Origin: Candidatus Eisenbacteria bacterium
GTDB taxonomy: Bacteria; Eisenbacteria; RBG-16-71-46; CAIMUX01; VGJL01
Assembly (NCBI GenBank): GCA_016867495.1
Contig: VGJL01000009.1
Span: 1-43,993 of the forward strand
DNA length: 43,993 nt
Direction of reading: 5' to 3'
In this document: piece by piece, positions 1 through 43,993 of the stretch
How the letters are laid out: each line of letters opens with the position of its first letter
Position numbering within the stretch: position 1 is the stretch's first letter
Made by a program: the position numbers and the translations under genes
Notes under the pieces: generated by a model
Database searches by the model: none
The model's input: the letters and a program-made list of their open reading frames with translations, nothing else
Told to the model about the DNA's origin: nothing

Positions 1-99
1 CCGAGCGCGCGGCCGTTCGGGATCGCGCGCGACGCGAGATTCCCTCCCCGTCCGAGGCGGCTCTTCGGTCCGATCCGTGTCCTGGTTCTCGTTCTCATG

Positions 100-1587
100 T
101 CAAGCCCGAGCCGCCTTGACGCGTATAGGCAGGCGCAACGTCACGACGGTCCCTTTCTCTTGATCGGAATCGACTTCGACGTCCCCGGCATGCATCTCCA
201 GAGCCTGACGCACGAGGGGGAGCCCGACGCCCGTTCCGCCTTCCTTGGTCGTGAAGTACAGATCGAAGACCTTCTCGATGTGCTCAGGCGGAATCCCGGG
301 GCCCGTGTCCGCGACCGAGACACGGATCTCCGAATCGACGGCGCGGCTCTGCAGGATCACCCGTCCATCCCTTGAGGGAAGCGCCTGAAGGGCGTTCTTC
401 ACGAGGTTCTCGACCGCTTGTCTCATGACCTCGCGATCCGCATATGTCTCCGGAAGCTCCGCGAAGAGATCCAGGTCCAGGTCGAGACCGCTCAGGCCCG
501 CCTCCGCCTTCATCGATTGCTGGACTTCTTCGAGCAACTCGTTGAGTCGCAGCGGGGCGGGAGCCACGGGACGCATCCTGGCGATCTTGAGGAATCCGCT
601 GACCGCCCTTTGCAGTCTCTGGATCTCCTCCTGCGCTATGCGGACATGGCGCTCCACTTCCTCCGGCGGAAGGCTCCGCGATCCCCCGAGGATGCCGAGT
701 TCAAGATTGATCGCTTGAAGCGGGTTGCGGATCTCGTGCGCGACTCCGGCGGCCATCTGGCCGAGACGCGTGAGGATCCGCGACTGGCTCATCATGGGAT
801 CGGCTTCCTGAAGGGCTGCCGGGATGCGGTCCAGCCTCTCGCGCTCGAACTTCTCGGAAAGGAGGTTCAGGTCGCGGACGAGCCTGCTGAACTCGTCGAC
901 GCCGCTCTCGGGAATCCTGCTCTCGAATCGGCCCTCGCGTAGGGCCGCCACGCCCGCCTCGATCTGGCGCAGCCGCTTCGACGCGAGTCCAGCCAGGACG
1001 AATCCCAGAGCGACTGCCAGAGCGATCTGGATTCCCGCCCCGGGGATTCCCCGCCGGAAGGCCTCCTGCACCTGGTCCCTGAGGAGAACCCCGGCGATGC
1101 CCACCCTGATCGACGCGAAAGGACGATCGCCGAGCTGAAGAGGGGCGTCGATCCCGTAGACCTGAGGCGATCGCAGGAGACTGACCAGCAGGGCCGCGCT
1201 CTCGGCCAGAGTGCGGACGCGGGGGAGCGGGGGCAACGGGTCGAGCCGCGAGCCGACCATCTCCGGGATCGTGTGGGCCACCGCGTTCCGGGATGGGTCG
1301 GCGATCGCCACAAAGAGCACCGCCGGGGCCTGCGCCGTGGCGGCCTGCAAGATCAAGTCGATCCGGGGATCCTCCTGGAGAGCCCGCATGGGGGAGGACG
1401 GCTCTCGTTGCGCGACGTGACCGATCTGGAGGAGGAGAGTCTGGACCACGAGCCCGGATTCCTCGGCCGCCGCGTCGGTCGCGAGGCGCAGGACATGGGT
1501 GAGCTGCACGAGGATCGAGATCGAGACGATCACGATCCCGAGCAGCAGGAGGGCGAGCGGCTGCCGGCCGCGCAGGGCGAATCTCAT
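100..1587 (-). CDS. Membrane sensor histidine kinase of an NtrC-type two-component system
   Basis: Sensor kinase that should autophosphorylate and pass phosphate to the NtrC-type regulator encoded just upstream. The 495-residue protein starts at the ATG at 1587, which overlaps the regulator stop as ATGA, so the two are translationally coupled; longer in-frame starts lie inside the regulator gene. Visible order: TM helix (about 10-30), extracytoplasmic sensor region (about 35-180), second TM (about 185-203), HAMP-like linker (about 204-255), H-box GVAHEIRNPL with phosphoacceptor His284, N-box NLVKNALQAL (Asn398), G1 DTGPGIP (about 427-433), F-box FDLYFTTK and G2 GTGVGLPL. All ATPase boxes are intact. 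The sensor region has no ligand motif I recognise (possibly a single Cache-like fold), so the signal is unknown. Family assignment is strong; the stimulus cannot be inferred. Confidence 0.93.
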   Translation of the reverse strand: MRFALRGRQPLALLLLGIVIVSISILVQLTHVLRLATDAAAEESGLVVQTLLLQIGHVAQREPSSPMRALQEDPRIDLILQAATAQAPAVLFVAIADPSRNAVAHTIPEMVGSRLDPLPPLPRVRTLAESAALLVSLLRSPQVYGIDAPLQLGDRPFASIRVGIAGVLLRDQVQEAFRRGIPGAGIQIALAVALGFVLAGLASKRLRQIEAGVAALREGRFESRIPESGVDEFSRLVRDLNLLSEKFERERLDRIPAALQEADPMMSQSRILTRLGQMAAGVAHEIRNPLQAINLELGILGGSRSLPPEEVERHVRIAQEEIQRLQRAVSGFLKIARMRPVAPAPLRLNELLEEVQQSMKAEAGLSGLDLDLDLFAELPETYADREVMRQAVENLVKNALQALPSRDGRVILQSRAVDSEIRVSVADTGPGIPPEHIEKVFDLYFTTKEGGTGVGLPLVRQALEMHAGDVEVDSDQEKGTVVTLRLPIRVKAARA

Positions 1588-2978
1588 CCGGTCGCCTCGA
1601 TGGAATCGGTCTCGCGTCCCCTGTAGCGCCTGAGCTTCAAGTGCAGCGTCTTCGGGCTCACGCCGAGCACGGCCGCCGCTCGCGTCTTGTTCCCGCCGCA
1701 TGTCCGGAGGGTCTCCAGAATGACGGCCCTCTCCACGTCGTCCAGGGGCGCGCCGATCGTCACCTGCAGGGTGCCCGAGGAGGAAGCGTCGCGTCGCACG
1801 CTCGGGCGAACGGCCGGGGGCAGGTCGGTGGGGAGGATCTCGTCCGACTTGCTGAGAATGACCGCCCTCTGCACCGCGTTGCGCAGCTCGCGGACGTTCC
1901 CCGGCCAGTCATACTGGCGCATCAAGGCGAGCGCGTCCTCCGAGAAGCCGACGACGGCCTTTCCGTTCTCCAGCGCATACTCCCTGAGGAAATCGTGCGC
2001 CAGCAGCGGAAGGTCCTCCATCCTCTCGCGCAGGGCCGGTACGTCCAGCGTGATCACGTTCAGCCTGAAGTAGAGGTCCTCGCGGAAGAGACCCGAGGCG
2101 AGGCGCTCTTCGATCGCCGCGTTCGTCGCGGCGAGGACGCGCACGTCGATCGGGATCTCGCGCGTCCCGCCCACCCGGCGGACCTTGCGGTCTTCCAGGA
2201 CCCTCAGGAGCTTGCTCTGGAGAGAGGCGGGCATCTCGGCGATCTCGTCGAGGAAGATCGTGCCTCCGTCCGCCAGCTCGAAGCAGCCGGGTCTCGACGC
2301 GCTCGCGCCCGTGAAGGCTCCCTTCTCATGACCGAGGATCTCGCTCTCGAGGAGCGTCTCCGGGATGGCCGCGCAGCTCAGCGCGATGAATCGGGCGGCG
2401 GATCGAGGGCTGAGACTGTGGATCGCGCGCGCCACGACCTCCTTCCCCGTCCCGCTCTCGCCCGTGATCAGGACGGACGCGTTCGACGGGGCGATCTGAT
2501 CGATGAGGCGGTAGAGGGCCAGCATGGGAGCCGACTTGCCGACCAGTCTCTGGAAGCGGCCGCTGCGGATCATCTCGCGCCTCAGGAGGAGGACCTCCTG
2601 GCGCATCGCGGATCTCTCGAGCCCCTTGCGGATCACCGTCGCGAGCCGGTCGGGTTCGACCGGCTTGACGAGATAGTCGTAGACCCCGCGGCGGGTCGCT
2701 TCCACCGCGCTGTCGATCGTGCCGTGGGCCGTCAGGATGATCAAGGTGGACTCGATGCCGCGATCCTTGAGGTCGCCGACGAGTTGGAGTCCGTCGCGCC
2801 CCGGAAGCTGCAGATCGGTGATGACGAGATCGGGCGGGGAATCGATCGCCTTCGCGAGGGCCTCTTCGGCATCGGCGGCGACATCCACGTCGTGACCCAT
2901 GCCGGAGATGATGTAGGCGATTCCTCTGCGGATCGGCTCCTCATCGTCGACGACCAGGATCTTGTACTGCTCGGTCAT
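1584..2978 (-). CDS. Sigma54-dependent NtrC-family response regulator
   Basis: Enhancer-binding activator that remodels sigma54 RNA polymerase. It has 464 residues from the ATG at 2978, preceded by a GGGGGAT Shine-Dalgarno; the in-frame extension to 3215 has no domain and is rejected. Receiver domain: VVDDEE near 9-14, phosphoacceptor Asp55 in LVITDLQLPG, Lys105. AAA+ domain: Walker A GESGTGKE (173-180), sigma54-contact loop GAFTGA (220-225), Walker B TIFLDE (about 240-245), arginine-finger region FREDLYFRL. C-terminal Fis-type HTH at about 424-455 (GNKTRAAAVLGVSPKTL). All parts needed for sigma54 activation are present. It is first in a two-gene operon with its kinase. A sigma54-type promoter facing away from it at 3231-3247 is the obvious local target candidate. 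Confidence 0.95.
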   Translation of the reverse strand: MTEQYKILVVDDEEPIRRGIAYIISGMGHDVDVAADAEEALAKAIDSPPDLVITDLQLPGRDGLQLVGDLKDRGIESTLIILTAHGTIDSAVEATRRGVYDYLVKPVEPDRLATVIRKGLERSAMRQEVLLLRREMIRSGRFQRLVGKSAPMLALYRLIDQIAPSNASVLITGESGTGKEVVARAIHSLSPRSAARFIALSCAAIPETLLESEILGHEKGAFTGASASRPGCFELADGGTIFLDEIAEMPASLQSKLLRVLEDRKVRRVGGTREIPIDVRVLAATNAAIEERLASGLFREDLYFRLNVITLDVPALRERMEDLPLLAHDFLREYALENGKAVVGFSEDALALMRQYDWPGNVRELRNAVQRAVILSKSDEILPTDLPPAVRPSVRRDASSSGTLQVTIGAPLDDVERAVILETLRTCGGNKTRAAAVLGVSPKTLHLKLRRYRGRETDSIEATG

Positions 2979-2999
2979 GGATCCCCCGCGTGTGCGGGC

Positions 3000-3030
3000 C
3001 CCGGCAGACTTCATGATGGAACCTGCCGGG
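3000..3030. promoter_or_regulatory. Inverted octamer repeat, candidate regulator site
   Basis: CCCGGCAG (3000-3007) and CTGCCGGG (3023-3030) form a perfect 8-bp inverted repeat with a 15-nt spacer. A third direct copy of CTGCCGGG lies at 3087-3094. The pair is 22-52 nt upstream of the regulator ATG and about 200-230 bp from the sigma54 promoter; the third copy is about 140 bp from it. That is in the range of enhancer sites for NtrC-type activators. In the regulator mRNA the pair could instead form a leader hairpin. Binding by the adjacent regulator is inference only. Confidence 0.3.
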
Positions 3031-3097
3031 CGGCCCCGTGTCCAAGTCATTGTGAGTCCGGAGGTGAACCTATCACAGGATCCTGCCTGCCGGGTAA

Positions 3098-3118
3098 AAA
3101 GGTAACGGTCAGACCTTT
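3098..3118. promoter_or_regulatory. AAAGGT-N9-ACCTTT inverted repeat, possible operator
   Basis: A 6-bp dyad with a 9-nt spacer (21 bp overall, about two helical turns) centred at about 3108, roughly 125 bp upstream of the sigma54 -24 element. Size and placement fit a dimeric activator site, but the AT-rich arms are short and chance occurrence is not excluded. No second copy was noticed in the window. Confidence 0.25.
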
Positions 3119-3201
3119 CTACACTGTTCGGCGACCGATCCGGGGAATCCGGGGGCGGTTCAGATTGAGCGTCGATCACATAACTTGTTTGGAATATTGC
3201 G

Positions 3202-3229
3202 ATTATATTGAGCATCTTTGACGAGTCGA
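3202..3229 (-). promoter_or_regulatory. Sigma70-like promoter for the regulator/kinase operon
   Basis: Read on the minus strand, TCGACT (3229-3224; two mismatches to TTGACA) is followed after 16 nt by a perfect TATAAT (3207-3202). It would start transcription near 3195 and give a leader of about 215 nt before the regulator ATG at 2978. Its -35 directly abuts the opposed sigma54 -24 element (from 3231), so polymerase or regulator binding at one could affect the other. Confidence 0.45.
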
Positions 3230-3230
3230 T

Positions 3231-3247
3231 TTGGCACGGCTCTTGAT
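3231..3247 (+). promoter_or_regulatory. Sigma54-type -24/-12 promoter
   Basis: TTGGCACG-GCTC-TTGAT matches the sigma54 consensus TGGCACG-N4-TTGCW. The invariant GG (3233-3234) and the -12 dinucleotide (3245-3246) are separated by exactly 10 nt. The one departure is GA instead of GC at -12. The element lies about 250 bp from, and points away from, a complete sigma54 activator gene. Expected start is about 3257. Confidence 0.6.
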
Positions 3248-3256
3248 AGTGAAGTG

Positions 3257-3380
3257 CGGCATCGGGCGACAGTCAGCGGGCTGTCGTATCGGTTTCAAAG
3301 AGACGGACTCCTCCAGGGTGAGGTCAACTGCCTGCCCCTCACCATCTCCTCCGAGGTGGAGTCCGTCTCTCCCCTTTTTC
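3257..3380 (+). ncRNA. Candidate sigma54-dependent small RNA
   Basis: Downstream of the sigma54-type promoter there is no start codon with a Shine-Dalgarno but strong RNA structure. Hairpin 1 is CGACAG (3267-3272), an 8-nt loop, and CTGTCG (3281-3286). A long composite hairpin pairs AGAGACGGACTCC (3299-3311) with its exact complement at 3358-3370, with an inner 7-bp stem GGTGAGG (3317-3323)/CCTCACC (3337-3343). CCCCTTTTT follows (3371-3379). The asymmetric internal loop 3344-3357 exposes ATCTCCTCC, complementary to Shine-Dalgarno sequences, as in many small RNAs that block translation. The architecture parallels Qrr, GlmY/GlmZ and CrcZ, small RNAs driven by sigma54 under NtrC-type two-component systems. 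The sequence does not obviously match any of them. The start is predicted, not measured. Confidence 0.5.
3299..3380 (+). terminator. Long hairpin with T-run, likely intrinsic terminator
   Basis: The perfect 13-bp stem (3299-3311 with 3358-3370) with an inner 7-bp stem is followed by CCCC and then five T. The four C between stem and T-run make it a non-canonical terminator on +. On - the same hairpin is followed by CTTTG, a poorer tract, so a role as terminator for the minus-strand TonB remnant is possible but weaker. Confidence 0.5.
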
Positions 3381-3515
3381 TCCGGTGGATGCAAACGCGC
3401 TCGAGGCCCAAGGATCGGCTCAGGAGCTAGGCGGGCTTGATCGGACTCGATGCGCGAGCAGGCGCGCCGCGATCGACGCGGGCCTCGATGGCCCTCTTCG
3501 CAAGGCTGCGGCTCT

Positions 3516-3839
3516 CTACTTCTCCTGCGGCGGCTTCTTCTCGTCCAGGCGGAACTTCACGGGCACATGAACAGCCATCTCGACCGGCTCCCCGTCCTTC
3601 TCGCCCGGCTTGAACGTCCACGTCCGGGCCGCGGCGAGCGCCGCGTCGCCGAACGCGGGATGTCCCTCGACACCCTCGACGATCTCCGCTCTTGCCACCC
3701 CGCCCTTCGAATCGATCAGGAGAGACAGAAGAACGGATCCTTCGCCCCCGCAGGCGAAGCGCGGGTCGATCGGCTTCCTCTCCTCGCGCGCCGTCTTGCC
3801 CTTCCGGTCTCGGGCGGATCCGTCTACGCTCTGATCGCA
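3516..3839 (-). pseudogene. TonB C-terminal-domain remnant
   Basis: The frame ending at 3516 encodes a recognisable TonB C-terminal (energy-transducer) domain: GSVLLSLLIDSKGGVARAEI, then AFGDAALAAARTWTFKP, then VEMAVHVPVKFRL. Such domains contact the TonB box of outer-membrane receptors. The usual N-terminal TM anchor, proline-rich linker and the YPE-AR segment that opens the domain are missing. The only usual start codon in frame is a GTG at 3698, inside the domain. The open frame continues leftward of the domain into DNA now occupied by the divergent tag gene without ATG, GTG or TTG. I read this as a decayed or truncated TonB gene. An unusual start codon or a sequencing frameshift is the alternative. 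The boundary at 3839 is approximate. Confidence 0.5.
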
Positions 3840-4483
3840 TGAAGCGCTGTCCTTGGCCCGGTGCCGACCCGCTCGCGATCGCCTACCACGACAGCGAGTG
3901 GGGCGTGCCCGTGCATGATGATCGCAAGCACTTCGAGTTCCTCGTCCTCGATGGCGCGCAGGCGGGCCTCAGCTGGATCACGATCCTCCGCAAGAGAGAG
4001 AACTACCGCAAGGCCTTCGACGGATTCGATCCCCGGAAGGTGGCGAGATACGGCGCGCGCAAGCGGCGTTCCCTCCTCGCGGATCCCGGAATCGTGAGGA
4101 ACAGGCTGAAGATCGAGGCCGCGATCGCCGGCGCGAAGGCGTTCCTGAAGGTCCAGAAGGAGTTCGGGTCCTTCGACGCCTACATCTGGGGTTTCGTGGC
4201 AGGCAGGTCGAAGCGGAACGCATGGCGCAGCCTGTCCGAGATTCCCACGAAGACCGCGGAATCGGAGGCGATGAGCAAGGACCTGATGAGACGGGGATTC
4301 CGCTTCGTCGGACCGACGATCTGCTATGCCTACATGCAGGCCGCAGGGCTGGTGAACGACCACGTTGTCGACTGCAGCCGATACAGGGCGGTGGGACGAA
4401 GGACGCGCCTCAGGGGGCCTGGGGATGTCGGGGAGGCGAATCGCAGTCGCGCATCGACTGCTGCCGTCAGGAGGATCGGATGA
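3839..4483 (+). CDS. tag: DNA-3-methyladenine glycosylase I
   Basis: Base-excision repair enzyme removing 3-methyladenine from DNA. The 214 residues align throughout with E. coli Tag. Zinc ligands Cys4, His17, His175 and Cys179 fall at exactly the E. coli numbers, and the signatures YHDSEWG, AGLSWITIL, LSEIPTKTA, RGFRFVGPTICYAYMQA and GLVNDHVVDC are clear. One key residue differs: the conserved Glu38 of the LEG-AGLSW motif is Asp here (LDGAQAGLSW). The tail after about 185 is longer and more basic than usual. The ATG at 3839 places Cys4 correctly. Its stop overlaps the next ATG (ATGA), so it is coupled to the HAD hydrolase. Function is confident; activity given Asp38 is less certain. Confidence 0.93.
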   Translation: MKRCPWPGADPLAIAYHDSEWGVPVHDDRKHFEFLVLDGAQAGLSWITILRKRENYRKAFDGFDPRKVARYGARKRRSLLADPGIVRNRLKIEAAIAGAKAFLKVQKEFGSFDAYIWGFVAGRSKRNAWRSLSEIPTKTAESEAMSKDLMRRGFRFVGPTICYAYMQAAGLVNDHVVDCSRYRAVGRRTRLRGPGDVGEANRSRASTAAVRRIG

Positions 4484-5184
4484 GACCCGAACCGAAGGCC
4501 GTCCTCCTCGACCTGTTCCACACGCTCGTCGACGTGAACGAGGCTCCCGGGCGCTCGGCGGCGAGCGTCCTCATGATCGATCCGATCGCCTGGAACCGCG
4601 CGATCGTGGAGCATGCGCGCCACCACGCGCTCGGAGAGGAGCCCGATCCGTTCGAGTCGCTGCGGCGGATCGCGCACGCCGTGGATCCGAGCATTCCCGA
4701 GGAGCGGATCGCCCGGGCGATGGAGGGGCGGGGGAAGAGGTTCCGGCACGCGCTCATTCACGTGCGACCCGCGGTGCTGGAAGCGCTGGGGGCGATCCGG
4801 GGCATGGGTTTGAGGACCGCCGTCGTCAGCAATGCCGGGCTTGACGAGATCGAGGCGTGGGACGAGTCTCCTCTCGCCCCGCTGATCGACGCGGCGCTCT
4901 TCTCCTGCATCGAGAAGGTCGCGAAGCCGGATGTCGAGATCTATCTGCGGGCCGCGGCCGCGCTTCAGGTCGACCCTTCCTCTTGCGTCTTCGTGGGGGA
5001 CGGCGGCAGCCGCGAGCACGAGGGGGCCCGCAGCGCCGGGATGGCCACGGTCCTGATTCTCGCGATGCTCGAGGAGTCTCTTCCGGAGATCGCGGCGGGC
5101 CGCGAGAGGAACACGGACTGGGTCGTTCGGTCCTATCCCGAGCTGGTCGAAGTCCTGCGGGGGATGGTCCGCACAGCGGAGTAG
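4480..5184 (+). CDS. HAD-superfamily hydrolase
   Basis: Haloacid-dehalogenase-like hydrolase of 234 residues, starting at an ATG that overlaps the tag stop and follows a GAGG Shine-Dalgarno. Motif I is DLFHTLVD with nucleophile Asp11, motif II VVSNAG, motif III Lys in EKVAKPD, motif IV VFVGDGGSREHEGARSAG, with a helical cap between I and II. The position two after the nucleophile is Phe, not the Asp acid/base of typical HAD phosphatases; DxF/DxY forms occur in dehalogenase-like branches. Substrate unknown. Coupling to tag hints at a housecleaning role on damaged metabolites, which is inference. Confidence 0.85.
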   Translation: MRPEPKAVLLDLFHTLVDVNEAPGRSAASVLMIDPIAWNRAIVEHARHHALGEEPDPFESLRRIAHAVDPSIPEERIARAMEGRGKRFRHALIHVRPAVLEALGAIRGMGLRTAVVSNAGLDEIEAWDESPLAPLIDAALFSCIEKVAKPDVEIYLRAAAALQVDPSSCVFVGDGGSREHEGARSAGMATVLILAMLEESLPEIAAGRERNTDWVVRSYPELVEVLRGMVRTAE

Positions 5185-5205
5185 CAGCGCTGCCGGAGAG
5201 CCGCT

Positions 5206-6045
5206 CTAGTCGTCGCCGTTGGCCTTGCGGGCCAGGAGCGCGACCAGGCTCCTCACGAGCGAGGCGGAGTTGTCGGCGGCGATCTGATAGAAGGCCTCGA
5301 TATCCCGGCTCGCCGTCGAGTCGGCGCTGTCGCTGATGCTGCGCACGACGAGACAGGGCACGCCCATCTCATGGCAGACCTGGGCGACCGCCGCCCCTTC
5401 CATCTCCACAGCGTCCCCGCCCAGGCGGTCCCGCAGCGCTTCCTTCACCGGGTTCGACGCGACGAAGGCGTCTCCCGTCAGGATCACGCCCTGGATGACT
5501 CGAGGCGGCCGATCTCCCTCGGTTCCTGGAATCGGCCTGAGCCGGGCGCTCTCGGCCGCCTGAGCAGCGAGGGCGAGAAGATCGGCGTCTCCCGGGATGA
5601 AGAACGGATTCCGCTCGCCGGTGGCCGGGTTCCTCGTTGAGGTGTGCATCGTGGTGTCGGCCCCGAGGTAGAGGAAGTCGTGTTGGGCTGTCGCTGTCCC
5701 GATCACGATCTCGCCAGGTCGAAGGTCCGGATTCAGCGCTCCTGCGATTCCCGAGAAGAGGACCTCTCGCGGACGAAAGGCCCCCAGCAGGACTGTCGTT
5801 GTCATCGCGGCGTTCACCTTTCCGACTCCCGACTCCGCGACGACGACATCCCTGCCCTCGAGCACGCCCAAGGTGAAGGCGAGCCCGAACGCGGTCGAGT
5901 CCCTCTTCTCGCTGAGCGAGCCGCGGATCAGCTCAAGCTCCGGCGGGAAGGCGCCCAGGATCGCGGTCGCCCCTTCTCGGGAAGAAGCGACCGCGGCCGA
6001 GAGGAGAACCAGGCAGACTGCAGCCCAGACGACCGCCCCTCGCAT
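5206..6045 (-). CDS. Exported MTA/SAH-nucleosidase-like purine phosphorylase-fold protein
   Basis: The 279 residues fit the PNP/UDP phosphorylase fold and most resemble 5'-methylthioadenosine/S-adenosylhomocysteine nucleosidase: GAFPPELELI at the start of the domain, ESGVGKVNAAMTTT, SGIAGAL, DAVEMEGAAVAQV (substrate Glu) and VVRSISDSAD (catalytic Asp). Unlike the usual cytoplasmic enzyme it begins with a clear signal peptide (about 1-22, ending AVASS). It should therefore act outside the cytoplasm, perhaps salvaging nucleosides. It follows the aminotransferase stop by 4 nt and is very likely cotranscribed with it. The nucleoside cleaved cannot be told from sequence. Confidence 0.85.
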   Translation of the reverse strand: MRGAVVWAAVCLVLLSAAVASSREGATAILGAFPPELELIRGSLSEKRDSTAFGLAFTLGVLEGRDVVVAESGVGKVNAAMTTTVLLGAFRPREVLFSGIAGALNPDLRPGEIVIGTATAQHDFLYLGADTTMHTSTRNPATGERNPFFIPGDADLLALAAQAAESARLRPIPGTEGDRPPRVIQGVILTGDAFVASNPVKEALRDRLGGDAVEMEGAAVAQVCHEMGVPCLVVRSISDSADSTASRDIEAFYQIAADNSASLVRSLVALLARKANGDD

Positions 6046-6049
6046 GTCT

Positions 6050-6997
6050 CTAGCGCCCGGTCTGCGCCCCCTCCGGCGCGTAGACTTCGGTGCACCAGGA
6101 CCGATAGCGGGCCTCTTGCCCGCGGGCGACCGCCAGGTAGAGGGTGCGCAGCTTCCTGGCGATCGGCCCGATCTTCCCGGCGCCGATGGCGTGGTGGTCG
6201 ACTTCGATCACCGGCATGACCCCGACCCCCGTTCCGCAGAGGAGCATCTCCTCGGCGACATGGAGCTCCGAGCGATCGATCAAGCGTTCCTGGGTCTCCA
6301 TTCCGAGATCGCGAGCAAGCTCGATCACGGTCGCGCGCGTGATCCCCTCGAGGATGTCCGCCGTGACCGGGGGAGTGATGAGGACTCCGTTGCGTACGAT
6401 GAACATGTTGGCCGCGCTGGCCTCCGAGACGTGGCCGTCGCCCGAGAGCATCAAGGCGTCGTCGAACCCGCTCAGGGCGGCGTCGGTCTTCGCCAGCGCC
6501 GAGTTCACGTACGCGCCGACGATCTTCTTGCGGGCGGGCAGCGCGTTGTCATCGAGCCGCTTCCAGGCCGAGACGGTCAAGCGCGCCCCGGCGGGCCGAT
6601 CGATGTACTCCCCGAAGGGGATGGCGAACATCGAGCAGTCGCACGGGAGATCGTGAAGCCGAACGCCGACGGCCTCCCCGGACTTGTAGGCGACCGGCCG
6701 GATATAGGTGTCGGTCTTGTACCCCTCCCGCCGCAGAAGCTCGGTCGTCGTGTCGCAGAGCTGGTCGCACGTGTAGGGAAGCTCCATGCGCAGGAAGCGA
6801 GCGTTCTGGATGAAGCGCTCGTAGTGCTCCCTCAACCGGAAGACGAGGAGCTGCTTCTCCTTGTCCGACCAGTAGGCGCGGATCCCCTCGAAGACCGCCG
6901 TGCCGTAGTTGAAAGCAGAGGTCATGATGCCGATCTTCGCGTCCTCGATCGCGACGATCTTGCCCTTGAAGAAGGCGAAACGATTCTGACTGGGCAT
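6050..6997 (-). CDS. ilvE: Branched-chain amino acid aminotransferase
   Basis: PLP class-IV aminotransferase converting Leu, Ile and Val to their 2-oxo acids and back. It has 315 residues from the ATG at 6997, chosen because GGGAGGT lies 8 nt upstream; the in-frame extension to 7096 is low-complexity. Family features: TSAFNYGTAVFEGIRAYW near the N-terminus, the catalytic-Lys segment ARKKIVGAYVNSALAK, the PLP-phosphate segment GHVSEASAANMFIV, and GITRATVIELARDLGME followed by EMLLCGTGVGVMPV near the C-terminus. It is upstream of, and 4 nt from, the exported nucleosidase gene. A D-amino-acid transaminase is less likely because the motifs match the branched-chain type. Confidence 0.9.
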   Translation of the reverse strand: MPSQNRFAFFKGKIVAIEDAKIGIMTSAFNYGTAVFEGIRAYWSDKEKQLLVFRLREHYERFIQNARFLRMELPYTCDQLCDTTTELLRREGYKTDTYIRPVAYKSGEAVGVRLHDLPCDCSMFAIPFGEYIDRPAGARLTVSAWKRLDDNALPARKKIVGAYVNSALAKTDAALSGFDDALMLSGDGHVSEASAANMFIVRNGVLITPPVTADILEGITRATVIELARDLGMETQERLIDRSELHVAEEMLLCGTGVGVMPVIEVDHHAIGAGKIGPIARKLRTLYLAVARGQEARYRSWCTEVYAPEGAQTGR

Positions 6998-7167
6998 CGC
7001 CCCACACCTCCCTTGAGGGCCGGCGAGCCGGTCCTCACCTTGCGCGGCGGGCGTCTCCGCCGCCGCGGATTCCCTTGGCGCTGTTCCCTTCGCCACGGAC
7101 CACTCTACAGCATGCGGGCGATCTTCGCCCTCCTCTTGCGACCGGACGGAGGGATGCCACGGCCAGG

Positions 7168-7785
7168 CTAGCGCCTGACCTTCCCGACGGAGCGACGCAT
7201 GATCGGCCGGGTCGGAGACGGCCTGGCGACTTCGCGGAAGCCTGCCCGTCGATAGGACGCGGCGAGCCCCTGGTACGCGAAGACGGGGGGCATGGCTGCG
7301 CTCTTCGGTTCCACCGCGTACCCTTCGACCACGCGTCCGCCCCGCGCGCGCACGAAATCGACCGCGGCGCGCAGAAGGGCCGTCGCGACCCCGAGCCTGC
7401 GGTGGGGGGCGGCGACGTAGAGGCAGACCACAGACCAGACCGGCTCGTCATCCAGCCTCTTGAAGAGCCTCGTCCGCTCGAGCCGCGGGAACTCTTCGCG
7501 AGGGGCCACGGAGCACCACCCGACGGGCCGCCCCTCATGGTAGGCGAGGATCCCGGGCATCCGCCCCGATCGGACGATCGCTCGCATGGCTCTGCAGTTC
7601 GCGTCCCCCTTGCCGGCGTCGAAGTCGGCCTTGGAAAGGCGCCACCACATGCACCAGCAGCCCCCGGCGCCGCCATGCCGACCGAGCAGCTCCTTGAAGT
7701 CCGACCACCTGTCCGCCGTGAGAGAGGCGAAGCAGAGGGACGCGCGGGCGCGCCGAGTTCTCGGCGAGTCTCGTTCTGGGCTCAC
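7168..7785 (-). CDS. GNAT-family N-acetyltransferase
   Basis: Acetyl-CoA-dependent acetyltransferase of unknown acceptor. I favour the GTG at 7785 (205 residues) because GGAGG sits 7 nt upstream; the ATG two codons earlier would leave only 1 nt. Visible: GCWCMWWR near the N-terminus (seen in a GNAT subgroup), VGWCSVAPREEF, the core strand WSVVCLYVAAPHRRLGVATA carrying the acetyl-CoA loop (R-x-x-G-V-A), and a C-terminal YRRAGFREV strand. It stands 3' of the methyltransferase gene on the same strand with a 51-nt gap and may share its transcript. Confidence 0.85.
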   Translation of the reverse strand: MSPERDSPRTRRARASLCFASLTADRWSDFKELLGRHGGAGGCWCMWWRLSKADFDAGKGDANCRAMRAIVRSGRMPGILAYHEGRPVGWCSVAPREEFPRLERTRLFKRLDDEPVWSVVCLYVAAPHRRLGVATALLRAAVDFVRARGGRVVEGYAVEPKSAAMPPVFAYQGLAASYRRAGFREVARPSPTRPIMRRSVGKVRR

Positions 7786-7836
7786 TGGCATTCCTCCAGT
7801 TCTCCTCGATCGTCTGCCGGATGGGGCGGTCCACAA

Positions 7837-8592
7837 TCAATCCGATGAGCCCTCGGCCTCCTCCGCCCGGCGGGAGGGAGTCTGCGGCACGGGGATCACG
7901 CAGAACAGGCTCGAACATTCGACTTCGACGACCTCCGGCTCGATGCCGATGCCGCGGGCCCACTGCGCGAAGTCGCTTGCCGAGGCCGTGGTCGCCCGAA
8001 ACCCGTCCTTGCAGACGATCACCCCGTCTCGCGTCGCGCCCTCATCCAACTCACCGATCAGGCCTCGCGCGGATTGGGCTCTGAACCACGCCAGACGGTG
8101 CTCCCAGAAGGATGGGGAGTAGCTCGAGAAGAGGATCGAACCTCCCGCGCGAGTGACCCGCCTCGCCTCGGCAAATAGGAGCCGGGGATCGACCTTGAGG
8201 GCCGAGATGCCGTTCTGGATGCAGATGGTCAGATCCACTGATCCGTCGGACAAGGCCAGGCTTCTCGCGTCCGACGCCAGGAGGAAGGGCTCTCTTTCGG
8301 GAGGCTTTCCGTCCTCGCGGAGGTAGCCGCGGGCCATCTGGAGGCTCGACAGGGAATTGTCGACGCCGATGACCCGGCGGACCGCGGGGATCATGCGCTT
8401 CAAGACGCGTCCGTAGCCGCAGCCGAGCTCGAGGGCGACCGTCCCGGCTTTGGCCTTCGTCAGGACGAAGGCGATCTCGGCCTCGAGGTAAGCCTTCGTT
8501 CGAGGCGGAGCGCACTCGTAGCAGGCTCTGAGTCGCTCGGCGGAGAGCTTGTCCGCGTAGTAGCCGCGCGGGCCCGGACGATGCGGCGCCAC
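7837..8592 (-). CDS. Class I SAM-dependent methyltransferase
   Basis: 251 residues from a GTG at 8592, seven nt after the selenoprotein stop, with AGGAT upstream; the longer frame overlaps the selenoprotein and lacks domain content. Motif I is VALELGCGYGRVLKRM (SAM glycine loop) followed by VIGVDNSLSSLQMARGYL (acidic ribose contact), then SDGSVDLTICIQNGIS (motif II region) and RAGGSILFSSYS. This is the Methyltransf_11/25 type; the substrate is not evident. It is probably cotranscribed with the selenoprotein, but a joint function is not implied by either sequence. Confidence 0.85.
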   Translation of the reverse strand: MAPHRPGPRGYYADKLSAERLRACYECAPPRTKAYLEAEIAFVLTKAKAGTVALELGCGYGRVLKRMIPAVRRVIGVDNSLSSLQMARGYLREDGKPPEREPFLLASDARSLALSDGSVDLTICIQNGISALKVDPRLLFAEARRVTRAGGSILFSSYSPSFWEHRLAWFRAQSARGLIGELDEGATRDGVIVCKDGFRATTASASDFAQWARGIGIEPEVVEVECSSLFCVIPVPQTPSRRAEEAEGSSD

Positions 8593-8599
8593 CCCGATC

Positions 8600-9799
8600 C
8601 TAGGAGAGGGAGGCGCCCTTGGCGGACCCTTCCGGCTTCGCCAGCAGGAAGTCGATCTCCGCCTCGAACATCTTCTCGTTGCCCGGCGCGAAGCCAAGAT
8701 GGCGGAAGACGATCTTGCCCTGTCTGTCGATGAGCAGGTTGGTCGGCACTCCCTTCAACCCGAAGAGGGAGCGCATCTGCCTCTGGTCGTCGACCAGGAC
8801 CGGGAAAGTGGCCGCGTGCTCGGCCACGAACTTCTCTGCCAGCGCCGGACGATTGGTGGTCTCGACCGAGAGAATGACGAAGTCCTCGCCTCCCCGCCTC
8901 GCGTAGATCTCCTGCAGGTGTGGATACTCCACACGGCAGGCTCCTCAAGTGGGATGCCAGAAGTTGAGAAGGACGACCCGGCCGCGAAAGTCCTTGAGAG
9001 AGACCTGTTCCGCGGAAGCGAGAGTAGGCAGCGTGAAGTCGGGAGCCTCGGTCGCCCCCTCGGCCCGCCTGCGGGAGATCTCGGCCTCGATCTCCGCCAG
9101 CGAACCGCCGCCATCGCTCACGATTCGGGCCAGATTCCCGCGCAGGAGCGGACTCTCCATGTGGGAGAGGAGATCCATGTAGATCGGCTTCGCCTTCTCA
9201 TCCATCCCCGCGGCGTCGTAGATGAGGGCCATGTGCTCGTCGATCTCATCGTTTCCCGGTCCGAGAATCGCGTAGGCCTCCTCCATGCGGGCCGCCGCGG
9301 TCGCGTGGTCCCCGTTCTTGTGGCGGGCCCATGCCTCGCTGTCGAGGCAGGAAGCGAGCATCTGCTCATCCTCGCCGGCGCGGGCCTTCGCGACCGCCTT
9401 CTCCAGGACCCTCACGGCCAGATCGAGGTGCTCGCCCGCTTCCGCCAGATCCCAGCCGACCGCGTTGTAGGGCCCCGGCGAAGCATGATCGGTCTTCAGG
9501 AAGTCCCGCAGTGCCCCGGGGACCGAGGCCGGATCCTCTGTTCGCGCAAGCTCGATGAGATCGACGTACGCCTCGCCGGCCTCCCGGCTAGAAGGGCGCT
9601 CCTTCACGAACTTGCGCAGGGCGGCCAGGCGGGCCGCGCCGTCCTCGAGGATCTCGATCTGGGCATAGGCGGCGCTGTCGGCGCCTTCCTCGGCCTCGGG
9701 ACTCGACTTCCGATTCCCCGTGCATCCTGCCGTCCAGAGGAGCGGCAGGGAGAGGCAAACGAGAGCGAGCCATCTTCGATCGGTGGGGCTGAATCGCAT
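8600..9799 (-). CDS. Selenocysteine-containing TlpA-like thioredoxin lipoprotein (UxxC)
   Basis: Envelope thiol-disulfide oxidoreductase read through an in-frame TGA at 8947-8945. The 399-residue product starts at the ATG at 9799 (GGAG 6 nt upstream) with a lipoprotein signal ending in WTAGC (Cys26). A helical, TPR-like region spans about 45-230, and a redoxin domain about 250-399. The domain runs APDFTLPTL, DFRGRVVLLNFWHPT, then the TGA (residue 285), then GACRVEYPHLQ. Thioredoxins have NFWATWCGPCR here, so TGA falls exactly on the first Cys of CxxC, giving U285-G-A-C288. The fold continues without gap past the TGA, including the cis-Pro loop GVPTNLLID and RQGKIVFRHLG. A SECIS hairpin follows directly. 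Reading it as two broken genes would require the break to land on the catalytic residue by chance. Selenocysteine machinery genes are not in this window. Confidence 0.85.
8911..8940 (-). promoter_or_regulatory. Bacterial SECIS element
   Basis: On the minus strand, four nt after the TGA, CCTGC (8940-8936) pairs with GCAGG (8915-8911). After a C versus CT internal loop, GTGTGGA (8934-8928) pairs perfectly with TCCACAC (8924-8918), closing on a 3-nt apical loop GTA. The loop begins 17 nt after the TGA and its first base is G. Both agree with the known bacterial SECIS rule (stem-loop immediately 3' of UGA, apical loop about 16-37 nt away, G in the first two loop positions) recognised by SelB. Confidence 0.85.
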
Positions 9800-9897
9800 G
9801 GAAATCTCCTTGTCCGCCGGGGTGAGTCGGCGCGGATCGATGTCCGAGTATAGGAGATCGGGTGGCGGCGCACAGCAGCGGGTGTGAACGAAGAAGA

Positions 9898-9936
9898 GGC
9901 GCCGGCTCCCCCCCGGCAAACGGGGGAACCGGCGCC
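9898..9936 (-). terminator. Intrinsic terminator after the DksA/TraR-type gene
   Basis: GGCGCCGG (9898-9905) pairs with CCGGCGCC (9929-9936), and after one mismatch TCCCCC pairs with GGGGGA. Read on the minus strand the 14-bp stem is followed by TCTTCTTCGTT. It lies about 100 nt past the zinc-protein stop and about 100 nt before the selenoprotein start, separating two transcription units. Confidence 0.65.
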
Positions 9937-10033
9937 CACTCTGGAGGCCCTCACGCCCGTCCCTTCCGGGTCCGCCCGTCTGGGGGACCCACGGGCTGCT
10001 GGCTGTCGTGGTCTCTAACCCTGGCGCGACGGT

Positions 10034-10411
10034 CTAGTTCCTGCGAAGGCGCTCCTGTTTCTCCTGACATTTCAGGCAGAAGCGCGCCTGCGGCAAGACC
10101 TCGAGCCTACGGCGGTCGATCTGCATGCCGCACCTCTCGCAGGCGCCGTAGACGCCTTCATCGATCCTCTGGATCGCTTCCTCTATTTCGTGGATGGTCC
10201 GACCTTGGGCGTCGGCAAGCAGGAAGGCGGACTCCCTGTCGGCTTCCTCCGTGGCGCAGTCGGCCATGTGGTTCGCGAAGGCGCCTCCGTCCTCTATGTA
10301 GCGCTGGCCCTGCTCCGCGACCGACTTCTTGAGCTGACCGAGGAGATGCCCCCTCTGGCCCAGCTCATCGAGAAGCCGGCGCTTGTAGCGCATGGTGGTC
10401 CTTGCGTCCAT
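10034..10411 (-). CDS. DksA/TraR-type C4 zinc-finger protein
   Basis: 125-residue protein of the DksA/TraR family, whose members bind the RNA polymerase secondary channel and adjust transcription with ppGpp. The start at 10411 follows GGAGGAG. It has an N-terminal helical coiled-coil (about 5-85) and the C4 zinc finger CERCGMQIDRRRLEVLP...CLKC (C-x2-C-x17-C-x2-C) near the C-terminus, with the family-typical EGVYGACERCG lead-in. It is shorter than E. coli DksA (151 residues), and I cannot confirm the acidic coiled-coil tip needed for DksA activity. A general DksA/TraR regulator is the safe call. Confidence 0.85.
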   Translation of the reverse strand: MDARTTMRYKRRLLDELGQRGHLLGQLKKSVAEQGQRYIEDGGAFANHMADCATEEADRESAFLLADAQGRTIHEIEEAIQRIDEGVYGACERCGMQIDRRRLEVLPQARFCLKCQEKQERLRRN

Positions 10412-10725
10412 TGCTCCTCCTCCGAGTCCGAATGGGCAAATCCCTAGTCCCATGTGCGTTTCACCGGTCTTGGGCCCCCCCAAAGCGCCCGGCTGACGGA
10501 CTCGAATCGTGATATGATCTCTGGAATCGTTCTAAAGTTCCAGCATTTTCTTTGGCGGGCGTCGATTCGGGAGCGAGGGGGTCATCCCGAGCGTTGCCAG
10601 ATCCCCGGCAGGGGACCGGGATTGTGCAAGGGTGGTCCCGCGGCGTAAGGTCCATGGGGGAATAGATCCAGATTCGGCTCGGGGTTACAGGCCTGGGGCT
10701 GGACGAGCGATGGTGGAGGCAGGGG

Positions 10726-11130
10726 ATGTTCGAGATCACGAGAGAAGTCAGCTTTTCCTACGGGCACCGCCTCCTCGGCCACGAGGGCAAGTGCGCCCGC
10801 CTGCACGGCCACAACGGCCGGCTCAGGGTGGCTTTGGCCGCCGAGAGGCTCGGACCGACCGGGATGGTCGTGGACTTCGGGGCCGTCAAGGGCATCGTCC
10901 GCGACTGGCTCGCGGAGACCCTCGACCACCGCCTGGTGCTCAGGGAGCGGGATCCGGCGGTCGCCGCCCTGAGGGCGATCGGGGAGCCGATCTACGTGGT
11001 CGACTTCGATCCGACCGCGGAGAATCTCGCGCGCCACATCTACGAGGGTCTTCTTCGGTTGGGACTTCCGGTCGTCGCGGTCTCGCTCGACGAGACCGAG
11101 GAATGCGCGGCGACCTACCGGCCCGGATAG
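10726..11130 (+). CDS. queD: 6-carboxytetrahydropterin synthase / PTPS-family enzyme
   Basis: 134-residue PTPS-fold enzyme, probably making 6-carboxy-5,6,7,8-tetrahydropterin in the queuosine/7-deazapurine route. The ATG at 10726 follows GGAGG at 7 nt. Zinc ligands His14 (FSYGHRL), His27 and His29 (LHGHN), catalytic Cys23 (GKCARLHGHN), the D67-H68 pair and the C-terminal SLDETEEC glutamate are present. No other que gene or preQ1 riboswitch is visible nearby. Its 3' end overlaps the convergent MFS gene by 16 nt. A folate-route PTPS-III is possible but the motif order fits QueD better. Confidence 0.88.
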   Translation: MFEITREVSFSYGHRLLGHEGKCARLHGHNGRLRVALAAERLGPTGMVVDFGAVKGIVRDWLAETLDHRLVLRERDPAVAALRAIGEPIYVVDFDPTAENLARHIYEGLLRLGLPVVAVSLDETEECAATYRPG

Positions 11131-12455
11131 GGTCCGGGTCGAGCCGCGCCCGCCGAGTCCTGGAGCGGCTGCAGGAGCAATGCCGCCCGCCATCGCGGGA
11201 TCCGAGTGACGAACCAGACCGCTCCGAGGATGCAGATCAAGGCGCCGATCCTCACCGACCAAGGCGCTCCGAGCCTCTGCGCGACCGCGCCCTGGAGGAC
11301 CGAGCCCACGGGCGTGAGGCCGACCAGGACGAACGTGTAGACGCTCAGGATCCTTCCCCTCATCTCATCGGGGGCGAGCCGCTGGAGGAGCGTGTTCGTC
11401 GTGGCGAGCTGGGTCACCATCGCGCCCCCGACAATGAACAGAAGGATCTCAGATAGCGCGAAGCTCCTCGAGTAGGAGAAGGCGACGAGGGAGAGCCCCA
11501 GGGTCGCCATGCCGAGGGCGACGAGGCGCGCGGAGCCCTTCGTGCTCGTCCGGCCCGCCAGCCTCAACGCTCCAACCACCGCCCCCGCTCCGAACGCCCC
11601 AAGGAGCAACCCGTAGGCGCGCGGCCCCTTTCCGAGCACGTCGTCGGCGAAGACCGGGAGGAGGATCGTGAAGGTGATGCCGAAGACGCTCGAGATCGCC
11701 ACCGCTTGAAGGATCGAGCGGATGCGCGGCGTTGCGATCGTGAAGAGCAGGCCTTCCCTCACTTCCTGGAGAATCGGCCTCCGGGGACGCCTGGGCCTCT
11801 CGGGCAGGCGCATCGAGGCCAGGCCGACGATGATCGGCACGAAGGAGAGGCTGTTGAGGAAGAAGCAGGGCGCTTCTCCCGCCCCCGCGATCAGGATCCC
11901 CGCGATGGACGGTCCGATCACCCTGGCGACATTGAAGACCGAGGAGTTCAGCGCTACGGCGTTCAGAACGTCCTCCGCGCCGACCATCTCGATCACGAAC
12001 GACTGGCGCGCCGGCATGTCGAAGGCGTTCACGGTGCCGAGGAGGAAGGCCACGACCAGGATGTGATGCACGGTCACGGCGCCCGTGAAGGTGAGAGTCC
12101 CCAGCGCCAAGGCAAGGCACAAGGAGACCGCCTGGGTGGCGATGATCAGCCTGCGCTTGGGGACCCGATCGACAATCACCCCCGCGAAGAGGGAGAAGAG
12201 CAGGACCGGCAGGAAGGTCGCCATCCCGGCCGCGCCCAGCCAGATCGGCTCGCGCGTCAATCGGTGGACGAGCCAGAGTATGGCGGAACTCTGCATCCAG
12301 GTTCCGATCAGCGACACGAGCTGGCCAAACCAGAACAGACGGAAGTTCCGATGACGGAGCGCGCGGAAGTAGTTGGAGAGGGCGCTCGTCCTCTGGCCGC
12401 TCCCCTCGCCTCCTCCGGTCCCGCCCTGGCCGGAGGCCTCCCCCTTGGCTCCCAT
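11115..12455 (-). CDS. MFS efflux transporter, EntS/MFS_3 type
   Basis: 446-residue major-facilitator protein with 12 predicted TM helices. N-terminal FRALRHRNFRLFWFGQLVSL followed by GTWMQSSAILWLV is the typical opening of the MFS_3 branch that includes the enterobactin exporter EntS. The loop 2-3 motif VDRVPKRRLIIAT and FDMPARQSFVIEMV are also diagnostic. Expected in the inner membrane, exporting a small molecule by proton antiport; the substrate is unknown. The start at 12455 has only a weak GGATGG Shine-Dalgarno. It is convergent with queD and divergent from the flavoprotein gene. Confidence 0.9.
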   Translation of the reverse strand: MGAKGEASGQGGTGGGEGSGQRTSALSNYFRALRHRNFRLFWFGQLVSLIGTWMQSSAILWLVHRLTREPIWLGAAGMATFLPVLLFSLFAGVIVDRVPKRRLIIATQAVSLCLALALGTLTFTGAVTVHHILVVAFLLGTVNAFDMPARQSFVIEMVGAEDVLNAVALNSSVFNVARVIGPSIAGILIAGAGEAPCFFLNSLSFVPIIVGLASMRLPERPRRPRRPILQEVREGLLFTIATPRIRSILQAVAISSVFGITFTILLPVFADDVLGKGPRAYGLLLGAFGAGAVVGALRLAGRTSTKGSARLVALGMATLGLSLVAFSYSRSFALSEILLFIVGGAMVTQLATTNTLLQRLAPDEMRGRILSVYTFVLVGLTPVGSVLQGAVAQRLGAPWSVRIGALICILGAVWFVTRIPRWRAALLLQPLQDSAGAARPGPYPGR

Positions 12456-12475
12456 AGGCCATCCATACTACTCCT

Positions 12476-12556
12476 CGGGCCGGGGATCGGGCCGGGGATC
12501 GAGCCGGGTTCCTCGACATGGGTTCCTCGACACGGATTCCCCGGCACGGCTCTCGA
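12476..12556. repeat. Short degenerate GC-rich tandem repeats
   Basis: Between the divergent MFS and flavoprotein genes, GGCCGGGGATCG occurs twice in tandem, then GGTTCCTCGACA-type 14-bp units repeat two to three times with drift. No coding or hairpin function is evident; it may be slippage-generated spacer DNA. Confidence 0.5.
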
Positions 12557-12634
12557 CGGGGCTCATGGCGGACCGCCTCGCCGAGGCATGCGAACGGATG
12601 CCGGCCCTTGTCCCCAGGTGCTACTCTCTCGACC

Positions 12635-13537
12635 ATGGAAACCGCGGCGCAGGCGGAGCAAGTCGTCATCGTCGGGGCCGGACCGGCCGGGATCGCCGCG
12701 GCGATCCAGCTCGCGCGCCTTGGCGTGAGGACCTTGCTGCTGGAGCGCGCGCAGCCGGGAGGGCTTCTCTCTAGCGCGGCCCTCGTGGAGAACTACCCCG
12801 GCTTTCCGTCGGGCGTCAGCGGCCCGGCTCTTGCGCGGATGTTCGTGGAGCAGGCGTTGCGCTTCGGGGCGACACCCATCCCCGCGGAAGTGACATCGCT
12901 GGCGCGCACCGAACGTGGATTCCGGGTCGCGACCGCCGCGGGAGTCTACACCTCCCAGATCGTCCTCATCGCGAGCGGAACCGATCCCCGCAGGCTGCCG
13001 GCGCTGAGTCTGTTCGCCGGCATGGAGGACAGGGTGGTCCATGACGTGCGTCCGCTCCTCGCTGCGGAAGGGAAGCGGATCGCGATCGTCGGGGCCGGGG
13101 ACGCGGCGTTCGACTACGCCTTGAATCTCTCGATGAAGAACGAGATCCAGATTCTCAATCGAGGGACGCGGCGCAGGTGCCTTCCGCTGCTTTGGGAGAG
13201 AAGCCGGGCCGTGCCGAGCATCAGCTACCGCCCGGAGACGTCGATCATCGGGGCCTCCAGGTCCGGGCTCGGACGGATCGCCCTCGAGTGCTCGGGCCCC
13301 GCGGGTCCGATCCGCATCGAAGTCGACTATCTGCTCGCCGCGCTCGGGCGCGATCCATCGCTCTCCTTCGTCGCCCCGGAGCTGATGGAGAAGGCCGCCG
13401 AGCTGGAGCAGCGGGGTCTGCTCCACTTCGCCGGGGACGTGAAGAATGGGGACTGCCGGCAAGCCGCCGTCGCGGTCGGCGACGGCGTGCGGGCCGCGAC
13501 CAGGATCCGCCTCGTCCTGGAAGGGGGGCTCGCATGA
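12635..13537 (+). CDS. Thioredoxin-reductase-like flavoprotein lacking the CxxC redox pair
   Basis: 300-residue FAD/NAD(P)H oxidoreductase of the thioredoxin-reductase fold. FAD site VVIVGAGPAGIAAA (10-23), QPGGLLSSAALVENYPG (40-56), NAD(P) site IAIVGAGDAAFD (149-160), and the second FAD segment HFAGDVKNGDCRQAAVAVGDG (264-284). In true TrxR a CATC motif precedes the second glycine loop; here that stretch reads VVHDV and has no Cys. It is therefore more like TrxR-type ferredoxin/flavodoxin-NADP reductases. Its stop overlaps the next start (ATGA), coupling it to the RlmN-like radical SAM protein, which needs low-potential electrons. Supplying that enzyme is a reasonable inference. The Shine-Dalgarno for the ATG at 12635 is weak. 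Confidence 0.88.
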   Translation: METAAQAEQVVIVGAGPAGIAAAIQLARLGVRTLLLERAQPGGLLSSAALVENYPGFPSGVSGPALARMFVEQALRFGATPIPAEVTSLARTERGFRVATAAGVYTSQIVLIASGTDPRRLPALSLFAGMEDRVVHDVRPLLAAEGKRIAIVGAGDAAFDYALNLSMKNEIQILNRGTRRRCLPLLWERSRAVPSISYRPETSIIGASRSGLGRIALECSGPAGPIRIEVDYLLAALGRDPSLSFVAPELMEKAAELEQRGLLHFAGDVKNGDCRQAAVAVGDGVRAATRIRLVLEGGLA

Positions 13538-14535
13538 GGGTCATCGCCCGCAGCGGAGAAGAACGTGTCGCCGTCGTCTACCTTGCCGAGATGCGCGATG
13601 GCCGCCACGTCGAGTTCGCCGAATCGATCCAGCCGCCCATTCCCCGGGAGGACAAGTGGGTCCTTCTGATCTCGACGATGTTCGGGTGCCCGATTCGCTG
13701 CCTCATGTGCGACGCCGGGGGGCACTACCGCGGCCGGATGACGAAGGATGAGATTCTCGGGCAGATCGACTACCTGATCGGTCGCCGTTTCCCGGACGGC
13801 CTGCTGCCGGCCGGTCAGATCAAGATCCAGTTCGCGCGCATGGGGGAACCGGCGTTGAACCCGGCGGTCCTGGATGCTCTCGAGGAGCTCCCGGGCCGCT
13901 ATCGCGCCCGGGGGCTGATGCCTTCGATCTCGACGATGGCTCCCGCGGGAGCAGACGCCTTCTTCGAACGGCTGCTCTCGATCAAGAATGCCCTCTACTC
14001 CCGCGGCCGCTTTCAGCTCCAGTTCTCGATTCACACGACCGACGAGCCTCTGCGGGACGGGCTCATTCCCGCGAGGAAGTGGACGCTGGGGCAGATCGGT
14101 CGATACGGCGAGCGGTTCCACTCGGACGGAGACCGGCGGATCACTCTCAACTTCGCGTTGCCCGCGCGGTTTCCGATCGACCCTGCCGTCATGTTCAGGC
14201 ACTTCGATCCGGAGAGGTTCCTCGTCAAGATCACGCCGCTGAATCCGACCTATCGCGCCCGTGAGAACCGGATGGAGACGCATGTCAGGACGGGAGGGGA
14301 GCCGTTCGATCGTGGCGTCATCGACTCTCTGCGGGAAGCAGGGTACGAGGTGATCGTGAGCATCGGTGAGGAGATGGAGAGCCAGATCGGAAGCAACTGC
14401 GGGCAGCTCGTGCGCCGCCACCTCGCCGCCGCCGAGCCGATTCCGGACGGGTACGGGATGTGCGCGCTCCGGACCGAGGGGAACGCCCCCCCGGCCGGCA
14501 ATTCCATGCGGCGGGGGATCGAATTCTCCTGCTGA
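13534..14535 (+). CDS. RlmN/Cfr-like radical SAM protein of unknown substrate
   Basis: 333-residue radical SAM enzyme. The cluster motif CPIRCLMC (Cys52, 56, 59; CxxxCxxC) coordinates 4Fe-4S. FARMGEPALN (100-109) matches the RlmN/Cfr MGMGEPLLN motif, SISTMAP the VSTxG strand, FSIHTTDEPLRDGLIP the LHAPNDEIRDEIVP segment, and GSNCGQL (Cys289) the methyl-carrying Cys355 region of RlmN. Two differences stand out. The N-terminal RNA-binding domain is short, and the second catalytic Cys of RlmN (Cys118, seven residues before the first cluster Cys) is Leu45. Extra Cys310 and Cys333 (the last residue) lie in a C-terminal tail. It may methylate something other than 23S rRNA A2503. It is translationally coupled to the flavoprotein. 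The family is confident, the reaction is not. Confidence 0.85.
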   Translation: MRVIARSGEERVAVVYLAEMRDGRHVEFAESIQPPIPREDKWVLLISTMFGCPIRCLMCDAGGHYRGRMTKDEILGQIDYLIGRRFPDGLLPAGQIKIQFARMGEPALNPAVLDALEELPGRYRARGLMPSISTMAPAGADAFFERLLSIKNALYSRGRFQLQFSIHTTDEPLRDGLIPARKWTLGQIGRYGERFHSDGDRRITLNFALPARFPIDPAVMFRHFDPERFLVKITPLNPTYRARENRMETHVRTGGEPFDRGVIDSLREAGYEVIVSIGEEMESQIGSNCGQLVRRHLAAAEPIPDGYGMCALRTEGNAPPAGNSMRRGIEFSC

Positions 14536-14593
14536 GGCGGGCCGGCAGGGTCGCTATTCTACTCGACGACCTTCCAGGAACGAGGAGCGAGGC

Positions 14594-15763
14594 GTGCTCG
14601 ACAAGGAATGCGGCGGAGCGGGCCAGGGCCCGGAGGGAGACCGGGCCCACGACGGGAGACAGGTGCGCGAGCCGGCGCAGCCCGGGCAAGGGGTGCTCGA
14701 GCTGCGGCGCCGGGCGCTTGCCTTCGGCTTCGGATTCATAGCCCTCTCGATCCTCGCGCTGCTTGTCGCGATCTACCTCCAGATCGTCCGACCGATCCTC
14801 TGGGCGAGCACGCTCGCCGTCCTCTTCTATCCCCTGCACCGAGGGATCCTCCACCTCGCCCGGAGGAGGGCGATCGTGGCCGCGTCGATCAGCACGGTCC
14901 TCTCGGTGGCGATCCTCTTCATCCCCGCCTTTCTCATCACATTCAATCTGGTGAGCGAGGTGCGCAATCTCTGGCCCGGCATCAGGGACAGCCTGGGCCC
15001 GGAGGCCTATCAGTCGATCTCGCGATGGCTCGAGGAGTCCCCCTTCAAGGGCGTCACGCACTTCCTGGTCGGCACGCGGCCCGATACGGGACCGATGGCG
15101 ATCGAGGCGGAGCTGGAGAAGGGCGTCACGTGGATGCAGGGGTTCCTCCTCGACAAGATGAGAAGCGTCACGCTCGGCGTGCCGGCCCTTCTCTTCGAGG
15201 CCGCAATCACCCTGCTCGCCTTTTTCTTCTTCCTCCGCCACGGGCCGGGCTGGATCGAGGCGATCCAGGGGGCTCTTCCGCTGGAACCCGACCACTCTCG
15301 CCGGCTCTTCAGGATCGCCGGACAGACGATCAACGCCGTCTTTCGCGGCGTGATCCTGACGGCCGCGACGCAGGCGGTCCTCGCCGGCGTGGGTTTCTGG
15401 GTCGCCGGAGCCAAGGTCCCGATCCTGCTCGCCTTCGTGACCTTCATCGCGGCGCTGATCCCGTTCGTCGGCCCTGTGGCGGTCTGGCTTCCCACGGCGC
15501 TGGCTCTCTATATCTCGGGGAAGACCGGCGCGGGGATCGGCCTTGCGATCTACGGCACGCTCGTCGTCAGCCTCGTCGACAACTTCCTGCGCCCCTACCT
15601 GATCGGCCGCGAGATGAAGCTCCCCGTCCTCTGGCTCTTCCTCTCGATCCTCGGCGCGCTCAGGCTCTTCGGATTCCTCGGAGTCGTGGTGGGCCCCGCG
15701 GCGCTCGCCCTCGCCTTCGCCTGCTACAGGATCTACACGGAAGGCAGGAGGTCGGCGGCCTAG
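14594..15763 (+). CDS. AI-2E family (PerM-like) membrane permease
   Basis: 389 residues from a GTG at 14594 with AGGAG 6 nt upstream; longer frames overlap the radical SAM gene. A hydrophilic N-terminal tail of about 35 residues is followed by paired TM helices, an extramembrane helical region (about 115-190), and the conserved C-terminal half: FIAALIPFVGPVAVWLP, GTLVVSLVDNFLRPYLIG and LSILGALRLFGFLGVVVGP. These are the signatures of the AI-2E/PerM family, which covers AI-2 export, Na+/H+ antiport and uncharacterised permeases. The particular cargo is unknown. Same strand as the preceding pair with a 58-nt gap. Confidence 0.9.
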   Translation: MLDKECGGAGQGPEGDRAHDGRQVREPAQPGQGVLELRRRALAFGFGFIALSILALLVAIYLQIVRPILWASTLAVLFYPLHRGILHLARRRAIVAASISTVLSVAILFIPAFLITFNLVSEVRNLWPGIRDSLGPEAYQSISRWLEESPFKGVTHFLVGTRPDTGPMAIEAELEKGVTWMQGFLLDKMRSVTLGVPALLFEAAITLLAFFFFLRHGPGWIEAIQGALPLEPDHSRRLFRIAGQTINAVFRGVILTAATQAVLAGVGFWVAGAKVPILLAFVTFIAALIPFVGPVAVWLPTALALYISGKTGAGIGLAIYGTLVVSLVDNFLRPYLIGREMKLPVLWLFLSILGALRLFGFLGVVVGPAALALAFACYRIYTEGRRSAA

Positions 15764-15782
15764 GGCCCGGGGTCGATCGAGA

Positions 15783-16232
15783 TCAGCTCCCGCGGGATCC
15801 GCGCGACCGCCGCCAGGCGACCCAGAGTCGACGGGCCGCGAGGGCGAGGGCCAATCCGATCGCGGCGTAGATCCCTCCTCGGAGGACCGGCGGGAGGGGG
15901 GAGGCCCGGAGGAGCCGTCCGAAGAGGGCCATCCCGACGACGAGCCCCCAGCTCCTGAGCGATAGGAACCCGCCGATGCAGCGGCCATCGCCCCGCTCCT
16001 CGACTCTCCGCACGAGCCCCCGCGCGGCTCGATCAAGGATGAGCCTCGACTTCAGGAGAGCCAGTCCCGCCGAGAAGAGGAGAACCGCGTAGCGCAGGGG
16101 CGATGAGCTTCCGAGGATCCAGAACGCCCCCGCTCCGGCAAGCCCGGCGCCGACCAGGGTCCAGAGCAAGGCGGCGGCCAAGAGATGGGTCCGCATCGAG
16201 GCCGCGGGCTTCAGCGATCGGAAGGCGCTCAT
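15783..16232 (-). CDS. Small integral membrane protein, function unknown
   Basis: 149 residues with about four hydrophobic segments (about 16-38, 45-62, 90-105, 115-133), a positively charged loop RAARGLVRRVEERGDGR between the second and third, and a basic C-terminal tail. I do not recognise the family. The loop plus the following GRCIGGFLSLRSWGLVV segment looks conserved-type rather than random. The ATG at 16232 has only a distant AGGT. The gene is convergent with the AI-2E permease (19-nt gap) and divergent from the exonuclease gene. Confidence 0.7.
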   Translation of the reverse strand: MSAFRSLKPAASMRTHLLAAALLWTLVGAGLAGAGAFWILGSSSPLRYAVLLFSAGLALLKSRLILDRAARGLVRRVEERGDGRCIGGFLSLRSWGLVVGMALFGRLLRASPLPPVLRGGIYAAIGLALALAARRLWVAWRRSRGSRGS

Positions 16233-16421
16233 CGCGTCGTAGATTAACCTGCCACGGCCGTGACCGGAATGGTTCGTTAGGTGACGGCCTCGATCGAGAT
16301 GTGATAGTCTGCCGGGCTCGCTTCTCGGGATGGAATCGCGCGGCGGCCCGAGACACGCGGGGCCGGGCGAGGACGCGCCCGAGGGAGCGAGGCGGCCGCG
16401 AGCCCGGAAGAGGAGGGAGCT

Positions 16422-16997
16422 TTGAGCGAGACACCCACCGTTTACTTCTCCGTCGACGTGGAAGCGTCGGGCCCCTTTCCGCCCGAGTTCAACCTCGTCT
16501 CGATCGGCGCCGTCGAAGTGCGTTCATCCGGCGGGGAACACCGCCTCGGGCGGGAGTTCTATGTCGAGCTGAAGCCGATCTTCCCCGGTTTCCGGGCGGA
16601 ATCGATGGCGGTCCACGGAATCGCCCGCGAGCACCTCGAGACGAAAGGCGCCGACGCCCGAGAGGCGATGGAGGCGTTCGCGGCATGGACCCGCTCCTGT
16701 CTTCAACCGGGCGAAGCCCCGGTCTTCGTCGGGCACAACGCGGTCTTCGACTGGGCCTACATCAACTACTACTTCCAGCACTTCGGAATGGAGAACGTCT
16801 TCGGGTACAAAGCGCTCGATTCCAAGTCGCTGGCCGTCGGCGTGCTCGGCATCTCCTGGTGGGATGCGAACAAGGACTTCCTTCTGACCAGGATCCCGGG
16901 ACTGGTCGGGATCGCTCCCGAGGAGGCCCACAACGCTCTCCACGACGCGCGATTCCAGGCCCGGATCCTCGCGGCCCTTCTCGATTGGAAACGGTGA
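16422..16997 (+). CDS. DEDDh 3'-5' exonuclease (DnaQ/RNase T-like)
   Basis: 191-residue nuclease starting at a TTG with GGAGG 5 nt upstream. Exo I VDVEASG gives metal ligands Asp12 and Glu14, Exo II VFVGHNAVFDWAYI gives Asp110, and Exo III EEAHNALHDARFQA gives His170 and Asp175 in the H-x4-D pattern of the DEDDh class. It stands alone, not fused to a polymerase, so it may trim DNA or structured RNA. Its stop overlaps the GTG of the nfo gene (GTGA), which argues for a joint DNA-repair role. Confidence 0.9.
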   Translation: MSETPTVYFSVDVEASGPFPPEFNLVSIGAVEVRSSGGEHRLGREFYVELKPIFPGFRAESMAVHGIAREHLETKGADAREAMEAFAAWTRSCLQPGEAPVFVGHNAVFDWAYINYYFQHFGMENVFGYKALDSKSLAVGVLGISWWDANKDFLLTRIPGLVGIAPEEAHNALHDARFQARILAALLDWKR

Positions 16998-17923
16998 GCC
17001 GTACTGCCGGCATCCGGGGCCGCGCGCGCTGCAGGGAAGAACGGGCCCCGCTTCTCGGCGCACACATGTCGATCGCGGGCGGGCTGCATCATGCGATCGA
17101 GCAGGCGGCGATCCACCGCTGCGCCGCCGTGCAGCTCTTCAGCAAGTCCTCGAACCAGTGGGCCGCCCGGCGCATCACGCAGGAGGACGTCGACCGCTGG
17201 ACTGCCGCCCTGGCGCGGAGCCCGATGGCGACGGTGGCGCATGACTCCTACCTGATCAATCTCGCCTCGCCGGATCCAGAGCTCTTGCGGAAGTCGCGGG
17301 CGGCCTTTCTCGAGGAGGTCCGGCGGTGCGATCTCTTGGGCATTCCCTTCCTCGTCTTCCATCCCGGCGCGCACATGGGGGTAGGAGAGGACGAGGGACA
17401 GAGCGCGGTCGCCCGAAGCCTGGACTGGGTCTGCGAGCGATCAGAGGCTTCGAGGACCCTCCTGCTCCTCGAGACGACCGCGGGCCAGGGGACGAGCCTC
17501 GGATACCGCTTCGAGCACCTGGCGGCGATCCTCGAGCGGAGCCGGGCCGCGCAGAGGCTCGGGGTCTGCCTCGACACATGCCATGTCTTCGCGGCCGGCT
17601 ACGACATCCGGACGGAAGAGGGATACGCGTCGGTCATCCGGGAGTTCGATCGCCGTGTCGGTCTGCGGATGCTCCGCTGCTTCCACGTGAACGACTCGAA
17701 GAGGGAGCTGGGCTCCCGCGTCGATCGCCACGAGCACATCGGCAAGGGGCATATCGGTTCCCGCGCCTTCGGCTTTCTGATGAGGGATGAGCGCTTCGCC
17801 GGGATCCCGAAGATCCTCGAGACGCCGAAGGAAGGCGAAATGGATCGGAGGAACCTGGCTCTTCTGCGGAGACTCGCCTCGATGGACGACTCCCCGCGGG
17901 CGCGGGGAAGCGGCCCAGGATAG
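16994..17923 (+). CDS. nfo: Endonuclease IV (AP endonuclease)
   Basis: Cleaves the phosphodiester 5' of abasic sites in base-excision repair. 309 residues from the GTG that overlaps the exonuclease stop; a start nearer LLGAHMSIAGG would also be possible, since the first 20 residues are atypical. The TIM-barrel zinc ligands of the family are all visible: His in VAHDSYL, His in VFHPGAH, Glu in LLLETTAGQG, Asp and His in CLDTCHVFAAGYD, His in CFHVNDSK, Asp and His in RVDRHEHIGKGHIG, and Glu in KILETPK. Works downstream of glycosylases such as tag in this window. Confidence 0.93.
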   Translation: MSRTAGIRGRARCREERAPLLGAHMSIAGGLHHAIEQAAIHRCAAVQLFSKSSNQWAARRITQEDVDRWTAALARSPMATVAHDSYLINLASPDPELLRKSRAAFLEEVRRCDLLGIPFLVFHPGAHMGVGEDEGQSAVARSLDWVCERSEASRTLLLLETTAGQGTSLGYRFEHLAAILERSRAAQRLGVCLDTCHVFAAGYDIRTEEGYASVIREFDRRVGLRMLRCFHVNDSKRELGSRVDRHEHIGKGHIGSRAFGFLMRDERFAGIPKILETPKEGEMDRRNLALLRRLASMDDSPRARGSGPG

Positions 17924-17955
17924 GCCGCTCCGCGCCCGAGGGTAGGAAAGTCTCT

Positions 17956-17973
17956 CTCCCGCGAGTGCGGGAG
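17956..17973 (-). terminator. Probable terminator of the phospholipase D-type gene
   Basis: CTCCCGC (17956-17962) and GCGGGAG (17967-17973) form a perfect 7-bp stem with a 4-nt loop, 8 nt past the minus-strand stop. On the minus strand AGAGACTTTCC follows, a short, imperfect T-tract. On + nothing T-rich follows. Confidence 0.45.
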
Positions 17974-17980
17974 GCCCGCG

Positions 17981-20332
17981 TCACTTGAGAATCGTGATTC
18001 GTCTCTGTTCGCTGATGCCGTCTCCCTCGATCCGCAGGAAGTAGATCCCCGCGTCGAGGCGCCTGAGGCTCCACTCGATCCCCGAGCCCGCTGCGGCGGC
18101 ATCGATGCTCATCTGGTCGATCCGCCTGCCGGAGACATCGTGCAGGGTCGCGCCGAGCCGCCCGGAAGCGGCGCCGGCCACCTGGATGCGGATCCCGTCC
18201 TGCGCGGGATTCGGGAAGACCGCCACGGGAGAGTCCGCGCCCGAGATCCCCTCCGGCGCGTCGACGGTCAGATCGGCCGATCCACCGGCCGCGTGGTAGC
18301 GGGCCGCGAACTCCTGAAAGAAGAGGTTCGAGACACGGAAGTCCTCGATCATGAGCAGATTCTCGTCGTTCTCGTTGTTCGCGGCGTTGGACCAGTTGGA
18401 GCTTCCGGTCACCGTGATGGGGCGGCCCAAGTGCTGGTTTACGTCGAGGATCATGTACTTGTGGTGCAGCGATCCGGTCTCCGCGTCCAGCCAGACGTCC
18501 GCCGGGGGATCCCACGGATACGACCCGGTGCCGATCATGTTGTGGTACTGGCTGTACTGGCTGCCCTGCTCCGCGCGGTCGAAGACGCCGCGCACGGGGT
18601 AGCCGGGAACGGAGGTGAACCTCTCCTGGAGGGCGATGTTCACATCGGCGCGCGTGAAGGCGAGGATGCCGAAGTGGGCCGAGCTGGCCGAGGCGCCGAT
18701 CCATCCGCAGAGCGCCCCGATCTGGTTGTCGGAGGGGCCGAAATAGACGGCCGCCGGCCGCCCGCTGATGTTGAATCGCTTCGGCGTGTCGTCCAGCTTG
18801 AGGGCGCCGAAGCGGGAGAGGTCCGGGTCGGGCGAGTTGCCCGATGACCCCCACATCTCGTTGATCTCGGCCGTGTAGACCTCCGCGAGGGATTCGTCCT
18901 GGATGAGGACGATGTTCTGTATGTCTGTGTAGGTCCCCTCGGAGTTGATGTTCCACGATCCCGTCAGCACCCAATCGTCGGAGAAATCGGTGTCCAGGCG
19001 ATGATCGAAGACCCAGAACTTATCGTGCATCAGCCCGCCGCCCGAGTTGTTGGGGCCGTAGGAGTCGTCGATCACGGTGATGCCGGCCTGGACGAGGCGC
19101 AGGACTTGCTGCTGCATCTGGTCGCGGTTCTCCGTGACGAAGCGGATCGCCACGCCCCGATTGTGAGCGGCGATCAGCGCGTCGGCGGGAGACTGCAGAT
19201 CGAAGCTGTAGATGGCGACGTCGATCGAGTGATCCGCGGCCGCGATCCGCTCGACCAGCACTGCGGCAAGATCGGTGTTGCCGTTGGCGGGCTCGCCCAG
19301 GGCCAGGGCCGTCTCGACGCTCTTGTTGAAGTAGACCCGCGTCTCGCCGGAGGAGCGGCTCCCTGAGCAGAAGCGCAGCCCGGGGAGGCTCGTCTCGCCG
19401 TCCTCGTTCTCGCTCGTCACGCGATACATGTGGATGAGGGCCGGGGAGAGACCCGTGGCGGTCAGCGAGTGCGCAGTGACCGGCGTCGGATCGTAGACGG
19501 AGCCAAGTTCGTAGGAGGTTGTGTATCCGAACTCGAGACGCGAGTCCGCAGGATAGTCGGTCTCCCATTCGATCGTGACCTGGTTCGGCTGGATGTCGGT
19601 CTCGTGGGGGAGCACCGTGAAGGCGGGGCCCGGAAGAGGGATGATGTCGGCTTGCCGGCGCGGGAGGATCTCGTAGCCTGACGTGTAGGGGGGCGAGAAC
19701 CCGCCGAACTGCTTCAGGACGCCGATCACATCGAAGTGCGCCTGCGGCGGGGGGAGGCTCCCCACGCCCGTGTCGCCGTCGATCCACATGTCGCAGGTCC
19801 CGGACTCGTCATGAAGGGTGACGAGCTGATTCGGACCCCAGGTCCCCGTGTAGCTCACGCGGGGCAGCCGGATCAGCATGCTCTCCTGAGGCTCGCAGTA
19901 GTTCTGGCCGAACTGGTTCGCCACCTGGCTGCAGTTCATCGTATAGGGCTCGGGGAGAGGCTGGCCCGTCGCGTGGACCGTCCATGTGTTGAGAGCGACC
20001 TCGGTGTGGCCCCGGTAGTGAGCAATCGTCCCATTGAAGGTGATGGAGTCGCCGATCGCGAAGGTGGCGGGGACGGAGCTCTTGTAGATCATCACGGCGC
20101 CAGTCGCGTCCTGGACATAGACCTCGGTGTAGGAGGACGTGAATGTCCCTGTGCCCGCCGTGACGACTCCGGTGACGCTCACCGCCGTCCCGATGGTGTA
20201 GGGCGCTATGGGAATCCCGCGATAGTCGTTGCAGTGGAGGTTTCCCATCGGCACCGCCATGGCGGCATGGCCCGCGAGGGGGATGAGCAGAAGGGCGATC
20301 AGGATCGTTCGTCCGGATGGGCGGCGTGGCAT
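17981..20332 (-). CDS. Exported two-HKD phospholipase D-type protein with OB-like, Fn3-like and C-terminal sorting modules
   Basis: 783-residue secreted protein; the ATG at 20332 follows GGAGG. Signal peptide about 1-26. An OB-fold-like region (about 38-125: VSVTGVVTAGTG, EVYVQDATGAVMIY, GDSITFNGTIAHYRGHTEV) resembles nucleic-acid-binding modules of exported nucleases. A fibronectin-III-like segment follows (about 245-320). Two phospholipase D catalytic motifs of HxKxxxxD form lie at 436-443 (HDKFWVFD) and 623-630 (HHKYMILD), each followed by the usual TGS-N segment (LTGSWNINSEG, VTGSSNWS). The C-terminal 85 residues (VFPNPAQDG, HDVSGRRI, AGIYFLRI, RRITILK) are a type-A sorting-like module. 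PLD folds include lipases and nucleases such as Nuc; the OB region favours a nuclease, as inference. It has its own promoter and terminator. Confidence 0.88.
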   Translation of the reverse strand: MPRRPSGRTILIALLLIPLAGHAAMAVPMGNLHCNDYRGIPIAPYTIGTAVSVTGVVTAGTGTFTSSYTEVYVQDATGAVMIYKSSVPATFAIGDSITFNGTIAHYRGHTEVALNTWTVHATGQPLPEPYTMNCSQVANQFGQNYCEPQESMLIRLPRVSYTGTWGPNQLVTLHDESGTCDMWIDGDTGVGSLPPPQAHFDVIGVLKQFGGFSPPYTSGYEILPRRQADIIPLPGPAFTVLPHETDIQPNQVTIEWETDYPADSRLEFGYTTSYELGSVYDPTPVTAHSLTATGLSPALIHMYRVTSENEDGETSLPGLRFCSGSRSSGETRVYFNKSVETALALGEPANGNTDLAAVLVERIAAADHSIDVAIYSFDLQSPADALIAAHNRGVAIRFVTENRDQMQQQVLRLVQAGITVIDDSYGPNNSGGGLMHDKFWVFDHRLDTDFSDDWVLTGSWNINSEGTYTDIQNIVLIQDESLAEVYTAEINEMWGSSGNSPDPDLSRFGALKLDDTPKRFNISGRPAAVYFGPSDNQIGALCGWIGASASSAHFGILAFTRADVNIALQERFTSVPGYPVRGVFDRAEQGSQYSQYHNMIGTGSYPWDPPADVWLDAETGSLHHKYMILDVNQHLGRPITVTGSSNWSNAANNENDENLLMIEDFRVSNLFFQEFAARYHAAGGSADLTVDAPEGISGADSPVAVFPNPAQDGIRIQVAGAASGRLGATLHDVSGRRIDQMSIDAAAAGSGIEWSLRRLDAGIYFLRIEGDGISEQRRITILK

Positions 20333-20384
20333 GGTGCCTCCTCGTAGCGTGGTGGTGGCGTCTCCTGAGAGTCGATCTCACACA

Positions 20385-20393
20385 ATTATACCA
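20385..20393 (-). promoter_or_regulatory. Extended -10 promoter of the phospholipase D-type gene
   Basis: On the minus strand TGGTATAAT gives a perfect TATAAT (20390-20385) with the extended -10 TGn. No good -35 is seen, as is allowed for extended -10 promoters. The start would be near 20378, about 45 nt before the ATG. Confidence 0.5.
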
Positions 20394-20460
20394 TGGCGGG
20401 GCTTCCTGGGGCAGCACGATCCCGAGCGCCATCTGCTAGGATCCGGGCAGGGAGGGAGGC

Positions 20461-21042
20461 ATGAGAAGGAGGGCAGTGGCGGTCTGGGACCTCAGATCGG
20501 GGCCGTGTCGCGCGATCGTGGTGTTCGGTCTCTTTGCCCTGGCCGTGCAGAGCCCGTGCCGCGCCCAGCCGGCGCCCGAGAACCCGATCCTCGATCCCGC
20601 GCAGGAAGCGCTCGCGCAGCAGATCTTCAACGAACTGGTCTCTCCATGTTGCTGGACGACGACGGTCGCGCAGCATGGCTCCGGGGCCGCGCCAAGGATT
20701 CAGGCCGAGGTGCGAGGGATGATCGCGGGCGGAATGGGTCACGCGGCGATCGTGGACCACTACGTTCAGGAGTACGGCGAGCGGATCCTCGCCAAGCCCA
20801 AGAAGAGGGGATTCAACCTCGCCGCCTACTGGGTACCGTATGCGGCGATCGCGATCGGGCTCGCGGCGATCGCGACGGTCTTCCGCCGACGAATGGGGAC
20901 GGCGAGACGGCCTTCCGACAGCGGGAAGGAAGCGACCTCGGGAGCGGCGCGGGCGGCGCCGACGGCCGCGGGGCCCCCGCCTGCGGGCACGGACGAGGAA
21001 TACCGGAGGCGCCTCCAGGAAGAGGCGCGCCGGCTCTCCTAG
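20461..21042 (+). CDS. CcmH-like cytochrome c maturation protein with a CC motif
   Basis: 193-residue exported, membrane-anchored protein; ATG after GGGAGGGAGG. It has an N-terminal signal/anchor (about 17-35), the CcmH-type helical domain (about 44-112) with FNELVSPCCWTTTVAQHGSG then EVRGMIAGGMGHAAIVDHYVQEYGERILAKP, one TM helix (about 122-141) and a charged, Ala/Pro-rich cytoplasmic tail. The second half matches CcmH/CycL, which reduces apocytochrome c or holds it for heme attachment. However, the usual LRCxxCQ is replaced by adjacent Cys63-Cys64 (SPCCW). No other ccm gene is near. It may be a divergent CcmH branch; redox function with adjacent cysteines is unproven. Confidence 0.75.
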   Translation: MRRRAVAVWDLRSGPCRAIVVFGLFALAVQSPCRAQPAPENPILDPAQEALAQQIFNELVSPCCWTTTVAQHGSGAAPRIQAEVRGMIAGGMGHAAIVDHYVQEYGERILAKPKKRGFNLAAYWVPYAAIAIGLAAIATVFRRRMGTARRPSDSGKEATSGAARAAPTAAGPPPAGTDEEYRRRLQEEARRLS

Positions 21043-21047
21043 GCGCG

Positions 21048-22205
21048 CTAGGTCAGGAACATCGGCAGGCCGATCTTGGAGTTGATCCGCGGCCGGTAGT
21101 TCTCCGCATCGTAATAGGCGGCCACATCCACGGCCCTCTTTCCGGAGATCGCCGTCTCGATCGGAACGACGGCGTAGCACCCGTCTCGCAGGGCGACCAT
21201 CTCGCCGCGCTTCCCCTCTTGGAGTCTGGCATAGGCAAGCTGGGCGAAGTTCGTCGCGACCATCCGATCGACCGAATCGGGAGGACCGCTCCGCATCAGA
21301 TAGGCGAGCCGCTGCACGAGCACCGATCTGCCCGTGATCCTCTCCAGCTCCGCGCCGACAAGATCGCCGATTCCGCCCAGTTTCATGTGCCCGTACGCAT
21401 CCGGCGAACCGCTCTCGATCCTCGATCCACCCTTCAGCGTCGCCCCCTCGCTTATCACGAGGATCGCGTAGTGGCTCGGATTGCAGTCCTGGTCCTCGCA
21501 AAGGAAGCGAGAGAGCTTTCCGAGATCGACGGGAACCTCGGAGATCGCGGTACGGTCGGCGCTGCCGAGGAATCCGGTGAAGAGCGCTGTCTCACCGCAG
21601 TAGCGCCCAAAGAGCTCGACCACCGCGATCCTCTCGTGGGAGCCGGCGGGCGTGCGCAGATCGATGAGGAAATTCACGCTCCTCGTCACGGCCGTGGAGA
21701 AGCCTATGCAGTAGTCGGTCCCCGGAACGTCGTTGTCCATGGTCTTGGGAATCCCCAGGACGGGGAAGCCCATCTTGTTCAAGTGGACAGCGTAGCTCAG
21801 CGTGTCGTCCCCCCCGATGGCGACGAGCGCGTCGAGGCGCAAGGCCTTGAGGACGGCCAGGACATGGTCGGTCAGATCCGCCGTCTTCGCATCCGGCGGG
21901 ACGGCCCCCTCCAGGTGAGCGGGAAGCTCGGAGCGCTTGACCTTGGCCGGATTGGTGCGGGATGTGTGAAGGAAGGTCCCTCCGTGGCGGTCGACGGTGC
22001 GGACCCGAGTGCGATCGAGGGGGATCACCGATGCCCCGTCCGGCCTCGCGGTGTCGATCTCCAGGAGCCCCAGCCAGCCGCGCTTGATTCCGAGGACCTC
22101 GCAGCCATCATCGGCTGCGCGCAGCGTCAGGGCCCTGATCGCGGCGTTCAAACCAGGGACATCGCCTCCGCCCGTCAGAACGCCTATCCGCTTGAGCCGG
22201 CTCAT
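21048..22205 (-). CDS. 6-phosphofructokinase, PPi-dependent-type signature
   Basis: 385-residue PfkA-family enzyme phosphorylating fructose-6-phosphate in glycolysis. N-terminal GVLTGGGDVPGLNAAIR, donor loop AIGGDDTLSYA (129-139), catalytic PKTMDNDVPGTD (153-164), and sugar-phosphate contacts SHERIAVVELFGRYCG and ISEGATL. Two positions tell donors apart in this family: ATP enzymes have GGDGS and PGTIDND, while PPi enzymes have GGDDT and PKTIDND. This protein has the PPi-type residues at both (Asp134 and Lys154). PPi use is therefore likely but not certain. The ATG overlaps the stop of the LD-carboxypeptidase gene (ATGA). Confidence 0.88.
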   Translation of the reverse strand: MSRLKRIGVLTGGGDVPGLNAAIRALTLRAADDGCEVLGIKRGWLGLLEIDTARPDGASVIPLDRTRVRTVDRHGGTFLHTSRTNPAKVKRSELPAHLEGAVPPDAKTADLTDHVLAVLKALRLDALVAIGGDDTLSYAVHLNKMGFPVLGIPKTMDNDVPGTDYCIGFSTAVTRSVNFLIDLRTPAGSHERIAVVELFGRYCGETALFTGFLGSADRTAISEVPVDLGKLSRFLCEDQDCNPSHYAILVISEGATLKGGSRIESGSPDAYGHMKLGGIGDLVGAELERITGRSVLVQRLAYLMRSGPPDSVDRMVATNFAQLAYARLQEGKRGEMVALRDGCYAVVPIETAISGKRAVDVAAYYDAENYRPRINSKIGLPMFLT

Positions 22206-23233
22206 TCGTCCCCTCCTTGTGTCGACGGCGCTTCATGCGCCGTCCCCGTCGGTCCTTCGAGCAACGTGAGACATGGTGGATCGGTCTCGATCCTGGCTTC
22301 GAGCCCCACGGGGAGAGGCTGAAACACCTTCTCGTGTCCGTAGGGGAATCCGGCGATCGACGGGACTCCCAGGCAACCGACGTGATCATGAAGGACGGCG
22401 GCGAGCGCCTCCGCTCCGGAAGCGCCGTCCCTCGGGACGCAGTTCGTGAACTGCCCGAGCACAAGTCCAGCCAGTCCATCGAGGGCGCCCGCGGATCGCA
22501 TCTGCGTCAGCATCCGGTCCACGCGCTGGGGCGGTTCATCGATCTCCTCGAGGACGAGGATTGCGCCGCGCAGCGAGGGGAGGAAGCGGGTTCCGACGAG
22601 GGAGCAGAGAAGCGAGAGGTTCGCGGGGATGAGCGGTCCCTCGGCTGAGCCGCTCCGCCATGCCGCCAAGGGGTGCGCCTCGGCCGAGCCGTGCGGGTCG
22701 AGGGCGCCGTGCGGGTCGAGGGCGCCGTGCGGGTCGAGCGCGCCGATCGCTCCGAGCGGCCGGGGATCGCGGAGAATCCGCAACATCCTCGTCACGAGCG
22801 GCTCCGGAGCCCCTCCGCCGAGGTCGGTCGCGATCATCGGACCCGAGAGCCCTGTCCAGCCGAAGCGTCCCCAGAAGAAGAGGTGAAGCGCCGTCAGGTC
22901 GCTTCGCCCCACGATCCAGCAGGGGGGCGTGCCCTGGGGGAGATCCTCGAGGAGTTCCAGCAACCTCGTACAGCCCACGCCGCCCCGCGCAGCGAAGACC
23001 GCCCCGATGGACGGATCGAGAAGGAACTCCCTCAGCTCGCGCGCGCGACTCGCGTCCGGTCCGGCCCAGACCCCGTCATGGATGCCGCAGCTCGTCCCGA
23101 CCACGACCTCGAATCCCAACCGGCGAAGACGCTCGATCCCGGCCTCGAGCGCCTCCCTCGGGGCGGGGCTTGCGGGCGCCGTGACCGCGACACGGGCGCC
23201 GGGTCCTAGCAAGGGTGGATCGACTCTCCGCAT
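22202..23233 (-). CDS. LD-carboxypeptidase (peptidase S66) with a repeat insertion
   Basis: 343-residue cytoplasmic enzyme of the MccF/LdcA family, which removes the terminal D-Ala from murein tetrapeptides in recycling or cleaves related amides. Nucleophile Ser111 in IVGRSDLTALH (usual form GYSD), catalytic Glu in LVLEEIDEPPQRVDRML (near 230) and His300 in GFPYGH complete the S66 triad. Between the two lobes (about 163-182) there is a run of three ALDPHG hexapeptides encoded by an 18-bp tandem repeat. It is coupled to the PFK gene by ATGA; no functional link between them is obvious. Confidence 0.88.
   Translation of the reverse strand: MRRVDPPLLGPGARVAVTAPASPAPREALEAGIERLRRLGFEVVVGTSCGIHDGVWAGPDASRARELREFLLDPSIGAVFAARGGVGCTRLLELLEDLPQGTPPCWIVGRSDLTALHLFFWGRFGWTGLSGPMIATDLGGGAPEPLVTRMLRILRDPRPLGAIGALDPHGALDPHGALDPHGSAEAHPLAAWRSGSAEGPLIPANLSLLCSLVGTRFLPSLRGAILVLEEIDEPPQRVDRMLTQMRSAGALDGLAGLVLGQFTNCVPRDGASGAEALAAVLHDHVGCLGVPSIAGFPYGHEKVFQPLPVGLEARIETDPPCLTLLEGPTGTAHEAPSTQGGDE
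22691..22744. repeat. Three 18-bp tandem repeats inside the S66 peptidase gene
   Basis: The unit GTGCGGGTCGAGGGCGCC is repeated at 22691-22708, 22709-22726 and 22727-22744 (the last with one change). In frame it encodes ALDPHG three times, so copy number can change by 6 residues without a frameshift. Confidence 0.9.
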
Positions 23234-23345
23234 GGCGGGAGATTACCACCGTCTTTGAGCGTCGCGCAGCAGAGGGGAGAGGCGCAAGGATGCTCCCCAA
23301 CATCCTCGGACGGCGAGCGGTCGACCGTCGTCAAACCGCTCGTGC

Positions 23346-24893
23346 TCAGCGCTCGCCGGTTCTCTTCGGGACGAGGAACAACTCCGGCCGGGTCGGCATC
23401 CCCGTCACGGGCCAGAAGCTGGTCTCGTCGTTGAACACGCGCCGCTGGCTCTCGTAGTGGTCCGCGATGCGTGGGAGCCCGCCATAGTCCAGATGCGATC
23501 CCCGAAGCCTGACCAGGTTGATGATCACCGCGCCGAATCGGCGCGACCGGATCGCGTCGTGCATTTCCTCCAGGAGCCGCTGCCGGATCTGCCCCTTCTC
23601 CGCCCGAAGGACGTCGAGCACGGCCATTCCCTGCGCGTGCGTCTCCTTGCCGGCCAGCGCCGCGAGATAGCCGTGGCTCGGCATGAGGACCTCTCCATCG
23701 ACCCGGGCGATCATCTCGATCAAGCGCCGTCCCTGAGCTTCATCCTCCTTCGTCGGTATCTGCTTCCCCGGGGAGTAGACGAGGATCGCGAGCTGGACGA
23801 TCCACGCCAGGAAGCAGAGAGACGGGACCGCCCTCCCGCGCAGGCTCGGCGCGATCGCCCCCGCGCGCGGGGCCGTACGCCTGCCCCATTCGATCAGCGC
23901 GTGGGAACCGAGCCCGGCGAGGATGGCCAGGGCGGCGCAGGCAGGGATCAGGACATTGTCATACCCGCCTTCGTGGAGGCGGGACACGTAGGAGGTCCCG
24001 ATCATCGCGAGCGCGAAGAGGGGATAGAAGAGGCGCCCCCGGATAGCCGCGCCGCGCGAGAGAACGAACCAGGGAACGGAGAGGGCGATCGCGAGCGGAA
24101 GATGCGGGAGCAGATCCTTGATCCAGAACTGGACATAGACCTCGGGCAGGATCGGATGGCGGCGGGGCAGCTCGAAGACATAGTAGCTGTACCAGCCGTG
24201 ATGGACCGCGTTCAGTAGCAGCGTGCTTCCCCCGATCAGCACGGCCTGGGAGAGCAAGAGGATCAGGCCGCGCCGCGGATCGGCGACGAGAATCGCCAGG
24301 ACGACCGCACCGATGGCGGGGAGGGTCGATTGCTTCGTCAGGAAGGACAGACCGAGGGAAAGGCCGGCGAGAAGAAGCCATCGAGGCGAACGCTCGCCCA
24401 GCGAGAGGTAGCTGCCGAGCAGGAGGAGGGCGATGGCGAGGCTGTCGACCCGCGCGATGTCGAGCCAGGCCCCCGAGATCCGGAACGTCGCCGCGAAGAG
24501 GCCGGCGCTGATCAGGGGGAATCTCCACCCGCGCGTCTCCCGCCGGACTAGGAGGGCGATCAGGGCCAGGATCGCGAGCGAGGAGAGGAAGGACAGGAGC
24601 CGCAGCGGCAGGAATCCGACTCCCGTCACAAGGGAGATCAGGGCGGCCAGGTAGAAGTAGAAGGGGGTGTAGATGTAGGGGATGAAGGCGAGCGAGGGCG
24701 CTCCGTAGAGCGGTCTCCCCGCGAGGATCCACCCGACGTGATCGACCGCGCCCCCTTCCATCCACTCCAGCTCGAACGGATAGCCGATGCGCGAGAGCGC
24801 GATCGCGATGTAGGCGCCGATATAGGCCAGCCCAAGCGCGACGGCAACCGCGCCCAGCAGGCGGGTGGGAGAGTCGGCCGGCTGCTCCTTCAT
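23346..24893 (-). CDS. GT39/ArnT-like integral membrane glycosyltransferase
   Basis: 515-residue polytopic protein with about 10-12 TM helices and a soluble C-terminal region (from about 395). The first periplasmic loop has FELEWMEGGAVDHVGWILAG; acidic residues in this loop are catalytic in GT-C enzymes of the PMT/ArnT type. TPFYFYLAALISLVTG and LSFLTKQSTLPAIGAVVL are typical too. It should transfer a sugar from a polyprenyl-phosphate donor to an acceptor in the periplasm. No Shine-Dalgarno is evident before the ATG at 24893. It lies 30 nt after the DUF362 stop and is probably in that transcript. Acceptor unknown. Confidence 0.8.
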   Translation of the reverse strand: MKEQPADSPTRLLGAVAVALGLAYIGAYIAIALSRIGYPFELEWMEGGAVDHVGWILAGRPLYGAPSLAFIPYIYTPFYFYLAALISLVTGVGFLPLRLLSFLSSLAILALIALLVRRETRGWRFPLISAGLFAATFRISGAWLDIARVDSLAIALLLLGSYLSLGERSPRWLLLAGLSLGLSFLTKQSTLPAIGAVVLAILVADPRRGLILLLSQAVLIGGSTLLLNAVHHGWYSYYVFELPRRHPILPEVYVQFWIKDLLPHLPLAIALSVPWFVLSRGAAIRGRLFYPLFALAMIGTSYVSRLHEGGYDNVLIPACAALAILAGLGSHALIEWGRRTAPRAGAIAPSLRGRAVPSLCFLAWIVQLAILVYSPGKQIPTKEDEAQGRRLIEMIARVDGEVLMPSHGYLAALAGKETHAQGMAVLDVLRAEKGQIRQRLLEEMHDAIRSRRFGAVIINLVRLRGSHLDYGGLPRIADHYESQRRVFNDETSFWPVTGMPTRPELFLVPKRTGER

Positions 24894-24923
24894 GCGATCG
24901 ACGGATGCGCCCTGGGGCTCCGC

Positions 24924-26045
24924 CTAGCGCGCGCCCTGGCCCACCGCGGGAGAGCCGCGCCGCGCGTACTCGTCGAACAGGCGTCCCCACGGGGTGGTCT
25001 CGCGCCACCGCTCGAAGACCTTCCGATCGCGCGCCGGCCAGCGGTAGTAGTCGTGATAGACTTCGCTGCCCAGGATGAAGGCATTCACCAAGGGCGTGCG
25101 GAAGAAGAAGTTCTGGAAACGCTTCAGCGGCCCGAACCAGAGCAGGTCGCCCACGCGGCTCGCGCCGTTGTCTCCGACCTGGAATCCCCACGACTCGGCC
25201 AAGGCGCCGTCGCCGACAATCTCGACGTCCCGCAGGTCGCCGCAGCCGAGCCCCTTCTCGTGCGCGATCCGGATGTAGTCGATCGACATCGGATCGAACC
25301 CCATCATCCGCGCGGCGAGAGCGTCGATCGCGACCTGATCCGCGGAAGCGAGCATCCAATTCTTGATCTCCGGGAACATGGTGCGCGGCCCCGGCCCGTT
25401 TCCCGCCGTGGTTCCATCCATGACGGCGAAGATGCCCGAGTGGATCTCTTTCTGGATGGCGAGAAGATCGACGAGAGTCTGATGGATCCAGGAGTGGGTG
25501 TAGTGGCGCTTGGTGTTGAGGAGTCCGCCGAAGGCGTTCTTCATTGCGCCTGTCGTCGTCGTGTAGATGTGGCACTTTACCGTCGGCAGATGAACGATGT
25601 TCTTGCCGAAGAAGTAGTCCGGAACCGTGATCCCCTCGGGATAGATGCGGTCCAGGACGAGCATCGGCGCCTTCGGCCTATAGACGACCCACTTCATGTC
25701 CTCGGGCTTGAAGTTGTAGAGGACGGGGACCTTGTACTCGTGGAAGAGGGGAACGTAGTGGTTGAGATCCTCTCCCTTGAACGCGTTGGTGACGACCGTC
25801 TTGTTCTGGACGCAGACCTGATCCTCGAATCCCGCCGCGCGGAGCGCGAGGATCGTCCCCTCGAGCTGCCACGGGGTCGTGTTGGCGCCCGGAAAGGGGA
25901 AGTGCCAGGAGATGTTGTCCTTCAGGATGGTGGTCTTCGATGGGTCCAGAACCTCACGCACGCGCGCGAGGTCCATCAGACGCCGGATGTCGTCGAGGAT
26001 CGTCTCGGGGCGCGCTTTCAACGCGGCGACGATGGGCTTGGCCAT
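24924..26045 (-). CDS. DUF362 domain-containing protein
   Basis: 373 residues from the ATG at 26045 (a GTG at 26105 would add 20 residues). DUF362 proteins are often associated with iron-sulfur clusters or act in anaerobic metabolism, but their reaction is unsettled. Visible family pattern: DNISWHFPFPGANTTPWQLEG, NIVHLPTVKCHIYTTTTGAM followed by KNAFGGLLNTKRHYTHSWI, VMDGTTAGNGPGPR and ADQVAIDALAARMMGFDP. No C-terminal ferredoxin CxxC clusters are present, so this is the short form. A sigma70-like promoter lies upstream, and the GT39-like gene follows at 30 nt. Confidence 0.85.
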   Translation of the reverse strand: MAKPIVAALKARPETILDDIRRLMDLARVREVLDPSKTTILKDNISWHFPFPGANTTPWQLEGTILALRAAGFEDQVCVQNKTVVTNAFKGEDLNHYVPLFHEYKVPVLYNFKPEDMKWVVYRPKAPMLVLDRIYPEGITVPDYFFGKNIVHLPTVKCHIYTTTTGAMKNAFGGLLNTKRHYTHSWIHQTLVDLLAIQKEIHSGIFAVMDGTTAGNGPGPRTMFPEIKNWMLASADQVAIDALAARMMGFDPMSIDYIRIAHEKGLGCGDLRDVEIVGDGALAESWGFQVGDNGASRVGDLLWFGPLKRFQNFFFRTPLVNAFILGSEVYHDYYRWPARDRKVFERWRETTPWGRLFDEYARRGSPAVGQGAR

Positions 26046-26155
26046 TGCGATCTCTGCGATCTCCTCTCTCGTTGTGACGATTCCGCGTGTTGCCCGCTCC
26101 CACACGCCGGGCGGGGGGCGGTGCGGGATCCTGCCCGGCGCGCCACTGTTGATTG

Positions 26156-26185
26156 ATTATCGGCCTGTGGGCCGCGCGATTGCAA
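26156..26185 (-). promoter_or_regulatory. Sigma70-like promoter for the DUF362/glycosyltransferase genes
   Basis: On the minus strand TTGCAA (26185-26180) is followed after 18 nt by GATAAT (26161-26156), one mismatch from TATAAT. The expected start is near 26149, giving a leader of about 100 nt to the ATG at 26045 (or about 45 nt to the GTG at 26105). Confidence 0.45.
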
Positions 26186-26235
26186 CCCGAAGAGCGGAGG
26201 CGCAAGGCGAGCGTCTCAGATGCGATCAAACGGAT

Positions 26236-27111
26236 CTAGCGGAGGCTGACAAGGAGCACTCCGACAAGGGCCAGAAGGGTCGCGGCGATCTTCCGCTTCG
26301 TGAGCCGCTCGTGGAGCAAGATGACCGACAGGATCAGGATGAAGACTGTCGAGGACTGGTTCAGGATGGCCGCGATGCTCGCCAGCGTGTACTTCATGCC
26401 CCCGATCCATAGCATCAGCGACAGATACGAGCCGAGGACGGTCGCCGGGACCATGCGCCGCCAGACATGCGTCGGCCGCCACACCCCCAGGTACTCCCTT
26501 CTGCGCGCGGAGGCGATCGCGAACGCGAGGAGGACGGCGGCGCTGCCCGCCTGTCTCACGGTCGCGACCCAGAGAACCGGCCAGCGCCCGAGCACCGGTT
26601 TGGCGACCACGATTCCCAGGGCGAGAAAGCAGAGACCGAGGATGCCCAGCGCGACTCCCTCGATCAGATGCTTGCGCGAGCGATCCGGCGGGGGTGTGAG
26701 AGTGGCCGATAAGAGGACCGCGCCCATGATCAGGCACATCCCGACAAGGTCGCGCGCGCCGATCCGCTCGCCGAGCGTCAGGAATGCCAGGAGAACCGTG
26801 ATCGGCGAATAGAAGGTATCGATGATCGCGGTGACTCCGGCGCCGACCATGTTCAGACTCTTGTGAAAGAGCGTGTCGGCGATCACGATCCCCAGAATGC
26901 CGCTCGCCACGAGAACCAGGTAGTCGCGGGGGGGAACCGGCGGCAGGTCGGGCCCCCGCACGATCAGAGTCGTGGCCAGGAGCAGGGGCAGGCTGAAAGT
27001 CACGCGGAAGAGGTTCAGGGCAACGGGGGAGACCGTCTCGCCCGAGCGCTTCAGCAGAATCACCGCGAAGGCCCAGAATACCGCGCACCCCAGAGCGAAG
27101 GCTTCCCCCAC
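26236..27111 (-). CDS. EamA/DMT-superfamily permease
   Basis: 291-residue membrane protein with about 10 TM helices in two EamA repeats. GTG start at 27111 with GGAGG at 7 nt. The first repeat opens with GEAFALGCAVFWAFAVILLKR and ends LLAFLTLGERIG; the second ends VFILILSVILLHERLTKRK. The LGE-R and LHERL ends are the family hallmark. Probably exports or imports a metabolite; none can be assigned. Followed by the DUF362 promoter region on the same strand. Confidence 0.88.
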   Translation of the reverse strand: MGEAFALGCAVFWAFAVILLKRSGETVSPVALNLFRVTFSLPLLLATTLIVRGPDLPPVPPRDYLVLVASGILGIVIADTLFHKSLNMVGAGVTAIIDTFYSPITVLLAFLTLGERIGARDLVGMCLIMGAVLLSATLTPPPDRSRKHLIEGVALGILGLCFLALGIVVAKPVLGRWPVLWVATVRQAGSAAVLLAFAIASARRREYLGVWRPTHVWRRMVPATVLGSYLSLMLWIGGMKYTLASIAAILNQSSTVFILILSVILLHERLTKRKIAATLLALVGVLLVSLR

Positions 27112-27230
27112 CGCGATCCCTCCCCGTTCCCGTCAAGGGATCATAGAGGCATGGCGGCCGTGACGATAGGTGGAGGGAAGGCCGAGGGCGCGTCGGTTCT
27201 GCGGGCGCTACCTGGATCGGCGGGTCCGGG

Positions 27231-27872
27231 TCAGTAGGCGGCTCCGCTTGTCAGAATCACGACTATCAGCGCCGCCAGCGCTCCCCAGACGACGACCGAT
27301 GTGGTCGCCCCGACGCGGCCGTGGAGCATGGCGCCTGCGTAGATGGAGGACAAGCGCTTCGACGTGTCGCCGGAGAACGGCTCCCTGTACGGAAACGTCT
27401 GCCCAAGAACGGAGAGAGAGACCGTGTTCTTGTAGAGGAGACCGGTTCGGATCTGCCACCCCAGGTCCGTGCTCCCCGATGACTCCTCCTTGCTGCTCCA
27501 GGCGGGCCCCGCCGTGGCCTGAAGAGCCCAGCGCGGATGTACGGGCCAGGTCAACCTCGGACCCAATCCCAGTCGTCCGTCGTCCCTGCCCAAGGTCGCG
27601 GTGACTCCGAAGCCGACAGTGGGACCGGTGGCACCCGCGGCGGTCTTCCTTGTCACGTCCACTCCGATCTCCCCGTGGAGCCGGTAGGTCGACTCTTGGT
27701 AGTACTTCACCGAGGTCTCAGCTCCAACGAAACCGCCGCTCTCGAAGAACGGGCGGATCCGCAGCCGCGACGGACTCGATCCCGTGGTCTGAGCCTGCGC
27801 GGCGCCGACGTAGAGGAAGACGAGGAGCGCACCGACGCCGTGAGTCAGGCATCGCCGAGCGGAGTGATTCAA
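27231..27872 (-). CDS. Exported protein of unknown function, possibly outer-membrane beta-rich
   Basis: 213 residues from a TTG at 27872 (GGAG just upstream), 20 nt after the stop of the C45-like gene. It has a signal peptide ending in GAAQAQ, then an amphipathic beta-rich body with alternating patterns (FFESGGFVGAETSVKYY, YRLHGEIGVDVTRK, GPTVGFGVTATLGRD, RWALQATAGPAWSS, GWQIRTGLLYK) like a small barrel. Unlike standard barrels it does not end in an aromatic beta-signal but in a hydrophobic helix (about 188-210, TTSVVVWGALAALIVVILT). I do not recognise the family. The start is uncertain; the frame itself extends to 27983. Confidence 0.65.
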   Translation of the reverse strand: MNHSARRCLTHGVGALLVFLYVGAAQAQTTGSSPSRLRIRPFFESGGFVGAETSVKYYQESTYRLHGEIGVDVTRKTAAGATGPTVGFGVTATLGRDDGRLGLGPRLTWPVHPRWALQATAGPAWSSKEESSGSTDLGWQIRTGLLYKNTVSLSVLGQTFPYREPFSGDTSKRLSSIYAGAMLHGRVGATTSVVVWGALAALIVVILTSGAAY

Positions 27873-27891
27873 AGACTCCAAGCTTCGAGGA

Positions 27892-29427
27892 TCACCTCTC
27901 GATCCAGATGACGCGCGCCGGTTCGTCCGACCCGAGCACGCGGCAGGAATAGACGCCGGCGGCGACCTGTCGCCCGTGGTCATCGCGCCCGTCCCAGCGG
28001 AAGACGACCACGCCGGGCTCCTCTCCTCGCGCGCAGCGACTCAGGGCACGGACGCGCCTGCCCGAGGAGTCGAAGATCTCCAGAGTCGGGATCTTCCCTA
28101 GATCGATGCTCGGGGCCTCGAAGGCCATCGTGACCTCGGCGTGGCCCGCGGGATTCGGAAACGGGTGGCGCCGGATCTGTGACCGCTCCGCGTCCGGCCT
28201 CTCGTCAGCGGTCGCAGGATCTCGGAACAGGTCGCTCCACTCCCAGATCACCTTGTCCAGGTTCGAGGATTGCAGTCGCCCCGTGAACCAGATGGTCATG
28301 TCCCCTCGCTCGCGGAAACCGATCTCGACAATGTGCATGTCGGTGCTCTGCCAGGCGGTCGCCCAGAGTCCCTCCATGGTCGCGCGTATCCCCACGCCTG
28401 GATCCAGCGTCTGGTAATAGGCGTCCCAGGGCTCGATGCCGAAGGCGCCTGAGATGTCGCTGTTGTTCGTGCTGATCGACTGGCCGTTCATGTACTCGGG
28501 CATGGGCAGGCGCACGGCGTAGAACCCCTGGTTCTTCGAGGTCTTGATGACCCCCGCGCCTCCCTCGGGCACGTAATAGTTGAGGAACCCTCCGGTGGCC
28601 GCGCGGAAAGGCTGAAGGGATGCGAAGGCCGTCTGCAGATGCGTCATCGGGTCGCTCCCCAGGTCCATCGTCAGAACCCAGCGGCAGGCCATGGTCCGGG
28701 GAAGCGCATTGGCCCAGTTCGTCCCCGAGGAGGAGTTCCAGTCGTGTAGCGAGGCCACCGTCCCGTACTCGTTGACCGCGGTCACGCTACTGGCGTAGCC
28801 GGGGAATCCGAAGTTGACCCAGGCGGGCGTCCCGTCGTCAGGCTCCCAGGCGCAGATCACATGATGCCACTGCTGGGTGATCCCGCTGGGCAGGGTGTAG
28901 AACTGCAGCTTGCGGGCCGACAGCGTCGTGTAGGGCGGCTCGACATAGCCGCCCCAGCAGGCGGTCGAGCGACAGGCGAAGCTGTACGACCAATCGCCGA
29001 AAGTGCAGCAAGCCTTCAGGTCCAGGAGATCCAGGGTCGTCGACGGATGAAGCGCGCGGAGGCCGTCGAGGATCCCTTGGAATTCCTCCTCGGCCTCAAC
29101 GGGCAGGAAGGTCCAACCCGACACCCGCCCGCGAATGGAGGGCCAATAGGCGCTGAAGGTCGTTTTCATCTCCGTGCCGGCCAGTTCGATCCAGTCGGCC
29201 AGCAGATAGCCGTGGGCGTAGCCCATGTCGTAGTGCGAGCCCCATACGTGAAGCACGCTGATTCCCTGACCCTGAGCAAGATCCTGGTCCAGGATTCTCC
29301 CCTGCACCGGCTCCTGCGCGCGGCCCGTGGAGGCGATAAGGAACGTCCCCATGGCCACGGCGAGCAGAGTCAAACGGAGAGCCGCGGCTGGCCGGGGTGT
29401 TTGAGCCGAAGGGCGGCGCAGTGTCAT
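27892..29427 (-). CDS. Secreted C45-like Ntn hydrolase with C-terminal FlgD-Ig-like module
   Basis: 511 residues from the ATG at 29427 (GGAGG 9 nt upstream); the longer frame to 29658 has no domain. Signal peptide about 1-38 (ends GRAQ). The catalytic part resembles the acyl-CoA:6-aminopenicillanate acyltransferase/C45 family: VWGSHYDMGYAHGYLLADWI (typical GS-YERG-QHG start), a Cys-rich stretch ACCTFGDWSYSFACRSTACW (about 141-160) that should supply the N-terminal nucleophile after self-cleavage, and LSARKLQFYT in place of the usual RN-DF motif. The exact nucleophile is unclear among these Cys. The C-terminal 90 residues (FPNPAGHAEV, DSSGRRVRAL, WDGRDDHGRQ, GVYSCRVL) are the shared secretion-type module. 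Acylase or amidase action outside the cell is likely; substrate unknown. Confidence 0.75.
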   Translation of the reverse strand: MTLRRPSAQTPRPAAALRLTLLAVAMGTFLIASTGRAQEPVQGRILDQDLAQGQGISVLHVWGSHYDMGYAHGYLLADWIELAGTEMKTTFSAYWPSIRGRVSGWTFLPVEAEEEFQGILDGLRALHPSTTLDLLDLKACCTFGDWSYSFACRSTACWGGYVEPPYTTLSARKLQFYTLPSGITQQWHHVICAWEPDDGTPAWVNFGFPGYASSVTAVNEYGTVASLHDWNSSSGTNWANALPRTMACRWVLTMDLGSDPMTHLQTAFASLQPFRAATGGFLNYYVPEGGAGVIKTSKNQGFYAVRLPMPEYMNGQSISTNNSDISGAFGIEPWDAYYQTLDPGVGIRATMEGLWATAWQSTDMHIVEIGFRERGDMTIWFTGRLQSSNLDKVIWEWSDLFRDPATADERPDAERSQIRRHPFPNPAGHAEVTMAFEAPSIDLGKIPTLEIFDSSGRRVRALSRCARGEEPGVVVFRWDGRDDHGRQVAAGVYSCRVLGSDEPARVIWIER

Positions 29428-29573
29428 GGCGGGCAGCCTCCTTGTGGCTGCATCCATGGCAACACGGACGGATTCTGCAGGAACCACAGGATCGAATGAG
29501 ACGAGCGCTGGAGCGCGTGGGATTCTGCCCCTCGCTGATGACTGTGCAATCTTGATCAGTGCCAGCGACCTCT

Positions 29574-29584
29574 CATACAGTATG
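29574..29584. promoter_or_regulatory. CATACAGTATG palindrome
   Basis: An 11-bp dyad (5 + 1 + 5) between the small Lys-rich protein gene and the C45-like gene. On + it overlaps a weak -35/-10-like pair (TTGATC, 18 nt, TACAGT), but no + gene follows, so I do not call a promoter. It may be an operator for the C45-like gene. Confidence 0.25.
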
Positions 29585-29602
29585 TGCGCAATCCCTCTCG
29601 CT

Positions 29603-29719
29603 CTATGCTTTGACACGCTTCGATTGCTTGTCCAACTTCCTCTTCGCCTCTTCGTCATGCTTGCGTGTCTTCTGCTTCTGGCCCTTCTCCTTGTCCTTCT
29701 TCCCGCCCTTGTCTCCCAT
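29603..29719 (-). CDS. Lys-rich 38-residue small protein
   Basis: 38-residue highly charged protein opening MGDKGGKKDKEKGQKQKTR and ending KRVKA, with AGGAGA 6 nt before the ATG, a near-ideal Shine-Dalgarno. About 18 of 38 residues are Lys or Arg; it contains no hydrophobic core and is expected to be disordered or a single helix. Similar short MGDK-start, Lys-rich proteins recur in many bacterial genomes as uncharacterised proteins (from memory, not checked). It sits alone between two larger minus-strand genes. RNA or ribosome association is a guess from the charge. The long in-frame extension to 29974 is rejected. Confidence 0.75.
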   Translation of the reverse strand: MGDKGGKKDKEKGQKQKTRKHDEEAKRKLDKQSKRVKA

Positions 29720-29877
29720 CGAGCATCTCCTTTTCAGGGTCCCTACATGTCGGTCTTGGCCCCAACGCTTGTCAGCATAGCAGCCAGGAGAGAGCGACGC
29801 ACTAGGGCATCTCGTACTGTGCCGGAAGTCAGCCAAGAGCAGCTCGCCGGGCAGGACGGGGCCGCGCCCGCTCGTCT

Positions 29878-32172
29878 CTACGGCAGCTTCACAACCCGTG
29901 CGGTCGTGGGCGGCATCCCGGCCGCATCGACCCTGATCCAGTAGACGCCGGCCGGCGCGGGCCGGCCATCGCAATCCCGCCTGCCGTCCCAGCGCAGCAG
30001 ATGGGCGCCGGCCTCGATCTGTCCATCGGCCAGGCGGGCCACCTGACGGCCGGCCACATCGAGCACTCGGGCGTGGATCGAGGCGGGGGCGGCACCCGAG
30101 CCCGCCCGATCGAGGCGCAGCTCGAGCCCCGCTTCGTCCCGCATCGGATTCGGGGCCACCCGCGCAATGGGGGACCAGTCGCGTGAGGGATGTCCCTTCC
30201 CTTCACGGGTCGAGCACTGCAGCGGGAAGACCCTGAGATTCTCCCCAGCGATCAGGACAAACTGGTCGCCCACGGCGACATCGCGCGGCCAGGCGTTGAC
30301 CTGCGTCTCGCTCTCGCCGAGGAGCGCCGGCTGGAGCGGATCGACGATGTCAACGACCGCCAGCCTGTCGCGAGCGAGATAGACATGGTCGTCGCGGACG
30401 CAGATCTCCACGGCATCCAGATCCTCGATCCCATCGATCCGTCCCACTTCGACCGGATTAGCGGCGTCGGCCACGTCGATGATCTGAACTCCGCGCCAAT
30501 CGACAACAAGGGCGTGCGTGCCCGCGATCGCCAGCGATCTCGCGGCGTCCGTCTGAAGAGCGCCCACAAGCGTCGGAGCGGCCGGGTTGGCCACATCCAC
30601 GACGCTCATGCTGTAGCCGTCCAGCACGTAGGCGTGACTCCCATCCACGGCGATCTTGTGGCCGGCGATCGGCAGGTAGCCGCGGGCCACGGGAGCGAGG
30701 GGATTCGCGATGTCGATTGTCCGCGTGCCGTTCCAGCCCACGGTGTAGAGCCACGATCCGCCGGCCGCCATGTCCATGACGCCGCTTGCGGCCGACACTG
30801 TCGCGACAATGCGAGGAAGCTGCGGGACCGACACGTCGATCACGCTCATGGCGCGCATCAGATAGCCGACGTATGCGTAGCTCCCATGGACTTCGACGAC
30901 TTCGCCCCGCGCGGGCGTCGCCAGCGTACCGATCTGCAACGGATTGGCCGGGTTGGAGAGGTTCATGACCTTGAGGGCGGGGGATGAGTCGGTCAGATAG
31001 GCCAGGTTCGCCTGCGCGTCGACCGAGTAGATCGGAACGGACCAAGGGACGATGCTGAGCGCCCTTGGACTGACATCGCCAGGCGCGGCCGCGAATCGCA
31101 GGCCGCCCGTCAATCGATGTTCGCAGAAGAAGACGATCCCATCCGCGACAAACGGAGCGAACGACGGGAACTCGAGGGGCCTGTCATGGACGAGGATCGG
31201 CCCGGAGGAGTCGCTCATGTCGACGACGTAGAAGCTGCCGGTGAAGTACCACGGGTCCGCCGCGGTGGCATAGACCGCGTCCCCTGCGACCGCGATGCCG
31301 CTGATCGGAAGAGTCAGGCCGTCGAGCGAAGCCTCGAGCGCCGGATGCGCCGGATCGCGCGCATCGATCACATCGAGGAATCCGTCCAGGCTCCCATAGC
31401 GAAAGCCCCCGCCGAGATAGGCCCGTCCATCCGAGACCGCGACAACAGACGCGACTCCGCTGGACCATATCGAACTCAGCAATCGAGGTTGGGCAGGCTC
31501 CGCGACATCTACAATTGAGAGACCCGATCCGCCGCTGCCGAATCCCCCCCACACGACGAAGGCCAGCGTCCCGGAGACCGCGACGGATCTGGCGCCGCCC
31601 GCGAACGCCAGGCTTCCCACGCCGGCGGCGGAATCGGGATCGGCGAGGTCATAGATCTGGAGCCCCGACTCCAACGCCCCGAGCAAGAGATCCGATGTCG
31701 CCGCGAGGTCGCGGACCTTCCCGGCCGGCAGGGAGGTCAGGAGGCTGGGAGCGAGGGGATCCGAGACATCGATGACGTGGATCTGGCCGCCCGAAGACCC
31801 GACATAGGCTCTCTCCCCGACGACTGCGACAGCGACCGGTCCACCCGGGATCTCGATTCCGCCCTGGATCCTCGGCCCGGCACCCGGCTGGCCCGCCGTC
31901 GACACGTCGAAGAGATCGAGCCTTCCCACGCAGCTCTCGCAGGGGACGCTGGAGATCACATAGGCCAGATCGCCGGCGACCGTCACGTCCTTGCCGTAGT
32001 CCGGAAGGTCCACAGCGCCGAGGAATCGGAACGTGTCCTCATAGTCTACGCACTGAGGCACGGCCCCTGCGGGCGCGGCGGCCGCGAAGCAAACGAGCCA
32101 GGCAAGCGGCGCGCACCACAAGAAGACCACGGGAGTGGAGCCTGCGCGATGCGAGGCAGGAGTGCTGATCAT
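29878..32172 (-). CDS. Secreted LVIVD-repeat beta-propeller protein with FlgD-Ig-like C-terminus
   Basis: 764 residues; ATG at 32172 after GGAGA. Signal peptide about 1-37 (ends AGAVPQ). Most of the protein is a series of roughly 40-residue LVIVD-type repeats: AYVGSSGGQIHVIDVSDPL, GLQIYDLADPDS, GLSIVDVAEPAQPRLLSS, AYVGYLMRAMSVIDVSVPQ, AYVLDGYSMSVVDVANPA, GVQIIDVADAANPVEVG and DRLAVVDIVDPLQPALLG are examples. They likely form one or two propellers for binding at the cell surface. The last 90 residues (VAPNPMRDEA, VLDVAGRQVARL, LLRWDGRRDCDGRP, GVYWIRVDA, ARVVKLP) are the shared sorting-like module. No catalytic motif is visible. Divergent from the heparinase-like gene. Confidence 0.88.
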   Translation of the reverse strand: MISTPASHRAGSTPVVFLWCAPLAWLVCFAAAAPAGAVPQCVDYEDTFRFLGAVDLPDYGKDVTVAGDLAYVISSVPCESCVGRLDLFDVSTAGQPGAGPRIQGGIEIPGGPVAVAVVGERAYVGSSGGQIHVIDVSDPLAPSLLTSLPAGKVRDLAATSDLLLGALESGLQIYDLADPDSAAGVGSLAFAGGARSVAVSGTLAFVVWGGFGSGGSGLSIVDVAEPAQPRLLSSIWSSGVASVVAVSDGRAYLGGGFRYGSLDGFLDVIDARDPAHPALEASLDGLTLPISGIAVAGDAVYATAADPWYFTGSFYVVDMSDSSGPILVHDRPLEFPSFAPFVADGIVFFCEHRLTGGLRFAAAPGDVSPRALSIVPWSVPIYSVDAQANLAYLTDSSPALKVMNLSNPANPLQIGTLATPARGEVVEVHGSYAYVGYLMRAMSVIDVSVPQLPRIVATVSAASGVMDMAAGGSWLYTVGWNGTRTIDIANPLAPVARGYLPIAGHKIAVDGSHAYVLDGYSMSVVDVANPAAPTLVGALQTDAARSLAIAGTHALVVDWRGVQIIDVADAANPVEVGRIDGIEDLDAVEICVRDDHVYLARDRLAVVDIVDPLQPALLGESETQVNAWPRDVAVGDQFVLIAGENLRVFPLQCSTREGKGHPSRDWSPIARVAPNPMRDEAGLELRLDRAGSGAAPASIHARVLDVAGRQVARLADGQIEAGAHLLRWDGRRDCDGRPAPAGVYWIRVDAAGMPPTTARVVKLP

Positions 32173-32190
32173 GACGCATCTCCGATCGGC

Positions 32191-32270
32191 CGACCGGTGG
32201 TTCCCGGTTTCTGACCGCTGGTGTCCGGCCTCTGACCCGTGGCCCCGACCACTGACCCCGATGGGGCCAG
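32191..32270. repeat. Degenerate 20-21-bp tandem repeat, about four units
   Basis: Units begin CGACCGGTGG, CTGACCGCTGG, CTGACCCGTGG and CTGACCCCGATGG, spaced 20-21 bp. In frame they would give ADRW/SDRW/SDPW heptapeptides, but no start or conserved domain supports translation. Two-helical-turn phasing would suit clustered protein binding; slippage origin is equally possible. Confidence 0.5.
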
Positions 32271-32372
32271 CCGATCACAATTCTACAGGAAGTAAACGCG
32301 CATCCATAGCGCAGGGGCGAAACGGCCGTCACGAGGCGGGGAGGCGTCCCGTAGCCGACCTTCGCCGTCCGG

Positions 32373-32381
32373 TGGTAAAAT
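32373..32381 (+). promoter_or_regulatory. Extended -10 promoter for the heparinase-like gene
   Basis: TGG-TAAAAT is an extended -10 with one mismatch to TATAAT, 96 nt upstream of the GTG at 32477. No convincing -35. Confidence 0.4.
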
Positions 32382-32476
32382 CAAAGGTGGTCGGCCTCGC
32401 CGAGACCGACATGCACCTGGCCGATCGAGCCCCCGGTCCGACTGGGTCCCGGGGCGCTCAAGATGAGGTCCGAGCG

Positions 32477-35400
32477 GTGACAACGCATGCCATTCTGCTC
32501 ATCGGGCTCCTCGCCGCGATCCGTCCGCTCGCCTGCCATGCCCAGGTGCCGGACCATCCCCGCCTGATCGTTCTGAATCAGGACCTGCACGCTCTGACCC
32601 ATCCTTCCGGATCCTGGGAGACATGGTCCGAGCGCGAGCGCGCGTCCGTCCTGGCCTATCGCTCCATCGTCGTCGCCGCGGAGCGTCTCTGCCGATTCCC
32701 GATCGGCAGCTACGATTGGAGACTGCGCTTCGTCGATCATCAGACGGCCTTCTACCACAACATCAAGACGCTCGCGATGGCCCATCTCCTCCGCAGGGCG
32801 GAGCCGTACGACAACGCCTACCTCGATCATGCATGCAAGACCCTCGATCACCTGCGGGCCACCGGCTATCCGATGTGGTTCACTTCCGTCGATCCATACA
32901 ACACCGACCTCAACACCGGCGAGCTGCTCGCCGGCTGGGCCCTCGCCTTCGACTGGCTCTACCAGGACATGACCGCCGCCCAGAGATCCGGCAGCATCCA
33001 GGATCTTCTCTATCTCCTGGACAGTCAGAGTTACGACCACATCGCGACGGGCTTGAAGGACAACAATCACATAGCCGTCTGCTTCGGAGGCAGGGGACTG
33101 GCCTGCCTCGCCCTCGAAACGCACTGCCAGCCGCAGCAGGAATCGTACCGCCGAAGCTGGCTGACGCAGGCGACGGGTCGCGTCATCGACTACTTCGACT
33201 GGGGGTTCGGCGACTGCGGCGCGGGGTTCGAGGGGGTCTTCTACAGCATGTACGGGCTCAACACCTCGCTTCCGTTCGGCCTCGCGACCGACCGCCTCGT
33301 CCACCTTCCCGCGAACCAGCGGGTCAACGTCCGGCAGCGCAATGTCCAGCAGGCGGGGACCTGGCTCTGCTATGAGCAGCTTCCCTTCGACCCGGCGGCC
33401 GGCACACCGATCAACGACACCGACCGTCCCGGGTGGGACCTTAACAACACGCCGTTCAGGCCCTATCCCTGGCTCATGGCCTTCGGGACTCCGGATCGCC
33501 CCAGCGGCGCGAAGCTCCTCTTCCTGACGCAGTATCCTCCCGTGGAGTGGGGAAGCTACCTGGCTCAGCCGTTCGATCCCGACTCTCCGAACGGGAACGC
33601 GTGCCTCTTCTCGAAGGTCCTCCGTCCGACGGGAGACTGGACGATCGACGTCAATCGCAGCGCGGTGGACGCGCTGCTCGGATGGCCAGAGGATTCGATC
33701 CCGCCCGGCGCCTTCTACGAGTCCCTGCGCCCGAGCCGCGCTTTCACCGGACGGGGGATCGTCTACTTCCGCGAGGAGGCGCTCACGATCGAGGACGGGA
33801 GGCTGGTGAGCGACCCGAACGGCTGGCTTTTGACCTTCGAGTGCCAGCTTCCGCCGGGATGGACGATTGGCGGCCATCAGGGGCACCGGCAGAACGACAC
33901 CAATCACTACCTCTACTACTGGAACAAGCACGCGATCGCCTACGAGAGCGGGTTCCGCTCCTTCGGCGCGGGATACCACAACGCCCGCATGATCCGCGCG
34001 CCCGGGCAAGCGTGGCGGGAGCCGACCCTCGAGGCCCGCGGAGCGCTGATCCGGCATCTGGTCGGCGCGGCGAGCGCGCCGAGCTTCGTGATCGGAGACG
34101 ATGTGGCGGGCTGGAACTGGTCCTCTCCCCTGGTGGACCGGGCGCGGAGGTCGTTCCTCGTGATCCCGCGCACCGAAGGGCGGCCGCCGTTCGTCCTGAT
34201 CTACGACGACCTGGACTTCGCGGGGAGCAACGCTTGGGAGTCCCGTTTCTACTGGCACGGCGCGGAGGAGGCGACGATGTCGGTCGTCAGTCGCGATCGC
34301 GCGAGGAGCGTCATGGCCGAGACGGCCGCCGACATGACTTTCCTTCGGCCGGTCCCCGCCTCGCCCCTCACGGTCGAGTCGATCGATCCCGTGCACGAGA
34401 GCTGGCCGCCCCATCCCCGGCTCTCGGTCAACTTCGCCGCCGCGCTCAACCCGAATGTCATCGCGATCCTCGATCCCTACCTCGTGTCGGACGGGCCGAC
34501 GCTCGAGGTTGCCTCGATTTCCCATGCCAATCCGGGGACCTATGCCTACGCGATCGATGACGGCACGGACTCCTACATCGTCGTCCTCCGTCAAGCCGAC
34601 GCCGTCGGCGTGGCGACGCTGAGCGTCGACGGAACGACGCTTTCGACCGACGCGACGCACACCGTCCTGCGCTTCGGCTCGAGCGCGCGATCCTGGTCCG
34701 ACATCGGCGCGGGACTGATGGCGGGCGGCACGCGGGTCTGGTACGACGGCCAACTCGTCATGGGGATCTACAACGACTCCGTTCCGGGAGACCTGACATT
34801 CGACGCCGACGAGGTGTCCGTCGGCTTCGACAGCGGGGGGTCGGCCTCTCCCGAGTACTACGTCGGACCGGTCATCCCATCCCGCGCGTATGTCGGCGGA
34901 GTGGAGCAGGCGACCGACATGATCGACTTGCCGCATCCCCTGCGATGCGCGTTCCCCGTCCGCGTGTGCAGGAGCCCCAACAACGAGACCGCTCCGCCCG
35001 ACTGGCGATACACGGTGGAGGTGAGCCTGCGGACGGCGGAAGGGGACCCGGTGGCCGGCTGGCCTGCCGAGAGGATCTCCATGGATATCCGGAACTGCCC
35101 GAATCCGCGTCTTGGCCTCGCTCCCGAGGGGCCCAGCGACGAGCAGGGGAATCTGTTCTGGACGGACGGACTGAACGTGGGCGGATCGCACCGCGTCGCC
35201 GGGGGAGAGGTCGTGGTCCTGAACCTCGACTACGGAGCCGATGGCGTGGGGCGACTGCGCGCCTACGACTCGGTTACGAGCCCCGATGAGGACGCCGACG
35301 GGGATGTGGACGAGAATGACTTCCTGATCTGGAACGAGGCCTTCGAGCTCGAGGAGCCCCTCTACATCGGCGATCTCAACCGGGATGACCTGATCACCTG

Positions 35401-35731
35401 GGACGATTACGCGTGGCTGCAGGCCCACGGCCTGCCGGGGTATCACCGTCCACCCCCCGCCGCTCCCGAGATCACGGTCACCAACCCGATCCGGCGCGAG
35501 GCCATGATCCTCTGTCATCTGCCGATGGCCGGCCCCGTGAGGCTCGACATCTTCGATGTCCAGGGCCGGCTGGTCAGGAGATTGCTTGATGAGCCCGTGA
35601 GGCGGGGCTCGCACGGAATCCTTTGGGACGGGCGGAACGACTTCGGCACGCAGGTGGGATCAGGCATCTACCTGCTTCGGCTCCGGCACGGCGGCACGAG
35701 CCGCGTCTTCCGGATCGTCCTGCTTCACTGA
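32477..35731 (+). CDS. Secreted heparinase/alginate-lyase-like protein with dockerin-like and FlgD-Ig-like C-terminus
   Basis: 1084 residues from a GTG at 32477, chosen because it opens a clean signal peptide (TTHAILLIGLLAAIRPLACHAQ) and has GAGG 8 nt upstream. The N-terminal half (about 40-400) looks like the alpha/alpha-toroid of heparinase II/III-type polysaccharide lyases: DHQTAFYHNIKTLAMAHLLR, TGELLAGWALAFDWLYQDM, LKDNNHIAVCFGGRGL (Asn/His cleft) and GAGFEGVFYSMYGL, followed by a beta-rich region (about 440-830) with GAGYHNARMIRAPGQAWREP. Residues about 936-983 carry two dockerin-type Ca-binding repeats (DEDADGDVDENDFLIWNEA and GDLNRDDLITWDDYAWL). The final 90 residues (IFDVQGRLVRRLL, ILWDGRNDFGTQ, GIYLLRLRHG, RVFRIVLLH) match the shared module. 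Probably degrades an acidic polysaccharide outside the cell; substrate not known. Confidence 0.8.
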   Translation: MTTHAILLIGLLAAIRPLACHAQVPDHPRLIVLNQDLHALTHPSGSWETWSERERASVLAYRSIVVAAERLCRFPIGSYDWRLRFVDHQTAFYHNIKTLAMAHLLRRAEPYDNAYLDHACKTLDHLRATGYPMWFTSVDPYNTDLNTGELLAGWALAFDWLYQDMTAAQRSGSIQDLLYLLDSQSYDHIATGLKDNNHIAVCFGGRGLACLALETHCQPQQESYRRSWLTQATGRVIDYFDWGFGDCGAGFEGVFYSMYGLNTSLPFGLATDRLVHLPANQRVNVRQRNVQQAGTWLCYEQLPFDPAAGTPINDTDRPGWDLNNTPFRPYPWLMAFGTPDRPSGAKLLFLTQYPPVEWGSYLAQPFDPDSPNGNACLFSKVLRPTGDWTIDVNRSAVDALLGWPEDSIPPGAFYESLRPSRAFTGRGIVYFREEALTIEDGRLVSDPNGWLLTFECQLPPGWTIGGHQGHRQNDTNHYLYYWNKHAIAYESGFRSFGAGYHNARMIRAPGQAWREPTLEARGALIRHLVGAASAPSFVIGDDVAGWNWSSPLVDRARRSFLVIPRTEGRPPFVLIYDDLDFAGSNAWESRFYWHGAEEATMSVVSRDRARSVMAETAADMTFLRPVPASPLTVESIDPVHESWPPHPRLSVNFAAALNPNVIAILDPYLVSDGPTLEVASISHANPGTYAYAIDDGTDSYIVVLRQADAVGVATLSVDGTTLSTDATHTVLRFGSSARSWSDIGAGLMAGGTRVWYDGQLVMGIYNDSVPGDLTFDADEVSVGFDSGGSASPEYYVGPVIPSRAYVGGVEQATDMIDLPHPLRCAFPVRVCRSPNNETAPPDWRYTVEVSLRTAEGDPVAGWPAERISMDIRNCPNPRLGLAPEGPSDEQGNLFWTDGLNVGGSHRVAGGEVVVLNLDYGADGVGRLRAYDSVTSPDEDADGDVDENDFLIWNEAFELEEPLYIGDLNRDDLITWDDYAWLQAHGLPGYHRPPPAAPEITVTNPIRREAMILCHLPMAGPVRLDIFDVQGRLVRRLLDEPVRRGSHGILWDGRNDFGTQVGSGIYLLRLRHGGTSRVFRIVLLH

Positions 35732-35744
35732 TCTGGAGGAGCCT

Positions 35745-37358
35745 GTGGACGGCACGACAATCGCATCGACCTTCTGCCTTCTGCATCTCGTCCTCGTGGC
35801 CGCGGCGCCGGCGGCCCCCGAGATCCGGCAGGAGACGCTTGTCGGTCCGGACGGCGCTCGATGGGCGCGGACGATCACCCTGTGCGATATCCCCCCAGCG
35901 GATGCGGACATCCCGCCCGCGGCCGCGGGCACGCGCGGCGTGAATCAGTACATCTGGATCGACCGGAATCACCGGAGCGCGATCGCCGAACATGTCGCGA
36001 TCACGGGCCTGGGCGCGCACGGGATCGCGGGATGGTGGCTCAACGGCATGAGGGTCTCGGCCTACCGCGTGCCCGGCGGCGCCGGCGATCCCGAGTGGGA
36101 GCATCCTCTGCCCTTCGCGGAGTTCCAGATCGCGTGCGACGCCGACTTCTCGGGGGATCGACTCGCCACCGCCGCGAGGAACGAGTCGCTGCTCGTGTTC
36201 GGCGCCGGCTCCTCCGATCCGATCTTCACGGATTGGTTCGCGCCGCCCTACGTCGGGATGAAGTGCGCCGTCTCGGACGATGATGCGACCCTCGCTTTCG
36301 GCGGGGGAGATCCATCCGGCCTTGGGGGGGAGATCCGCGTCCTTGACGGCGCGACCGGCGCGCTGCGCTTCGCGCGGCCGCTGCCCGCTCCGCCCGAGGG
36401 CGTCTCTGTCTCGGGCGACGGACTCCTCGTCGCGGCCAACATCCGCGGATTCGCAAAGGTCTGGGTCGCCGCGACGGGCGCCCTGCGCGACTCCGTCGCG
36501 ATCCCGGGGGGAACCCAGACCTCGGCGGCGCTTTCGGATAACGGCTTCTATCTCGTCACCGGAGGCTTCAGCAGGACGGTCCGCCTCTATCGCTGGAACG
36601 GAGCGGACTACGTGCAGGACTGGTCCCACTCGATTCCCAGCACGACCTGGGTGACCGCCCTCACGATCTCGCGCGATGGGACGACGATCGTCGCCGGGAC
36701 ATGGACGAACCCGACCGGCGGCCGCGTGGTCGTCTACGACAGATCCAGCTCGACCCCTCTCTGGACGGACGCTTCCTTCGGCGACGAGGTCCATTCGGTG
36801 GCCGTGACGCCGGACGGCGCGAAGATCGCCGCGGCCTCGTGGGGTCGTTCGGGCGGGACGGTCGGGAACGTGGTCAGCGTGTACGAGCGCGGCTCCTCGA
36901 TTCCCCTCTGGACCATCGGGGATGACGCGATCGCCGGTGTCGGCTCATGCATGAGCGTCGATCTGAGCGAGAACGGGTGCTTCCTTCTGGCGGGGGGGAA
37001 GGAGGTCCACGCCCGCGAATTTGGGGGCGGCGGATTCGTCATGGCGATCGATGTCTCGAGTCCCGCGGCGGTCGACGATCTCGGCGGAACGCAGAGCTTC
37101 CGGGCGGCGCCGAATCCGTTCCGAGAGTCCCTGCGGATCGCGGGAGCGGGATCGCTCGTGTCCATCTGGAGCGCGGATGGGCGCCTGATCCGCACGGTTC
37201 GCGGACCCAGACGCGGCGAGCGCGCCGACGGGGGATGGAGCGCGCCCGCGCTCTGGGACGGTCGCGACGAAGCGGGACGGGAAGCGCCCGCGGGAGTCTA
37301 CTTCATTTGGGGCGCGGCCTCGGGCGCCGCCCCGATTCGTGTCGCCCGGATTCGGTAG
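35745..37358 (+). CDS. Secreted beta-propeller protein with FlgD-Ig-like C-terminus
   Basis: 537 residues from a GTG at 35745 with GGAGGAG upstream, 13 nt after the heparinase-like stop, so probably one operon. Signal peptide about 1-23. Residues about 120-430 contain WD40/PQQ-like blades: CDADFSGDRLATAARNESLL, CAVSDDDATLAFGGGDPSG, VSVSGDGLLVAANIRG, LTISRDGTTIVAGTWTNP and VAVTPDGAKIAAASWGRSG. The C-terminal 85 residues (AAPNPFRESLRI, IWSADGRLIRTVR, LWDGRDEAGREAP, GVYFIWGAA, RVARIR) are the sorting-like module. No catalytic signature; likely a binding partner for the upstream polysaccharide enzyme, as inference from adjacency. Confidence 0.85.
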   Translation: MDGTTIASTFCLLHLVLVAAAPAAPEIRQETLVGPDGARWARTITLCDIPPADADIPPAAAGTRGVNQYIWIDRNHRSAIAEHVAITGLGAHGIAGWWLNGMRVSAYRVPGGAGDPEWEHPLPFAEFQIACDADFSGDRLATAARNESLLVFGAGSSDPIFTDWFAPPYVGMKCAVSDDDATLAFGGGDPSGLGGEIRVLDGATGALRFARPLPAPPEGVSVSGDGLLVAANIRGFAKVWVAATGALRDSVAIPGGTQTSAALSDNGFYLVTGGFSRTVRLYRWNGADYVQDWSHSIPSTTWVTALTISRDGTTIVAGTWTNPTGGRVVVYDRSSSTPLWTDASFGDEVHSVAVTPDGAKIAAASWGRSGGTVGNVVSVYERGSSIPLWTIGDDAIAGVGSCMSVDLSENGCFLLAGGKEVHAREFGGGGFVMAIDVSSPAAVDDLGGTQSFRAAPNPFRESLRIAGAGSLVSIWSADGRLIRTVRGPRRGERADGGWSAPALWDGRDEAGREAPAGVYFIWGAASGAAPIRVARIR

Positions 37359-37448
37359 GCGTTAGTCTCGTCCGGGGCAGAGCCGCCCTGCGCCAGTCCG
37401 CCGCAGGCCGCGTCGCCTGCTCGAGTGGCCGGCGATCTCCTCAGTGGA

Positions 37449-38990
37449 TCAGGGATACGCGATCCCCGCGCCCGGGCCGAGTGGAATGCCGAGCGCCACC
37501 CAGGCGACGGTCATTGCCAGGCCCACGATCAGGAGCCAAAGCGAGTAGGGAAGCATGTTCGCGAGCAATGAGCCGAGCCCGTATCCCGGCTGCCAGCGCT
37601 GGCAGAAGCTCAGGATGAGCGGGAAGTAGACCATGAGAGGCGTGGCGATGTTCGTCGTGGAGTCACCCATCCTGTAGGCGGCCGTCGTCATCTCCGGGCT
37701 CACGTTGAGCAGCATGAGCATCGGGACCAGAATCGGAGCGAGGAGCGCCCACTTGGCCGACGCCGAACCGATGAGCAGGTTCACCGTCGCGGAGAGGAGC
37801 ACGATCCCGGCCAGCAGCACCGGGGCCGGCGCGCCGGTCGACCGCAGCGCCTCCGCGCCTTCGATCGCGAGGATCAAGCCGAGATTCGTCCAGTTGAACA
37901 AGGCGATGAAGTGCGCGGCGGCGAACGCGAGCACCAGGTAGTAGCCAAGCAGAGACATCGACGAGGCCATCATCTTGACGACGTCCCGATGTCCGCGGAT
38001 CGCGCCGACAGCCGCGCCGTAGGCCCAGCCGCACACCAGGAAGAGGAGGAAGAACCCGGCGACGAGGGAACGGTAAAGCGGAGAGAGGCGCCCCTGGGCC
38101 ACCGCCGCGTCCTCGTCCACGAGAGGCGTTCCAGGGCCCACGAGCAGAAGGACCCAGAGGGCGGTCACGGCGAGGGCCGCCGCGCCGGCCCGCCAAAGCC
38201 CCCGGCGCTCCTCGCGGGTCAAGGGGCCGGACTGCCCTTCGTGCCCGTCGGGCGTCGCGCCTCCGGTCCAAGCGCCCAGTCGAGGCTCCACCACGCGGTC
38301 GGTGACGATCCAGATCACCGGGAGGAATAACGCGAACATAGCGGCGATGAACCACCAGTTCCCCGCGATGTTCGCGTCCCAGGCCGGATTCAAGAGCTCG
38401 GCCGCCGTCTCGGTGATGCCGAAGAGGAGCGCGTCGAGCTGTCCGACGAGCAGGTTTGCGGAGAAGCCGCCGGAGACTCCCGCAAAGGCGGCGACGATGC
38501 CGGCCAGCGGGTGTCGCCCCGCCGCCGCGTAGATGAGCCCGGCGAGCGGGATCAAGACCACGTAGGCGGCGTCCGCGGCGAGATTCCCCATCATCCCCGC
38601 CGCGGCGACTGCAGGGGTGAGCAGCGCCGATGGCGCCCGGCGCACCGCGGCCCGCATCGCCGCTCCGAAGAGGCCGGAGCGCTCGGCGACGCCCGCCCCG
38701 AGCATCACAACGAGGACGTACCCGAGAGGGTGGAAGTGCGTGAAGGTCGTCGGCATGTCGACGAGCAGCCGCTGGAGGTTGGCGGCCGAGAAGACGCTCA
38801 CCGCCGCCACGGCCTCTCCGTTCGCGGGGTGCCTCGATGACAGCCCGGCCCGCGCGGCGATCTCGCTCAGCACGGCCAGGATGGCAGTCAGGGCGAAGAA
38901 GAGGAAGACAGGGTCCGGGAGCGCGTTCCCGGCCCGTTCGACCCACGCGAGAAACCCCCGGCGGGGCGCGGCGGTCTCGGTCTCGGTCAT
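37449..38990 (-). CDS. AbgT-family transporter
   Basis: 513-residue membrane protein from the ATG at 38990 (GAGG 5 nt upstream); the extension to 39041 is not needed. Motifs of AbgT/MtrF transporters: GFLAWVERAGNALPDPVFLF, FTHFHPLGYVLVVMLGAGVAE (conserved in AbgT), MMGNLAADAAYVVLIPLAGL, GVSGGFSANLLVGQLDALLFG and FNWTNLGLILAIEGAE. Members move p-aminobenzoyl-glutamate or export sulfonamides by ion coupling. An M20 amidohydrolase of the kind that cleaves such amides lies about 4 kb away (43255-43993), a possible functional partner though not in the same operon. Confidence 0.9.
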   Translation of the reverse strand: MTETETAAPRRGFLAWVERAGNALPDPVFLFFALTAILAVLSEIAARAGLSSRHPANGEAVAAVSVFSAANLQRLLVDMPTTFTHFHPLGYVLVVMLGAGVAERSGLFGAAMRAAVRRAPSALLTPAVAAAGMMGNLAADAAYVVLIPLAGLIYAAAGRHPLAGIVAAFAGVSGGFSANLLVGQLDALLFGITETAAELLNPAWDANIAGNWWFIAAMFALFLPVIWIVTDRVVEPRLGAWTGGATPDGHEGQSGPLTREERRGLWRAGAAALAVTALWVLLLVGPGTPLVDEDAAVAQGRLSPLYRSLVAGFFLLFLVCGWAYGAAVGAIRGHRDVVKMMASSMSLLGYYLVLAFAAAHFIALFNWTNLGLILAIEGAEALRSTGAPAPVLLAGIVLLSATVNLLIGSASAKWALLAPILVPMLMLLNVSPEMTTAAYRMGDSTTNIATPLMVYFPLILSFCQRWQPGYGLGSLLANMLPYSLWLLIVGLAMTVAWVALGIPLGPGAGIAYP

Positions 38991-39332
38991 CTGTTCCTCG
39001 CTGTCAATGGGCGGCCTCTCTCCGCGGCCGCACCGGTTCAAGGATCCGCGCGATCAGCAGGGAGGCGGCTTCATCGCCCGATGGCCTCGCTTCGGGTCCC
39101 GCGCGGTTGATCCTAAGGATCCCCGAAGCGACGCTCAAGTCGCTTGTGGTCGCGTGGTGGTCGCGCCCCCGGGCCCCGCGAACCGAGCGCCGGGCAGCGT
39201 ATGCCGATCCCCGGGCGGGATCCCAAGGATCTGCTCCTGGATGCGCGATCGGATCCGCTTTCGCCCCACATCTCGATCGTGTAGGCTCGCCCTTCCGTCG
39301 GACGGCACGAAGCGACCCGCACGGGAGGAGAC
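38991..39332. other. 342-nt intergenic region
   Basis: Lies between the divergent AbgT and membrane-protein genes. The only structure noted is AAGCGAC (39126-39132), a 6-nt loop and GTCGCTT (39139-39145), a 7-bp hairpin without a T-run. No convincing promoter pair or gene is seen; short ORFs here lack Shine-Dalgarno sequences and similarity. Confidence 0.5.
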
Positions 39333-40379
39333 ATGGACCGCGACCCCGCGCCCCGTATCCCAATCTGGTGGATGGCCTTCGGATACTTCGCCTGCTACTG
39401 GCCCTACAGTGGACTCGTGCGCGCAACCGCCGACGGGATCCTCCCGGGGCTTACGGGCAAGCTCGACGGCATGACGATGCAACCGCTCCAGGTCGCCTCG
39501 TCCCTCGTCTCCATGTTCCTCTTCATCACCTTCATCGGGTGGTGGAAGTACCCGGGGCGCCGGCGCGTGCTCGGGGCCCAGATCCCCTTCCCGTCCCTCT
39601 GGACCGCGCTCTCGGGCGTCTGCACGGCGCTCGTCATCGTGACGACGAATCTCGCCTACACCTTCACCGGCGTTTCGATCGTCTTCGTGATGCTCCTCAT
39701 GCGCGGCGGCGTGCTCATCCTCGGGCCGATCGTCGATGCCCTGAATCGCCGGAAGGTGCGCTGGTTCTCGGCGACCGGGATGTTCTTGAGCCTCGCCGCG
39801 CTGATCGTCGCCTTCGCCGAGAAGGGGGGGTATGCGATCTCGGTCATCTGCGCGATCGACGTGGCGGCCTATCTGCTCGCCTACTTCGTCCGCTTCCAGT
39901 TCATGAGCCGGATCGCGAAGTCCGCCGACGCGACGCGCAACGTCCGCTACTTCGTCGAGGAGCAGATGGTGGCGACGCCCTTCCTCATGGCCGTGCTGGC
40001 GCTCTTTGCGTTGCTGGGCCGCGGGGAGATGGCCGAGCTGGTGCGTGCCGGCTTCGTCGGGCTGCCTGGAGGGGCGGCGATCTTCTACATCGTGCTGGCG
40101 GGCATCTTCTCGCAGGGCACCGGCATCTTCGGCACGCTGATCTTCCTCGATCGCCGCGAGAACACATTCTGCATCCCGGTGAACCGCTCCTCGAGCGTCC
40201 TCGCGGGGGTCTTCGCCTCCTTCACGCTCGCCCTGCTCTTCAGGATGCGCGTGCCGAGCGCGCATCAGCTCGCCGGGGCGGCGCTCGTCATACTCGCGAT
40301 CCTCTTCCTCAGCCTTCCCGGGGTGCTTGCCCAAAGGCGGCTGGCGGCGCAATCGGGGCAGGGGCGGACGGGCGCGTGA
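39333..40379 (+). CDS. DMT/EamA-like integral membrane protein, function unknown
   Basis: 348 residues; ATG after GGGAGGAG. About 10 TM helices arranged as in drug/metabolite-type transporters, with the helix-rich segments WTALSGVCTALVIVTTNLAY, FTGVSIVFVMLLMRGGVLIL and LAGVFASFTLALLF followed by AGAALVILAILFLSLPGV. A cytoplasmic YFVEEQMVATP stretch lies mid-protein. The LMRGG near TM4 recalls nucleotide-sugar or glycan DMT members. It ends 4 nt before the flippase start, so it probably belongs to the same envelope-glycan operon. Substrate unknown. Confidence 0.75.
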   Translation: MDRDPAPRIPIWWMAFGYFACYWPYSGLVRATADGILPGLTGKLDGMTMQPLQVASSLVSMFLFITFIGWWKYPGRRRVLGAQIPFPSLWTALSGVCTALVIVTTNLAYTFTGVSIVFVMLLMRGGVLILGPIVDALNRRKVRWFSATGMFLSLAALIVAFAEKGGYAISVICAIDVAAYLLAYFVRFQFMSRIAKSADATRNVRYFVEEQMVATPFLMAVLALFALLGRGEMAELVRAGFVGLPGGAAIFYIVLAGIFSQGTGIFGTLIFLDRRENTFCIPVNRSSSVLAGVFASFTLALLFRMRVPSAHQLAGAALVILAILFLSLPGVLAQRRLAAQSGQGRTGA

Positions 40380-40383
40380 CGGG

Positions 40384-41691
40384 ATGCTCCGCCCGACGTT
40401 GCGCGAGCGCTTCCTCGAGACCTTCGGATTCAGCCGCTTGGTCGCGACGAACATACGCGTCAAGGCGGTCTCCGAGCTGATCGTCAAGGCGGGGCGCGTC
40501 CTCCTCGTGATCGTCGCCGCGCGCGTCCTCGGCCCCGAGGGATTCGGGCTCTACGCCTTCGCCTTCGCCTTCGGGAGCATCCTCGCCAACGCGTCGGACT
40601 TCGGCCTGCAGATGTTCCTGTCCCGCGAGGTGGCCAGGGCCGAGTCGCCGCGCGCCGCGGTCCTCGGACAGGCGATTCGCGCGAAGCTCGGCCTCACCGG
40701 CTGCGTCCTGCTTCTCCTCGCGGCGGCGTTCTTCTTCTACCCGCGTCCGATCGAGGATCGGGCGTTCGTCGTCCTCTTGACGCTCGTCGCGCTGCTCCAC
40801 TCCTGGAACGAGCTGTGGAACTACTTCTTCAGGGGGATCCAGTCCCTGCGGGAGGAGGCCTGGCTCAACATCCTCAACATGGTCGTCGGAACCGGCCTGG
40901 GAATTCTCCTGCTCGTCGGCGGGAAGGGGATCACGGGGCTCGGCATCGGACTGCTCGCCGCCGAGGCCCTCACCTGCATGGTTGCGCTCGGACTTCTCAG
41001 GCGCCACGCCGGTTTCGCGGAGCGCGCGATCGAGGCGCCGGCAGGGAAGGCGATCAGGGAGGCGGCGCCGATCGGCATCGCGATCCTCCTCTCGATCCTC
41101 TACTTCAGGATCAACGTTCTCTTCCTGGAGAGGATGAAGGGGGATGAAGTGGTCGGAGCCTACAGCGCCGCCTACAAGATCCTCGAGAGCTTCATGTTCT
41201 TGCCGGCGGTCTTCCTGGCGGCCCTCTTTCCGGCCTTCGCGGAAGCGACTCGCAGGAACCTTGATCAGATGCGCCGAGTCTATCGCAACAGCCTGCGCTG
41301 GATGCTCCTCCTCGCGACTGGGATCGTCGCCGGTTCGCTCCTGCTGGCTCAGCCGGGCCTGCGGCTGCTCTATGGATCGGCCTACGCCGGCGCGGTGCCG
41401 GTCCTGCGGACCCTCTCACCGGCCATCCTCTTCATCTTCCTCAACTATGCACTTACACATTTCCTCGTGGCCCTGGGCGGGCAGAAGTGGAACGCGATCT
41501 TCGCGGGCGCGTGCGTTCTCGTCAATGTCTGCCTGAACCTAGCACTGATTCCGTCCCTGGGGGGGATCGGCGCGGCCATCGCGACCGTCGCGACGGAGGG
41601 AATCCTCTTCGCGCTCTGTTTCGCCACGGTCCGGAAGCGCCTGGCGCGCCACGAGGAGGGATGGAGCGCCGCGGCCGGGGGGATGGCGTGA
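40384..41691 (+). CDS. Polysaccharide flippase (Wzx/MOP family)
   Basis: 435-residue membrane protein with 12-14 TM helices from the ATG at 40384. The N-terminus FSRLVATNIRVKAVSELIVK plus ARVLGPEGFGLYAFAFAFGS, DFGLQMFLSREVAR, YFRINVLFLERMKGDEVVGA followed by YSAAYKILE, and LFPAFAEATRRN are diagnostic of Wzx-type lipid-linked oligosaccharide flippases. It should move undecaprenyl-linked glycans across the inner membrane. Its stop overlaps the glycosyltransferase GTG (GTGA), linking both to one glycan. Confidence 0.9.
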   Translation: MLRPTLRERFLETFGFSRLVATNIRVKAVSELIVKAGRVLLVIVAARVLGPEGFGLYAFAFAFGSILANASDFGLQMFLSREVARAESPRAAVLGQAIRAKLGLTGCVLLLLAAAFFFYPRPIEDRAFVVLLTLVALLHSWNELWNYFFRGIQSLREEAWLNILNMVVGTGLGILLLVGGKGITGLGIGLLAAEALTCMVALGLLRRHAGFAERAIEAPAGKAIREAAPIGIAILLSILYFRINVLFLERMKGDEVVGAYSAAYKILESFMFLPAVFLAALFPAFAEATRRNLDQMRRVYRNSLRWMLLLATGIVAGSLLLAQPGLRLLYGSAYAGAVPVLRTLSPAILFIFLNYALTHFLVALGGQKWNAIFAGACVLVNVCLNLALIPSLGGIGAAIATVATEGILFALCFATVRKRLARHEEGWSAAAGGMA

Positions 41692-42836
41692 GGCTCGGCA
41701 TCGACGCGACGCCCCTGGCCCGCGCGAAGAGCGGGATCGGCTATCACGTCGAGTTCCTCGTGCGGGCGCTTGCGAAGACGGGAGGGATCGAGGAGATCAT
41801 CCTCTTCAGCAACCGCGAGCCGGTCTTCGACGGGGATCGACCCGCCCGCGCCCGCTGGGTGGACAGGCGCCTCTTCCCGATGCGGGCTCCGTGGCTTCAG
41901 TTTCTGCTTCCCTCGCTGATCCGCGAGGAGAAACCCGACCTCGTCCATTACGTGAACTTCAACGCGCCTGTCTTCTCTTCCCATCCGTTCGTCGTCACCT
42001 TTCACGACATGTCGGTCTTCCTCCACCCCGAGTACTTCACCTGGAAGAAGAGGCTCCTGACGAGACCTCTGATGCCGGTCGTGGGGCGAAGGGCGCGCGC
42101 GATCCTGACGGTGAGCGAGACGGTGCGCGAGGAGATCGTGGCGCTTCTCGGATTCGAGAGGGAGCGGATCTTCGTCGTTCCGCCGGCCCCCGCCGACCTC
42201 TATGCGCCGGTCGAGGACTCTCCGGAGCGCAGCGCCATCCTCCGGGGACGCAACCTCGCCGGTCCTTACATCCTCTTCGTCGGAACGCTCGAGCCGCGCA
42301 AGAACCTGGCGGGCCTGCTGCGCGCCTTCGACCTCCTGAAGCAGGAGGGACGAATTCCCCACAGACTCGCGGTCGTCGGCGGCAGGGGATGGAAGTACTC
42401 GCCGATCTTCGAGACGGTCGATGCGATGCGGAACAAGAGCGAAGTTCTGTTCCTCGACTACGTGCCTCTCGCGGAGCTTCCGGCCATCTACTCTGCGGCC
42501 GATCTTCTCGTCTTCCCTTCCTTCTATGAGGGGTTCGGCGTGCCGCCGGTCGAGGCGATGCGTTGCGCGACGCCCACGCTCGTCTCGGATCTCCCGGTTA
42601 CCCGCGAGGTCCTGGGCGACGCATCCCGCTATGTCGACCCGGCGTCGGACGAAGCGATTGCCGAGGGGATGCTCCAGATCTTGAGCGACTCCGGCGTCGC
42701 TTCCGATCTTCGCCGGCGCGGACTCGAGCGAGCCGCTCTCTACACGTGGGATCGCGCCGCGAGGCTCGCGCTCGACGCCTATCGATCGGTCCTCGGGTGC
42801 GGGGGGTCAGGAACGACGTCGGCCGATCGCTCGTAG
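41688..42836 (+). CDS. GT4-family glycosyltransferase
   Basis: 382 residues from a GTG overlapping the flippase stop; an ATG at 41661 would add 9 residues but has its Shine-Dalgarno too close. The N-terminal domain starts LGIDATPLARAKSGIGYHV, followed by KPDLVHYVNFNAPV, VVTFHDMSVFLHPEYF and ILTVSETVREEIV. The C-terminal nucleotide-sugar domain has ILFVGTLEPRKNLAGLLRAF, VVGGRGWK, FLDYVPLAELPAIYSAADLL and FPSFYEGFGVPPVEAM (the E-x7-E-type donor motif). GT-B fold, retaining, mannosyltransferase-like. Donor and acceptor unknown. The gene overlaps the convergent membrane-protein gene by 30 nt. Confidence 0.93.
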   Translation: MRLGIDATPLARAKSGIGYHVEFLVRALAKTGGIEEIILFSNREPVFDGDRPARARWVDRRLFPMRAPWLQFLLPSLIREEKPDLVHYVNFNAPVFSSHPFVVTFHDMSVFLHPEYFTWKKRLLTRPLMPVVGRRARAILTVSETVREEIVALLGFERERIFVVPPAPADLYAPVEDSPERSAILRGRNLAGPYILFVGTLEPRKNLAGLLRAFDLLKQEGRIPHRLAVVGGRGWKYSPIFETVDAMRNKSEVLFLDYVPLAELPAIYSAADLLVFPSFYEGFGVPPVEAMRCATPTLVSDLPVTREVLGDASRYVDPASDEAIAEGMLQILSDSGVASDLRRRGLERAALYTWDRAARLALDAYRSVLGCGGSGTTSADRS

Positions 42837-43232
42837 GATTCCGACGGCCGCGGTTCGGGCGGCGGGATGCAGGATCGTCAGGCCGAGCCAGGCGGGCGTG
42901 ATCATCAAGGCACCGAGGGCCGCCCTCGCGAACCCTCGGGCGCTTCCCGCGATTCCCGGCCCGAGTGCCGCCAGGAAGGCCGCTCCAGCCAGCAGATAGA
43001 CTGCGGCCGTGGTGAAGAGGAGAGCGGATGGCTCTCCGGCCGCCGCAACGGTTCCCCGCCGGAGGAGCGAGATCGCCGTCGCGACCGCCCACGCGAGAAT
43101 CAAGCACAGGACGGCGATTCCGACATCACCGCGGCTCCCATCGTCAAGGATCCACCCCGGGGCATAGTCGAGGCTCCAGACGCAGGCGGGCAAGATCGAC
43201 CATAGGATCTGCAGCGAGCGGACGCGGGTCAT
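42807..43232 (-). CDS. Small membrane protein, function unknown
   Basis: 141 residues from the ATG at 43232 (an ATG at 43265 would add 11 residues and overlap the amidohydrolase stop; neither has a clear Shine-Dalgarno). About four hydrophobic segments: LQILWSILPACVWSL, VGIAVLCLILAWAVATAISL, LLFTTAAVYLLAGAAFLAAL and FARAALGALMITPAWLGLTI, with a basic C-terminus ending IGRRRS. Not a family I recognise. It follows the amidohydrolase gene closely and may be cotranscribed. Its 3' end overlaps the convergent glycosyltransferase. Confidence 0.65.
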   Translation of the reverse strand: MTRVRSLQILWSILPACVWSLDYAPGWILDDGSRGDVGIAVLCLILAWAVATAISLLRRGTVAAAGEPSALLFTTAAVYLLAGAAFLAALGPGIAGSARGFARAALGALMITPAWLGLTILHPAARTAAVGILRAIGRRRS

Positions 43233-43254
43233 GAAAGATGGCTGATCGGATCGC

Positions 43255-43993
43255 CTACTCTGCATGCCGCGCCATGTAGTCCCAGAGGATCTCGGACACT
43301 AGCCGGATCCCGATCGGTATCGCGCTTTCATCCGGATCGAATGCCGGGTTGTGGACGGCCATCGTCCTGTCGGGACGGCCCACTCCCAGGCGGAACATGA
43401 ATCCCGGGATCTCCGCCTGGAAGTAGGCGAAATCCTCCCCTCCCATTCCCGACTCGGCCAGGATGACGTTCTCCTGCCCCATGACGCGGATGATCGTCGG
43501 AAGCGTCTCGTCCACCAGCGCGGGATCGTTGTATCCCGAGGGCGTGCCGAACGAGTAGAGGACCTCTGGCTCCGGGGCCCCGTGCGCCGCGGCGATCCCC
43601 CTGACGGTCCTGATCACGGCCGTCTTGATCTGCTCGCGCACATCCGGCTCGAGGCTTCGCGCAGTGCCGCGCAGCTCGACCTCCTCCGGGATCACGTTGC
43701 TCGATGTCCCCCCATGAACGGCCGCGACGGTGACGACCGCCTGCCGGGCGGCATCGATCTCGCGGCTCACGACGGTCTGCAGGGCGAGGATGATCTCGGC
43801 GGCGATCACGACGGGATCGATCGCCCGGTGCGGGTAGGCGCCGTGGCCCCCTCTCCCGAGGACCCGGATCTTGAAGTCGTCAACGTTCGCCGAGGAGCGG
43901 CCCGGCCGGTAGCCGACCTGGCCGCAGAGGACGGCGGGCTGGTCGTGAAGGGCGAAGATCGCGTCGGGCCGGCGGTCGCCGTCGAAGATCCCG
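43255..43993 (-). CDS. M20D-type amidohydrolase, C-terminal part (cut by window edge)
   Basis: About 245 C-terminal residues of a metallopeptidase of the M20D/IAA-amino-acid hydrolase group (amidohydrolases such as hippurate hydrolase and AbgA/B). The frame stays open to 43993, so the N-terminal metal site is outside the window. Visible: AIFALHDQPAVLCGQVGYRP (HxxP region), dimerisation-domain start GRGGHGAYPHRAIDPV, HGGTSSNVIPEEVELRGTAR, MGGEDFAYFQAEIPGFMFRL (metal-ligand Glu region) and AVHNPAFDPDE (His ligand). It hydrolyses an N-acyl amino acid or p-aminobenzoyl-glutamate-like amide. Note the AbgT-type transporter about 4 kb away. Confidence 0.92.
   Translation of the reverse strand, partial: GIFDGDRRPDAIFALHDQPAVLCGQVGYRPGRSSANVDDFKIRVLGRGGHGAYPHRAIDPVVIAAEIILALQTVVSREIDAARQAVVTVAAVHGGTSSNVIPEEVELRGTARSLEPDVREQIKTAVIRTVRGIAAAHGAPEPEVLYSFGTPSGYNDPALVDETLPTIIRVMGQENVILAESGMGGEDFAYFQAEIPGFMFRLGVGRPDRTMAVHNPAFDPDESAIPIGIRLVSEILWDYMARHAE

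Follow-up and report, generated by a model that had tools for sequence, protein, structure and literature searches.

An in-frame TGA in a membrane-tethered redoxin gene of Candidatus Eisenbacteria is very probably a selenocysteine codon

The question raised by this locus is whether a TGA codon interrupting a long reading frame on the minus strand of a Candidatus Eisenbacteria contig terminates translation or is read as selenocysteine (Sec). The window is the whole 43,993 nt stretch of DNA that was analysed (contig VGJL01000009.1 in assembly GCA_016867495.1). With the TGA counted as Sec, the sequence and its orthologues delimit a complete CDS of 399 residues (8600..9799, minus strand) that runs from an ATG at 9799 to a TAG at 8602–8600 and is preceded, close 5' of the ATG, by a Shine-Dalgarno-like AAGGAGA, which includes AAGGAG (9805..9811, minus strand). 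The single interrupting TGA (8945..8947, minus strand) is codon 285. Standard gene finders would cut this gene in two and lose the full-length redox enzyme, and the GTG-started fragment at 8932 that the original prediction anticipated does exist (8932–8600, 110 aa) and is the expected call of an annotator, though the product ending at the TGA has 284 residues rather than the 285 given there. As the window is GC-rich and includes 28 stops with more than 200 open codons before them and more than 100 after, frames of this kind are frequent, and the openness of the frame after the TGA is therefore no evidence on its own; homology is the evidence. What stands above chance is that the TGA substitutes for the catalytic Cys within an unbroken homologous domain, and that six genomes retain it. 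No second plausible site was found by eye among the TGA codons in the window that have a Cys within 3 residues.

The TGA lies within a ResA/TlpA-type redoxin domain (residues 250–390; 8630..9052, minus strand) identified from Pfam, PDB sequence matches and the predicted fold. In the segment NFWHPT-U-GACR it occupies the position of the first catalytic Cys of the CxxC motif, so that residue 285 is the first of a U-G-A-C motif, as had been predicted and as the frame, the Pfam match and the alignment with paralogues all bear out. The Pfam AhpC-TSA (9.6e-21, the best match) and Redoxin (2e-19) matches run unbroken across the TGA over residues 250–376, with both domains (PF08534/PF00578) well above the Pfam gathering scores (74.4 bits against 26, 70.3 bits against 26.6). 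The part past the TGA comprises 114 residues (286–399), the length originally given. The closest PDB relatives by sequence are DsbE/ResA/TlpA proteins, including 3gl3. An AlphaFold2 model based on the six-row orthologue alignment, built with Cys substituting for Sec, has a mean pLDDT of 86.8 and shows a series of helix pairs leading into a thioredoxin fold; the modelled redoxin domain superposes on 3gl3 and ResA with a TM of about 0.9. The helices, in pairs and mostly with pLDDT >90, make up a TPR-like domain (residues 34–248; 9056..9700, minus strand) that also matches TIGR02917 in five of the six orthologues and, weakly, Pfam TPR_12/TPR_19. At the N-terminus, a signal peptide of the lipoprotein type with a lipobox ending in TAG-C26 (9722..9799, minus strand) was read by eye. 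The predicted lipoprotein signal holds for the window protein and for the orthologues in families f1 and f2, which share GC at that column, but not for those in family f9, which have a Cys-less N-terminal hydrophobic segment. Membrane tethering is therefore conserved while the type of anchor differs, a lipobox in f1/f2 and a plain hydrophobic segment in f9.

The gene was found in three of the 11 genomes of the order, namely that containing the window (G000), one from the same family (G005) and one from another family (G001), and a profile built from these three rows retrieved three further orthologues, all from family f9, from 47 genomes of the phylum. The resulting set of six, the window's own included, spans three families, and where the close relatives have named records, these are Candidatus Eisenbacteria. 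The remaining five proteins share 29–48 % identity with that from the window, and the part beyond the TGA shares 54 % identity with its G005 counterpart. The active-site column is TGA in all six and Cys in none, whereas all of the other redoxins compared, including 27 CxxC paralogues from the phylum, have Cys at this column. The flanks are conserved, and the decay around the TGA that the original prediction named as a sign against it was not seen. Cys288, the resolving cysteine of the UxxC motif (8936..8938, minus strand), and Pro352 of the cis-Pro loop (GVPT, of the form G-x-P-T; 8744..8746, minus strand) are invariant in the six. A tree of the redoxin domains places the six Sec orthologues to one side of a branch (support 94/86), away from the 27 Cys-type paralogues, a topology that fits a single origin of the Sec form without proving it. 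No Cys-bearing orthologue was found among the genomes of the phylum searched; a scan of further contigs used two peptide patterns, one of which contains Cys and is blind to TGA, with other phyla thinly surveyed.

A hairpin lies directly downstream of the TGA (8911..8940, minus strand), with the form CCTGC/GTGTGGA-GTA-TCCACAC/GCAGG, in which CCTGC/GCAGG is the lower stem, GTGTGGA/TCCACAC the upper stem and GTA (8927–8925) the apical loop. The apical loop lies 17 nt past the TGA, and the hairpin is within the 37 nt counted from it. Published rules for bacterial SECIS (bSECIS) elements specify a loop of 3–9 nt, a stem of 4–16 bp, a G in the first two loop positions, a distance of 16–37 nt from the UGA and an MFE of −7.5 or lower (PMC13188914), and the hairpin, with a 3 nt loop starting GU, a 7 bp upper stem, 17 nt spacing and an MFE of −19 kcal/mol for the 49 nt stretch that includes it, agrees with every one of them, as originally predicted. 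When the seven pairs of the upper stem were examined in the six genes, all 42 cells were paired and three pairs had changed on both sides; the covariation score was reached by no shuffle and slid versions scored far lower. In f1/f2 the lower stem is preserved, in f9 it is different, and the energy of the hairpin at L074 is unremarkable on its own (z −0.63). Because the six sequences are related and fall into two main groups, they represent few events, and the covariation is support and not by itself proof. Over the 12 codons past the TGA, the same codon is used for the same residue in 50 of 62 cases, compared with 301/630, 44/73 and 142/278 elsewhere; these figures are pooled over pairs, and taken pair by pair the excess is significant in only two of six.

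Genes for Sec synthesis and insertion, the absence of which from the host genome had been put forward as an argument against a selenoprotein, are present in G000, with selA (473 bits), selB (342 bits) and selD (274 bits) each above the curated cut-off. SelB is full length (639 aa), and selD (L024/L027; G000:C36:4-648, minus strand) is itself a TGA gene (MAACAG-U-ASK), truncated where the contig ends. A tRNA-Sec gene was not found in the G000 assembly, either with the Rfam model or with the DNA of the G005 gene as query; all sites matching the model fell below the cut-off, and those loci put through ARAGORN were other tRNAs. Of 39 genomes searched, 33 had a model score above the cut-off and six, G000 among them, did not; 33 is an upper figure that includes at least one marginal pass, that of G030, on the model score only (47.9 bits vs 47). 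ARAGORN confirmed the tRNA-SeC of G005, G002 and G001, where the gene is flanked by glmS/ridA on one side and lepA on the other; most other relatives have a LepA-like start close to tRNA-Sec. The lepA gene is nearly universal in bacteria, and none above the cut-off was found in G000. The completeness of this assembly of 373 contigs is given as 100 %, yet both lepA and tRNA-Sec are absent from it. Because the two adjoin in the relatives read, one missing piece would explain both absences, and most likely the tRNA-Sec/lepA locus fell in a gap in the assembly.

The missing tRNA-Sec would nonetheless be expected if the TGA were a real stop, belonging to a pseudogene or arising from an assembly error for TGC or TGT, with the C-terminal part a relic, and the abundance of open frames past stops in this GC-rich window points the same way. 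That the same TGA is found in six separately assembled genomes and that the downstream part is conserved, including its active-site Cys and cis-Pro, make this reading highly improbable, and a pseudogene or sequencing error was rejected on the strength of the six orthologues with a conserved TGA and a conserved downstream protein. Read-through of the UGA as Trp, Cys or a near-cognate residue, without selenium, would also accord with an assembly lacking tRNA-Sec, but against it stand the position of the TGA in the column of the catalytic Cys, the presence of sel genes in the genome and the covarying bSECIS that follows the TGA, and we give it hardly any weight. That UGA285 is a Sec insertion site is very well supported by the comparative sequence data, and we put the probability of this reading at roughly 95 %.

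Translation would then proceed through decoding of UGA285 as Sec by SelB and Sec-tRNA, directed by the hairpin directly 3', and the product would be a periplasm-facing, membrane-tethered thiol-disulfide oxidoreductase. The Sec285 selenolate would attack a disulfide, or a comparable oxidised group, of a substrate, Cys288 would resolve the mixed selenosulfide, and the oxidised protein would probably be re-reduced by the DsbD of this genome, which encodes a full-length DsbD-like protein with a C-terminal thioredoxin domain, a plausible electron donor. The direction of the reaction and the link to DsbD are inferred from the ResA/TlpA family, and by this analogy a role in extracytoplasmic disulfide reduction is somewhat favoured. 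The N-terminal TPR-like domain may hold a partner or substrate close to the active site, though this docking role is suggested only tentatively. Sec often serves in peroxidases, and AhpC-TSA is the best Pfam match, as would suit a selenoprotein with peroxidase-like activity of the peroxiredoxin type instead. However, the motif is a thioredoxin-like UxxC rather than the TxxU of Sec-peroxiredoxins (PMC1088965) and the nearest structures are ResA/DsbE/TlpA proteins, which leave peroxidase activity improbable.

Gene neighbourhoods gave no clue to the substrate, as families f1, f2 and f9 share no neighbours and none is conserved outside close relatives. In the window, the neighbours encode a DksA/TraR-type zinc-finger protein, a methyltransferase and an MFS transporter; the first, a C4 zinc-finger protein, is directly upstream (window 10034–10483, minus strand) and is found in the same place in G005. 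A further probable selenoprotein was seen in a relative (L078, near 2090 in G011:C70); it is thioredoxin-like, with a TGA replacing Cys (FYTDW-U-VWC-KRLEKETF) that is followed by the self-complementary stretch GGCTGGAGAA...TTCTCCAGCC.

UxxC selenoproteins of related types are already known, including thiol-disulfide isomerase-like proteins (cd02966), the Redoxin family (PF08534) and a Prx-like thiol:disulfide oxidoreductase (PF00578) (PMC13188914 Table 1; PMC1088965), and some of the redoxin/TlpA-like ones date from the Sargasso Sea survey (PMC1088965). Like the protein described here, they combine a redoxin/TlpA-like domain with Sec as the first residue of UxxC and a bSECIS close downstream; the N-terminal TPR-like domain and membrane anchor set the present protein apart from the published members, which were compared by their descriptions. 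The ResA-like selenoprotein family NF041054 (WAxxUGC_long) shares the ResA-like domain (2.9e-19), but the match scores 69.6 bits where the cut-off is 300, aligns only 140 residues, and the motif of that family is, by its name, UGC and not UxxC. NF053656, the redoxin_TUGYCR (seleno)protein, shares the motif T-U-G-x-C-R, here T-U-G-A-C-R, and the window protein scores 22.2 bits against its curated cut-off of 100; the score for NF002854 (ResA), 83.5 bits, is also below the curated cut-off of 170. Hence, the window protein adds a member that falls below the curated selenoprotein-family cut-offs. The Cys forms of known structure (ResA/TlpA/DsbE; PDB 3gl3, 1st9 and 1jfu) share the fold and the cis-Pro loop (TM 0.65–0.93 on the domain) but have Cys in place of Sec and no TPR-like domain. 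The fusion of a lipoprotein signal, a helical TPR-like region and a redoxin domain had been thought unusual, and this was overstated. UxxC TlpA/redoxin selenoproteins appear in reviews, and a protein from the same class (L077 in G020) has a signal, a TPR-like region and a redoxin domain but is a Cys protein (GSWCGPC) that falls among the Cys paralogues in the tree. As L077 has the same architecture, combining TPR and redoxin parts is not a peculiarity of selenoproteins. Our literature search found no paper on TPR/lipoprotein selenoproteins and none naming both Eisenbacteria and selenoproteins.

More speculatively, and at fairly long odds, the six may represent a clade of tethered redoxins that uses Sec exclusively, no Cys orthologue having been found among the genomes searched, and whose TPR-like domain would bring one particular oxidised partner to the selenium active site, making the protein a dedicated extracytoplasmic Sec reductase for a reaction for which Cys is insufficient. 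While the understanding of how selenoproteins work is left unchanged, a well supported selenoprotein subfamily is added to the Eisenbacteria phylum, and the set from six genomes, with its covarying SECIS, is usable for training predictors.
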